From Pseudomonadota bacterium (lineage in GTDB: Bacteria > Pseudomonadota > Alphaproteobacteria > UBA8366), in the NCBI GenBank assembly GCA_036339585.1, contig JAYZAS010000004.1, positions 1 to 51,946 on the forward strand: a DNA stretch of 51,946 nucleotides. Reading direction: 5' to 3'. The notes under the pieces were generated by a model. The model was not told the origin of the DNA and made no database searches. It worked only from the letters and a program-made list of their open reading frames with translations. Positions 1 through 51,946 of the stretch are shown piece by piece (the stretch's first letter is position 1; every line of letters begins with the position of its first letter). The position numbers and the translations under genes are program-made.

Positions 1-2
1 TG

Positions 3-2570
3 GCCCTTAAAGAGCTTGATAATGAAGAATCTCGGATCTCAGAAGCTAGTGCTGAGATCTCCCGCCGGCTTGATCAAATTGAAAGAGATTTAGCTCGTGA
101 AAATGATCTTGCGAAGGAAGCAGCTGAAACCATTGCTCGGCTTGAAACAGAACGCTCAAGCCTTGAATCTAACAAAATTGAAGAGGCAAGAGCGATAGAG
201 GCCGCACAAGCAGCACTCTTAGGGGCCCGTGAAGCCTTGATGACGGAGGAAACTAAGCTAGCCACGGTCACTACACAGATCACAGCTGCTGAGGCAAAAA
301 AAACAACAATCACAGCTCGAGCGAACGAACTTGCAGAACGAGGGCTACGTTTAAAGGCTAGGGTGCGGGAAATTGACAGTGAACGTGAGAAACTTACGGG
401 AAAAATCAGTACAGACCAGCGACTTGCCGAGGCAGAGCGCAACGTTGCTAATTTTGAGTCGCAACTGGCGACAGCTCGAGAAAACCTGAAAAAGGCAGAA
501 GAGGGACGCTTGCAGGCAGAAAAACAGGAAAATTCAGCGAGGGCTAAAGCAGCTGAAAAACAGGCTTCCAAAAATGAGATTGCCGCAGAAATTAAAGCTT
601 TAACAGGGATTCTTGGCGAACCCGATAGTGACCTATTTCCTCCACTAATCGATGCGCTAGAAGTTACAACAGGCTTTGAGACAGCGCTCGCAACTGCTCT
701 TGGAGAGGATCTAACAGCCCCGATCGATGAGGCAGCAGAGCGACATTGGGCTTCACTCGGCCCTTTGCCTGATAAAGCAGCGCTACCGGCCAACATCCGC
801 CCCTTATCTGACTTTGTAAAGGGCCCCCCTGCACTTGAGAGAAGGCTTTCCAGCATTGGAGTTGTCTCAAGTGACATGAATGGAATGATCTTGCGGAAAC
901 AGCTTAAACCTGGCCAATGGCTTGTTTCAAAATCTGGCGAGTTTTGGCGATGGGATGGATTTACCGTTGCTGCAGGGGTGCCAAGTGCTGCCGCTACCCG
1001 ACTTAGTCAACGCAACAGGTTAGACGCACTCAATGGATCATTCAAAACCGCAGACACTAATCTTCAAACTGCTAAGACAGCTCATGAGATGTCTATTAAA
1101 GTTCTGGCTGAGGCGAGCAACAATGAAAAAGAATCACGACAAATGGTTGAGGTTTCTATCGGCCAGCTTGACGGTGCGCGTGACTCACGCACTAGTTTGT
1201 TAAGCGAGTCCAGTGGTGCAGCAATTAGGCTTGCCTCATTAGAAGAAGCCTCGGCAGAAGCTAAAAATGACTTAGCACAAACTCAAAAGCTGGAGACCGA
1301 AGTTGCCGACGCGTTAGATGCTGCATCAACGCCGCTACAATTAAAATCCTCAATCGACAAATTACATGAAACTGTTAATGAGTGCAAAAACCTAGTGTCA
1401 GAATGTCAAATAAAATACAATCGACTCGAAACACAATATCAATTGCGGCGCGAGGGCGTGACCACAAATGAAAAAGAGCTTTCTTCCTGGCGCGAACGAA
1501 CTTTGGAAGCGACAGAAAGGCTCGATGATTTGCTTAAACGGCAAAAGGACATACAGAATCAGGCACAAACTTTATCTGAAAGACCGTCTGAAATAGCAAG
1601 AAAACGGCAAGATTTACTTGAATTAATTAGAACATCGGAAGAGGCGCAATCAACGGCTTCTGATGAGCTCACAAAAGGGGAAATGGAACAAACCGATGCA
1701 GATCGCGAATCCCAGGCAGCTGAAGCGGCGCTTAGCGACACCCGCGAAGAAATGGTTCGGCAGCAAGGCTTCGTCGAGCAAGCTAGCCAAGATTGTAAAA
1801 TTGTAGTTGAACGGATAAGAGAAAAACTTGGGTGTCTACCTGAAGAAGCGCTGGGGCGGGCGGGCCTTGAGTCAACTACAGAGCTGCCAGAGCGAGAAAC
1901 GGTGGAAACAGATATCAGTAAACTCTTGCGTTCAAGAGACGCTATCGGCCCCGTTAATCTTCGAGCAGAAACTGAATTAGAGGACATTAACGAACGAATT
2001 GAAGCCATGGGGTCGGAGCGCGAAGATTTGCTATCGGCCATAGCCCGCCTGCGCCACGGGATATCGTCCCTTAACAAAGAAGGTCGTGCGCGCCTTCTTG
2101 AGGCCTTCGATGAAGTCAAAACACATTTTGAGGATCTTTTTGTAAGGTTGTTTGGCGGCGGGCGAGCTTTTATTCAGCTAACAGAAGCAGATGATCCCTT
2201 GGAAGCAGGTCTGGAGATCATGACAAGCCCCCCTGGTAAAAAATTACAGGTAATGTCGCTTCTTTCTGGAGGAGAGCAAGCGTTAACCGCATTAGCTTTG
2301 CTTTTTGCCGTCTTCCTAACCAATCCTGCGCCCATATGCGTACTAGATGAGGTAGACGCTCCCCTTGATGATGCAAACGTAGATCGATTTTGTACAATGC
2401 TTGAAGAAATAGCGCGCTCCGGCACAACTCGATTTCTCTGTGTTACCCATCACAGAATGACTATGGCGCGAATGGATCGCTTATTCGGCGTCACCATGGG
2501 AGAACGTGGCGTCAGTCAGCTTGTTTCAGTCGACCTTGGTGGTGCTCAGAAGATTCGCGATAGCGCATGA
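3..2570 (+). CDS. smc: Chromosome segregation ATPase SMC (5'-truncated)
   Basis: SMC ATPase that with ScpA/ScpB organises and segregates the chromosome. The frame is open from the first bases of the window, so the N-terminal Walker A head lies outside; about 855 residues are visible. In order: a long Glu/Ala/Arg-rich coiled coil, a globular hinge encoded around 590-1010 (glycine-rich, with repeated hydrophobic stretches), a second coiled coil, then the C-terminal head with the ABC signature LSGGEQ (about 2265), Walker B ICVLDEVDAPLDD (about 2335-2375) and a THH H-loop. The gene lies 182 bases upstream of the F0 ATPase operon, an arrangement seen in other alphaproteobacteria. Family assignment is secure; the start is unseen. 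Confidence 0.96.
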   Translation, partial: ALKELDNEESRISEASAEISRRLDQIERDLARENDLAKEAAETIARLETERSSLESNKIEEARAIEAAQAALLGAREALMTEETKLATVTTQITAAEAKKTTITARANELAERGLRLKARVREIDSEREKLTGKISTDQRLAEAERNVANFESQLATARENLKKAEEGRLQAEKQENSARAKAAEKQASKNEIAAEIKALTGILGEPDSDLFPPLIDALEVTTGFETALATALGEDLTAPIDEAAERHWASLGPLPDKAALPANIRPLSDFVKGPPALERRLSSIGVVSSDMNGMILRKQLKPGQWLVSKSGEFWRWDGFTVAAGVPSAAATRLSQRNRLDALNGSFKTADTNLQTAKTAHEMSIKVLAEASNNEKESRQMVEVSIGQLDGARDSRTSLLSESSGAAIRLASLEEASAEAKNDLAQTQKLETEVADALDAASTPLQLKSSIDKLHETVNECKNLVSECQIKYNRLETQYQLRREGVTTNEKELSSWRERTLEATERLDDLLKRQKDIQNQAQTLSERPSEIARKRQDLLELIRTSEEAQSTASDELTKGEMEQTDADRESQAAEAALSDTREEMVRQQGFVEQASQDCKIVVERIREKLGCLPEEALGRAGLESTTELPERETVETDISKLLRSRDAIGPVNLRAETELEDINERIEAMGSEREDLLSAIARLRHGISSLNKEGRARLLEAFDEVKTHFEDLFVRLFGGGRAFIQLTEADDPLEAGLEIMTSPPGKKLQVMSLLSGGEQALTALALLFAVFLTNPAPICVLDEVDAPLDDANVDRFCTMLEEIARSGTTRFLCVTHHRMTMARMDRLFGVTMGERGVSQLVSVDLGGAQKIRDSA

Positions 2571-2633
2571 TGCATGAAGCATTGCACAAGGTTTTTTGGC
2601 CAGGAGTGCGTTGTTTCACCACATCCCACTGCC

Positions 2634-2662
2634 TTGACAGGGCACTGTGTGGCTTTTATCGT
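2634..2662 (+). promoter_or_regulatory. Putative sigma70-type promoter of the F0 operon
   Basis: TTGACA (2634-2639), a 17-base spacer, then TATCGT (2657-2662), lying about 90 bases upstream of atpI in the 182-base gap after smc. The -35 box is a perfect consensus match and the -10 matches 4 of 6. This is a pattern match only; no transcript data are available. Confidence 0.4.
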
Positions 2663-2752
2663 TTAGGTTAATGATGTTATTTTGGGTGTCTGGCAGGGTA
2701 ATGTTTAGGGAAGTTCTGTTTGCGATGTTGATTTCATAAAGGTGTTGGGCCC

Positions 2753-3115
2753 ATGTTGAGCAATCAGTCTAAAACGCCATTAGAGGAATTGGACACAAAG
2801 CTTAAGAAGGTGAATGCTAGGAAACACGATCAGCGCAAAGGAGTGCGCAGTGACGAAGGATTTGGTGTTGCAATACGAATTGGAGTAGACATAGTCGCAG
2901 CTTTAGCTGTAGGGGTAGGGATTGGGTTATTTTTAGATAATTGGTTAAACACAAAACCTTGGATGTTAATTTTATTTTTTATACTTGGATCAGCAGCTGG
3001 ACTTCTCAACGTATTCCGTTCCATCAGCGGTCATGGGTATGCAGCAGGGTATATTAGTGCCCAACCAAACAACGAGTTAAACAGTAAATCTAATAGACAT
3101 TTAGGAAGTGGTTAA
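2753..3115 (+). CDS. atpI: AtpZ/AtpI-family F0F1 ATP synthase assembly protein
   Basis: Small membrane protein (120 aa) of the AtpI/AtpZ family, thought to help assemble the c-ring or supply Mg2+ to the ATP synthase. A charged N-terminus (about residues 1-40, rich in Lys/Arg/Glu) is followed by two transmembrane helices (about 42-65 and 72-93), the second with the GSAAGLLNVFR signature usual for the family. An AAAGGTG ribosome site lies about 8 bases before the ATG. It is the first gene of a tight F0 operon; atpB starts two bases after its stop. Confidence 0.9.
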   Translation: MLSNQSKTPLEELDTKLKKVNARKHDQRKGVRSDEGFGVAIRIGVDIVAALAVGVGIGLFLDNWLNTKPWMLILFFILGSAAGLLNVFRSISGHGYAAGYISAQPNNELNSKSNRHLGSG

Positions 3116-3117
3116 CG

Positions 3118-3855
3118 ATGGCCGACGGCAAAGAACAAAGCCCACTTGCACAATTTGAAATTAAGCCATTAATAGAGCTTGAACTTGGCGGTTTTGATAT
3201 ATCGTATACCAATTCAGCTCTGTTTATGACTATTACCTTTTTTCTGATTACAGGATTTCTATTGTTGGGTACACGTAGACGTGCATCCGTTCCTAGTCGC
3301 CTTCAGGTAATGGTTGAGTTATCTTATGAATTCATAGCCGGACTAATTCGTGACACAATTGGGGCAGAGGGGCGCAAGTATTTTCCTTTTATATTTAGCG
3401 TTTTCATGTTTGTTCTGGTCGGCAATCTTCTCGGCATGACACCATATAGTTTTACATTCACAAGTCATATAATTGTAACTTTTGCTCTAGCGTTTGCAAT
3501 ATTTTCTGGCGTTACAATCCTTGGCTTTTGTAAACATGGCATGCATTTTTTTAGTTTTTTCTTGCCTCCTGGAACCCCTTGGATGATGGCGCCGTTACTT
3601 GTTCCTATTGAAGTAATTTCCTATCTGTCACGGCCGATAAGTTTGTCAGTGCGCCTTTTCGCCAACATGCTGGCTGGACATACTTTGCTTAAAGTTATTG
3701 CCAGCTTTATTGGAGTGTTGGGAGTCTATGGTGTTCTTCCACTTGCACTTGTTACCGCACTAACCGGACTTGAAATTTTGATTGCTTTTTTACAGGCATA
3801 CGTTTTTGCCATACTTACCTGTCTTTACATCAACGACGCTCTAAAGTTGCATTAA
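3118..3855 (+). CDS. atpB: ATP synthase F0 subunit a
   Basis: Integral membrane subunit a (245 aa) forming the two proton half-channels beside the c-ring. Several hydrophobic helices are visible. The diagnostic helix carries SLSVRLFANMLAGH with the essential stator arginine at about residue 179, and the C-terminal helix contains LIAFLQAYVFAIL, typical of bacterial a subunits. Length is normal for alphaproteobacteria (about 240-250). The start ATG lies directly after the atpI stop, which suggests translational coupling. Confidence 0.97.
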   Translation: MADGKEQSPLAQFEIKPLIELELGGFDISYTNSALFMTITFFLITGFLLLGTRRRASVPSRLQVMVELSYEFIAGLIRDTIGAEGRKYFPFIFSVFMFVLVGNLLGMTPYSFTFTSHIIVTFALAFAIFSGVTILGFCKHGMHFFSFFLPPGTPWMMAPLLVPIEVISYLSRPISLSVRLFANMLAGHTLLKVIASFIGVLGVYGVLPLALVTALTGLEILIAFLQAYVFAILTCLYINDALKLH

Positions 3856-3929
3856 TGAATTCAATATTGGGGTTACCGCCTCTAACAATAAATCTTACAC
3901 TCAACTTCTAATCGAAAAGGAATAAACTC

Positions 3930-4154
3930 ATGGATATTGAAGCCGCAAAACTCATTGGCGCCGGCCTTGCCGTGATTGGAATGGTCGGCTCGGGGATCGG
4001 TATAGGCAACGTATTTTCGTCTTTCATCTTGGCTGTTGGACGCAATCCAGCCGCTAGGAATGAAGTGTTTACAATGACCATGCTTGGGTTTGCACTGGTG
4101 GAAGCAATAGCACTTTTCGCCCTTGTGATTGCTTTGCTCATTCTGTTTAAGTAA
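3930..4154 (+). CDS. atpE: ATP synthase F0 subunit c
   Basis: Proteolipid c subunit (74 aa), the monomer of the rotating ring. It is a hairpin of two helices: helix 1 with the glycine pattern GSGIGIG (residues 20-26), the polar loop RNP at 38-40 that contacts F1, and helix 2 with the proton-carrying carboxylate Glu58 ([11 protein letters not shown]). The glycine pattern has no feature pointing to Na+ coupling beyond the conserved Glu. A good AAAAGGA ribosome site sits 8 bases upstream, fitting the high copy number needed for this subunit. A 74-base gap separates it from atpB. Confidence 0.97.
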
Positions 4155-4189
4155 TGCCGGTTCAATTAGCTAAAGAAGGCGAATGAGCC

Positions 4190-4681
4190 ATGCCTCAACT
4201 TGATCCAACTTACTATCCAACACAACTATTTTGGCTGGTTGTTGTATTTAGTCTCTTATTCGTCGTTTTATGGAAGATTGCTCTGCCCAGGATATCGCGT
4301 ATCCGTGAAGTCCGACAGTCAAAAATTGAAGCTGATTTGGAAAAAGCTAGGGCTGTCAAGATTGAGGCAGAAAGTGTTCTACAGGCCTATGAAAAATTAC
4401 TTGCCAAGGCCACTGCAGAAGCACAAGAGATCAACCATAAAGTATTTGATGAAGTGTCCACTGAACGAGCAAGGCGTCTAGATGAGGTAGCTCAATCAAT
4501 CATAAAACGTGTCCAAGAGGCCGAGGCTACAATCTCTGAAGAAGAGCGGCGCGCTACCATCGAAGTGAATTCTCTTTCGGCTGATTTAGTAGGTTTAGCG
4601 ACTGAAAAATTAGGCTGCGGGGAGACATCAGATAAAAATGCTGCCGCAGCTATAGAGGCAGCTTTAGTGAGGATGAAATAA
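4190..4681 (+). CDS. atpF2: ATP synthase F0 subunit b' (first b-type stalk subunit)
   Basis: 163-aa peripheral-stalk subunit: one N-terminal membrane helix (about residues 12-30, LFWLVVVFSLLFVVLWKIAL) and a long charged alpha-helix (about 35-160) rich in Lys, Glu and Ala. Alphaproteobacteria and phototrophs carry two diverged b genes; position directly after atpE identifies this one as b'. It overlaps the start of the next b gene by one base (TAATG), so the two are probably made in equal amounts. Confidence 0.92.
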   Translation: MPQLDPTYYPTQLFWLVVVFSLLFVVLWKIALPRISRIREVRQSKIEADLEKARAVKIEAESVLQAYEKLLAKATAEAQEINHKVFDEVSTERARRLDEVAQSIIKRVQEAEATISEEERRATIEVNSLSADLVGLATEKLGCGETSDKNAAAAIEAALVRMK

Positions 4682-5160
4682 TGAATTTAGACCCAACTGC
4701 TTGGGTTGCAGTTTCCTTTTTTCTGTTTGTTCTTGCTGTTTTTAAACCAGCCAAAAAAGCTGTATTGAATGGTCTCGATAAAAAGATTGATCAAATCAAA
4801 ACAGAAATTGAGGAAGCTCAAGGGCTACGTGAAGAGGCCGAAGCCCTTCTTGCGAGTTATCACCGTAAACAGCGAGAGGCTCTGCAAGAAGCAGAAACTA
4901 TTGTTTCTCGTGCCCAAGATGATGCCGCCAAGCTCCGCAGAGAAGCTGAGATTAGTATCGAGGCGGCCTTAAGACGCCAAGAAGAACTTGCAACTGAAAA
5001 AATATCACAATTAGAGGCTGCGGCTATATCGAGAATTCAGAATATGGCAGTCGATCTTGCGATAGACGCAACAACAAAGGTTTTAGGGGATCGTCTCACT
5101 GGAAAACAAGGTAAGGAGCTAGCTGAAAAGTCAATTGCTGACCTCGGTAAGAGGTTTTAA
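4681..5160 (+). CDS. atpF: ATP synthase F0 subunit b
   Basis: 159-aa second b-type stalk subunit. One N-terminal membrane helix (about residues 5-22) is followed by a long amphipathic helix with many Glu/Arg/Ala heptads, and the C-terminal part (about 120-159, with ATTKVLGDRLTGKQ) is the region that contacts subunit delta. It overlaps atpF' by one base and closes the F0 operon. The F1 genes (atpHAGDC) are not here, as in many alphaproteobacteria where F0 and F1 form separate operons. Confidence 0.93.
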   Translation: MNLDPTAWVAVSFFLFVLAVFKPAKKAVLNGLDKKIDQIKTEIEEAQGLREEAEALLASYHRKQREALQEAETIVSRAQDDAAKLRREAEISIEAALRRQEELATEKISQLEAAAISRIQNMAVDLAIDATTKVLGDRLTGKQGKELAEKSIADLGKRF

Positions 5161-5256
5161 GCAAATCGGCAGCATCTCCTTTGCTTCCTGTCCAATCCCG
5201 AGACTTCTTTCATCAGACATGGATTAAACCTAACTCTCATCTCTTAATTGCCCAGC

Positions 5257-8127
5257 CTATTCGGCAGCATCTTTATAAGCTTCGAGTGGTAGACAACTAC
5301 AAACTAAATTGCGGTCACCGTATACTTGATCAACGCGATTAACCGCAGGCCAAAATTTTTCGCTCAAAGGAGCTGAAGTTGGGAAGAGAGCTAGCTCAAT
5401 AGAATAACAGTTATCCCAGCCCGATATGTCAGCAGCTGTGTGCGGCGCATTAACCAGCGGATTATCATCCCTGGGCAGCTTCCCGGATATGATTTGATCA
5501 ATTTCACGACGTATTCCGATCATAGCTTCACAGAACCTATCAAGCTCTGTCTTCGACTCACTCTCCGTAGGCTCGATCATTAAGGTGCCAGGCACTGGAA
5601 ATGACATTGTCGGTGCATGGAACCCATAATCCATTAGTCTCTTTGCTATATCATCAACTGTAATCCCAGCAGTTTCCTTAAATTGCCTTACGTCAATTAT
5701 GCATTCATGTGCAACAAACCCGTTTGGCCCAGTATACAGGACCGGGAAATGAGGACTTAACCGCTGCGCTACGTAATTTGCATTTAAAATCGCCACCTCC
5801 GTCGCCTTTTTTAATCCGTTGTGCCCCATCATCGCTATATATGCCCATGAAATTGGCAATATCCCCGCACTTCCCCAAGGTGCTGCGGTGACGGCTTGAG
5901 ATTGCAACTTATGAGGGTGCCCAGGCAAGTAAGAAGCAAGGTGCTTACCAACGCCAATAGGTCCTACGCCAGGTCCACCTCCACCATGAGGAATACAAAA
6001 AGTTTTGTGGAGATTTACATGGGCAATATCTGGCCCAAAGTGCCCCGGCCGAGCAACACCAACGAGGGCATTAAGATTAGCTCCGTCCATGTATACCTGC
6101 CCACCATGATCATGAACAATGTGACATACTTCGCTAATAGCAAATTCAAAAACCCCGTGAGTTGAAGGGTACGTTACCATCAACGCCGCTAAGCACTCGC
6201 TGTACTCTTCAGCTTTTCTCGTTAGATCTACTAAATCTATGTTACCGGCGGAGTCGCAATCGATCACGACAACTTTCATTCCTGCCAACACTGCACTTGC
6301 AGGGTTAGTACCATGAGCGGAACTAGGAATTAGGCAGATATCACGTTGAGGGTTCCCATTAGCCTCATGATATGCGCGGATTGCTAGTAACCCAGCATAT
6401 TCTCCTTGGCTTCCCGCATTGGGCTGCAATGAAAACGAATGAAAGCCTGTAATCCGGCAAAGCATATCGATTAGGCTATCTGTCAAAACCTGGTAACCTT
6501 TGGTCTGTTCTTCTGGTGCAAATGGGTGAATAGAGCTAAACTCTTTCCAAGTAATTGGCATCATCTCAGCAGTTGCATTTAACTTCATAGTGCAGGAGCC
6601 AAGCGGTATCATGGCTTTGTCGAGCGCCATATCTTTAGCCTGAAGTCGATGCAAATATCGCAACATTTCAGTCTCAGAGTGATATTTGTGAAAAATTGGA
6701 TGGTTGAGCACTGGTCCGTGGCGCCGTAAATTATCGGGGATGGCGTCAACAACATCGTCCTCTATCAGATTGAAATCCAGCCTATCACCGTTAACAGGGT
6801 CAAACACCCTCCAAAGAACTTCAATGTCACCGCGGGTGGTAGTTTCATCGACGGCTATACCAATTTTACCAGCCTCTATTTTCCGTAAATTTATTCCTTC
6901 TGATGCCGCATCGGCAACAATTTTGTCGGCATCGTCCGTAATCACTGAAAGAGTGTCAAAGTAGGCGTTGTTTGACAGATTGAAGCCGATTTTACTCAAC
7001 CCAAAAGCTAGTGTTGTAGTGAGCCGGTGCACGCGCTCTGCGATTTTTTTCAATCGTATAGGTCCATGGTAAACTGCATAGAGACCCGCCATCACTGCCA
7101 ACAATACCTGTGCCGTACATATATTGCTAGTAGCCTTATCCCGTCGAATATGTTGTTCCCTTGTCTGCAGGGACAGCCTGAGCGCTGTATTGCCCTTTGT
7201 ATCAACTGACACCCCTACTAAGCGCCCGGGCAAAGAGCGTTTTAGGGCATCTGAGGTTGCAAAAAAAGCTGCGTGTGGTCCCCCGCAGCCCATCGGCACT
7301 CCAAACCGCTGAGCGCTACCGAAAACTAAATCTGCGCCCCAATCGCCCGGTGGCTGTAGCAGCATCAAACTCAAAAGATCCGTTGCAACAGCAACGAAGG
7401 TATTATTGTTGTGGGCCTCTGCTACCAGTGACGAGTAATCATTTACGGCACCATCTGTGGTCGGATATTGCAGCAATACACCAAACAGATCCTCAAATTT
7501 TAACTCTGAAAAAGGATCACCAATTTTCAACTCAATCCCTAGTGGTGCGGCCCTCGTCTTCAAAACGTTAATGGTTTGTGGATGACAGTTTGCTGAGACA
7601 AAAAAGCAGTTACACTTCTTTTTCGATAACTTATTGAGCAATGTCATCGCCTCTGCCGCTGCTGACGCCTCATCAAGTAGAGAAGCATTAGCTATGCTCA
7701 TTCCAGTAAGCTCAGAGACCATGGTCTGGAAATTTAACACTGCTTCCAATCGGCCTTGGCTTATCTCTGGTTGATATGGAGTGTAAGCAGTATACCAACC
7801 CGGATTTTCGAGAACGTTTCTGACTATTACATTCGGGGTGACCGTATCGTAGTAACCGCAACCTATCATAGAGCGCATGACTTTGTTTGATTTTGCTATA
7901 TCACGAAGCCTCTCAATTACCTCTTTTTCTCCCCTTGAAGAGGGTAATTTAAGTGCACTTGTATCCCGAATGGAGTCGGGCACGATCTTTTCCATCAACT
8001 CTTCCAGCGATCTTACCTTCAGCTCGCCCAACATTTGCTGTATCTCAATGTCCCTCGGACCAATATGCCGACTGATAAAGTCGTCACGTTGCTCTAATTC
8101 TTCTAGAGTTATCTTACCCTGTGTCAT
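5257..8127 (-). CDS. gcvP: Glycine dehydrogenase (decarboxylating), P protein, single chain
   Basis: PLP-dependent P protein of the glycine cleavage system: decarboxylates glycine and passes the aminomethyl group to lipoyl-GcvH. It is the fused form of about 956 aa rather than the split GcvPA/PB. The N-terminal ISRHIGP motif, the mid-protein GSCTMKLNA motif and the PLP lysine in NLHKTF (Lys708 with this start, close to the E. coli position) are present, followed by the glycine-rich loop [11 protein letters not shown]. Three in-frame starts are possible: TTG at 8151 (overlapping gcvH), ATG at 8145 preceded by GGAGGG, and ATG at 8127 preceded by AGAGGTGA. The last is chosen because its ribosome site is excellent and its N-terminus matches the family. 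It is the last gene of gcvT-gcvH-gcvP. Confidence 0.96.
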
Positions 8128-8147
8128 TTCATCACCTCTAGGCATTA

Positions 8148-8525
8148 TCAACCCTCCTCCGCAGCAAATGCGTCGTAAGCAGCACTATCCATTAAACCAT
8201 CTAGTTCAGTTGTGTCCGAAAGCCTAATTTTAAAGAACCATGCTCCTCCATGTGGATCACTATTTACAGTTTCCGGAGCACTGTCTAATGCGGCATTGAC
8301 TTCAAAAACTTCCCCTGAAACTGGAGTATACACTTCCGCTGCTGCCTTCACCGACTCAACCACAGCAACTTCATCCCCCTTAGCTACTGTCTTCCCGACT
8401 ACCGGCAATTCTACAAACACCACATCTCCTAGTTGCTGCTGAGCAAAGCTGGTAATACCAATCGTCGCAATTTCTCCATCTATGGTAAGCCATTCATGGT
8501 CTTTGCTATATTTTACGTCTGTCAT
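8148..8525 (-). CDS. gcvH: Glycine cleavage system H protein (lipoyl carrier)
   Basis: 125-aa lipoyl-domain protein that carries the aminomethyl group from GcvP to GcvT. The lipoylated lysine is Lys60 in [13 protein letters not shown], with the conserved N-terminal KYSKDHEW and the hinge [20 protein letters not shown] nine bases further upstream is in frame, but the ATG at 8525 has a GGAGG site at good distance and gives the normal length. The stop overlaps the possible upstream starts of gcvP; gcvT ends 22 bases upstream. Confidence 0.96.
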
Positions 8526-8547
8526 GATTCTCAACCTCCACTAGTCA

Positions 8548-9666
8548 TCAATTTGTAACCCTAAAATAATGTGTCTGAACCATTGGAATCGGCACAACAG
8601 TAGCAGATATAGTTTTACCGCGAAGTTCTGCGAACAAATTTGTGCCGATTGCGGAATATGAAGATGACACGTAACCCATCGCTACGGGAGCTCCCAGTGT
8701 GGGGCTAAAACTCCCACTTGTAACAATGCCTACTTCAACGCCAGCTGAGTCTCTTAATTGAGTATTTCCTCTTAGAGGTGCTCGGCCTTCTGGTGCTAGC
8801 CCGACCCGCTTACGTTTGGTCCCAGAGGCAAGCTGTTCTAAAACAACATCCGCTCCAATGAAATCACCGGAATTACGTCGGCGAACCCCTATTGACCATT
8901 CTAAATTAGCCTCGACGGGGGTGGTCGACGCATCGAGGTCTTGGCCATAAAGGCACAGCCCAGCTTCTAAGCGAAGTGAGTCGCGAGCGCCAAGGCCAGC
9001 CAATTGTACCTCCTTATCACCAAGCAAACGTTCGGCTACCCTCTCTGCACTTTCGCCCTCAACAGAAATCTCGAAGCCATCTTCCCCCGTATAACCTGAT
9101 CTACTAATTACTACTTCAACCCCAAAAAGGACCGCATGGCGGCGCGTCATAAAACCAAATTGACCGAAGTCTATATCACAATGTCTTTTGAGCACTTGTG
9201 CTGTTTTAGGCCCTTGCAAAGCGAGGAGCGCTTGTTTTTTTAGGTAATGAAGATCACAACCTTCCGGGAGATGCTCTTTCAAGTGTTTTATATCAGAATT
9301 CTTACAAGCGGCATTCACGACGAGGCCTAGCCGATCGCCATTATTAGAGATCAAAAGATCATCGAGAATCCCACCCTTATCATTAGTAAATTGACTGTAG
9401 CAAACTTGCCCCTTTTCCAGACCACCCACATCCGCAGGAACCAGTTTCTCAAGTACTGCTGCACGGTTTTCTCCAGAAACCTCAAGTTGACCCATATGCG
9501 AAACGTCAAACAATCCAGCAGCATTGCGGGTATGTAGATGCTCTTTGACAATCCCACCCTGATATTGAAGGGGTAATGAATACCCTGCAAAAGAAACCAT
9601 GCGACCGCCGTTTGCTACATGCAGGTTATGCAACGGTGTCTTTGAAAGTAATTTATCCTCTGCCAC
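8548..9666 (-). CDS. gcvT: Aminomethyltransferase (glycine cleavage T protein)
   Basis: Folate-dependent T protein: releases ammonia from aminomethyl-GcvH and makes 5,10-methylene-THF. The N-terminal KTPLHNLHV..GGRMVSFAGY and the FDVSHMGQ motif are diagnostic, as is SRSGYTGEDGFEI. No ATG is available upstream of the conserved part. A GTG at 9702 would give 384 aa but has no ribosome site; GTG at 9666 has GGAG nine bases upstream and gives 372 aa, near the family norm. It is the first gene of the operon and is controlled by the glycine riboswitch immediately upstream. Confidence 0.95.
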   Translation of the reverse strand: MAEDKLLSKTPLHNLHVANGGRMVSFAGYSLPLQYQGGIVKEHLHTRNAAGLFDVSHMGQLEVSGENRAAVLEKLVPADVGGLEKGQVCYSQFTNDKGGILDDLLISNNGDRLGLVVNAACKNSDIKHLKEHLPEGCDLHYLKKQALLALQGPKTAQVLKRHCDIDFGQFGFMTRRHAVLFGVEVVISRSGYTGEDGFEISVEGESAERVAERLLGDKEVQLAGLGARDSLRLEAGLCLYGQDLDASTTPVEANLEWSIGVRRRNSGDFIGADVVLEQLASGTKRKRVGLAPEGRAPLRGNTQLRDSAGVEVGIVTSGSFSPTLGAPVAMGYVSSSYSAIGTNLFAELRGKTISATVVPIPMVQTHYFRVTN

Positions 9667-9700
9667 TGACCGAGTCTCCGTTAACAAACCGAGAGCACTC
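9667..9700 (-). promoter_or_regulatory. gcvT ribosome-binding site with possible sequestering hairpin
   Basis: On the minus strand the GGAG site (9679-9676) precedes the GTG start by nine bases. The upstream TCTC (9694-9691) can pair with the GAGA that overlaps this site across a 12-base loop. Only 54 bases lie between the riboswitch and the start, and no U-tract terminator is seen there, so control of translation initiation is more likely than control of termination. The pairing is short, so this is an inference. Confidence 0.35.
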
Positions 9701-9720
9701 ACCCCAAATTATGAGCGCCA

Positions 9721-9904
9721 CCCATCTCTGTCACGGAACCTGAGAGTATCACCGGCAACTACCGATTTACCCCTTCGGTGAGGTGCACCTGTATGAGCAC
9801 ACCTTCTTTCCAGAGGCCCCTCACCTAACGGTCCTTTTGCCTGAGAGATTCCCGAGTAGGTTGCTCCTTCGGCGCCGACACACTCTAATCGTCGGTCTCT
9901 CCCG
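9721..9904 (-). promoter_or_regulatory. Tandem glycine riboswitch
   Basis: Read on the minus strand, two glycine aptamers follow each other. Aptamer 1 (about 9904-9830) has GGGAGAGACC, GCCGAAGGAGCAA, then TCTCAGGCAAAAGGACC. Aptamer 2 (about 9829-9721) has CCTCTGGAAAG, CACCGAAGGGGTAA, then CTCTCAGGTTCCGTGACAGAG. These are the conserved blocks of the gcvT-type class. Such elements usually switch glycine cleavage on when glycine is plentiful. It lies directly ahead of gcvT-gcvH-gcvP, the expected regulon. Confidence 0.95.
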
Positions 9905-9928
9905 CTAGGGTCGCAGGGTATTTTTTAT

Positions 9929-9957
9929 AATGTAACGACACCCGTCCAGTAACGCAA
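9929..9957 (-). promoter_or_regulatory. Candidate promoter for the riboswitch-gcv transcript
   Basis: Minus-strand TTGCGT (9957-9952), 17 bases, then TACATT (9934-9929), just ahead of an AT-rich stretch, with transcription expected to begin around 9920, about 15 bases before the riboswitch. Each box matches 4 of 6. An overlapping TATAAA is an alternative -10. Weak evidence, mostly from position. Confidence 0.3.
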
Positions 9958-9999
9958 CGTCTTCGGGCCAAAAAATGATCCTTTTCCAATTTCACGTAG

Positions 10000-10557
10000 T
10001 CAACGTCGGCGCAAACTACCGAGTCGACGCCGATTATACGCTAATTCCTCCTTAGTCAGTTCAAGGCCGATATAGATACGCCAGTCCGGTGGCGAATGAT
10101 CGGGACGTTGCGGGATTATAACGTCAAAAATGTCACTAAAATCAATCTGCGAGTCGCGCCCCTCAAACTTTGCAATCACTGGTGTCCGATTGCGGGTTAG
10201 AACTTTCTTTTCACGATCAACAACCCAAACCCAATAAGCAAACTCAGCCTTATCTTTTAGCATTGCGGCACCCCGAAGAGCAGTCATACTAAGAGCAATA
10301 TTCAGAGTTATTTCTTTTTCTCCAATATCGCATTCGCCATCAAAAGTATTAAGTTTAACATGGAAAACAATTTTGTTGAGGTCGTATCCGACACCAGGTC
10401 TGAACCTCACTAATTCTTGCCCAGTTTTCAATATTGTAGGCATAGGGCACACGTCGGGATCACCGGTTGTTTCGTCCAATAAGGCACAACCACCCATCAA
10501 CGATATTAATATCATCGCTACTATTGTTTGGCGAATGAATGAGTGGAACATAGACAT
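10000..10557 (-). CDS. Unknown lipoprotein
   Basis: A 185-aa protein of no recognised family. Its N-terminus is a lipoprotein signal: basic/hydrophobic stretch, then LMGGC at about residues 20-24, so the mature protein should begin with a lipidated Cys and sit in the envelope. The remaining soluble part has alternating strand-like segments (for example KIVFHVKLNTF, AYWVWVVDRE, WRIYIGLEL) suggesting a beta-sandwich, and ends in a very basic tail (YNRRRLGSLRRR). ATG at 10557 is preferred over GTG at 10566; neither has a clear ribosome site. It stands alone, divergent from thrB, at the place where ispH often precedes thrB in alphaproteobacteria. Confidence 0.75.
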   Translation of the reverse strand: MSMFHSFIRQTIVAMILISLMGGCALLDETTGDPDVCPMPTILKTGQELVRFRPGVGYDLNKIVFHVKLNTFDGECDIGEKEITLNIALSMTALRGAAMLKDKAEFAYWVWVVDREKKVLTRNRTPVIAKFEGRDSQIDFSDIFDVIIPQRPDHSPPDWRIYIGLELTKEELAYNRRRLGSLRRR

Positions 10558-10669
10558 TGAAATCACGATAATAAATAACTCAACTTTAAAAATCAGAACA
10601 AGCGTACAGAAAACTTTTTACTTTGCTAACGTAAATTCGGCCAATAATATTCGTTATAGGAAGGAGCTG

Positions 10670-10705
10670 ATGGCGACACAAATAACCCGCGTTAAAAAGA
10701 ACTGA
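10670..10705 (+). CDS. Possible 11-residue leader peptide upstream of thrB
   Basis: An 11-codon frame (MATQITRVKKN) begins three bases after a near-perfect ribosome site, AGGAAGGAG (10658-10666), in the 264-base gap before thrB. Two of the eleven residues are Thr and one is Ile, which recalls but does not match threonine attenuator leaders. Just downstream, GTTCC...GGAAC (about 10712-10732) could form a five-pair hairpin. There is no run of regulatory codons and no U-tract terminator, so it may be fortuitous. Confidence 0.2.
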   Translation: MATQITRVKKN

Positions 10706-10830
10706 CATATGCGTTCCTTTTTTCATCAGGAACATCGAACAAAAAAAGTAAATCTACATCAATTAAACCCAAGAAGGCCAAATAAATCGATTTCGTAAAA
10801 ATAACTATAAGCTTCACTTGTTGGTAAAAA

Positions 10831-11793
10831 ATGGCTGTATACACAGAAGTGCCGGATGATGCGCTAGACGATTTTGTCGCCGAATATGATATTGGCTCTG
10901 TACTATCATACAAGGGTATTGCGGAGGGAGTTGAAAATAGTAATTTCCTTCTTACAACCAGTCACGGACGATTTATCCTCACACTTTATGAGAAGCGGGT
11001 AGACCCCTCAGACATACCCTACTTCCTTAAATTGATGGATTATCTAGCGAAGAGAGACATACCATGCCCTTCTGTTTTACACGGGCGAGATGGTAAAGGC
11101 TTGCGCAAAGTTTGCGGAAAACCAGCCGCAATTTTTTCTTTTCTTGATGGCATGTCTCCCCGCAGAATTGATGTAGACCATTGCAGAATGGTCGGTGAGG
11201 CCCTTGCCAAAATGCATATCGCCAGCCTCCAATTTCCCATGACGCGAAAAAATAGTCTCTCACTTGCGGCTTGGCGTCCTCTACTTTACTCGTGTGGTCA
11301 ATCCATTGATCAAGTACAACCGGGCCTAAGAAATTTTCTAGAGATAGAACTCGAGTATTTACATAAGAACTGGCCGACATACCTTCCCGCTGGCACATGC
11401 CATGCTGACTTATTCCCCGATAACGTATTTTTCTTGCGAAAAAAATTATCGGGCTTGATCGATTTCTACTTCGCTTGCAATGACTTCCTAGCTTACGATC
11501 TTGCTATATGCCTTAACGCTTGGTGCTTCGATGAAAAAGGGTCTATCGATCTATCACGGGCACATTCGCTGCTTACAGGCTATTGCAGTGTCCGGCAATT
11601 GTCAGTGACGGAACTAAAAGCATTTCCCACACTAGCTCGGGGTGGAGCTGTCCGCTTTCTGCTGACAAGGCTCTTCGACTGGATTAACAATCCAACCGAT
11701 GCATTAGTACGACCAAAAAATCCTTCTGAGTATTACTATATTTTGAGTTTTCACCAAAAGATTTCTGAAATAGCTGAGCTTGGCCTTGAATGA
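10831..11793 (+). CDS. thrB: Homoserine kinase, ThrB type II (APH fold)
   Basis: ATP-dependent phosphorylation of homoserine, the step before threonine synthase. This 320-aa form has the aminoglycoside-phosphotransferase fold rather than the GHMP fold of E. coli ThrB. The nucleotide-facing N-terminal lobe reads [14 protein letters not shown], the catalytic loop [11 protein letters not shown] has Asp193 and Asn198, and GLIDFYFAC holds the metal-binding Asp. The ribosome site is weak. It overlaps rnhA by four bases (ATGA), the usual alphaproteobacterial thrB-rnhA pair; thrC is about 5.4 kb away on the other strand. Confidence 0.94.
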
Positions 11794-12248
11794 GTGGAAA
11801 AAATGAAAGTGTAAAAATCTTTACCGACGGTGCTTGCTCCGGCAATCCGGGGCCAGGCGGTTGGGGTGCTATTTTACAATTTGCGGGAACCGAGAAAGAA
11901 CTGTCTGGCGGCGACACAAATACCACCAACAACCGCATGGAGCTTATGGCCGCAATTCGCGCCCTTGAAATGCTTACTAAGCCTGTCTCGGTCGACCTTT
12001 ACACGGATAGCATCTATGTGCGTGACGGAATTACTAAATGGATACATGGATGGAAGAAAAACGGGTGGAAGAACGCGTCCAAGAAGTCCGTAAAGAACGA
12101 GGACCTGTGGCGACGACTTGAAAAGGCTGCGAGTAGCCACTCAATACAATGGCACTGGATCAAGGGACACGCTGGACACCTCCATAATGAACGCGCAGAC
12201 GCGTTAGCCCGCGATGCTGCATTAGCACACCAAACCGATACAATGTAG
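11790..12248 (+). CDS. rnhA: Ribonuclease HI
   Basis: 152-aa endonuclease that cuts the RNA strand of RNA-DNA hybrids. All catalytic residues are present: Asp13 ([16 protein letters not shown]), Glu51 (NRMELMAA), Asp73 (YTDSIYV) and Asp137 (NERADALA), plus the loop histidine at about 127 (KGHAGH). Length is normal. Translation is probably coupled to thrB through the ATGA overlap. The 121 bases after its stop separate it from the convergent thiol reductase gene and hold nothing recognisable. Confidence 0.97.
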
Positions 12249-12369
12249 TTCAAGTGTAAACAAACCAGCCCCTACGGAGAGTAATATTTGCAGTAGCGAT
12301 ATTGGATTCGTGAGAAGCTTCCATAAATTGAAATATTTTTTAGATGCGTCGAACCCATTAAACTGGTCC

Positions 12370-14469
12370 TCACATACCAGACACTTCACTAAAAACTCTA
12401 CTGAGTAGTGAATTCGTAAGTAATTCCGGCAACACAATACCGTCTGGTTTTTGAGGACCATATACAACGTTAAATGGTATGCCGAAACGGTCAAATGATC
12501 CAAGATATTGCGCTATATCATCATTTGGCATGGTCCAATCCGCTCTCATACCAATGATAGAGCCTGTTTTAAGGGCCTCCACAACTCGGTTTGCATTAAG
12601 AACGAATCGCTTATTAAGCTGACAAGTAACGCACCAATCGGCCGTAACATCAACCAAAACAGTCTTTCTATCAGCCACCAACTTTTTTATCTGTACCGCG
12701 TCAAATTTTTGCCACACAGCTGTCGAAACATTAGAACGGTCACCTGTCGGCTTCAGCCCTGTATTCCACATTATTGGAAAAGTAATTGCTGCTACACTCA
12801 GAAAGATGACAATTAATCCCGAACGCCTTCCTAGAGTTGAGCCCGGTAGTTTTTTTAGGGATAAAATCACACCCATGGTCACTATAAATCCACCGAGCGC
12901 GGCAGCCCCGCCCATATCAAGTACGTTAGAAAATACATAGAGCAGCCATAGCACAGTAGCTATTAAAGCGACGCCAAGCACACGTTTTACTGTGTTCATC
13001 CAAGGTCCAGGGCGCGGGAGAAAACATGCCAATCCTGGGAAAAGAGCTACTAACAAATACGGCGATGCCAAACCAACACCAAGAGAAGAAAACACTAGAA
13101 GGATCTCAAGCCAACCTTGGCTCAGCGCGAAGCCAACGGCGGTGCCAAGGAATGGGGCTGAGCAGGGAGTAGCAACAAGCGCCGCTAACGCACCTGCAAG
13201 AAAATGCTCCGCCAAGTTATCTCTATTCATGCGCTTAGCGACAATGCTTCCTACCCAAGCCGGCAGTTTAACCTCAAACAAGCCGAAAAGGTTATATGCA
13301 AAAAGGCCTAACACCACGCTCAAAAAGCCAAGAAAAATCGGTTGTTGAAATTGAATCCCCCAACCGACCGAAGCACCTCCGGCTTTCAAAATAATTAAAG
13401 CGACAGCTAGAGTCATAAATGAAAACAGGATGCCTGCAGCTGAAGCCAGAAAGCCCGCTCGAATTATTTTACTATCTTTCCCTAAATTAGATATGACACC
13501 TAGAAGCTTAATTGATAGGACTGGCAAGACACATGGCATGACATTGAGAATTAAGCCACCCAGCAAGGCCAATATTATAATAGTTGCTAAAGTTAATTCT
13601 TTATTTTGGGAAAAGCGAGATGAGACATTTATATTTAACGGCTTATATTTAGGATAAAGTTTTGCCTCAACCGACTTATCACCGTCTACTAAGGTTGCTG
13701 TTATGCCGTCTTGCTCAAGTGCCGCCCGCCCAACGCCGCTGATCAGAACTCGCAGTTCTGCCAACTTCCGATCTTGAGCAATATTAACCTCCGGTTTTCC
13801 GAAATGGCTACCGGCCGGACCCTCGATATATATATCTGGTTGTGTGAAAATATCTTTTGTCTGCGCGAAAAAAATAACTTCATTTTTGTCCCCACTTTTA
13901 GTCAAGTGAGAGCTTTCTATGATAAGGCCATGACGGCCATCACGCTTTGGTATGCGCGCAGTATACTTGGCGATCAGATTCGAATAATCAGATAATACTG
14001 CCCTACCTGCAGGTATTCTCAACTCCAGAGTGTTGACGTATGGGATGCAAATTTTTTCACAAATAAGGTATTCTAGCTGTACCCTAACGATAGTCGGCCC
14101 AGATGATATGCGTTTCAACTCCAATGGCAGAATGACTTCATCAAGGTATCCCAGTGTTTCAAGACCAAGTACGGAAAATCTTTTTGGGACCGGCCAACCA
14201 ACAACTAAATCTTTAACATTTTCGGACCTATCCCATGTAACCTTTGGAGGTAGCCCTGCATCACCCGGCGACCGCCAATATATTTTCCATCCAGGTTTTA
14301 ACTTGAATTGTATCCCTAGCGGTATCGTAGTTGCTGAACCAGTTGAAATAAATGCACTCACTAACCTCACAGCAACTTGCTCTTCACGCTGCCATTCACT
14401 TGAAGCGCCATTTGCATTTGCAATAGGAAAATACAAGCAAATGATCAAAAAAAGTATTCTCAGCTTCAT
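12370..14469 (-). CDS. DsbD/ScsB-type cytoplasmic membrane thiol:disulfide interchange protein
   Basis: About 699 aa. It moves reducing electrons from cytoplasmic thioredoxin across the membrane to periplasmic partners. Order: signal peptide (first 20 residues), a large periplasmic domain (about 25-290) with the WKIYWRSPGDAGLPP motif typical of the ScsB branch, an eight-helix membrane domain with the redox cysteines Cys313 (NVMPCVLP) and Cys436 (TPCSAP), and a C-terminal thioredoxin domain with CVTC at 613-616. The ATG at 14469 begins the signal peptide; an ATG at 14508 would add 13 residues in front of it. The large N-terminal domain favours ScsB over classical DsbD. No partner scsC or scsD is adjacent. 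Confidence 0.9.
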   Translation of the reverse strand: MKLRILFLIICLYFPIANANGASSEWQREEQVAVRLVSAFISTGSATTIPLGIQFKLKPGWKIYWRSPGDAGLPPKVTWDRSENVKDLVVGWPVPKRFSVLGLETLGYLDEVILPLELKRISSGPTIVRVQLEYLICEKICIPYVNTLELRIPAGRAVLSDYSNLIAKYTARIPKRDGRHGLIIESSHLTKSGDKNEVIFFAQTKDIFTQPDIYIEGPAGSHFGKPEVNIAQDRKLAELRVLISGVGRAALEQDGITATLVDGDKSVEAKLYPKYKPLNINVSSRFSQNKELTLATIIILALLGGLILNVMPCVLPVLSIKLLGVISNLGKDSKIIRAGFLASAAGILFSFMTLAVALIILKAGGASVGWGIQFQQPIFLGFLSVVLGLFAYNLFGLFEVKLPAWVGSIVAKRMNRDNLAEHFLAGALAALVATPCSAPFLGTAVGFALSQGWLEILLVFSSLGVGLASPYLLVALFPGLACFLPRPGPWMNTVKRVLGVALIATVLWLLYVFSNVLDMGGAAALGGFIVTMGVILSLKKLPGSTLGRRSGLIVIFLSVAAITFPIMWNTGLKPTGDRSNVSTAVWQKFDAVQIKKLVADRKTVLVDVTADWCVTCQLNKRFVLNANRVVEALKTGSIIGMRADWTMPNDDIAQYLGSFDRFGIPFNVVYGPQKPDGIVLPELLTNSLLSRVFSEVSGM

Positions 14470-14655
14470 ATTACGATTTCCGCAGACCACGCCTTTCACC
14501 AATAACATAGCTTTTATCTCGCAAAATAGAATGGCTAATGTAAAAAACCAAAATTTTGATGCATAGGTTACTTAAGCAATCCCATAAGCATAATTTCGCA
14601 ACTGCATTAGTTCCCTTATTACCCTCTAGTCGCTATCATGAGGATCATATGAAAT

Positions 14656-15261
14656 ATGGAAAATAGTCGCATGAATGAGCCAAATAAGACCGTCGCCAGC
14701 ACAAATCCAGGCTATCTAACAGGGCAGATACTAATCGCTATGCCTGCAATGACTGATCCTCGCTTTACTAAAAGCGTGATATACATCTGTGTGCACAACG
14801 AGGAGGGCGCAATGGGACTGGTTGTGAACAAAACTATAGACTCTTTAGCTTTTCCGGAATTACTCGAACAGCTGGACATAGGCGTCCATGGAATAATTGA
14901 TGATCGACCAGTTCATCACGGCGGCCCTCTGGACACAGGACGAGGATTTATTTTGCATTCACTCGATTATCAACAGGACAGTACGATCAGCATAACCGAA
15001 GGTTTGGGATTGACCGCAACCATAGATGTTCTGAGTGATATCGCTCAGAACCGTGGCCCGGCACAATCTCTGCTCGCGCTCGGTTATGCGGGATGGGGTC
15101 CCAACCAGCTAGATGATGAAATACAGCAGAACGCATGGCTACAATCCTCGGCAGACCGAGAGCTAATATTTAATTTGCAAAATGACAAAAAGTGGGAATG
15201 TGCTATCTCCTCTATCGGCATAGATTTGAGCTTTCTCTCAGCTGAAACTGGACACGCTTAG
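14656..15261 (+). CDS. YqgE/AlgH (UPF0301) family protein
   Basis: 201-aa protein of the widespread YqgE/AlgH family, whose biochemical role is unsettled. Recognised by YLTGQILIAMPAMTDPRFTKSVIYIC near the start (residues about 20-45), GAMGLVVNKT, VHHGGPLDTGRGFILHS and GYAGWGPNQLDDEI. A GAGGAT site lies about ten bases before the ATG; a second in-frame ATG at 14671 is possible. It is divergent from the thiol reductase gene and stands alone. Confidence 0.9.
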   Translation: MENSRMNEPNKTVASTNPGYLTGQILIAMPAMTDPRFTKSVIYICVHNEEGAMGLVVNKTIDSLAFPELLEQLDIGVHGIIDDRPVHHGGPLDTGRGFILHSLDYQQDSTISITEGLGLTATIDVLSDIAQNRGPAQSLLALGYAGWGPNQLDDEIQQNAWLQSSADRELIFNLQNDKKWECAISSIGIDLSFLSAETGHA

Positions 15262-15346
15262 TTATTACCAAACACGAATATGTTGTTAAAAACATTCCGC
15301 TGTCCATGCATCGAATAATTGATTTTTGCCCCCTGAGATGAAAACA

Positions 15347-15931
15347 TCACGGTCTCGGGTCGGTCTTTAGAAGGGAATAACAGATGTGATCTTGCCACCG
15401 ACCATTAATACAGAGATATTGTCGCAGCAGTCCTTCTTCATAAAATCCCGCTTTCTTAAGAAGGTTTCGACTTGGTTCGTTGTGCACAAGACAAGCTGCC
15501 TCGACACGATTTAATGCCAAATTATCGAAGGCATAGGAGATGATAAGGCGCAGCGCGTCGAACATATATCCCTTTCGGGCGAATGGCGCACCAATCCAAT
15601 ATCCGATACTAGCGCTTTGGGCCACTCCACGCCGCAGGTTGGACATAGTTATACCTCCCACCAATCGTTGCCGTTCATGTTCAAAAATAAAAAATGGATA
15701 CCCAGTAGCATATCGCCACTCAGCCTTAAATCGCTGAAGCCGTCTTCTATATGCTATCGCTGACGCACCATCAACAGGCCAACTTGGTTCCCAAGGAACT
15801 AAAAACTCTCGGCTTTCGCCCCGAAGAGCAACCCATTGCTTGCAATCCCACCTACTCGGCGGACGAATGAAGACCCTAACACCAGTAATGTGGGGCGTAT
15901 GGCGCTCAAACAGGGATTTTAATAGCACCAT
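15347..15931 (-). CDS. GNAT N-acetyltransferase, RimJ/RimL type
   Basis: 194-aa GCN5-related acetyltransferase resembling RimJ, which acetylates ribosomal protein N-termini. Seen: the N-terminal VRVFIRPPSRWD strand-helix, the acetyl-CoA region IGYWIGAPFARKGYMFDAL (about 115-133, with the R-x-x-G/A-type loop), and NRVEAACLVHNEPSRNLLKKAGF (motif B). It begins 11 bases after the M16 peptidase stop, the third gene of a thrC-M16-GNAT run conserved in alphaproteobacteria. The true substrate cannot be read from sequence. Confidence 0.88.
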   Translation of the reverse strand: MVLLKSLFERHTPHITGVRVFIRPPSRWDCKQWVALRGESREFLVPWEPSWPVDGASAIAYRRRLQRFKAEWRYATGYPFFIFEHERQRLVGGITMSNLRRGVAQSASIGYWIGAPFARKGYMFDALRLIISYAFDNLALNRVEAACLVHNEPSRNLLKKAGFYEEGLLRQYLCINGRWQDHICYSLLKTDPRP

Positions 15932-15942
15932 TCCACCGCCCC

Positions 15943-17205
15943 TTAGAGTTGAAGCCTGCTACAAATCTTGTCGTAACTCTCAAGTTTTTTTAGAACGCCT
16001 GTAGCGGTTAATGTTGGTCTGCTTGTGAATAAGCGTGCAGCCGTCCGCTGCACTTGCCCCAAGTCAACAGCCTCAATACGCTGTATCAGATCATGTAAGG
16101 AAAGGGGAGCTCCATAAACAAGTGTTTGTTGGCCCAGTTGTTCAGCACGGCCACCAGTTGATTCCAATGACATTAATGTGCCGGCCTTCAACTGTACGCA
16201 GGCGCGCCTCACTTCTTCATGTTGAATACTGGATGCAAATTTTACAATTTCATCACATAAAGCGGGCACCAGATCATCAACTTGATCAGGGCCAGTGCCA
16301 GCATATATCCCAAAAGTGCCAGCATCACTATAGGCAGCAGAAAATGAGTAAACTGAATACGCAAGCCCGCGTTTTTCTCTTATTTCCTGAAATAAACGTG
16401 AGGACATACCAGCTCCTAAGATCGTCGACAGCACGCTCAAAGCATAGAAATCTGGATCACCGAAAGGAAAACCCTTAAATCCAATTAAAAAGTGTACCTG
16501 CTCAAGGTCTGATTCAACACGCTTTTCGCCCCCGCAGTAATGCGCTGGCTCATGCTTTGTAACAATCTTGGAGGTTGGGAAAGAAGCAAATAATTCCTCC
16601 GCCATGCCCACAATATCCTCATGCTGCACTTTGCCTGCGGCTGATAACACTGCACGTTCGGATCCATAATTACTTTGGAGGAAGCTTTTAATAGTTTCGC
16701 GACTCATTGCCTGTACGTTTTCGCGCCGACCCAGAACCGGAAGACCCATGGACTGATCCGGGAAAGCGGCAGCCTGATAGTAATCAAAAATGATGTCATC
16801 CGGCGTGTCCGCAGCCTGACCAATCTCTTGCAGGACGACCTGCCTTTCGCGATCCAACTCAACTTGGTCAAAGGTTGCATTCTGAAGAATGTCTGCAATT
16901 ATGTCTGCAGCAAGTGCGATATCGGGCGCCAGCATCTTAGCAAAATAAGCGGTGCTTTCCCTGCCCGTGTATGCATTTAAATGACCGCCCACAGCCTCGA
17001 TTTCAGCAGCAATATCCTTAGCATTGCGCCGCCGAGTACCCTTAAAAGCCATATGTTCTAAAAGGTGGGCCACCCCGTTATTCTCATTTGACTCATGACG
17101 CGTACCAGATCCAACCCACACGCCAATTGAAGCACTCTCTACTCCCGGCATTTCATGGGTCACAACTCTTAGTCCATTTTCCAACGCTGTAAATTCTACG
17201 CTCAT
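15943..17205 (-). CDS. M16 family zinc metallopeptidase (processing-peptidase-like)
   Basis: 420-aa single-unit M16B peptidase, the bacterial relative of the mitochondrial processing peptidase beta subunit. The inverted zinc motif HLLEH is at residues 47-51 (NGVAHLLEHMAFKGT), and the distal zinc ligand lies in the helix ERQVVLQEIG. The C-terminal half has the inactive repeat fold with the KRGLAYSVYSF substrate-binding motif. Start ATG at 17205 is chosen because GAGGGG precedes it by four bases; it starts 8 bases after thrC ends. An upstream in-frame start at 17232 would lie inside thrC. Confidence 0.92.
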   Translation of the reverse strand: MSVEFTALENGLRVVTHEMPGVESASIGVWVGSGTRHESNENNGVAHLLEHMAFKGTRRRNAKDIAAEIEAVGGHLNAYTGRESTAYFAKMLAPDIALAADIIADILQNATFDQVELDRERQVVLQEIGQAADTPDDIIFDYYQAAAFPDQSMGLPVLGRRENVQAMSRETIKSFLQSNYGSERAVLSAAGKVQHEDIVGMAEELFASFPTSKIVTKHEPAHYCGGEKRVESDLEQVHFLIGFKGFPFGDPDFYALSVLSTILGAGMSSRLFQEIREKRGLAYSVYSFSAAYSDAGTFGIYAGTGPDQVDDLVPALCDEIVKFASSIQHEEVRRACVQLKAGTLMSLESTGGRAEQLGQQTLVYGAPLSLHDLIQRIEAVDLGQVQRTAARLFTSRPTLTATGVLKKLESYDKICSRLQL

Positions 17206-17213
17206 TGGGCCCC

Positions 17214-18605
17214 TCAGTACTTTTTTGCGCAAATAAAATCCTGAAGTATATCTAATTCATTCGGTAATACGGTGAAATTTTCTTTACGCTCGTATAAATC
17301 GCTTAAAGATGGCGGAAGTGCAGGGATCTGACCAACGGCTTTTTTTGCAGCATTAGGGAATTTTGCTGGGTGCGCGGTTGCAAGAGAAACAATGGGACGA
17401 GAGAGCTTTGAGCTCATTTCAAACGCAGTTTCAATACCAATAGCAGTGTGGGGGTCAATTAACACATTTTGTTCAGAAGAAATCTTAGCAATCGTCCTAA
17501 GGGTTGTGTTGTCGTCAACCTTTCTGGCATCGAATAATTTTCTTGCCTCTTTCCATGCAAAATTTGGAACTACTAATTTGCCCGTTTTGCGAAAATTGTG
17601 CATTGCCTCAGACACATCGCCGGATTTACGACCCAACAAATCAAACAGCAACCGCTCAAAATTACTTGAAACTTGTATATCCATACTAGGAGAAACTGTA
17701 GGGACAACTGGCTCCATCACCATTTCATTTTTTTTAAAAAACCGGACAAGGATATCATTTTGATTTGAGGCCACAACTAATTTCTTTACCGGAAGCCCCA
17801 TTAAGTGGGCTCCGTATCCAGCAAAAATATTACCAAAATTACCCGTTGGCACAATAAAAGTTGCGCCCTGATCCGGAGCTCCAAGTTTGAGGCCAGCCCA
17901 AAAGTAATATACAATTTGCGCCATAATACGCGCCCAGTTTATTGAATTTACCGCTGATAAGTTCACTCGTTCTCTAAAATGTAGATCGTTAAAACAAGCC
18001 TTCACTAAATCCTGACAATCATCGAATGTTCCATTTATTGCAATATTATAAACATTTTCTGATGATACGGTCGTCATCTGCCGACGCTGGACATCGGAAA
18101 CACGACCTGCTGGATGCAGAATAAAGATATCAACCGACTGGCGCCCCTTACAAGCCTCAATAGCTGCAGACCCAGTATCACCAGAAGTAGCCCCGACAAT
18201 CGTGATGCGCTCGCCACGACGAGTGAGAATGTAATCGAATAAACGCCCTAGTAATTGTAGAGCTATATCCTTAAACGCTAACGTTGGTCCATGAAACAGT
18301 TCAAGCAACCAAACCCCATCAACTAGTTTTTTTAGTGGAGCTACCTGGTCATTAGTAAATTCTGAATATGATGCACTCACTATCTCAGCAAAATCGTCCT
18401 CAGCGATGGAGTCGCCCACAAAAGGAAACATCAGCCGACAAGCAAGATCAGAATAATTGAGATTAATTAATTCAACTTGTTCTACCGAGGAAACCTGTGG
18501 CCAAGCACTGGGCACATACAGCCCGCCATCGGAAGCAAGCCCCGCTAGAAGAACCTCATCGAATGCTAGGGCGGGAGCAGAACCGCGAGTGCTAATGTAA
18601 AACAA
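17214..18605 (-). CDS. thrC: Threonine synthase
   Basis: PLP-dependent conversion of O-phosphohomoserine to threonine (463 aa). The PLP lysine is Lys112 (GPTLAFKDIALQLL), and the phosphate-binding loop is GATSGDTGSAAIEA. The start codon is TTG: a GAGGG site lies about seven bases upstream, and the N-terminus (FYISTRGSAPALAF) aligns with the standard start of alphaproteobacterial ThrC. It leads the thrC-M16-GNAT run and works with ThrB encoded at 10831. Confidence 0.95.
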   Translation of the reverse strand: MFYISTRGSAPALAFDEVLLAGLASDGGLYVPSAWPQVSSVEQVELINLNYSDLACRLMFPFVGDSIAEDDFAEIVSASYSEFTNDQVAPLKKLVDGVWLLELFHGPTLAFKDIALQLLGRLFDYILTRRGERITIVGATSGDTGSAAIEACKGRQSVDIFILHPAGRVSDVQRRQMTTVSSENVYNIAINGTFDDCQDLVKACFNDLHFRERVNLSAVNSINWARIMAQIVYYFWAGLKLGAPDQGATFIVPTGNFGNIFAGYGAHLMGLPVKKLVVASNQNDILVRFFKKNEMVMEPVVPTVSPSMDIQVSSNFERLLFDLLGRKSGDVSEAMHNFRKTGKLVVPNFAWKEARKLFDARKVDDNTTLRTIAKISSEQNVLIDPHTAIGIETAFEMSSKLSRPIVSLATAHPAKFPNAAKKAVGQIPALPPSLSDLYERKENFTVLPNELDILQDFICAKKY

Positions 18606-18671
18606 AAATTTACCCTCTTAAAACATAAGGCCAGCACCATAGTGATAGCGCGAAGTGATAATACATGATCC

Positions 18672-19415
18672 TCATTGTGCCGAACCCACGATTATATATA
18701 TGCCCATGAACAGCAATGAGAAAAAGAAGATTCTGCGAAATCGTGTTTCTGAAAGCTTACGACGAATAACCTGCCCAATCGACACGCCTATCAACGCTGG
18801 AAGCAATGCCGCTGTTGAAATGATATTTTGATCCATCAGCAATAAGCCTCTGATTCCTAACATAACGGTAAGCGCTCCGGTTGCAACTGAGAACCAAATA
18901 CCCATGGCCTGAATAAATTGATCCCTCTGCAACCCAAGAGATTGAAGATAAGGCACCGCCGGCACTACGAAAGAACCCGTCAATCCGGTCAAGGCCCCAG
19001 TGAAAATTCCAATAATCGGTGAATACCATTTTTCTCGCTTTGTTAAATTTAGGCGATTAGTCAATGACAACCCAAACCCTGAATAGATGATGATAGAAAT
19101 TCCGAGTATTAGCGATAACTGCTCACTACTTGAATTCGCAAAAACTTCTGATACTGCAAAAATTCCGATAACTCCTGCTAATAACAATGGCCAAAAACGC
19201 GTTATCAGTTCCTTAAGGTGTGGACCAGAAAGTGCTTGGAAAAGATTGGTCGCCAAAGAGGGTATTAGTATCAATGGAATTGCATCCTTTAGCCCGAAGA
19301 AAGCTGTTAAAATGGTCAGCGAAACGGTCGGCAGCCCAAGTCCGATTACACCTTTAGTGAGCCCCGCTAGAAATAATGTGGCCCCCACAATAAAAAAAAA
19401 TTGAGTCTCCGCCAT
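18672..19415 (-). CDS. TauE/SafE-family membrane permease
   Basis: 247-aa polytopic inner-membrane protein with about eight hydrophobic helices in two similar halves. Glycine/proline-rich helices such as LAGLTKGVIGLGLPTVSL (about 15-32) and GALTGLTGSFVVPAVPYL (about 138-155) are the internal repeats typical of the TauE/SafE (DUF81) family, which exports or imports sulfite, sulfoacetate or related anions. The start ATG overlaps the stop of the M32 peptidase gene by one base, so the two are coupled. The substrate is unknown; no sulfur-metabolism gene is adjacent. Confidence 0.88.
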   Translation of the reverse strand: MAETQFFFIVGATLFLAGLTKGVIGLGLPTVSLTILTAFFGLKDAIPLILIPSLATNLFQALSGPHLKELITRFWPLLLAGVIGIFAVSEVFANSSSEQLSLILGISIIIYSGFGLSLTNRLNLTKREKWYSPIIGIFTGALTGLTGSFVVPAVPYLQSLGLQRDQFIQAMGIWFSVATGALTVMLGIRGLLLMDQNIISTAALLPALIGVSIGQVIRRKLSETRFRRIFFFSLLFMGIYIIVGSAQ

Positions 19416-20902
19416 TAAGATAAATACCTTTCATGGAGGTGTAATTTAAATGCATCTGGATCTAGTTTCCGGCCGGTAGCTCTGGTCAGCAGTTCTTGGG
19501 CGGAAAACAAACAACCATGCTTATGGATGTTACTTAACAACCACGTCATAAGTGGTTTAAAATCCCCGTTAGCGATGGAGTGGAGTATCTTACGATTTTT
19601 GGCGATAGCGGCCTTGAAAATCTGAGCCGCTGCCATCGCGCCAAGTGTATAGGTGGGGAAATATCCCCATGCTCCATCATACCAGTGAATGTCCTGCAAA
19701 CAGCCCTCAGCATCGTTAGATGGAGAAACATCGAGAAGTTGCCGGATTTTTTCATTCCAAGCTCCCGGCAAGTCGACGGGCAAAAGGTCTTTTGCTAATA
19801 AAGCGCGTTCAAGCTGCGTCCGCAATATTATGTGCGCAGGATAAGTAACCTCATCAGCATCAATACGAATTAGGCTTGGCCTCACTGCAGTAGCCCTTTT
19901 ATAAAATTCGTCAGCACCCCAAGCAGGCCCAATGCCGCCAAATGCATCCGCAAACATCGGCGCAGCCCATTCAAAAAATTCCCTTGATCTACAAGCTTGC
20001 ATTTCAACTATAAGAGATTGGCTTTCGTGAATAACCATGCCACGTGAGCAGCCGACTGGTTGTTCATGCCATTCCGGTGGACGACCGCGTTCATACATGG
20101 CGTGTCCAGTTTCATGCAGAACCGCCATCATTGCCTCAGAGAAATCAGCCTTTTTATAGCGAGTAGTAATACGACTATCACCCGGCACTCCACCTGAAAA
20201 AGGATGTTCGCTCTCGTCAAGACGAGCCGATCCGAAATCGAGCCCCACTACTTCAGCAAGACGTCGAGCAACTTGGCGCTGTTCCTCCAACTCAAAGGGC
20301 CCTTTTAAATCACGCGGGGGTGGAACGGAGCCCTGATGTGCTAACACTCGCCCTAAAAATTTAGGCAAGAAGGAAAGATAGTCATCGAAGATTGGATCAA
20401 CCTCATCAATGGACATGCCCGGCGCATACTGACAGAACAAAGAATCATAAGCAGAGACATTTAAAGCTGCCGCCTTTGCTTCAGCGACCTCCCTAGTGAG
20501 ATCAACTACATCTTTGAAATCTGGCAGGACTTTTTTAAAATCAGCGCTAGCACGTGCTGTACGCCAGTTTGCTTCACAGGCTGTACAAGCTTTACTACGT
20601 GCCGCGATAAGGTCCTTGGGTACTGCTTTTGCATGAGACCATGCATGCCGAATCTCCCTGACATTAGCCGCTTGCCACTTCCCAAGACGACTGATATCCA
20701 CATCCAACAATAACTCTTCTGTGCGCCTGTCGGTAACTATCTCATGAACAATAACTTTTAATTCTGCAAGTTGTGCGCCGCGTGCATTTGCCCCTCCTGG
20801 CGGCATCGTGACAGACTGATCCCATTGCAGCAATCCCACAGCCTGACGTAGCAAGTTAACTCGACGAAACCGTTTCTCTAACTCCCGGTAGGCATTTTTC
20901 AT
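19415..20902 (-). CDS. M32 family metallocarboxypeptidase (Taq type)
   Basis: About 495 aa. Removes C-terminal residues from peptides in the cytoplasm. The zinc motif HETGH (MMAVLHETGHAMYERGRP) and the downstream ligand helix IHESQSLIVEMQ are both present, with DPFSGG-like SEHPFSGG and RITTRYKK ahead of them, all usual for M32. The ATG at 20902 is used; upstream in-frame codons would run back into SURF1. It lies five bases after SURF1 and overlaps the permease by one base. Its place between SURF1 and thrC is unusual. Confidence 0.92.
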   Translation of the reverse strand: MKNAYRELEKRFRRVNLLRQAVGLLQWDQSVTMPPGGANARGAQLAELKVIVHEIVTDRRTEELLLDVDISRLGKWQAANVREIRHAWSHAKAVPKDLIAARSKACTACEANWRTARASADFKKVLPDFKDVVDLTREVAEAKAAALNVSAYDSLFCQYAPGMSIDEVDPIFDDYLSFLPKFLGRVLAHQGSVPPPRDLKGPFELEEQRQVARRLAEVVGLDFGSARLDESEHPFSGGVPGDSRITTRYKKADFSEAMMAVLHETGHAMYERGRPPEWHEQPVGCSRGMVIHESQSLIVEMQACRSREFFEWAAPMFADAFGGIGPAWGADEFYKRATAVRPSLIRIDADEVTYPAHIILRTQLERALLAKDLLPVDLPGAWNEKIRQLLDVSPSNDAEGCLQDIHWYDGAWGYFPTYTLGAMAAAQIFKAAIAKNRKILHSIANGDFKPLMTWLLSNIHKHGCLFSAQELLTRATGRKLDPDAFKLHLHERYLS

Positions 20903-20907
20903 AAAAA

Positions 20908-21606
20908 CTAGTCTTTTTGCCGATGATAAACGAAAAATATCACTAACAAGGCCAATGCTAATGAGTACCATGTAATTGCGTATTGTAGGTGATCATTTCG
21001 AATATCTAGTGTCCACTGATGACCAACAGGAAAACCACCCGGCACCTCAACGTTACCATCAAGTAAATAAAAACCGGATAAAAATGAGTGGCCGCTTATC
21101 TTGGACTTTGCCGCAGGGTCAATAAAAAACCAGTGGTTTGTCCCTGGATCATTCGCAGGCGTAAATGCTCCTGGACCTTTTATAAGACGAATTATACCAT
21201 TTAGTTCAATCTCACCCGCGACTAAGCCTTCACGCCGGGATTTTGCATTTTTTTTCTCAAATGGAACCCAACCGCGATTGACAAGTAAGACCCCACTCTT
21301 GTCACTTCTTAAAAAAGGCGTGATTATATGCAACCCTGGGTTTCCATTCAGTGACCGATTTACAAGGTGAAATTCGGTGCTGTGGTCAAACCGTCCACGA
21401 ACATTTACCCTTTGGAATTCAAGTTCCTCCATGTCAACTGGATGTTTTGCCAATAACACCGGCCTTTCCGTAGCCCGTGTTTGTATTTTCGTGATCAACT
21501 CGTTCTTCCAATTTAAACGTTGAATTTGCCAAGAACCCAAAGCAACAAGAACAAAGAACATTATAGTCGTAAGGATTGTTGGCCAAAGCTTGAAATGAAA
21601 AGACAT
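20908..21606 (-). CDS. SURF1 family cytochrome oxidase assembly protein
   Basis: 232-aa membrane protein that helps insert heme a into CtaD. It has the SURF1 topology: an N-terminal helix (about 10-28, ending in LGSWQIQRLNWK, the family's signature), a periplasmic domain with LVNRGWVPF, and a C-terminal helix (about 208-226) with YAITWYSLALAL. It lies 333 bases downstream of ctaE and may have its own promoter. The protein fits the aa3 oxidase encoded in the same direction just upstream. Confidence 0.93.
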   Translation of the reverse strand: MSFHFKLWPTILTTIMFFVLVALGSWQIQRLNWKNELITKIQTRATERPVLLAKHPVDMEELEFQRVNVRGRFDHSTEFHLVNRSLNGNPGLHIITPFLRSDKSGVLLVNRGWVPFEKKNAKSRREGLVAGEIELNGIIRLIKGPGAFTPANDPGTNHWFFIDPAAKSKISGHSFLSGFYLLDGNVEVPGGFPVGHQWTLDIRNDHLQYAITWYSLALALLVIFFVYHRQKD

Positions 21607-21939
21607 ATCTTATTCTCAAAACGATTTGCTAAAAAAGTAGAGCATTTTAATTAGTGACGTTGCAAAAGCTCAATCTAAATGTGATACGGTAAAGCTCGTA
21701 TTCTCGCGTGACACGAGCATAAGCGCGAAAGGTCAGTCAACTCAAAACATTTACGGAACGTTAGCCGAACTATACTCTGTCAAAAAAGACATAAAACGCC
21801 AAGTAGACAGCCCAAGATTGTGAAAAGCTTGTGCGGGACAGGTTGACCCGAAACCAATTACCATCCACGCGTTAGAACAATAAGTAAATTAGAAGTATTG
21901 TCGATGACATGAAAACCAATCAACGTCAAGCAGCGTTAA
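21607..21939. other. 333-base gene-free gap between ctaE and SURF1
   Basis: No coding frame with a recognisable product was found on either strand. A DUF983 gene often occupies this spot in alphaproteobacterial cox operons, but no remnant of its cysteine motifs is visible. It holds a putative SURF1 promoter (see 21644) and a six-pair inverted repeat GCTCGT (21694-21699) / ACGAGC (21713-21718) without a clear U-tract. Confidence 0.5.
21644..21673 (-). promoter_or_regulatory. Putative promoter of SURF1
   Basis: Minus-strand TTGAGC (21673-21668), 18 bases, then TAAAAT (21649-21644); the -10 matches 5 of 6 and the -35 4 of 6. Transcription would start about 30 bases before the SURF1 ATG. It suggests SURF1 and the following genes can be transcribed apart from the cox operon. 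Confidence 0.4.
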
Positions 21940-22803
21940 TTAAGCTCCCCACCAGTATATTGCACAAAACAGAAACAACCAAACAACGTCAACGAAATGC
22001 CAATACCACGCGGCAGCTTCCAAGCCAAAGTGCTGATCAATTTTGAAATGCCCCCTCCGAGCACGGAAGTAACACACGGTCAAAAAGCAAGTGCCAACGA
22101 TAACGTGAAAACCATGAAAGCCGGTAGCTAAAAAGAAAGTAGAACCATATATGCCGCTCTCCATAGTGAAGGTAGCATGCACATATTCGTAAACTTGTAG
22201 CCCTGTAAATATAATGCCGAGGATAATCGTAAACCCAAGCCCAGCGACCAAATCTTTTTGATTGCCTTCTCGTAAAGCGTGGTGAGCCCACGTAACGGTG
22301 CAGCCGGAGAGAAGCAGCACAAGCGTGTTCATAAATGGGACGCCGAATGTCGGAAGTGTCTCAATACCCTTGGGGGGCCACACACCTCCAGTCGATTCAA
22401 CCCGACTAAATTGTTTGATCTCATTGGCATATAGGCTAGCGTCAAAATAGGCCCAGAAAAAAGCAGCGAAAAACATAACCTCCGATGCTATGAACAACAT
22501 CATGCCGTAACGAAGCCCCAGCTGCACTACCGGCTTATGGTGCCCCTCGTGGGTGGCCTCGCGAACAACGTCGCGCCACCAAAACCACATTGTCGCGAGC
22601 ACACCAACAAGCCCAGGCATGAATACCCAGACCCCAAGTTTACTAACAACCCCCTCAAGATCAACGCCTAACATGTCCGGGTGTAAGAATACAACCACGC
22701 CGAAAAAGAGAAAAAATGAGGCTGCCGAACCAACTGCGGGCCACGGGCTTGGGTCTACCAAATGGTAATCATGCGTTTGTTGATTATGCGCTTCGGAGCT
22801 CAT
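21940..22803 (-). CDS. ctaE: Cytochrome c oxidase subunit III
   Basis: 287-aa core subunit III of the aa3 oxidase; stabilises subunit I and its proton uptake. Seven hydrophobic helices are visible, with family motifs including the N-terminal HDYHLVDPSPWP, FFAAFFWAYF in helix III, GFHGFHVIVGTCFL and the C-terminal AAWYWHFVDVVWLFLF. A GGAGG site lies ten bases before the ATG. It is the last gene of the ctaC-ctaD-ctaB-coxF-ctaG-ctaE series, 56 bases after ctaG. Confidence 0.96.
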   Translation of the reverse strand: MSSEAHNQQTHDYHLVDPSPWPAVGSAASFFLFFGVVVFLHPDMLGVDLEGVVSKLGVWVFMPGLVGVLATMWFWWRDVVREATHEGHHKPVVQLGLRYGMMLFIASEVMFFAAFFWAYFDASLYANEIKQFSRVESTGGVWPPKGIETLPTFGVPFMNTLVLLLSGCTVTWAHHALREGNQKDLVAGLGFTIILGIIFTGLQVYEYVHATFTMESGIYGSTFFLATGFHGFHVIVGTCFLTVCYFRARRGHFKIDQHFGLEAAAWYWHFVDVVWLFLFCAIYWWGA

Positions 22804-22859
22804 CTATGTAGCCTCCTTACTTGTATCCAAGACGTAAAATCTTGGAGTCACCTCTTCTA

Positions 22860-23441
22860 CTATTTTACAACCGCCGTCGCCGCATTTTTTTCAAGACTAG
22901 CAGAAGGTTTGTCAGCCTCAAAAAAAGTATAGGACAGGGTTATTGTATTCACATCATCCAAATTTCGATCTTTCACAATCTCCGGGTCGATAAAAAACGT
23001 TACTGGCATATCTATTTGCTCTCCCGAGTCTAGTTTCTGCTCTTGAAAACAAAAACATTCGATCTTGCTGAAATAAAGTCCCGCCTTAAGTGGAGTTACA
23101 TTGAACGTAGCTGTACCAACCAAAGGAATATTTGAATCATTTCGAGCACGATAAAATGCCAAACCCGTCTCACCTACCTGTAAAGACATTTCCCGCTGCA
23201 CAGGTTGGAACTCCCAAGGGAACGAACCGTTCAGGCTAGCATCAAAACGCACCTTAATTACGCGATCAATGCGCTCTCCGCTTGGCGTTTGAGCAATTTG
23301 GGTAGTCCCCCCAAAACCGGTGACTCGACAAAACAAATCATAGAGTGGCACCGCAGCATATGACATTCCAATCATGGCCACTACCAGAAGAGCAAGCGCA
23401 CCAAGTAAACGACGATTTTTAGACTCCAAAGATCGTGCCAA
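22860..23441 (-). CDS. ctaG: Cytochrome c oxidase assembly protein CtaG (Cox11)
   Basis: 193-aa copper chaperone that delivers Cu to the CuB site of subunit I. A single N-terminal membrane helix (about 12-32) is followed by YAAVPLYDLFCRVTGFGGTTQ and a periplasmic beta domain with the copper-binding CFCFQEQ motif (about 127-133). No upstream ATG exists, so the start is TTG at 23441, five bases after the stop of the small coxF gene. Confidence 0.93.
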   Translation of the reverse strand: MARSLESKNRRLLGALALLVVAMIGMSYAAVPLYDLFCRVTGFGGTTQIAQTPSGERIDRVIKVRFDASLNGSFPWEFQPVQREMSLQVGETGLAFYRARNDSNIPLVGTATFNVTPLKAGLYFSKIECFCFQEQKLDSGEQIDMPVTFFIDPEIVKDRNLDDVNTITLSYTFFEADKPSASLEKNAATAVVK

Positions 23442-23446
23442 CTACC

Positions 23447-23614
23447 CTAACCCCCACTCATTTTAACAATTGCAACCAAGTAAAACAAAAGAGCTAGCCC
23501 TGCAAGCACACCGGCAACCGCTAAATTTTTCGCCCGCAAACGACGTTTAGGATCGATAAAATCTTGGCCGATATCTTTGGGAGTTTGCTTGCCGTTGTTT
23601 CTTGCCACTACCAC
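23447..23614 (-). CDS. coxF: Small CoxF-like membrane protein of the cytochrome oxidase operon
   Basis: A 55-codon gene that is easy to miss because it is short and starts with GTG. The product begins VVVARNNGKQTPKDIGQDF, has the basic DPKRRLRAKN (about residues 23-32), then one membrane helix (about 33-50) and ends KMSGG. This resembles the short CoxF-type protein found between ctaB and ctaG in alphaproteobacteria. A GAGGGA site precedes the GTG at 23614; GTG at 23608 is an alternative. It sits ten bases after ctaB and five before ctaG, with no room for any other gene. Confidence 0.8.
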   Translation of the reverse strand: MVVARNNGKQTPKDIGQDFIDPKRRLRAKNLAVAGVLAGLALLFYLVAIVKMSGG

Positions 23615-23624
23615 CGTTTATCCC

Positions 23625-24542
23625 TCAAGCACTAAACACAGTTGATCCATCTACAATCATCAACGTGAATAAAAGAAATAAGTAAATTATTGAAAAAGTA
23701 AACATACGCCTTGATGCCCGTTCCGTCTTATCCACCCAAACTGCTAAAGCCGAGCCCAGGAACAGTAAACCTAGGATTAATGAAAAGCTACCGTACAGCC
23801 AACCTGTTACGCCGAGGAGTGCAGGAGCAACGGCCAAAGGTAGAAGCACCAGAGTATAAATAATTATTTGGCGTTTAGTCTCACGCTTGCCGGCGACCAC
23901 AGGCAGCATTGGAACACCTGCTTTTTCATAATCTCCGGCCCTGTACAGAGCCAGCGACCAAAAATGAGGTGGTGTCCAGAAAAATATCAACGCAAAGAGA
24001 ACTAAGGATTCTACGCAAATGTTACCAGTAACCGCTGCCCACCCAATCATAGGTGGGAACGCGCCAGCTGCGCCACCGATCACGATGTTCTGCGGTGTGC
24101 GGCGCTTGAGCCATATCGTGTAGACAAAAACGTAAAAGAGGATGGCTACGGTTAGCAGCAAAGCAGCAGGAATACTGACAGTCAGCCCCATGATTGCAAC
24201 AGATCCCACAGCCAACACAATGCCAAAACCAAGAGCATCTCCGGGCGCGATTCGCCCATTTGGTATTGGCCGTAATTTGGTCCTTTCCATTACAGCATCT
24301 ATATCACGGTCATACCACATGTTTATGGCACCTGCTGCCCCAGAACCAACTGCGATACATAAGACAGCAACGATGGCAAGAATCGGATGTAGATTTCCCG
24401 GGGCTAACAAAAGTCCCGCGAGCCCCGAAAACACTACAAGGGACATCACGCGCGGCTTAAGCAGTTTTAAGTAATCTACAAGCTCTGTATCAACGAGCTG
24501 TGAGCCATTTCTTCTATCTAGGTTAAAGGCAGTTTCCGCCAC
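23625..24542 (-). CDS. ctaB: Protoheme IX farnesyltransferase (heme O synthase)
   Basis: 305-aa UbiA-superfamily enzyme that attaches a farnesyl group to heme B, making heme O, the precursor of heme A for the oxidase. About eight or nine membrane helices. The first Asp-rich prenyl-diphosphate motif is NMWYDRDIDAVMERT followed by LRPIPNGRI, and the second region reads FFWTPPHFWSLALYRAGDYEKAGVPMLP. It lies between ctaD and coxF, the usual place in alphaproteobacterial cox operons. Confidence 0.96.
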   Translation of the reverse strand: MAETAFNLDRRNGSQLVDTELVDYLKLLKPRVMSLVVFSGLAGLLLAPGNLHPILAIVAVLCIAVGSGAAGAINMWYDRDIDAVMERTKLRPIPNGRIAPGDALGFGIVLAVGSVAIMGLTVSIPAALLLTVAILFYVFVYTIWLKRRTPQNIVIGGAAGAFPPMIGWAAVTGNICVESLVLFALIFFWTPPHFWSLALYRAGDYEKAGVPMLPVVAGKRETKRQIIIYTLVLLPLAVAPALLGVTGWLYGSFSLILGLLFLGSALAVWVDKTERASRRMFTFSIIYLFLLFTLMIVDGSTVFSA

Positions 24543-24563
24543 GTGATGCTCCCCAAAACCTGC

Positions 24564-26195
<1,632 letters not shown>

Positions 26196-26215
26196 TTAAA
26201 ATTAATCCATATTGT

Positions 26216-27136
26216 TTATTGATTAGCAGTTCCGCCCGCCAAATTGATTGAATTCGTTATGTCCTTGCTTCTCGTGGCTATGGGTAGTGTTATATTATCA
26301 ACTTTGGCATACTTTTTTTGAGCTTTTTTAACCCATTGTTTAAATTCAACTTCAGTCACCGCATGAACCTCAATCGGCATGAAAGCGTGCCCGGAGCCAC
26401 ACAATTCAGAACAAAACCCAAAATAGGTTCCAGGTTTTTTTATCTCCACCCAAGTTTCATTGAGACGCCCAGGCACGGTATCAATACGAACTGCGAGTGG
26501 CGAGATGGCCCAATTATGCAACACGTCGGTAGCAGTAACCAATAAACGCACTTTTTTACCGACGGGCAGTACAACCGGGTTGTCTGTGCTGAGCTGCCGA
26601 AGTACCGGGCGTTTTTCTTTGGATTTATCAGCAGCATTTTGTGCCTCTTTTAGGTCCTCGCCTTGTAATAAGTTGGCCGTGAATTCGAAATTACCATGAT
26701 CTGGGTATTGATAAGTCCAATTCCATTGGTTTCCAGTAACTTTCAACGTCATATCAGCCTCTTCGATCCTATCAGCGAAATACAAAAGCTTGAACGAAGG
26801 TACTGAAATTACCACTAAGATAACAACGGGTATCGCTGTCCACAAAACCTCGATGACAGAATTGTGTGTTGTTTTAGATGGAATGGGGTTTCTTTTTTCG
26901 CGAAATCTAACCGCTACATAAACCAACAAACCCAGCACAAACAATGAAATTAGTGTGATAATTATGACTAGCTGAAAATGGAACCCTTCTATCATATCCA
27001 TCGTAGGTGATGCAGAAGGTTGTAATCCGAGCTGCCACGGTTGCGGACCTGCCGACATCTCTGCAACACTATTTGTCGCAAAACCTGTTATACCAAAAAG
27101 GACCGTAATAACGGCATTGATCAAATGTGAATTCAT
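26216..27136 (-). CDS. ctaC: Cytochrome c oxidase subunit II
   Basis: About 306 aa; takes electrons from cytochrome c at the CuA centre. A signal peptide (residues 1-25 from the ATG at 27136), two membrane helices (about 55-78 and 97-118), then a cupredoxin domain. The CuA ligands are seen in CSELCGSGHAFMPIEV, and GNQWNWTYQYPD is the electron-entry region. The ATG at 27136 is chosen because GGGGGAG lies just upstream and a signal peptide follows; an ATG at 27184 would put 16 more residues in front. It is the first gene of the cox operon. Confidence 0.95.
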   Translation of the reverse strand: MNSHLINAVITVLFGITGFATNSVAEMSAGPQPWQLGLQPSASPTMDMIEGFHFQLVIIITLISLFVLGLLVYVAVRFREKRNPIPSKTTHNSVIEVLWTAIPVVILVVISVPSFKLLYFADRIEEADMTLKVTGNQWNWTYQYPDHGNFEFTANLLQGEDLKEAQNAADKSKEKRPVLRQLSTDNPVVLPVGKKVRLLVTATDVLHNWAISPLAVRIDTVPGRLNETWVEIKKPGTYFGFCSELCGSGHAFMPIEVHAVTEVEFKQWVKKAQKKYAKVDNITLPIATRSKDITNSINLAGGTANQ

Positions 27137-27448
27137 AACTCCCCCAACCATCTGTGGTCGTGTGGTTGAAAACGACGACTTCATCTACTCCAGCCTAGAC
27201 ATCCTTGCATCGCTCAATATATCACTCGCTGGGCTATAGGCCTATTCTGCGTGACACTATGTCGCAAAATTACCCCCAATTATTTCCGTTAATGCAGAAT
27301 ACCCAAGTTGGGAGAAATTAACAGTAGTGCGGTAGGTCGTTTCTTATATCGACATCTTTGCGCAAAAAGACCTATATTTTCAAGATTTATGACTCTATTA
27401 GTAAATTCATATTTTAGAAGCGCCCTACCACAGTAATGGCTAGACCAA
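27137..27448. other. Divergent control region between ctaC and tldD
   Basis: 312 bases without a gene between two divergent starts. It should carry the promoter of the cox operon and that of tldD, but no convincing -35/-10 pair stood out. One short palindrome, CCCAAGTTGGG, lies at 27302-27312. Composition is AT-rich toward tldD. Confidence 0.4.
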
Positions 27449-28882
27449 ATGGATCATTTATTTTCAACAAACCAGATCTTTTTCGAACGCGGCGGCCTAG
27501 ACCCGTCGCGTTTAGATGCAGTAATAAGTGAGGCTCTTTTGGGGGCGGACGATGGTGAGTTATATCTTGAGTACTGCCAATCTGAGGCCATCACGTTAGA
27601 TGATAGTAAAATAAAGAATGCACATTACGACACAATGCAGGGATTCGGATTACGTGCAGTTTTGGGCGAAGCAACAGCCTACGCGCATTCACCAGAGCTG
27701 AGCCTCAACGCAATTCAACGCGCTGCAAAGACTATTTCTGCTGTAAAGTCTGGTCATAGTGGAAAACTTGCGCTGCCTCCTACCGCGACAGACAAACCTC
27801 TCTATCCAGACCTAAACCCAATGACCGAGATGGACTTTGATTCAAAAGTAGCGCTTCTGTCAGATATTGATGAGTATTTACGGAGCATTGACGACCGTGT
27901 AGTGCAAGTAATGGCCTCCATTTCTGGCGAATGGCAGGCGATACGTATTATGAGGCCTAATGGGTCTCACACCGCAGATATTCGTCCATTGGTTCAACTT
28001 AACATCTCAGTCACGGTCGCTGATAACGGTCGTATGGAAAACGGTTCTCGGGGCACTGGCGGACGGTCCGGCTATTCGGCCTTTATTGAGCCTGGTGCGT
28101 GGCAAAATCAAGCCAACGAAGCATTGCGACAAGCGTTGGTCAACTTAGAATCTGTGCCAACACCCGCAGGCGAAATGGTGGTGGTATTAGGACCGGGATG
28201 GCCCGGCATTTTATTACACGAAGCCATTGGACATGGGCTCGAGGGGGATTTCAATAGGAAAAAAACCTCGGCATTCTCGGGGCTTCTTGGGGAACGCGTG
28301 GCAAGCCCTGGTGTGGTAGTTGTGGATGATGGTACAATAGCCAATCGTCGTGGGTCTATCACAATTGATGACGAAGGTACGGCACCGGATGAAACCGTCC
28401 TGATTGAGGATGGAATTCTTACCGGCTACATACAAGATCGGATGAATGCTCGATTGATGGGAATGCAGACCACAGGGAATGGCCGCCGTCAGTCATATGC
28501 GCACCTGCCGATGCCTCGAATGACCAACACCTACATGAAAAACGGCGATAAAGATCCAAGTGAAATTTTACAGTCAGTCGAAAAGGGTATTTACGCAGTT
28601 AATTTTGGTGGCGGACAAGTTGACATAACAAGCGGTAAATTTGTATTCAGCTGCACTGAAGCGTATTTGATTGAAAACGGGAAATTGGGCCCTCCAGTTA
28701 AAGGCGCTACGCTTATTGGAAATGGCCCAGACGTACTCACACGAATTGCAATGGTAGGAAATGATATTCAATTGGACCCTGGCATAGGGAGTTGCGGAAA
28801 GAATGGGCAAAGTGTTCCAGTTGGTGTTGGGCAACCAACGCTCCGCTTAAACGGATTGACTGTTGGTGGGACTGCAGCTTGA
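27449..28882 (+). CDS. tldD: Metalloprotease TldD
   Basis: 477-aa subunit of the TldD/TldE zinc protease that trims unfolded peptides and is used in peptide modification and antitoxin turnover. The active-site motif HEAIGH has His257, Glu258 and His262; the third zinc-ligand region near the C-terminus is KFVFSCTEAYLIENGKLGPP. No clear ribosome site is seen before the ATG. The partner TldE/PmbA is encoded at 35622 on the same strand, separated by about 6.7 kb of other genes. Confidence 0.95.
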   Translation: MDHLFSTNQIFFERGGLDPSRLDAVISEALLGADDGELYLEYCQSEAITLDDSKIKNAHYDTMQGFGLRAVLGEATAYAHSPELSLNAIQRAAKTISAVKSGHSGKLALPPTATDKPLYPDLNPMTEMDFDSKVALLSDIDEYLRSIDDRVVQVMASISGEWQAIRIMRPNGSHTADIRPLVQLNISVTVADNGRMENGSRGTGGRSGYSAFIEPGAWQNQANEALRQALVNLESVPTPAGEMVVVLGPGWPGILLHEAIGHGLEGDFNRKKTSAFSGLLGERVASPGVVVVDDGTIANRRGSITIDDEGTAPDETVLIEDGILTGYIQDRMNARLMGMQTTGNGRRQSYAHLPMPRMTNTYMKNGDKDPSEILQSVEKGIYAVNFGGGQVDITSGKFVFSCTEAYLIENGKLGPPVKGATLIGNGPDVLTRIAMVGNDIQLDPGIGSCGKNGQSVPVGVGQPTLRLNGLTVGGTAA

Positions 28883-28978
28883 TCAATTAAATATTTATTT
28901 TAGCAAATAAAATGTAGAAAGTGGCGAATTCTCCTATCAGAATACGCAAAAATACAGTCCTTCTCATTTGGAGATAGC

Positions 28979-30343
28979 CTAATAGGTAGTTTCTTCATAC
29001 ACTCGGCTTATGTCGCCGTCCCAATCATTCTCAAATCTTTCAAGTAATTTTTCCGCCGGGCTTATTCCACTTTCAGCAATCTCTTGCAATGTTTCTATGT
29101 AACTGCACTCGTCACTTTTAGTGCCGCTTGCAATCCTACGTCTTTTGAGCCCATTTCCAGCGATTTCCACCATGTATGTGGCTATATCCTGCAGCGGTCG
29201 GCCGCGGAATTGCGTCTTAAGAGCATATTTAGGAACGGACGCACGGAGGCACTGCATCTCCCCGGTTGTCCAATCCTTTATAAGGTCCCACGCCTCATTC
29301 TGAGACTCAGAGTCGTATAGCAACCCCACCCAAAGAGCCGGCAATGCGCATAGACGGCTCCACGGTCCCCCATCGGCGCCACGCATCTCAATAAAGTGCT
29401 TGAGCCGCACTTCTGGGAATGGTGTTGTCATGTGATCTTCCCAGTCCTGCAGGCTAGGGTAGACTCCCTCAAATCCTTTCAGCTTTCCAGCCATAAAATC
29501 TCGAAAAGAGTGGCCGGCTACGTCCTTGTAGACACCCTCGCGATAGACAAAATACATTGGAACATCGAGCACATAATCCACCCAGCGCTCAAACCCAAAA
29601 TCATCATCAAAGATAAAGGGCAGCATACCTGAACGATCGGGATCAGTGTCAGTCCAAGTGTGACTCCGGTAGCTCAAAAATCCATTGGGGCGTCCTTCGG
29701 TGAAAGGGGAGTTGGCAAAGAGTGCTGTTGCAACGGGTTGCAGAGCAACAGCAATGCGCATTTTTTGCACCATATCGGCCTCAGAGGAAAAGTCTAAATT
29801 AACTTGCACAGTAGAAGTTCGAAGCATCATGTCATGACCGAGTGAACCAGTTGTTAACATATAGTCTCGCATAACTTTGTAACGGCCCTTTGGCATCCAC
29901 GGTATTTCGTCGCGACGCCATTTCGGCACAAATCCAATCCCGGACATACCTGCGCCAATCTCTTCACAAACTGCCTTAACTTCGGTGAGGTGCGACTGTA
30001 CTTCATTACATGTCTGGTGAATGTTAGCTAATGGAGCACCAGACAGTTCAAACTGGCCCCCAGGCTCTAAGGTCACAGAGGATCCATCAGTTTTCTTTAA
30101 AGCGATAACATTATCCTTCTCCATCACTGGAGCCCAGCCATATCGCTGTAACTTCTCAAGGATTTGGCGTATTCCGGGGTGTCCATCATAAGCCAGCGGC
30201 GCGTAATCCGACAAACGGTAAACGAATTTCTCATGCTCAGTGCCAATTCGCCAACTTTCACGCGGCTTGATGCCCTTCTCAAGATACTTGATCAGCGTAT
30301 CCTTATCGGTAACGGGTTCGACGGCAGGCACTTTATGAGACAT
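28979..30343 (-). CDS. gshA: Glutamate-cysteine ligase
   Basis: 454-aa enzyme making gamma-glutamylcysteine, the first step of glutathione synthesis. It belongs to the plant/alphaproteobacterial GCS2 class rather than the E. coli class: SWRIGTEHEKFVYR near residue 35, VTLEPGGQFELSGAP (about 92-106), the LRTSTVQVNLDF segment and FIEMRGADGGPWSRLCALPALWVGLLYD. Length is normal. The rsmE gene precedes it by 47 bases on the same strand, so they probably share a transcript. Confidence 0.95.
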   Translation of the reverse strand: MSHKVPAVEPVTDKDTLIKYLEKGIKPRESWRIGTEHEKFVYRLSDYAPLAYDGHPGIRQILEKLQRYGWAPVMEKDNVIALKKTDGSSVTLEPGGQFELSGAPLANIHQTCNEVQSHLTEVKAVCEEIGAGMSGIGFVPKWRRDEIPWMPKGRYKVMRDYMLTTGSLGHDMMLRTSTVQVNLDFSSEADMVQKMRIAVALQPVATALFANSPFTEGRPNGFLSYRSHTWTDTDPDRSGMLPFIFDDDFGFERWVDYVLDVPMYFVYREGVYKDVAGHSFRDFMAGKLKGFEGVYPSLQDWEDHMTTPFPEVRLKHFIEMRGADGGPWSRLCALPALWVGLLYDSESQNEAWDLIKDWTTGEMQCLRASVPKYALKTQFRGRPLQDIATYMVEIAGNGLKRRRIASGTKSDECSYIETLQEIAESGISPAEKLLERFENDWDGDISRVYEETTY

Positions 30344-30390
30344 GACAAATATATTTCTCGCATGAAAGCTTGTGTTATCGAGTTCCTAAC

Positions 30391-31158
30391 CTATTCCTCA
30401 TTTCTGTCAATGGGCCGATTAGCCCAATCTCCCAAGATCGACTGCCAACAACTCAATGCTGCAATGGCAGCAGTCTCAGCCTTTAGTAGCCTGGGACCAA
30501 GCCCCACGGGAATTGCATAGGATAAACTGCGCAGCATTTCATGCTCGGCCGGGCTAAAGCCCCCGGCAGGCCCAACCGCTACTATCCAATCCATTCGGGT
30601 ATCTTTATCCCTTATATCTCTGAGAGCCGCATCGATTGGTTTGACTAAGCCTGACTCCGCAGCAAATAGCAGCTTGGTGTTCTTAGGCCAAACCTGCAAT
30701 CGGTCATTAAGCTTTTTAGGATGTTCGATTACTGGGACAGTTAAGCGGTCGCACTGCTCTGCCGCCTCAACAGCTATTGCTCTGATTCGGTCAAAGTTCG
30801 ATCGTGTTACATCAGTGTAATCCGTGATTGTCGGTAAAAAGATAGAGACACCAAGTTCTGTGGCCTTCTGTGATAACACTTCCATGGGACCTTTCTTGAT
30901 CGGTGCAAATAAAAGACCTGGTCCCGAAGGGACCGGCTGCGGACGCTGTAATTTTTCAACTTTTACAGAGATGTGACTAAGATCCATCGCGAGTGATCCA
31001 CGCCATTCACCGTCGCGCCCGTTGAAAAGAGATACCGCTGCCCCCCCCCGAAGACGGAGTACATTTTTTAGATAATGAATATGGGGTTTTTGAAGGCGGA
31101 TAATGGAGCCACTTGTAAGCGAATAATCAACGAACAAACGTGGCGGGGACCGTGTCAT
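30391..31158 (-). CDS. rsmE: 16S rRNA (uracil1498-N3)-methyltransferase
   Basis: About 255-aa SPOUT-class methyltransferase that modifies U1498 of 16S rRNA. An N-terminal PUA-like domain (HYLKNVLRLRGGAAVSLFNGRDGEW) is followed by the knotted domain with KKGPMEVLSQKATELGVS, AAEQCDRL, the SAM-binding VGPAGGFSPAEHEM and LGPRLLKAETAAIAAL. ATG at 31158 has AGGTGA upstream; GTG at 31167 is less likely. A run of nine G residues (about 31041-31049) codes for the Arg-Gly-Gly-Ala segment and could be slippage-prone. Confidence 0.95.
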   Translation of the reverse strand: MTRSPPRLFVDYSLTSGSIIRLQKPHIHYLKNVLRLRGGAAVSLFNGRDGEWRGSLAMDLSHISVKVEKLQRPQPVPSGPGLLFAPIKKGPMEVLSQKATELGVSIFLPTITDYTDVTRSNFDRIRAIAVEAAEQCDRLTVPVIEHPKKLNDRLQVWPKNTKLLFAAESGLVKPIDAALRDIRDKDTRMDWIVAVGPAGGFSPAEHEMLRSLSYAIPVGLGPRLLKAETAAIAALSCWQSILGDWANRPIDRNEE

Positions 31159-31361
31159 ATAACTCACCTTTTTTTGCCAGACCTATAACTAATTAGCCAC
31201 AATCTTCACTTGGACACTGTGAAACGTACAAAATCTTATCAGCGTTTAAATACAAAAACAGTCTTATAATCATTTTGAACTCAGCACACGTTGCCGCCAC
31301 TTCAAATTTTTTTACAGACTTTGTTGCCTTCCGGCAGCAACCATCGCAGATTAGAGGAGTT

Positions 31362-32282
31362 ATGAAACAGAATAGTGACATTGTGAAAGGTGACTGGATC
31401 GATCAAAAACTTCCAAGTTACGTTCAGCCTTATTTACGGTTAGCTCGCATTGATCGTCCCATTGGCATCTGGCTGCTAGCAATACCCTGCTGGTGGGGAA
31501 TGGGTTTGGCCTACAATTCAATAAATATCTTCCTGTTTTGGGACGCTACACTTCTAGCACTAATTTTTCTGATAGGCGCAACCCTGATGCGCTCTGCTGG
31601 CTGCATCTGGAATGATATTTTGGATCGACATATTGACTCCAAAGTGGCTCGCACTGCTTCGCGTCCTCTCGCAAGTGGTACCATCAGCGTGGCCCGAGCA
31701 ACCATTTTCATGTTTTTTATGTTATTAATTTCTGCATTTATCCTAATTGCTCTTAATGATTTTACAAGGATTCTCGCAATCTCATCGCTGACCCTTGTTG
31801 CCATCTATCCTATGATGAAGCGTGTAACCTTTTGGCCACAAGCTTTCCTAGGGATAACTTTCAACTGGGGGGTATTGGTTGGGTTTTCAGCAATAACTGG
31901 CACACTTGTGCCCGCAACCTTCACCCTATATGCCGCTGCATTTTTCTGGACATTAGGCTACGATACGATATATGCCCACCAAGACAAGGAAGACGATGCC
32001 CTTATCGGAGTAATGTCCACTGCACTAAAATTCGGGTCAACGAGTAAGGCTTGGATCAGTGGTTTCTATATTTCAGCAATGGGTTGCTTCATTTTAACCG
32101 GGCTCCTCGCCAACCTCAGCTCGCTATATTTTATGGTGCTTGCAGTTCCCGCAGTTTTGTTGATGATACAATTGTACAGTGTAGATCTCGACGACCCCAA
32201 GAGTTGCCTTTCGCACTTTCGGGCAAATACACAGATAGGCTGTTGGATATTGGCTGCTCTAGTTATCGGGCAACTCCTCTAA
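31362..32282 (+). CDS. ubiA: 4-Hydroxybenzoate polyprenyltransferase
   Basis: About 306-aa membrane prenyltransferase that joins the polyprenyl tail to 4-hydroxybenzoate in ubiquinone synthesis. Motifs: LARIDRPIGIWLLAIPCWWG (N-terminal helix), first Asp-rich site NDILDRHIDSKVARTASRPLASG region, and second site YDTIYAHQDKEDDALIG; about eight helices. The ATG at 31362 follows AGAGGAG; an upstream in-frame ATG at 31275 would add 29 residues without support. It is divergent from rsmE and ten bases ahead of the methyltransferase gene. Confidence 0.95.
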   Translation: MKQNSDIVKGDWIDQKLPSYVQPYLRLARIDRPIGIWLLAIPCWWGMGLAYNSINIFLFWDATLLALIFLIGATLMRSAGCIWNDILDRHIDSKVARTASRPLASGTISVARATIFMFFMLLISAFILIALNDFTRILAISSLTLVAIYPMMKRVTFWPQAFLGITFNWGVLVGFSAITGTLVPATFTLYAAAFFWTLGYDTIYAHQDKEDDALIGVMSTALKFGSTSKAWISGFYISAMGCFILTGLLANLSSLYFMVLAVPAVLLMIQLYSVDLDDPKSCLSHFRANTQIGCWILAALVIGQLL

Positions 32283-32291
32283 AAGGCGTTA

Positions 32292-32936
32292 GTGATGACA
32301 TCCCAAAAAGCCTTTGTCCGGGAAAATACTGCAACAGTAACTCCTTCGCTAGTTCCTGAAATTCAACTTAATCTCGCAAATGAAACATGCCCCATTTGGT
32401 TGCAAACACCCGAATATTTTTCAAAATTGGGAATATCCGAGCCATTCTGGGCTTTCGCTTGGGCAGGAGGACAAGCATTAGCAAGATACATTTTTGATAA
32501 TCCGGCAATCGTTTCCGGACAGACGGTTCTTGATTTTGGTTCAGGCAGCGGAATCGTTGCTATCGCGGCAGCAAAAGCTGGTGCTGCGCATGTGATTGCG
32601 AGTGATATCGATGAATATGCAGAAGCAGCAATAGAAATCAACGCTAAGAATAATAAGGTGGATATAGAAATAACACGGGAAAATTTAATCGGGATTGACA
32701 AGAACTGGGCGACAGTGTTCGCAGCAGATGTATACTACGATTACAATATGTCTCTCACAATAACTACATGGCTTAAATCACTTGTAGGTAGCGGGTCAAA
32801 GGTTTTTGTTGGCGATCCTCAGCGTATCTACCTACCAAAGAATGGCTTAAAGAGAGTTATAAAATATCGCAAGAAAACCGAATCCCGACTGGAAGATACT
32901 GATTTACGAAATGCGCAAGTTTGGCGAGTTTTATGA
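32292..32936 (+). CDS. Class I SAM methyltransferase, ETF-beta lysine methyltransferase-like
   Basis: 214 aa. SAM-binding motif I is VLDFGSGSGIVAIAAAKAGA (about residues 79-98), with acidic SDIDEYAEAA after it. The pattern PFWAFAWAGGQALARYI ahead of it and ADVYYDYNMS plus VFVGDPQRIYLPKNGL after it match the family that methylates the beta subunit of electron transfer flavoprotein (human ETFBKMT relatives). It begins nine bases after ubiA and is probably co-transcribed with it. The substrate is inferred from family likeness. Confidence 0.82.
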   Translation: MMTSQKAFVRENTATVTPSLVPEIQLNLANETCPIWLQTPEYFSKLGISEPFWAFAWAGGQALARYIFDNPAIVSGQTVLDFGSGSGIVAIAAAKAGAAHVIASDIDEYAEAAIEINAKNNKVDIEITRENLIGIDKNWATVFAADVYYDYNMSLTITTWLKSLVGSGSKVFVGDPQRIYLPKNGLKRVIKYRKKTESRLEDTDLRNAQVWRVL

Positions 32937-32964
32937 CTAAGGCCTCCAGGTTTTTTTTAAAAAA

Positions 32965-33720
32965 CTAGCACTCTCGAGACCCGCAAAGATCCTTTTCAAT
33001 TATATTGACGGGGTAATCGAAAGGCTGAGCCTTTGCTGCTAAAATGGAAATAATAGTATTACGATAGTGGTCATCATTCACCAAACGTAAAATGAAGTTG
33101 TCAGGATTCTCGGAGGCCCCAAGACGTTCTCTTAACATTTCTATGATTTCAACGGATTTGGCGCTCGTGTAGGGCCTGTTGACAGCTGCTATATCGTGTA
33201 CCCCAATAGCCTGATTACTTATGTTCAAACTACCATGCTTACCAACGTATAGATAAGCCGATTCAATTGGATCGCTGTGTTCGAGTGAAAGCTGCACATG
33301 CTCTATTTCGCCGAAATGATAATTACCTTCGGTGTGATGCATGATATCTAATTGCTCATCACTCAACCACGTTATCGCTATCTTAGCTTGCACGCCGGGT
33401 GCACGCTGAAGCATTGCTGGCACAGCACCGTATGCGCTGATATGGGCAGCATACACAACGTCGAAATCGGCAATTCTTCCGTATTGCACTGCTATTGGCC
33501 CCGCATCGAATTCTTTAAATTTGCGCGATAGTTGTTGGGGAGAGCGATTTGACCCGACCGCCAAGACCGGCCAGCAATGTTGCACCAAATTTGGATCAAA
33601 TGGTCTAACATTATCCATTTCAGCTCTCGTATCCCATGTATAAGAGCGTTTTGGGGCCCAATAGGGGTAATCTCGTGCTCGTTTCAAAATGCTGCTCAAT
33701 TCGGTCACATCATTTGCCAT
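32965..33720 (-). CDS. Conserved protein of unknown function, GSN motif
   Basis: 251 aa, soluble, no signal peptide. Not confidently recognised. Near residue 55 it has VLAVGSNRSPQQL, and IAWLSDEQLDIMHHTEGN-like spacing downstream; this is reminiscent of the gamma-glutamylcyclotransferase (GGCT/AIG2) fold, where a Gly-Ser-Asn loop binds the substrate, but the likeness is partial. The ATG at 33720 is chosen because TTGGAG lies eight bases upstream; 33762 would add 14 hydrophobic residues. It is transcribed toward the methyltransferase gene and away from ubiD. Confidence 0.72.
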   Translation of the reverse strand: MANDVTELSSILKRARDYPYWAPKRSYTWDTRAEMDNVRPFDPNLVQHCWPVLAVGSNRSPQQLSRKFKEFDAGPIAVQYGRIADFDVVYAAHISAYGAVPAMLQRAPGVQAKIAITWLSDEQLDIMHHTEGNYHFGEIEHVQLSLEHSDPIESAYLYVGKHGSLNISNQAIGVHDIAAVNRPYTSAKSVEIIEMLRERLGASENPDNFILRLVNDDHYRNTIISILAAKAQPFDYPVNIIEKDLCGSREC

Positions 33721-33800
33721 GAAGTGGTCTCCAATAAGTGGCATAATATTGCTAAAAAACAAATTTCGCTTCTAGGTTATTTTTGCACTAGTTTATTACC

Positions 33801-35315
33801 ATGACTTACAATTCCCTTAGAGATTTTATTATTGACTTAGAACAACGCGGGCTACTAAAGCGAGTTAAAACGCCGGTTTCAACCGAATTAGAGATGACCG
33901 AAATACAAACTCGTTTATTAGCAGAGAAAGGTCCAGCAGTACTCTTCGAAAATCCACTCGGGGGTGATGGAAAAGAATTTCATGTGCCAGTGTTGGTAAA
34001 TCTTTTTGGCACGGTGGAACGAGTGGCGCTTGGGATGGGGAGATCGCCCGAAGAGTTGCGAGAAGTGGGTAAGATGCTGGCCTTTCTTCGACAGCCAGAA
34101 CCACCAGTGGGGATAGGCGACGCTTTGCAAAAACTTCCACTCCTCAAATCAATAATTGCTATGAGACCAAAAAAAGTTAAGGTGGCGCCGTGTCAAGAAG
34201 TACTGTTTGAGAGAGAAGAAATCGATCTAACACGATATCCTATCCAGACTTGCTGGCCCGATGAACCAGCGCCCCTTATAACCTTTCCGTTGGTTGTTAC
34301 TCAAGGCCCTGATCCAATTGGAAATAAGTCAGACAGCTACAATCTCGGCATTTATCGCATGCAGGTAAAAAGCCGTAGAACTACTCTCATGAGATGGCTT
34401 GCTCATCGCGGCGGTGCGCAACAGGCCGCGCGCTGGACTGAGCAAAAAAGCGATCCCATACCAGTCGCAGCGGTGATCGGAGCCGACCCAGCAACATTAC
34501 TAGCAGCAGTTACACCGGTGCCAGATACTATATCAGAATATCAATTTGCAGGCCTCCTAAAAGGGAAAAGTATCAGCTTAGTAGACTGCAAAACAGTCCC
34601 ACTTAAAGTTCCCGCCGAAGCAGAGATTGTACTGGAGGGCCATGTGGATCTCAGCAATACAATGCCGGAAGGTCCGTATGGGGATCATACAGGTTATTAC
34701 AATGCACAAGAGCCATTCCCAGTTTTCACTGTATCGGCAATAACACAGCGAGCTAATCCAATTTATCACTCCACTTTTACAGGGCGACCGCCAGACGAAC
34801 CAAGCATACTCGGCGAAGCTTTGAATGAAGTTTTTATACCCTTATTTCAGCAACAATTTCCTGAGATAGTTGATTTTTGGCTGCCCCCAGAGGCCTGCTC
34901 TTATCGTCTAGCTGTTGTCGCAATTAAGAAAGCCTATCCCGGCCATGCGAAACGTGTAATGATGGCAGTCTGGTCTTACCTACGCCAATTTACATACACG
35001 AAGTGGGTGGTGGTGGTTGATGATACGATAGACACCAGAAATTGGAATGATGTTATATGGGCTATCTCGACACGAATGGACCCAGCTCGTGACATAACGG
35101 TTCTAGAGGATACACCGATAGATTATCTAGATTTTGCGAGTCCCGTTCCGGGCTTAGGCTCAAAGATTGGCTTGGATGCGACCGACAAGTGGCCACCAGA
35201 GACTAAACGTGACTGGGGCAGCACTATTCGAATGAGTGACACTGTCATCGAAAAAATTGATCAGATGTGGGATGAATTTGGCTTGCCTGGCAAGGGACGG
35301 GCCATATGGAAATGA
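33801..35315 (+). CDS. ubiD: UbiD-family (prenylated-FMN) decarboxylase, 3-polyprenyl-4-hydroxybenzoate carboxy-lyase
   Basis: 504-aa decarboxylase of the ubiquinone pathway acting after UbiA; it needs prenyl-FMN made by UbiX, not seen here. Family hallmarks: [18 protein letters not shown] at the start, [11 protein letters not shown] around residues 175-185 for cofactor and metal binding, [26 protein letters not shown] with the catalytic acid region (about 275-300), and the C-terminal [15 protein letters not shown]. Length is typical. Position near ubiA supports the ubiquinone role. It overlaps the next small gene by ten bases. Confidence 0.95.
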
Positions 35316-35608
35316 ACATGAATTCAACTGAGTTGCTTATTCCTGCTCTTTTTGGAGTTTTTGCTTTCTGGTTTGTATTTCACATTCGACGTCGCATGCG
35401 TTCAGCTGACAAGACTTTTGCCTCTACTCATAAAAAAATTACACGCCGACTGGCCGGCGGCGATGAAACGTTACAAACACAAGAGAAGGAGTCCAAAGTA
35501 ATAACTACTGACGATTGGACCAGAGGCCGGCGTCAGGTGATCTTGTGTAGCGGTATTTTAATCTTAGTTGCAACATTTAGTGTTGTGTCATGCATTCGTA
35601 CTGGTTAA
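35306..35608 (+). CDS. Small two-helix membrane protein, unknown
   Basis: 100 aa. One hydrophobic helix near the N-terminus (about 10-25, [18 protein letters not shown]), a basic/polar middle with [11 protein letters not shown] and TRRLAGG, and a second helix near the C-terminus (about 77-95, [20 protein letters not shown]), so both ends may face the same side. No family recognised. It overlaps the end of ubiD by ten bases (an alternative ATG at 35312 gives a four-base overlap) and ends 13 bases before tldE, so translation is probably coupled in a ubiD-small protein-tldE unit. Confidence 0.75.
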
Positions 35609-35621
35609 TGGGAGAATATTT

Positions 35622-36962
35622 GTGTGCGAGGAAACTTTCAACAAGTTGCAGTGTTTACTAAAAAAAGCCACTGGATTAGGCGCCGATGCTGCCGAGGTGG
35701 TTTATGTGCACCAAGAATCTTTAAGCCATTCTCAACGATTTGGGAAAACTGAAAACATAGAACGTGCAGAAAATGCAGATATAGGACTTCGTGTTTTTAA
35801 GGGCAAAAAACAGTCCGTGGTCTCCTCTTCAGATCAAACACCCAGCGCACTTAATAATTTAGCCGAGCGAGCAGTAGCCATGGCCAAAGCTGTTCCTCAG
35901 GATGAATACTGCGGCCTTGCTGACCCCGACCAGTTACAAAAAAAAGAGCCTCCAGAGCTAGAAATGTTTGATGAGTCAAAACCTGACACAAACACCCTTA
36001 TTGAGTGGGCTCGATCTGCTGAAGGTGCTGCATTAGAAGTGAACGGAATTACTAATTCTGAGGGTGCAGAAGCTGGATGGATGCAGAGTGAAGTTTTGTT
36101 AGCAGCGACCAATGGCTTCGTAGGTAGCTACCGAAGCTCGTCCTTTAGCATAAGCGCATGCGTGCTCGGAGGGGAAGGGACTGCGATGGAGCGGGATTAC
36201 GATTATACATCTGCTGTATTTAGGTCCGATTTAGATGACCCTGAGGCAGTAGGTCGTCGAGCTGGTGAAAGAACCGTGCGGCGGCTCAACCCCAGTAAAC
36301 CGCAAAGTGCTAAAGTACCAGTGGTATATGAACCTAGGATCGCAAATTCCATTATTAGGCATCTGGCCGGTGCTATTAATGGAAGTGCAATTGCTAGGGG
36401 GACAAGTTTTTTAAAAAATGAATTAGGAGAAAAAATCCTCCCTGACAATATTTCCATTATTGACGATCCACACCGCAAACGTGGTCTCGCATCCAAGCCC
36501 TTTGATGCTGAGGGCTTAGAAAACCACCTAATTGAACTTGTAAAAGACGGGATTCTAACTGAATGGGTTCTTGATCTAAGATCAGCGCGGCAACTTGGCG
36601 TCCACAGCAACGGTCGTGCATCCCGCGGTACGTCCTCCCCTCCTAGCCCAGCAACAACGAATCTACACATGACACCAGGAACTAAAACACCAGAAGACTT
36701 AATTAAAGAAATTAAGCAGGGCTTTTACATTACCGACATGATGGGTTTTGGCATCAATGGGGTTACAGGCGATTATAGTCGCGGAGCTTCAGGCTTCTGG
36801 ATTGAAAACGGTCAAATCACATACCCAGTGAGCGAAATGACAGTGGCGAGTAATTTAAAAGATATGTTTTTAAACTTAACACCCGCAAACGATCTCGAAT
36901 TTCGTTATAGCACGAATTGCCCCACACTCCGTGTAGATGGGATGACAGTCGCTGGCAGTTAG
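35622..36962 (+). CDS. pmbA: TldE/PmbA subunit of the TldD/TldE protease
   Basis: About 446 aa; the non-catalytic partner that forms the closed chamber with TldD. It has the same overall repeat as TldD but lacks the HExxxH zinc motif, as expected for TldE. Typical segments: GADAAEVVYVHQESLSHSQRF at the N-terminus, IGLRVFKGKKQSVVSSSD, LAGAINGSAIARGTSFLKNELGEKI and GFGINGVTGDYSRGASGFWIENG. The GTG at 35622 is favoured by GGGAG seven bases upstream; an ATG at 35568 would overlap the preceding gene. Its stop overlaps the stop of the convergent transketolase-family gene by three bases. Confidence 0.93.
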   Translation: MCEETFNKLQCLLKKATGLGADAAEVVYVHQESLSHSQRFGKTENIERAENADIGLRVFKGKKQSVVSSSDQTPSALNNLAERAVAMAKAVPQDEYCGLADPDQLQKKEPPELEMFDESKPDTNTLIEWARSAEGAALEVNGITNSEGAEAGWMQSEVLLAATNGFVGSYRSSSFSISACVLGGEGTAMERDYDYTSAVFRSDLDDPEAVGRRAGERTVRRLNPSKPQSAKVPVVYEPRIANSIIRHLAGAINGSAIARGTSFLKNELGEKILPDNISIIDDPHRKRGLASKPFDAEGLENHLIELVKDGILTEWVLDLRSARQLGVHSNGRASRGTSSPPSPATTNLHMTPGTKTPEDLIKEIKQGFYITDMMGFGINGVTGDYSRGASGFWIENGQITYPVSEMTVASNLKDMFLNLTPANDLEFRYSTNCPTLRVDGMTVAGS

Positions 36963-39331
36963 TTTAATCGACGTAAGAAAATAGTTGCGGCAGCTTCCAA
37001 TATTGAGTCCCGGTCTATCATGTGTTCTCGGTACAGTTGACTGATGGTTCCCGATTGGCCGTATTTTTCCACACCCAGTGCAGTGCATCGATATGACCCC
37101 ACGGAACCAAGCCATGAAAGTGTTGCCGGATGACCATCCAGAACGGTCAAAATATCAGCATCACCAGCACAGGGTCTTAAAATTCTCTCAATGTGCGAAA
37201 TTTCATTTTTACTTCGTTTTGCTTTAATCCAGTTTTGATGAAGAAGATCAGGCGAGGTTACAGCAAGCAGTCCCGCGCCTGGAGCGTCTTCAATAACCGC
37301 TGAATGAGCAGAAATCGCTTCAGGAGCAAGTGCCCCACAAAATGCAATTACTAAGTCAGCACCTGGAGATGGTGCCTTGACCCAATAGGCCCCAGCCGTT
37401 ACTCCATCTATCAGTTCTTGGGTTACCTTCCTGTCCGGTTGTTGCACTGGACGGGTCGAAAGCCGCAAATATACTGAGCCCCCACCTTCACTTACTGGTG
37501 CTTGCATATGCCTAAAACCCCAAGCCATTATGATGCCCAACTCATCCACAAAAGCTGGTTCAAAATAGGAAAGGCGATCAAGGCCCATACCAATCAAAGG
37601 AGTGTTGATAGATTGATGTGCTCCACCCTCAGGCGCCAAGGTGACTCCTGACGGAGTGGACACCACCATGAAACGAGCGTCCTGATAACAAGCGTAAAGC
37701 AACGAATCGAGTCCACGGTTGATAAAAGGGTCATAAAGAGTTCCCACAGGCAATACCCTCGCGCCAAAAAGCGGTTCCGAAAGCCCCATTGCGGCAAGCA
37801 TCAGAAATAAATTATTTTCTGCGATCCCAAGTTCGATATGTTGGCCTGAGTGAGATTTTGACCATTTCTGGAGTGATGCTACATCTTGTTCCTTGAATAC
37901 ATCTTTCTTGCCTTGCCGGTCAAAAAGTCCGCGCTGATTTACCCACCCACCGAGATTCGTTGAAACTGTCACGTCAGGTGACGTTGTGACGATGGCATCA
38001 GCCAGTTCGCTTTCAGTGCGCCCAAGCTGGTTCATTAGTTGGCCGAATCCCTGCTGAGTTGAACTTTGTGTGTTCGTGCGAATGTCGAAGTATTTTGGCA
38101 CCTCCACCCTAGCTGCAACATGCCGACGATTCGAATCATCATTGAAAGACGCGGAAGCGAGAAATTGCTCGAGTCTTTCACCCCTTAGGTTCAAGCCAGA
38201 ATCAAATGACCATTCTTCACCATCTTTGATACCCATTTCGTTTCTAAAAACGGCCATTTGCTCTGCGTTCATGAGGCCAGCATGATTATCTTTGTGCCCA
38301 GCAAAAGGCATACGATGACCCTTAATCGTGTAAGCTACAAAGCAAGTTGGATGCTCTGGGGATGCCTTATTAAAGGCCTCAAGCACGGACTCCATATCGT
38401 GGCCCGCTAAATTTGTCATCAAACTATGGAGAGCGTCATCATCGTGATTATCAAGTAACTCTTCCAAACCCGACGTGCCACGAAGTCCCTTTTTGAGATG
38501 TTTGCGCCATGAAGCGCCGGCCTTGTAGGTAAGTGCGGAATAAAGGTCATTCGGACAATCATCAATCCACTGCAGTAATGCTTCGCCGGCGGGACCTTTT
38601 CGGGCCTGCTCCAATTTTTTCCCATATTTTAGTGTTACTACGTCCCAATCCACCGTTTCGAAAAATCTCTGAATTTTCTGAAACAAGAGATCATTAACAA
38701 CTCCATCGAGGCTCTGGCGATTATAATCTATTATCCACCAGAGATTTCGAACCTTGTGCTTCCAACCCTCAAGTAAAGCTTCAAATACATTGCCCTCATC
38801 GAGCTCCGCATCGCCCATCAGAGCAACAAATCGTCCCGGCTCAATATCATCGCCCATGCGCTTTTGATACTTAACGTAATCCTGAACCAAGGCAGCGCAG
38901 AGAGTAAACCCAACCCCGAGCCCTACTGATCCAGTTGAAATATCAACATCATCAGTGTCTTTAGTGCGGGAGGGATATGCCTGAGCCCCACCCATCGCGC
39001 GAAAACCCTGCAGATTAGAGACACTTTGTCTCCCGAAAAGATACATCAAGGCATGAAAGACAGGACTCGCGTGCGGTTTTATTGCGATTCTATCAGCCGG
39101 CCTCAAAATTTCCATAAAGAGTGCTGTAAGAAGAGTTACCGCTGAAGCGCAGGAAGATTGATGCCCCCCTACTTTTAAGCCATCGCGTCCTGGCCGAATA
39201 TGATTTGCGTTGTGTATCATCCACGACGATAGCCAAAGCACCTTTTTTTCAATTTCACAAAGATCCGATAACCGCTCCTGTAAAAGAACCTTGGCTGTAC
39301 CATTTTTTGAGAACTGGTGTTGTTCTGCCAT
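36959..39331 (-). CDS. Transketolase-family protein resembling homodimeric 2-oxoacid dehydrogenase E1 (AceE-like)
   Basis: 790-aa thiamine-diphosphate enzyme. The order of domains is that of AceE: N-terminal TPP-binding domain with GD at residues 163-164 (LMGDAELDEGN) and N194 (IDYNRQSLDG), a pyrimidine-binding domain with the AEQ-equivalent LGIAENNLFLML, and a C-terminal domain. GGHQSSCASA and IKPHASPVFHAL resemble E1. It is about 100 residues shorter than AceE and no E2 or E3 gene is adjacent, so the substrate is unknown (pyruvate, 2-oxobutyrate or a branched 2-oxoacid are possible). It is divergent from an Lrp/AsnC gene. Confidence 0.85.
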   Translation of the reverse strand: MAEQHQFSKNGTAKVLLQERLSDLCEIEKKVLWLSSWMIHNANHIRPGRDGLKVGGHQSSCASAVTLLTALFMEILRPADRIAIKPHASPVFHALMYLFGRQSVSNLQGFRAMGGAQAYPSRTKDTDDVDISTGSVGLGVGFTLCAALVQDYVKYQKRMGDDIEPGRFVALMGDAELDEGNVFEALLEGWKHKVRNLWWIIDYNRQSLDGVVNDLLFQKIQRFFETVDWDVVTLKYGKKLEQARKGPAGEALLQWIDDCPNDLYSALTYKAGASWRKHLKKGLRGTSGLEELLDNHDDDALHSLMTNLAGHDMESVLEAFNKASPEHPTCFVAYTIKGHRMPFAGHKDNHAGLMNAEQMAVFRNEMGIKDGEEWSFDSGLNLRGERLEQFLASASFNDDSNRRHVAARVEVPKYFDIRTNTQSSTQQGFGQLMNQLGRTESELADAIVTTSPDVTVSTNLGGWVNQRGLFDRQGKKDVFKEQDVASLQKWSKSHSGQHIELGIAENNLFLMLAAMGLSEPLFGARVLPVGTLYDPFINRGLDSLLYACYQDARFMVVSTPSGVTLAPEGGAHQSINTPLIGMGLDRLSYFEPAFVDELGIIMAWGFRHMQAPVSEGGGSVYLRLSTRPVQQPDRKVTQELIDGVTAGAYWVKAPSPGADLVIAFCGALAPEAISAHSAVIEDAPGAGLLAVTSPDLLHQNWIKAKRSKNEISHIERILRPCAGDADILTVLDGHPATLSWLGSVGSYRCTALGVEKYGQSGTISQLYREHMIDRDSILEAAATIFLRRLN

Positions 39332-39384
39332 GAGATTTTTCCAAAAGTGAAATATTAGTGGTTAATAATACTCCCAACTTAAGA

Positions 39385-39406
39385 GGAATTTCATTGCTTT
39401 AATTCC
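39385..39406. promoter_or_regulatory. Inverted repeat, candidate Lrp-type operator
   Basis: GGAATT (39385-39390) and AATTCC (39401-39406) form a perfect inverted repeat with a ten-base AT-rich spacer. It sits midway in the 131-base gap between the AceE-like gene and its divergent Lrp/AsnC gene, the expected place for autoregulation and control of the enzyme. No binding data; a six-base arm in AT-rich DNA could arise by chance. Confidence 0.35.
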
Positions 39407-39462
39407 AATAATATGTTCATCCTTAGCAATGTTTAACCTATTTAGCTCCATAAAATACCGTT

Positions 39463-39936
39463 TTGTTTCAATTTGACATTATTGATTGCCGAATTCTCAA
39501 TGTTCTGCAAGAGGATGCACAAATATCCAATGCCGAACTAGCTAAGCGCATTGGGATCTCTCCCTCTCCCTGCTGGCGAAGGGTAAAGAGACTCGAAAAG
39601 GACGGGGTTATCAAGCGCCGGGTTACATTGCTTGACCCTGCAAGTGTCGGCCTTCCCGTGAGTGTATTTGTACGAGTAAGCCTGGAACGCCAAATTGAAT
39701 CCGCACTCGAAACTTTTGAGGATGCTGTACTGTCAAGGTCTGAAGTTATGGAGTGTTATCTGATGACGGGCGATTCTGATTATCTACTTAGAGTAGTTGT
39801 AGCCGACCTTGTTGCCTACGAAAAATTTATGATCAATCATTTAACTAGAATCAATGGCGTTGCTTCAATAAATTCTAGTTTCGCCCTCAAACAAGTAAAA
39901 TATAGAACAGCGTTGCCGCTAGAAACGTTAGAATAG
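39463..39936 (+). CDS. Lrp/AsnC family transcription regulator
   Basis: 157 aa. N-terminal helix-turn-helix (about 3-50) with [17 protein letters not shown], then [20 protein letters not shown] and RLEKDGVI; C-terminal ligand-binding RAM domain (about 65-150) with [18 protein letters not shown], the usual effector pocket signature. An in-frame stop at 39451 leaves only TTG at 39463 as a start, with no evident ribosome site, so translation may be weak or leaderless. It is divergent from the AceE-like gene, which it probably controls in response to an amino acid or 2-oxoacid. Confidence 0.9.
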
Positions 39937-40019
39937 TTACCGAGAGAAAAGTAAACCTTGTTTTTTTCTCTGCCTTGCCTAATGTTCAGGAATTAACAAT
40001 ATGGCTGAAAGGAATGTAC

Positions 40020-40238
40020 GTGGCCAAGGAGGAACCAATTGAATTTTCGGGCACAGTCACCGAGGTGCTGCCTAATGCTATGTTTCGTGTGACGCTAGAA
40101 AATGATCATGAAGTGCTTGCACATACTTCAGGGAAAATGCGGAAAAATCGCATACGTGTTCTCGCCGGTGACAGCGTGACCGTTGAAATGACCCCTTATG
40201 ACCTTACCAAAGGGCGGATTACGTACCGGTTCAAATAA
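40020..40238 (+). CDS. infA: Translation initiation factor IF-1
   Basis: 72-aa OB-fold factor that binds the 30S A site. The product [21 protein letters not shown]...[14 protein letters not shown]...[14 protein letters not shown] is unmistakable. The start is GTG at 40020: it gives exactly the 72-residue family length, and an AAGGA site lies upstream. An in-frame ATG at 39975 would add 15 unrelated residues. It sits alone between the Lrp gene and a convergent glycosyltransferase; their stop codons abut with no gap. Confidence 0.96.
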
Positions 40239-41888
40239 TTATCTTCGCTCCAAAATACCTAGCTTTATTAACCAGGAAGCCGTACGCATAACTTGTGCTT
40301 TTGTTGAATTGCCAAGTTTTTTAGAAAGGTCGGCTAACGTAATGCCTGGGTTGTTCTTAATAACGTATAGAACAGTAGGTAGCTCCTTGGGTGGAACTAA
40401 AAGGGTTGGAGCGAAATAGTTCATTCTATGCTTTATAAGGCGAGTGAGAGCATTCGGAGACCCTTGTGATAGCTCCAATTGATCGTCCCACGAGAGTGTT
40501 GCAGACGAAAAGCCCTCAAACATTTGGAAAGGGTCTGGCTTTAAGGGGAAGGCAGAGCTCCCAACCTTTCGCTCCGCACTTTCTGGGTCAACCTTGCGTC
40601 GCTCCGCAAGCTCTGCGAATAATGCATCATATTGAGGAATCACCTGCTTCCAATCATACCTAGATTCTGCTCGTAAAATGCCGGCGTTACCCATACTCTG
40701 CCGCAGACTTTTATTTTCAATCAGCGTTACAAGCGCCGAAACTAATGCACGCACATCAACAGCTGTTGATTGGGAGACACCTGCTAAGTACTCCCCATAA
40801 TTATCCTCTTCTGACAAATAACGGTGAGCTTGATCTACCCCATTACCAGGTGCCGGCATAAGCGTTGGGATCAGGAAACCCTCGACTCCGTGCGAAATTG
40901 CATCTCGATAACCATCCCAATCGCTGATTATTACTGGCAAACCCGAGGCCATTGCTTCGATCGGTGTAAGCCCAAAACTCTCCTGGATATTGTCTGAAGG
41001 AGATACAAAAATATCTGCCGCAGCCCACACACCTTCTGTGAATTCAGACTCTGTGTTTAGCACAAATGATACCATCGCCTTTTCGCAAAAGCTAGAAGCC
41101 GCGTCGCGGAATTCTGTTTCAAACTTTTCACTCTGAAAGTATCCATAGAAGACTAAGTGTATCTGCTTACCGGTTTCTTTAGCAGCCTGCTCTGCAGCCA
41201 AGAAAAGTGGCAAGGGATGTGCCTTCGCGAAATAACTCAGCCTACCTAAAAATAAAACAACCACCTGGTCTTTGCTGACACCCAAAATTTCCCTTTGCTT
41301 GACTCTTAAAATTGGATCACGGTTTTTAGAAAATTTTTGGCAATCGATACCGAGCGGGATCACAGGTGTCTGAATAGGGCAACGGATTCTAGAGTCAAAT
41401 CGCTGCCCAAGATATTCCCGCCAGCCATTCCAAAGAGAATGGATTGAGTCCCGGATAGCCATTGAGGGGCAAATTATGGCATCCCAGCTCTGCAGAGGAT
41501 TAGTAATACAATCACCAACCGCCTTCATTACGTTGGAGGTGGACATTGTATGACTCACTCCACATAAACTGTAAGCTCTCTGGCTACCTTGTCGCCGATT
41601 CCACGCCATATGCGCAATCGATGGCTCTGGTTTGAGTAGACAGCTAACCTTTGAAAATTCTTTAGCCTGCGTATCCGTTAAATGAATGCAAGAATCTGCT
41701 GATCGACCTGCATGTACTGCTTTCTCAACAAAAAATTGAAATAATTCCTCTTCTGGGGCTACGCACCACATTTTATCTTGGGCGGCGTATCTCAAAAAAG
41801 CGTCAACTATGCCGTCAACTGCTACCCGGATGCCGGTCACTTGACTATCGTGATGAATCGCATGGGTGAAATGAAGGGCTGTAGTCAT
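40239..41888 (-). CDS. GT4-family glycosyltransferase with C-terminal winged-helix-like segment
   Basis: 549 aa. Central and C-terminal parts of the GT-B fold: VVVLFLGRLSYFAKAHPLP begins the nucleotide-sugar domain, and ESFGLTPIEAMASGLPVIIS carries the E-x7-E motif of GT4 enzymes. The N-terminal domain (about 1-220) is unusually divergent. After a linker of about 50 residues, residues about 475-549 look like a winged helix: PTVLYVIKNNPGITLADLSKKL then STKAQVMRTASWLIKLGIL. Neither donor nor acceptor can be read. It starts six bases after the desaturase gene and is likely co-transcribed with it. Confidence 0.85.
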   Translation of the reverse strand: MTTALHFTHAIHHDSQVTGIRVAVDGIVDAFLRYAAQDKMWCVAPEEELFQFFVEKAVHAGRSADSCIHLTDTQAKEFSKVSCLLKPEPSIAHMAWNRRQGSQRAYSLCGVSHTMSTSNVMKAVGDCITNPLQSWDAIICPSMAIRDSIHSLWNGWREYLGQRFDSRIRCPIQTPVIPLGIDCQKFSKNRDPILRVKQREILGVSKDQVVVLFLGRLSYFAKAHPLPLFLAAEQAAKETGKQIHLVFYGYFQSEKFETEFRDAASSFCEKAMVSFVLNTESEFTEGVWAAADIFVSPSDNIQESFGLTPIEAMASGLPVIISDWDGYRDAISHGVEGFLIPTLMPAPGNGVDQAHRYLSEEDNYGEYLAGVSQSTAVDVRALVSALVTLIENKSLRQSMGNAGILRAESRYDWKQVIPQYDALFAELAERRKVDPESAERKVGSSAFPLKPDPFQMFEGFSSATLSWDDQLELSQGSPNALTRLIKHRMNYFAPTLLVPPKELPTVLYVIKNNPGITLADLSKKLGNSTKAQVMRTASWLIKLGILERR

Positions 41889-41894
41889 TTTGAA

Positions 41895-42863
41895 CTATGA
41901 TGTTCTTAGATGTTTAGGACTTTTTTTTACTCTTAGGTTATTCATTGAGGATGCCTCTTTGGTAGGTGTCTCTGCTTGCTGTCGTTCCCAGACAAAGGGG
42001 ATTTTTAACTGACCCCAAAAACTCTGTGGCATATAATCGTCAATCCCAATATTTGGTGATGGACGGCGGGGTGGGTTATAAAAAGTTCCAAAAAGTTGAT
42101 CCCAGAGCACAAAATTTTCTCCATAATTGTTATTTCCTTCCCCTTTCGATCTCGAATGATGCCACCGGTGAAGTTCAGGAGTGTTGAAGATATAACTCAA
42201 AGGCCCAAAATGCATATCAATGTTACAGTGCGTGAGAAAGCCAATGAAAGGAGTTAACATAGCTGCCCACAACATCACAAACTCGGGTGCTCCGACCATT
42301 AATAACATCGCCTGACCAAGCGAGATACTTACCATAGCATCCAAGACATGGAATCGCCCGGTATTCACAAACCAGAGCCGCACAATACTGTGATGAACTG
42401 CATGGAATCGCCAAAGGATGGGCCATTCATGGGCACATCGGTGCGCCCAATAAAGTCCAAATTCAGCCACCAAAAGCCCTAAAACAATTTGGATTGCTGG
42501 GTGCCAGGTATTTGGCCACAGAACTCCCCCATTGTTACCAGCAACTTCCAAAATACCGATTATTATCAAACCTGCCCATATTTGTGCAGGCATTTTACTC
42601 AGAACTGTATGACCAAGGTCTGCAGCGATTTGACCATCGCTCTTCAACCAGACCTCCTCATGAGGAATCATTCGCTCCAAAACGCAAATAATTAGCGCGA
42701 GTGAAAAATAAGTGATGTTGAAATAAATTACCGGCTGACCTTTTGAGATCCCCAAATGGACCATCCATACACAAGCAATCACTAACGTAGGCCATGTGAT
42801 AGACCTAATGAGATCACGAAACCATCCCGTTTTGTTATGAGTTACATCCTTTGTAATGGCCAT
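41895..42863 (-). CDS. Sterol desaturase / fatty acid hydroxylase family protein
   Basis: 322-aa integral membrane di-iron enzyme. Three histidine clusters are present: HRCAH (about residue 142), HAVHH (about 154-158) and HRWHH (about 234-238), with extra His at HCNIDMH. Four or more hydrophobic helices precede and separate them. Such proteins hydroxylate or desaturate sterols, hopanoids, carotenoids or fatty acids; the substrate here is unknown. It leads a two-gene unit with the glycosyltransferase, hinting at a modified lipid or glycolipid. Confidence 0.88.
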   Translation of the reverse strand: MAITKDVTHNKTGWFRDLIRSITWPTLVIACVWMVHLGISKGQPVIYFNITYFSLALIICVLERMIPHEEVWLKSDGQIAADLGHTVLSKMPAQIWAGLIIIGILEVAGNNGGVLWPNTWHPAIQIVLGLLVAEFGLYWAHRCAHEWPILWRFHAVHHSIVRLWFVNTGRFHVLDAMVSISLGQAMLLMVGAPEFVMLWAAMLTPFIGFLTHCNIDMHFGPLSYIFNTPELHRWHHSRSKGEGNNNYGENFVLWDQLFGTFYNPPRRPSPNIGIDDYMPQSFWGQLKIPFVWERQQAETPTKEASSMNNLRVKKSPKHLRTS

Positions 42864-43354
42864 ATTGACTAACTCTTGAGAATTTTACTTTTCGCTACCA
42901 AGTTTGCATCTATACACACTAACCTTTTCACAGGGGTATTGTTAATTTGTGCGCGAAGGTGTCGCTTTCTGACCCCTCACTTCTTTTAACCTTAAGCCTA
43001 CCGTTAGGAGTTATATTCTCAAGGTGGATACGAACGAGACTAACCCCTTCCTTTTTATGGAACTCGCCTTTCATTACACCACAATAACGTTGAGCAACCT
43101 TTTTAAACCTTTTAAAAAACTATTATAGTTATCATGTTAATCCCAGATTAGTGCGTCAACCATATACGTATGGCTGCATTTTTCGGAGCTCTATTGAATT
43201 ATTAACAGGAGAGAAGTTAAAGGCTATAAATTTTTGAATGTTAACGCGATGTGTCATTTAATTCGGATATACATTGTCTCATTGCGTTAATCATCAGGGG
43301 TGTAATATGCCACAACGATCTCGCATAATAGGAGTCAATTCCGGGACAAAAATA
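42864..43354. other. 491-base region without a recognised gene
   Basis: Largest gap in the window, upstream of the desaturase gene and downstream of the threonine-dehydratase-like gene. It is AT-rich with a possible small minus-strand gene (see 42928) and an inverted repeat CCATATACGTATGG (43160-43173; arms CCATA/TATGG). A 21-codon plus-strand frame at about 43310 is too short to support. No RNA gene or terminator was recognised. Confidence 0.5.
42928..43074 (-). CDS. Possible small protein or gene remnant
   Basis: A 48-codon frame starting at ATG 43074 and ending in TGA. The product (MKGEFHKKEGVSLVRIHLEN then a Lys/Arg/Ser/Glu-rich stretch, ending THKL-like AHKLTIPL) is charged and balanced, unlike random translation of AT-rich DNA. 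The same frame stays open for about 15 codons upstream (with RFKKVAQRYCG), without another start, so this may be the tail of a decayed gene. No family recognised; ribosome site weak. Confidence 0.25.
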   Translation of the reverse strand: MKGEFHKKEGVSLVRIHLENITPNGRLKVKRSEGSESDTFAHKLTIPL

Positions 43355-44323
43355 TTACGCACCCATCTTTAACATAACCTGTACGACGTCTTCCCCAACA
43401 TTACCGCCCGTCAGAACAGCTACAGTCACAACTTTTGTGTTTACCCTTCCAGATAGAAATCCGGCTGCCGCAACCACACCTGCCGGCTCCCCAACCTGCT
43501 TTGCACGAAAAAGAATGGTTCGGAAAGCGTTAGCTATTTCTCGCTCACTCACTAGCACAATATCATCTAAATATGCTTGCAGATGTCTGAAGGGAAACTC
43601 GCCAGGTCTCCTCGCTGACAAACCATCAGCAATTGTATCCCAGTTATCAATTTCAACTGGCTTACCCTCCTTTACAGACAAAAACGCTGCATTCGCTTGT
43701 TCTGGTTGAATCCCGACCACACGCACGTCTGGACGTTGTAATTTGATTGCTGTCGCAACACCTCCTGCTACTCCACCACTAGAGACTGGCACCAATACCT
43801 GTTCTACGTCAGGACATTGCTGGAGGATTTCCATGCCTATCGATGCGTGACCGGCCATTAATGGTGGATATTCCCATGTGTCGATACTTTTCATCGCGCG
43901 ATCCCGGGCTACACGATCAACCGTCGGTTGGCGACTCATAGCATCGCTACCGCAAAAAATTACCTCACCGCCATGCCCTTTAGTTTGTGCAATTTTATAT
44001 GGACTTGTAGACTCTAACATTACCACTGCAACGGGAGTTTGCATTAATCGACCAGCATAGGCAAAGGCCTGGGCAAAATTCCCAGATGATGCCACAACTA
44101 TGCCACCAACTCTATCGGCATCACTCAATGTTTGCATTGCAGTGAAGGCAGCGCGCACTTTATATGCTCCAGTAACCTGCATATTTTCACATTTAAGAAA
44201 GAGAGTTTCATTGCCGATTTCTTTCGCATCACGGGAGACAGGAACGATTGGAGTCGTTCGAATAACTTCCGGCAACTTGGATTGTGCTGTCTTAATATCA
44301 GCCAGACTTAAAAGGTCATTCAT
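43355..44323 (-). CDS. PLP-dependent threonine/serine dehydratase-like enzyme (fold type II)
   Basis: 322 aa, the length of catabolic threonine dehydratases and serine racemases, with no C-terminal ACT regulatory domain. PLP lysine Lys55 lies in TGAYKVRAA, where the family usually has S-F-K-x-R-G-A. SSGNFAQAFAYAG binds the substrate carboxylate, and SSGGVAGGVATAI binds the PLP phosphate. Likely activities are dehydration of threonine, serine or 3-hydroxyaspartate; sequence does not decide. It stands alone; the 183 bases upstream separate it from the divergent SDR gene. Confidence 0.88.
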   Translation of the reverse strand: MNDLLSLADIKTAQSKLPEVIRTTPIVPVSRDAKEIGNETLFLKCENMQVTGAYKVRAAFTAMQTLSDADRVGGIVVASSGNFAQAFAYAGRLMQTPVAVVMLESTSPYKIAQTKGHGGEVIFCGSDAMSRQPTVDRVARDRAMKSIDTWEYPPLMAGHASIGMEILQQCPDVEQVLVPVSSGGVAGGVATAIKLQRPDVRVVGIQPEQANAAFLSVKEGKPVEIDNWDTIADGLSARRPGEFPFRHLQAYLDDIVLVSEREIANAFRTILFRAKQVGEPAGVVAAAGFLSGRVNTKVVTVAVLTGGNVGEDVVQVMLKMGA

Positions 44324-44506
44324 GGTTCTAATGCCAAAGCAATGTCTAAAAAAATAAATCAGTTAACAATAAAATGAAAAGATGTCGATTATCGAGAAAA
44401 GTAAATTACATTACCGCGCACCGAAAAGTGTAATATTGACGGAAAAGCATTTCTAAGCTCAATACTTTTAAAAACGAGTATAAAATACGTGGAGTGAATT
44501 TGCATA

Positions 44507-45304
44507 ATGTTAAACGATGCTATGTCAAATATTCAATACGCCTGCGTCCTAATAACTGGCGCCACTAGCGGGATTGGAGAGAGTTTTGCGAGACTGTTGC
44601 CAACATCCACCAACTTAATCTTAACAGGGCGAGACAAACAAAAACTTGCTGAACTATCAGATCAGCTTTCAAATGATCATCGCACTGTGCAAACTATAGA
44701 GGCAAATTTGGCGACGGCTAGTGGCCGGTCAAAACTAATATCAAAAGTAAAGTCATCGCCCATAGACCTCCTTATTAATAATGCCGGCCTGGGATCATAC
44801 GGTGCTTTCATTGAAACACCATTGGAACGAGAACGCGAAATGTTAGATGTCAACATCACAGCCGTCTTGGAGCTTAGCCACACATTACTCCCTAAGATGA
44901 TCTCCCGTGCACGGAAAAATCATAGCCGAGCAGGTATGATTGTTGTGTCTAGCACCGCCTCCGTAATGCCTATCCCTTATCTATCCACATATGCTGCCAC
45001 TAAAGCTTTCGAGCGTCATTGGGGCGAGGCTATAGCCGAGGAAATGAGGAAGGAACCAATTGACATTTTAGTTCTGTGCCCAGGCACAACCCGCACGCAA
45101 TTTTTCGAACGAGCCGGTTTTTTTGGAACAATGCCAATGTCAATGGAGGAACCGAACGCTGTCGTTAAGAAAGCATTGGAGTCCCTAGGAAAACGAACGG
45201 TTTTAATAAGTAATAATATTATACGTCTTGCTCTCGCTCCGACAGTCCTGCCACGCCAGCTCTTCGCGCGAGGCATCGGCCAATTTTTCAGGCGGCAACG
45301 CTAA
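44507..45304 (+). CDS. Short-chain dehydrogenase/reductase
   Basis: 265-aa classical SDR. NAD(P)-binding TGATSGIGESFARLL (about 17-31), NNAGLGSYGAF, and the catalytic set Ser (VVSSTAS), Tyr-x-x-x-Lys (TYAATKAF). After that, ILVLCPGTTRTQF is usual for the family. The C-terminus has a basic, hydrophobic tail suggesting membrane contact, as in DltE-like SDRs. The ATG at 44507 has GGAGTG about 13 bases upstream; ATG 44522 is an alternative. Substrate unknown. Its stop overlaps the stop of the convergent DUF547 gene. Confidence 0.88.
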   Translation: MLNDAMSNIQYACVLITGATSGIGESFARLLPTSTNLILTGRDKQKLAELSDQLSNDHRTVQTIEANLATASGRSKLISKVKSSPIDLLINNAGLGSYGAFIETPLEREREMLDVNITAVLELSHTLLPKMISRARKNHSRAGMIVVSSTASVMPIPYLSTYAATKAFERHWGEAIAEEMRKEPIDILVLCPGTTRTQFFERAGFFGTMPMSMEEPNAVVKKALESLGKRTVLISNNIIRLALAPTVLPRQLFARGIGQFFRRQR

Positions 45305-46128
45305 AGTTGGCCCTCATTTAAGCTCCAGTCATAGTTAAAATCTGTTATACTTTTATGTTGCCTAAGACGTTCTTTGAGACGCGGGTTTGCATATTTCAAA
45401 ATGTGAAAGATTACACCGTCATCATCCCCTCCGAAGTCTTCCGCATACCACTGGTATAGTTTTGAAAGTATTAGTTGATCTCCATCATGAGATACTGCGC
45501 GTGGATGATTTATGAATTCCCTAGCCGCTGCCTCTAGTATGGCCGAGACATTCCGTCCGGTTAATGCTATCGGCTGCAAATTTGGGCAGCTAATAGAGGC
45601 ACAGTTAATTAAATAATGAATTCGCGGATCTTGCCATATAGGCCTAAGTATTCTGTGCTCTATATCATTTAAACTTATAGGAACACCCTCCACATCAAAT
45701 AATTTTTTGCCCCATGGTCCGTTAACAAAGAACCCTGGTGAGATGTCGACTTCTTTGATAGATTTAATAGGGTAATTCTCGATTACCAGCCTAACGATAA
45801 GCGCATTATAGAGGTTTAGCCAATAAGCAAGCTGTTCGGATCTTCTGTATCGGCTGATGGTAACCGCTCCCAGAAATTCTATATAATACTTAAGATTCTT
45901 ACGGTCTGCATGGGGCACATTAGCATAATCGATCCGGTTTATTCCATCTCGGCCAACCAAAACATTCCGACTTAGGAAGGCGTTCCATGATTGATGGTCA
46001 ATGATAAATTGTGACTGTGGATCGTGTTCTAACCACCGCTTCCACAGCTGTTTTTTTGGTGCCGCTTCGCTTATTGAAGTAAAAAAAATGACACCCCAAC
46101 ATACTAAAAGAATAATATGCCGAGCCAT
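45301..46128 (-). CDS. DUF547 protein, probably periplasmic
   Basis: About 275 aa. N-terminal signal peptide (HIILLVCWGVIFFTSISEA) then the DUF547 domain: FWLNLYNAL-type segment QLAYWLNLYNALIVRLV (about 95-111), GPWGKKLFDVEG, LNDIEHRILRP, then INCASISCPNLQP with two Cys, and the C-terminal LSKLYQWYAEDFGG. DUF547 has no settled biochemical role. ATG at 46128 is preferred to GTG at 46140. It begins about 20 bases after typA ends, so the two may be co-transcribed. Confidence 0.88.
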   Translation of the reverse strand: MARHIILLVCWGVIFFTSISEAAPKKQLWKRWLEHDPQSQFIIDHQSWNAFLSRNVLVGRDGINRIDYANVPHADRKNLKYYIEFLGAVTISRYRRSEQLAYWLNLYNALIVRLVIENYPIKSIKEVDISPGFFVNGPWGKKLFDVEGVPISLNDIEHRILRPIWQDPRIHYLINCASISCPNLQPIALTGRNVSAILEAAAREFINHPRAVSHDGDQLILSKLYQWYAEDFGGDDDGVIFHILKYANPRLKERLRQHKSITDFNYDWSLNEGQL

Positions 46129-46148
46129 ATCAAAGCCCACAACTTAAG

Positions 46149-47957
46149 CTATTTTCGGGCTTTGCGCTTGCGTTCATGTGGGTCAAGATATCTCTTTCTT
46201 ATTCGAATAGCACCGGGTGTCACCTCAACCAGTTCATCATCGGCTATGTATGCCAAAGACTGTTCCAAACTCATGGTGGTTGCAGTTGTAAGCGTTACCG
46301 CATCATCTTTCCCAGAGGCACGAATATTTGTCAGTTGCTTTGTTTTCGTAGGATTGACTTCGAGATCAAGACCTCGCGCATGTTCACCGATTATCATTCC
46401 TTGGTATACAGGCATTCCAGCGCCTATGAATAACGCGCCGCGTTCCTCAAGGTTCCAAAGTGCATATGGGACTGATTTACCAGTTTCTGTCGAAATCATT
46501 ACACCGGTTCGACGCGTCTCAATCTCTCCCTTGAAAAGTTCATAACCATTGAACAATCGGTTCATAATACCGGTACCTCGAGTATCCGTCAGAAATTCAC
46601 CGTGATATCCGATTAGCCCCCGTGAGGGCGCTATAAAGGAAAGCCGCTGTTTTCCAGCGCCCGAGGGGCGCATATCTTGCAATGTTCCCTTGCGTTTATT
46701 CATTTTTTCAACAACAACGCCCGAGAATTCTTGGTCAAGGTCGATCACCACCTCCTCTACAGGCTCGATGACGCTACCTTCTTCGTCCTCTTTAAATAAT
46801 ACCCTTGGACGGCTTATTGAGAGCTCATAGCCTTCACGACGCATTGTTTCAATTAGGACAGCTAATTGCAACTCCCCACGCCCTGCAACCTCGAAAGCAT
46901 TTTGGTTATCAGTTTCCGAAATACGGATGGCAACATTTCCCTCGGCCTCACGTTTCAGTCGGCTCCATATCATTCTAGACGTAACCTTATCACCGTCTTG
47001 TCCCGCAAGTGGGGAGTCATTTATTGAAAATGTCATTGCAAGCGTGGGAGGGTCGATAGGTTGCGAAGGAATTGGCACATTATAGTGATTATCACAGATT
47101 GTATCCGCAACTGTGGCACTCTCAAAACCCGCAATAGCAACTATGTCGCCGGCTTCGGCCTCCTCAAGCGCAACCCTCTCGAGCCCCCGAAAGGCGAGTA
47201 CTTTTGTAACTCGAGCCTCTTCTACAACGTTAGCATCACGTCCCAATGCCTTGAGGGTCGTATTTGGTCTTAAGCTCCCGGCAACAATCCGACCTGTAAG
47301 GAGCCTGCCAAGATAAGGGTCAACCTCAAGCGTAGTGGCTAACATCCGAAAATCGCCATCATTTTGAATTTCTGGGGGGCTCACATGGTCACGCACCATG
47401 TCAAATAATGCTGACATATCCTCCCGCTGTCCTTCGATGTCGCGCGCACACCAACCTTCTTTCGACGACCCAAAAAGCACAGGAAAATCAAGTTGACTTT
47501 CATCTGCATCTAAAGCTGCAAAGAGGTCAAATATTTCGTTGTGAACTCTGTCGGCCTCTTGTTCAGGTCGGTCAACTTTGTTGATAAACACAATCGGCCT
47601 GAGGCCCAACGAAAGTGCCTTTGAAAGTACAAATTTGGTTTGTGGCATGGGGCCCTCAGCCGCATCCACAAGCACTACCACACCATCAACCATCGACAGT
47701 ATCCGTTCTACTTCACCACCAAAATCTGCATGCCCGGGTGTATCGACGATGTTAATAAGGATCCCATCGCGTTCGACTGAGGTACATTTTGCCAAAATCG
47801 TTATACCGCGCTCTCGCTCCAGATCATTAGAATCCAGGGCTCTCTCCGCAACATGTTGGTTTTCACGGAAAGCGCCTGCTTGCTGTAACAAACAGTCAAC
47901 TAACGTCGTCTTCCCATGGTCGACATGTGCAATAATAGCGATATTACGGAGATCCAT
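46149..47957 (-). CDS. typA: Ribosome-associated GTPase TypA/BipA
   Basis: 602-aa translational GTPase related to EF-G, involved in ribosome assembly and stress responses. The N-terminus [20 protein letters not shown] begins with the P-loop; [26 protein letters not shown] and NKVDRPEQE are the other G motifs. Domain II and the BipA-specific C-terminal region ([36 protein letters not shown]) complete it. An in-frame upstream start at 48014 would add 19 residues that the family lacks. Length is standard. Confidence 0.96.
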
Positions 47958-48091
47958 AGTTGGGATATACCGATGCAACACACTTATCGCAAGCGAAGCT
48001 TTTGAATAATTCAATTAAAAACGATGTCGGAACTTGCCCTAGTTACCCAGCTGGGCGATAAATATAGAGAGCAAGGAGACAAAGTATAATC

Positions 48092-49492
48092 ATGCCAGGC
48101 AAAACACTATTTGATAAAATATGGGATAGCCATGTAGTAGCTGAGGAGGAAGGCGAAACACTTGTTTACGTTGACCGCCTATTGGTACATGAGGGATCGC
48201 GGCATTCTTTTACAATGTTACGCAACATCGAGATGCCCCCATACAGAGCAGAACAGGTATTCGGCTTTGCCGATCACTACATGCCAACGGAGACTACAGA
48301 GGGCGGCATCCCCGGAGTAAGAGATAATAAAATTCGCGGAATGCTTGAACTTATGGAAAAAAACACATCTGAAGTTGGTGTGCGCTATTTCGGATTTCAT
48401 GACCCTGATCAAGGAATTTTACACGTAGTTCCGCCGGAACAGGGTATTTCGCAACCCGGTATTTTTCTGTGCGGAGCAGACTCACACACATCGACACATG
48501 GGGCGTTTGGTAGTATCTCTTTTGGAGTTGGAGCATCAGAGGCAGGGCATATCATGGCTACTCAATGCCTGTGGCAACAACGGCCTTCCCCCTTAAGAAT
48601 AAATATTGACGGAACTCTGCCGTTTGGAGTCCATGCCAAGGACATAATATTAGGGGTCATTGCAAAATTCGGAGTTGGGATCGGTGTGGGTAAGGCAATC
48701 GAGTTTGCCGGTTCTTGCATACAGACCATGAGCATGGAACAACGAATGACAGTTTGCAACATGACAATTGAAGCAGCTGGCCGGATGGGCATGATCGCTC
48801 CAGATGAAACAACATATGAATATATAGAGGGTCGACCTTACGCACCAAAAGGGGAACTATGGAAAGAGGCCGTCGAATATTGGGGCTCGCTACCCAGCGA
48901 CGAGGATGCTGTATTTGCAGATGAAAAAACACTTGAAGTTGAGAAATTGGATCCAATGGTTACCTGGGGGACTAATCCGGAAATGACGTTGCCGATCACC
49001 GGGACTATTCCCTTTCCCGAAGATGCTGAAAATGAAGACCAGCGTCGCGAAATTCAAGGAGCACTCGATTATATGGACCTTCAACCGGGCATGGGCATGG
49101 AAGAAATAGAAATTGAGCGAGTTTTCATAGGATCCTGTACAAATTCACGTATTGAGGACATACGCGCCGCAGCAGAAGTCGCAGCAAAAGGTACTGCGAA
49201 GGTTGAAACTTGGGTGGTCCCGGGATCAAAGTCGATTAAGCGCCAAGCAGAAGCAGAAGGTTTGGATCAGATTTTTACTAAGTCCGGTTTCGATTGGCGC
49301 GAACCCGGATGTTCACTTTGCACCGCATTAAACGGTGACTTATTGAATGATGGGCAACGCTGTGTCTCAACATCAAACCGCAACTTCAAAGGACGTCAGG
49401 GGCCGAACGGTAAAACACATCTCGCAAGTCCCGCTATGGCTGCAGCCGCAGCAATAACCGGCAAACTCACCGATGTTCGTAACTTGGAGTAA
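48092..49492 (+). CDS. LeuC-like (aconitase superfamily) hydro-lyase large subunit, divergent
   Basis: 466 aa, about the size of LeuC, with the 4Fe-4S cysteines Cys349 (FIGSCTNSRIED), Cys407 and Cys410 (PGCSLC), and CGADSHTSTHGAFG and CNMTIEAAGRMGMIAPDE. It could be 3-isopropylmalate isomerase, but the substrate loop near residue 33 reads LVHEGSRHSF where LeuC usually has VHEVTSPQAF, and ADHYMPT (Asp61-His62) replaces the usual DHNVPT. An AAGGAG site lies 13 bases upstream. It pairs with the next gene; leuB is not adjacent. The true substrate may be a related 2-hydroxy- or methyl-dicarboxylate. Confidence 0.85.
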   Translation: MPGKTLFDKIWDSHVVAEEEGETLVYVDRLLVHEGSRHSFTMLRNIEMPPYRAEQVFGFADHYMPTETTEGGIPGVRDNKIRGMLELMEKNTSEVGVRYFGFHDPDQGILHVVPPEQGISQPGIFLCGADSHTSTHGAFGSISFGVGASEAGHIMATQCLWQQRPSPLRINIDGTLPFGVHAKDIILGVIAKFGVGIGVGKAIEFAGSCIQTMSMEQRMTVCNMTIEAAGRMGMIAPDETTYEYIEGRPYAPKGELWKEAVEYWGSLPSDEDAVFADEKTLEVEKLDPMVTWGTNPEMTLPITGTIPFPEDAENEDQRREIQGALDYMDLQPGMGMEEIEIERVFIGSCTNSRIEDIRAAAEVAAKGTAKVETWVVPGSKSIKRQAEAEGLDQIFTKSGFDWREPGCSLCTALNGDLLNDGQRCVSTSNRNFKGRQGPNGKTHLASPAMAAAAAITGKLTDVRNLE

Positions 49493-49502
49493 CTGAATTA
49501 GA

Positions 49503-50132
49503 ATGAAGTCATTCACAAAATTAACCGCGATCGCATGTCCATTTGATGAAATCAACGTAGACACTAATCAACTTTGTCCTACTCGGTTCAATAAGCTTCC
49601 TATCGGGGATCCGTATTTAAAAAAGGTAATGTTCCATGACCAACGCTTTACTAACGATGGCAAGCCAAGAAATACCGATTTTATATTCAATCGAGAGCCC
49701 TATAAAAAAGCAGAAATTATAGTTGCCGATCACAACTGGGGGATTGGGTCAAGTCGTGAGAGCGCAGTTTACGCCATGGCATCATTCGGTATAAAATCCG
49801 TCATCGCAGCTAGTTTTGGTGATATCCACTATAATAATATGACTAAGAACGGGTTGTGCCCTGTACAGCTAAGCCAAGAGGCATGCCATGAGCTTCGCTC
49901 GCAGCTTTTTAAAAATATTGGCGCCAAAATAACTGTGGACCTCGAGGAATTAAAGGTCATAGCGCCTGATGGAACTGAGTATGAATTCAATATGCACCCA
50001 CTTAAAAGGCGCTGCCTTTTAAAAGGTTTGGACGACATCTCTCTTACAAAGCAGTATATGGATGCAATTAAAGCTTTTGAAGCAAACCATCATAAGTCAA
50101 AGCCTTTCATGAAGGTGCAAAAGCCAACTTAG
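49503..50132 (+). CDS. LeuD-like (aconitase swivel) hydro-lyase small subunit, divergent
   Basis: 209 aa, typical LeuD length. NVDTNQLCPTRF (about 18-29) is the swivel-domain start. The substrate-phosphate-type loop reads NWGIGSSRESA (about 78-88), where LeuD usually has FGCGSSREHA: the Cys and the His are replaced while Ser-Ser-Arg-Glu is kept. It starts ten bases after the large subunit, and the two should form a heterodimer. Together they support a LeuCD-like enzyme whose substrate may differ from isopropylmalate. Confidence 0.85.
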   Translation: MKSFTKLTAIACPFDEINVDTNQLCPTRFNKLPIGDPYLKKVMFHDQRFTNDGKPRNTDFIFNREPYKKAEIIVADHNWGIGSSRESAVYAMASFGIKSVIAASFGDIHYNNMTKNGLCPVQLSQEACHELRSQLFKNIGAKITVDLEELKVIAPDGTEYEFNMHPLKRRCLLKGLDDISLTKQYMDAIKAFEANHHKSKPFMKVQKPT

Positions 50133-50267
50133 CTTCTGTTTTGGAAGGAGATAGAGCGAGTTTCATCTGATAGGATATATTTCAGTTTGAAAATACAAGG
50201 GGCAATGACACCATCCCATTCTGCGTAACCTACTCGCGTATACTAATTTTCATATCAAAAAAGAAGA

Positions 50268-51518
50268 TCACGCTTCCTCCGCGCCAACATCCTTTGCAAA
50301 ATGCTCTGCCTCATCTCTTTCCCAACTAAGCCAATCTACTAACACTTCTGCTGTATGCTGGCCCAAGAGTGGTGGAGGAAAAAATTCCGGCTCTTCCATA
50401 GTCGTTATCCAAGGGGGCCCAATAATGCGTATCCGCCCGGATTTTGGGTGGTCAAATTCTCTTATAAGACCCCTGTGAACTACCTGGCTATCCGCATGAG
50501 CCCCACCATAATCTAAAACTTTGGAGACAGGCACACGCTCTGCATCCAATAGTTTAATCCATTCATCAGCCGTGCGTGTCTGAATTATCTCCCGGACCAT
50601 CTCATTCACTTCATCCCGCCGTTCTGCCCGCTGAGCAGAAGTGCGTAGGCTTTCATCCAGTATCCATTCCGGCTTACCAAGCGCACGACAAATTCCTGAC
50701 CAAAACCCATCATGATGGCAGATTATGCTGACATACTGGCCATCATTAGCCCTGTATATATCGGCAGGCGCGCGAAGGGGGTTTGCATTACCCACTCTAG
50801 GGGGTTGCTCATTTGCGTTTAGCGTTTGCCCCATACGTGGGCCAAGCGCTGCTATCATAGCATCCTGCATGCTTATATCGATATGCTGCCCCTCGCCATC
50901 TCTTTCTGCTACGCGGATTGCATTTACTATCGCATATGCAGCGTTCATTCCAGCAATAGCATCCGCCACTGGCGCACCAATTTGCATTGGCTCTCCAGAG
51001 GGTTCGCCCGTAACACTCATTAACCCAGAAGCAGCTTGGATAATTGGGTCAAGTGCGGGCCTATTACAATTTGGCCCAGTCTGTCCGAAACCCGAAATCG
51101 AGCAGTAAACTAGACGTGGATTAACAGCTTTGAGCTTATTCCAGCCGAGCCCTAAAGCTTCAACTTTCCCCGGAGCATAATTTTCAACGAACACATTAGC
51201 CTCTCCCACAAGTGCTTGGGCAATTTTCTGATGACGCCGATCCTTTAAATCGAGTGCAATACTCTTGCGTGACCTATTGTTTGCAAAAAAATAGTCTTGA
51301 TCTTCTGATTTTCTGCCTTTGTAAGGACCCATGTGACGAGTATCATCGCCAATGTGGGCGCGCTCGATTTTAACTAATTCCGCCCCCATATCAGCTAACA
51401 TTGTCGAACAAAATGGCCCAGCAATTACTTGGGTCATATCAACCACCCGAATGCCATCAAGTGGCGGGAGTCTTTTTCTCTCATCCATTCCTAGCAACCT
51501 TTCCATGACAGTCGGCAT
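50268..51518 (-). CDS. Class III (CaiB/BaiF) CoA-transferase
   Basis: 416-aa enzyme that moves CoA between carboxylic acids through an enzyme-anhydride. The N-terminal GIRVVDMTQVIAGPFCSTML and GAELVKIE are family hallmarks. The catalytic Asp is Asp157 (NRPALDPIIQAASGLM), and VADAIAGMNAAYAIVNAI follows. Substrate not readable. It is convergent with the LeuD-like gene (135 bases between stops) and downstream of the isochorismatase-like gene on the same strand. ATG at 51518 is used; the ribosome site is unclear. Confidence 0.92.
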   Translation of the reverse strand: MPTVMERLLGMDERKRLPPLDGIRVVDMTQVIAGPFCSTMLADMGAELVKIERAHIGDDTRHMGPYKGRKSEDQDYFFANNRSRKSIALDLKDRRHQKIAQALVGEANVFVENYAPGKVEALGLGWNKLKAVNPRLVYCSISGFGQTGPNCNRPALDPIIQAASGLMSVTGEPSGEPMQIGAPVADAIAGMNAAYAIVNAIRVAERDGEGQHIDISMQDAMIAALGPRMGQTLNANEQPPRVGNANPLRAPADIYRANDGQYVSIICHHDGFWSGICRALGKPEWILDESLRTSAQRAERRDEVNEMVREIIQTRTADEWIKLLDAERVPVSKVLDYGGAHADSQVVHRGLIREFDHPKSGRIRIIGPPWITTMEEPEFFPPPLLGQHTAEVLVDWLSWERDEAEHFAKDVGAEEA

Positions 51519-51735
51519 ATCGCCCGAGAAACATCAATTCTCTGTTTCAAGTGTTCACTATGCAGCACCCGATAACCCAGATCTCACGTAGGATGCACTT
51601 GTTCGTAGTAATTCATATTTCAAAATCCGTTTCGCTATTTCTTATATTCCCCGATAACTTACAGGGCATATTCAACTAATGTTATTTAAAGCCGTAGCAC
51701 TCATACTTTAGTTATCGCCGGAAGCTGGTGCAGCT

Positions 51736-51946
51736 CTAATCATCCAAGTGATATTTGAAATCCACTTTGTCACTCTTAGTTATAGAAGCAAACCTCTTAC
51801 AGATATGAAGCACTGCTTGATGATCATCCTCTGAGCCGGCGCAACAGCAATCCTCTATAATCGTTACTACAAAATCCCGATCATGGCCTTCTTTAGCCGC
51901 CGATAGAACAACCCCAGACGTCGAAATACCAGTTATATAAATATTC
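51736..51946 (-). CDS. Isochorismatase-like hydrolase, C-terminal part (window ends inside gene)
   Basis: Only the last 69 or so codons are in the window; the 5' part lies beyond 51946. The visible IYITGISTSGVVLSAAKEGH (the family's core helix-loop) and VVTIIEDCCCAG are typical of isochorismatase-superfamily proteins. At the position where amidases of the family have the catalytic Cys there is Val, as in some subgroups. It reads in the same direction as the CoA-transferase, 217 bases ahead of it; the gap holds nothing recognisable. Confidence 0.8.
   Translation of the reverse strand, partial: NIYITGISTSGVVLSAAKEGHDRDFVVTIIEDCCCAGSEDDHQAVLHICKRFASITKSDKVDFKYHLDD

Follow-up and report, generated by a model that had tools for sequence, protein, structure and literature searches.

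What does a domain that resembles part of a transcriptional regulator do at the end of a sugar-transfer enzyme? The question is raised by one gene in the window (the whole stretch of DNA analysed here, 51,946 nucleotides long, from a contig of a marine alphaproteobacterium), for which an earlier note had proposed, from the letters alone, a winged-helix-like tail of about 75 residues on a glycosyltransferase. Acceptors are difficult to predict for the GT4 enzymes, an abundant group, and a conserved accessory domain marking a subfamily in five phyla offers a handle on acceptor choice. Additionally, a winged-helix fold would here apparently be used for a purpose other than DNA binding, inside a sugar-transfer enzyme. 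The gene and the parts of its product are the following:

40239 to 41888, minus strand: GT4-type glycosyltransferase gene, 549 amino acids plus stop (open reading frame list; PF00534)
40569 to 41888, minus strand: GT-B catalytic core, about residues 1-440 (AlphaFold2 model and structure alignment)
40956 to 40982, minus strand: EX7E motif, residues 303-311 (E303 and E311 invariant)
40392 to 40553, minus strand: connecting segment, residues 446-499, with the motif PxxxDPFxxFxxYP(T/S) followed by a strand and a helix (alignment and model)
40242 to 40391, minus strand: winged-helix-turn-helix-like domain with a shortened wing, residues 500-549 (models, fold search and alignment)

The window protein (P0001) is a GT4-type glycosyltransferase: the Glycos_transf_1 model (PF00534) scores 77.7 bits over residues 197-341 (cut-off 26.4), the modelled fold is GT-B, and the EX7E motif, whose meaning is known from GT4 enzymes, is intact. 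All 71 aligned members retain the two EX7E glutamates (E303 and E311), as well as G215, R216 and K222; the protein is therefore probably active, and its sequence predicts an enzyme of the retaining kind. The core model (residues 1 to about 433) aligns with the crystal structures of BshA, HepE and PimB' at Z of about 29 (BaBshA, Z 29.2, 3.4 Å over 337 residues; HepE, Z 29.2). What the window protein shares with the BshA, MshA, PimB' and HepE enzymes is the GT-B core and the EX7E glutamates, whereas none of the BshA/HepE/PimB'-type structures, among the rows shown, aligns with the window model past about residue 440, and the NCBIfam equivalogs score far under their cut-offs on the window protein (MshA, for example, 58.2 against 462.5). 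The GT4-conflict model (PF20706) also scores on P0001, with 28.5 bits against a cut-off of 26, far below the PF00534 score, and it matches 65 of the 71 members at E ≤ 0.01.

Beyond the core, the polypeptide continues into a tail that was modelled twice. In the full-length AlphaFold2 model, built from an alignment of 71 rows (A2; mean pLDDT 89.4, pTM 0.85, block pLDDT 88-94 over residues 501-549), the connecting segment contains a strand (470-473) and a helix (480-485), and is followed by a helix (500-512), a short strand (516-517), two further helices (518-524 and 530-542) and a final strand (546-548). The tail modelled in isolation (residues 446-549, 79 rows) has the same order of elements, with a mean pLDDT of 87.2. 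The predicted fold is thus a winged-helix-turn-helix with a shortened wing, an assignment based on two concordant models and on structural alignment, and not on sequence homology. With regard to the earlier note, the proposal of a winged-helix-like tail is borne out by both models and by the fold search described below, all of which predict neither a disordered nor an unrelated helical tail; the stretch that it quoted, ITLADLSKKLGNSTKAQV, lies within the last 50 residues of the 549-residue protein; and the extent of about 75 residues that it gave describes a real tail with a boundary set slightly short, given that the conserved unit starts near residue 446.

Is this tail an accident of one genome? 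The ranking of relatives by match favours full-length proteins, and for this reason separate core-only and tail-only profiles were used. In 299 genomes of the phylum, the ten places matched by the core profile (E ≤ 1e-60) and the ten matched by the tail profile (E ≤ 1e-3) fall on the same ten genes, in eight genomes. In 385 genomes of the class (a draw that partly overlaps with the previous one), the core profile matches 55 places (E ≤ 1e-30) and the tail profile 53; by eye, 51 of these pair up, and the tail is present on 51 of the 52 core matches uncut by a contig end. Three of the unpaired cores are cut in this way and the fourth (G516, contig 251) carries a tail that has diverged, recognised by the profile at E 5.5e-4 in a small search; of the unpaired tails, one (G675) is near a contig start and the other (G520) is an orphan stretch. 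Chance is a poor account of a tail with 53 profile places in 385 genomes, 51 of which are on the same catalytic core, and a rare fusion, an artefact or a frameshift is ruled out by the joint presence of core and tail in 51 of the 52 uncut cores of the class.

The same picture emerges from a scan of public genome records, which returned at least 547 relatives, of which the best 80 were kept: the tail is present in 79 of these best 80, and the remaining one (L111) ends at a contig edge. The tail alignment (A3) comprises 78 of the best-80 tails and that of the window, the tail of L087 having been recognised by eye. Additionally, of the genomes of 59 relatives (the window's own included), 14 carry a full-length match, extending at least to query residue 545, and all 14 keep R535, W539 and K542 unchanged. 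In nearly every intact case examined, the tail goes with the GT4 core, in close as well as in distant homologues, a finding that we regard as robust. Within the GT4 subfamily concerned, carrying the tail is normal, and not the oddity that the earlier note took it for; rather than a one-off fusion, the tail seems to be a functional component of the enzymes of an undescribed subfamily. As for the tail copy in G520 (L209, contig C190, frame 1431-2006), it has no catalytic core attached, lies close to glutathione S-transferase-like frames, and is either a stand-alone gene or a remnant.

The best 80 of the at least 547 relatives span the Pseudomonadota, Cyanobacteriota, Planctomycetota, Verrucomicrobiota and Thermodesulfobacteriota, many of them as metagenome-assembled genomes in which misbinning is possible; cultured carriers of the tail are found among the Calothrix, Nostoc, Tolypothrix, Azospirillum, Massilia and Desulfolutivibrio records. 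A midpoint-rooted tree of 80 rows separates a group of 28, which includes the window member, from a group of 52. In three relatives (L079, L085 and L095) the tail is internal, and Pfam identifies TPR repeats and a second, Glyphos_transf domain behind it; three others (L089, L091 and L100) have the same make-up by eye, and in L070 Pfam finds the TPR repeats only. GT4 core, tail, TPR repeats and CDP-glycerol glycerophosphotransferase-like domain thus form single proteins of about 1050-1125 residues and, in L095 and L100, the next gene encodes a long protein whose Pfam matches are only weak or coiled-coil-like.

In the A3 alignment, P453 and K542 are invariant (79/79), and they are followed by D452 (78/79), L540 (76/79), P448 (74/79), F457 (73/79) and R535 (71/79); position 539 is aromatic or histidine throughout (63 W, 11 Y, 4 H and 1 F in the 79 tails). 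On a helical wheel of helix 3, R535, W539 and K542 fall between 120 and 180 degrees, and positions 533, 537 and 540, which are hydrophobic, between 280 and 340 degrees. In four pairs (one of them near synonymous saturation), dN/dS ranges from 0.11 to 0.23 for the tail and from 0.10 to 0.12 for the core, which at the level of coding sequence indicates purifying selection on the tail. Based on these observations, the reading that we prefer, and to which we give an even chance, is that of a GT4 enzyme with a winged-helix tail that is not a DNA reader, but a docking surface for an acceptor or a partner near the active site. In this mechanism, the GT-B core would transfer the sugar and the tail would be joined to it via the conserved DPF segment; the helix-3 face formed by R535, Trp539 and Lys542, opposite to the hydrophobic face, would constitute the docking surface together with the DPF segment, and would keep either a partner enzyme or the acceptor, be it a protein or an anchored glycan, beside the GT-B active site. 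Partner binding by the modelled tail is plausible, and the internal tails followed by TPR repeats in L079, L085 and L095 fit a role in protein interaction. A link between sugar transfer and sensing, as the earlier note had imagined, is unsupported.

The near-invariant arginine, tryptophan and lysine might just as well fix the tail to its own core, and this leads to the most serious competitor of the docking surface, which is possible but in our judgement less probable: the tail as a structural or dimerisation module, bracing the GT-B core or pairing two subunits, with no binding of an acceptor. Besides the residues that the core could hold, the fold comparison speaks for such a module, since the structures similar to the isolated tail include enzymes with winged-helix-like parts, namely the methyltransferases Rv2067c (Z 7.2), Fur6 (Z 4.5) and PKMT1 (Z 4.5), as well as NO66 (Z 6.0), and winged-helix-like domains in enzymes often serve dimerisation. 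Nevertheless, in the longer fusions the tail sits in the middle of the protein, a position that is possible for a brace but that a brace does not require.

It may be objected that the winged-helix likeness is superficial, the tail being an unrelated small helical domain. The sequence searches lend some weight to this objection. No Pfam or NCBIfam model scores above its cut-off over the tail: on the isolated last 50 residues, MarR_2 reaches E 9.8e-5 (22.9 bits, cut-off 27) and Pfam MarR 18.1 bits (cut-off 24.6), while on the entire window protein MarR_2 gives E 0.003, and at E ≤ 0.01 it matches 2 of the 71 aligned members. A profile search of the sequences of solved structures with the tail gave nothing significant (the best, at E 0.05, is a phycobilisome-type protein, with winged-helix regulators at E 0.11-0.31), and Foldseek found no solved structure for the isolated tail at E ≤ 0.001, the best being at 0.26; the fold search with the whole model was filled by GT-B structures and was little informative for the tail. 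Against this stand the agreement of the two models and the structural realignment of the top 184 Foldseek chains of the isolated tail, of which 46 reach Z 5 or more and 9 reach Z 8 or more. Many of the realigned structures are winged-helix proteins, and include GATOR1 subunits (Z up to 8.8), the winged helix of the RNA polymerase III 39 kDa subunit (Z 7.9, 2.0 Å over 67 residues), MexR (Z 6.5, 1.6 Å over 52 residues, 25% identity) and a Listeria MarR protein (Z 6.3); save where the title of a structure names it, we take the presence of a winged helix in some of these matches from general knowledge. A merely superficial likeness is, therefore, improbable.

If the tail is a docking surface, the genes around it might be expected to name the acceptor. 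The neighbourhoods gave no common acceptor. In the window, the gene directly upstream is:

41895 to 42863, minus strand: FA_hydroxylase gene (PF04116), 6 bases upstream of the glycosyltransferase start (Pfam)

The two genes probably form one operon. This pairing, with both genes on one strand, recurs in the window's nearest kin (L039-L042), where the FA_hydroxylase gene is again immediately upstream; in L043 and L063 a short-chain dehydrogenase takes its place. A lipid acceptor is possible for the window subclade. Also among the nearest kin, an Lrp-type regulator follows in seven loci and a transketolase/PDH-E1-like gene in eight. A sister group (L046, L049, L050, L053, L054, L060, L069, L077 and L088) has its own conserved downstream order, sometimes interrupted, of an Nfu-type scaffold, a radical SAM/B12-binding protein and an ATP-grasp ligase. 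Among 107 flanking proteins of 120-1000 residues from 28 loci, no Pfam family (E ≤ 1e-8; 25 of 92 families tabulated) occurs in more than three. The methyltransferase adjoining the gene in A. brasilense was considered as a second carrier of the tail and rejected, with no match to the tail profile up to E 5.

A more specific version of docking would have the tail grip a signal in a protein destined for export, often an RTX substrate of type I secretion, for glycosylation by the GT4 enzyme in the cytoplasm or for extension of a sugar added by GT41. Among named plasmids this idea is attractive: of the five regions inspected, those of Azospirillum brasilense p5, Rhodovastum, Desulfolutivibrio and Niveispirillum contain RTX genes, and that of Azospirillum sp. 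B510 has none. In the Desulfolutivibrio sulfoxidireducens plasmid p1 (L121), a compact cassette encodes an RTX protein with 48 repeats beside a TPR-GT41 protein and two GT4 enzymes, together with the type I secretion components HlyD and a peptidase-domain ABC transporter; it looks like a system for the glycosylation of a type I secretion substrate. The window's own genome has RTX repeats in three large frames and a match to GT41 in six, all of them outside the window; on contig C18 (145383-155002), one RTX frame is separated from one GT41 frame by about 6.5 kb. Over the best 80 of at least 547 loci, many with short flanks, RTX genes were found in eight, five of these being Azospirillum. In a matched control, in which 28 loci were compared with as many stretches lying 60-80 kb upstream on the respective contigs (three pairs coming from one genome), RTX genes are not enriched near the family (5/28 against 3/28, p 0.70). 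In the same control, with p values uncorrected, HlyD-type genes number 4 against 0 (p 0.11), GT41 genes 0 against 0 and other GT4 genes 6 against 0 (p 0.023), and the ABC-transporter probe is rarer near the family (5 against 15, p 0.011). With RTX genes at 5 against 3, the case for glycosylation of RTX or type I substrates as a family-wide function is weak overall, and we consider the gripping of an export signal improbable. If it were true, it would amount to a peptide-guided glycosylation, similar to the RRE-guided modification of RiPPs but on a different domain. RREs are, like the tail, winged-helix-type domains joined to modifying enzymes, and the RiPP maturase TigE aligns with the isolated tail at Z 6.8. 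A 2025 paper (PMC12710340) describes RREs fused to GT2 glycosyltransferases and defines the RRE as three strands followed by three helices, an order from which that of the tail (helix-strand-helix-helix-strand) differs.

A further reading, in which the tail binds DNA or RNA and gives the enzyme a second role in regulation or at the nucleoid, is very improbable, and is the least likely of the functional readings given an incomplete wing and a near-neutral family charge. MarR regulators have a full wing hairpin and flanking dimerisation helices. The tail shares with them (PF12802 and PF01047) the modelled order and packing of the three helices, as the alignments with MexR and the Listeria protein illustrate, but it differs in its sub-cut-off Pfam scores and its place behind an enzyme; in the models a single strand follows helix 3 before the protein ends at residue 549, leaving no full wing, and no dimer helices follow. 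The mean net charge over the family is +0.43 for the domain (range -5 to +7) and +0.06 for the turn and the start of helix 3. For the window member itself charge is no argument against DNA binding, since its domain carries +6, compared with +4 for a 50-residue HTH stretch in the neighbouring Lrp-type regulator.

The enzyme kind is, then, already known as GT4, and the architecture of core plus winged-helix tail is a new variant defining an undescribed subfamily; among titles and abstract beginnings of the open-licence literature on glycosyltransferases and winged helices, no description of the tail domain was found. A role in defence systems was also considered and is not supported, P0001 having no PADLOC match at E ≤ 0.001. 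Thirteen of 14 plasmid matches are annotated "glycosyltransferase family 4 protein", the fourteenth being in a record with no gene annotation at that place, and a domain model for the tail would separate the subfamily from this generic label. On its other side, the glycosyltransferase gene of the window is convergent with the gene for the translation initiation factor IF-1 (39975-40238, plus strand), the two abutting end to end.
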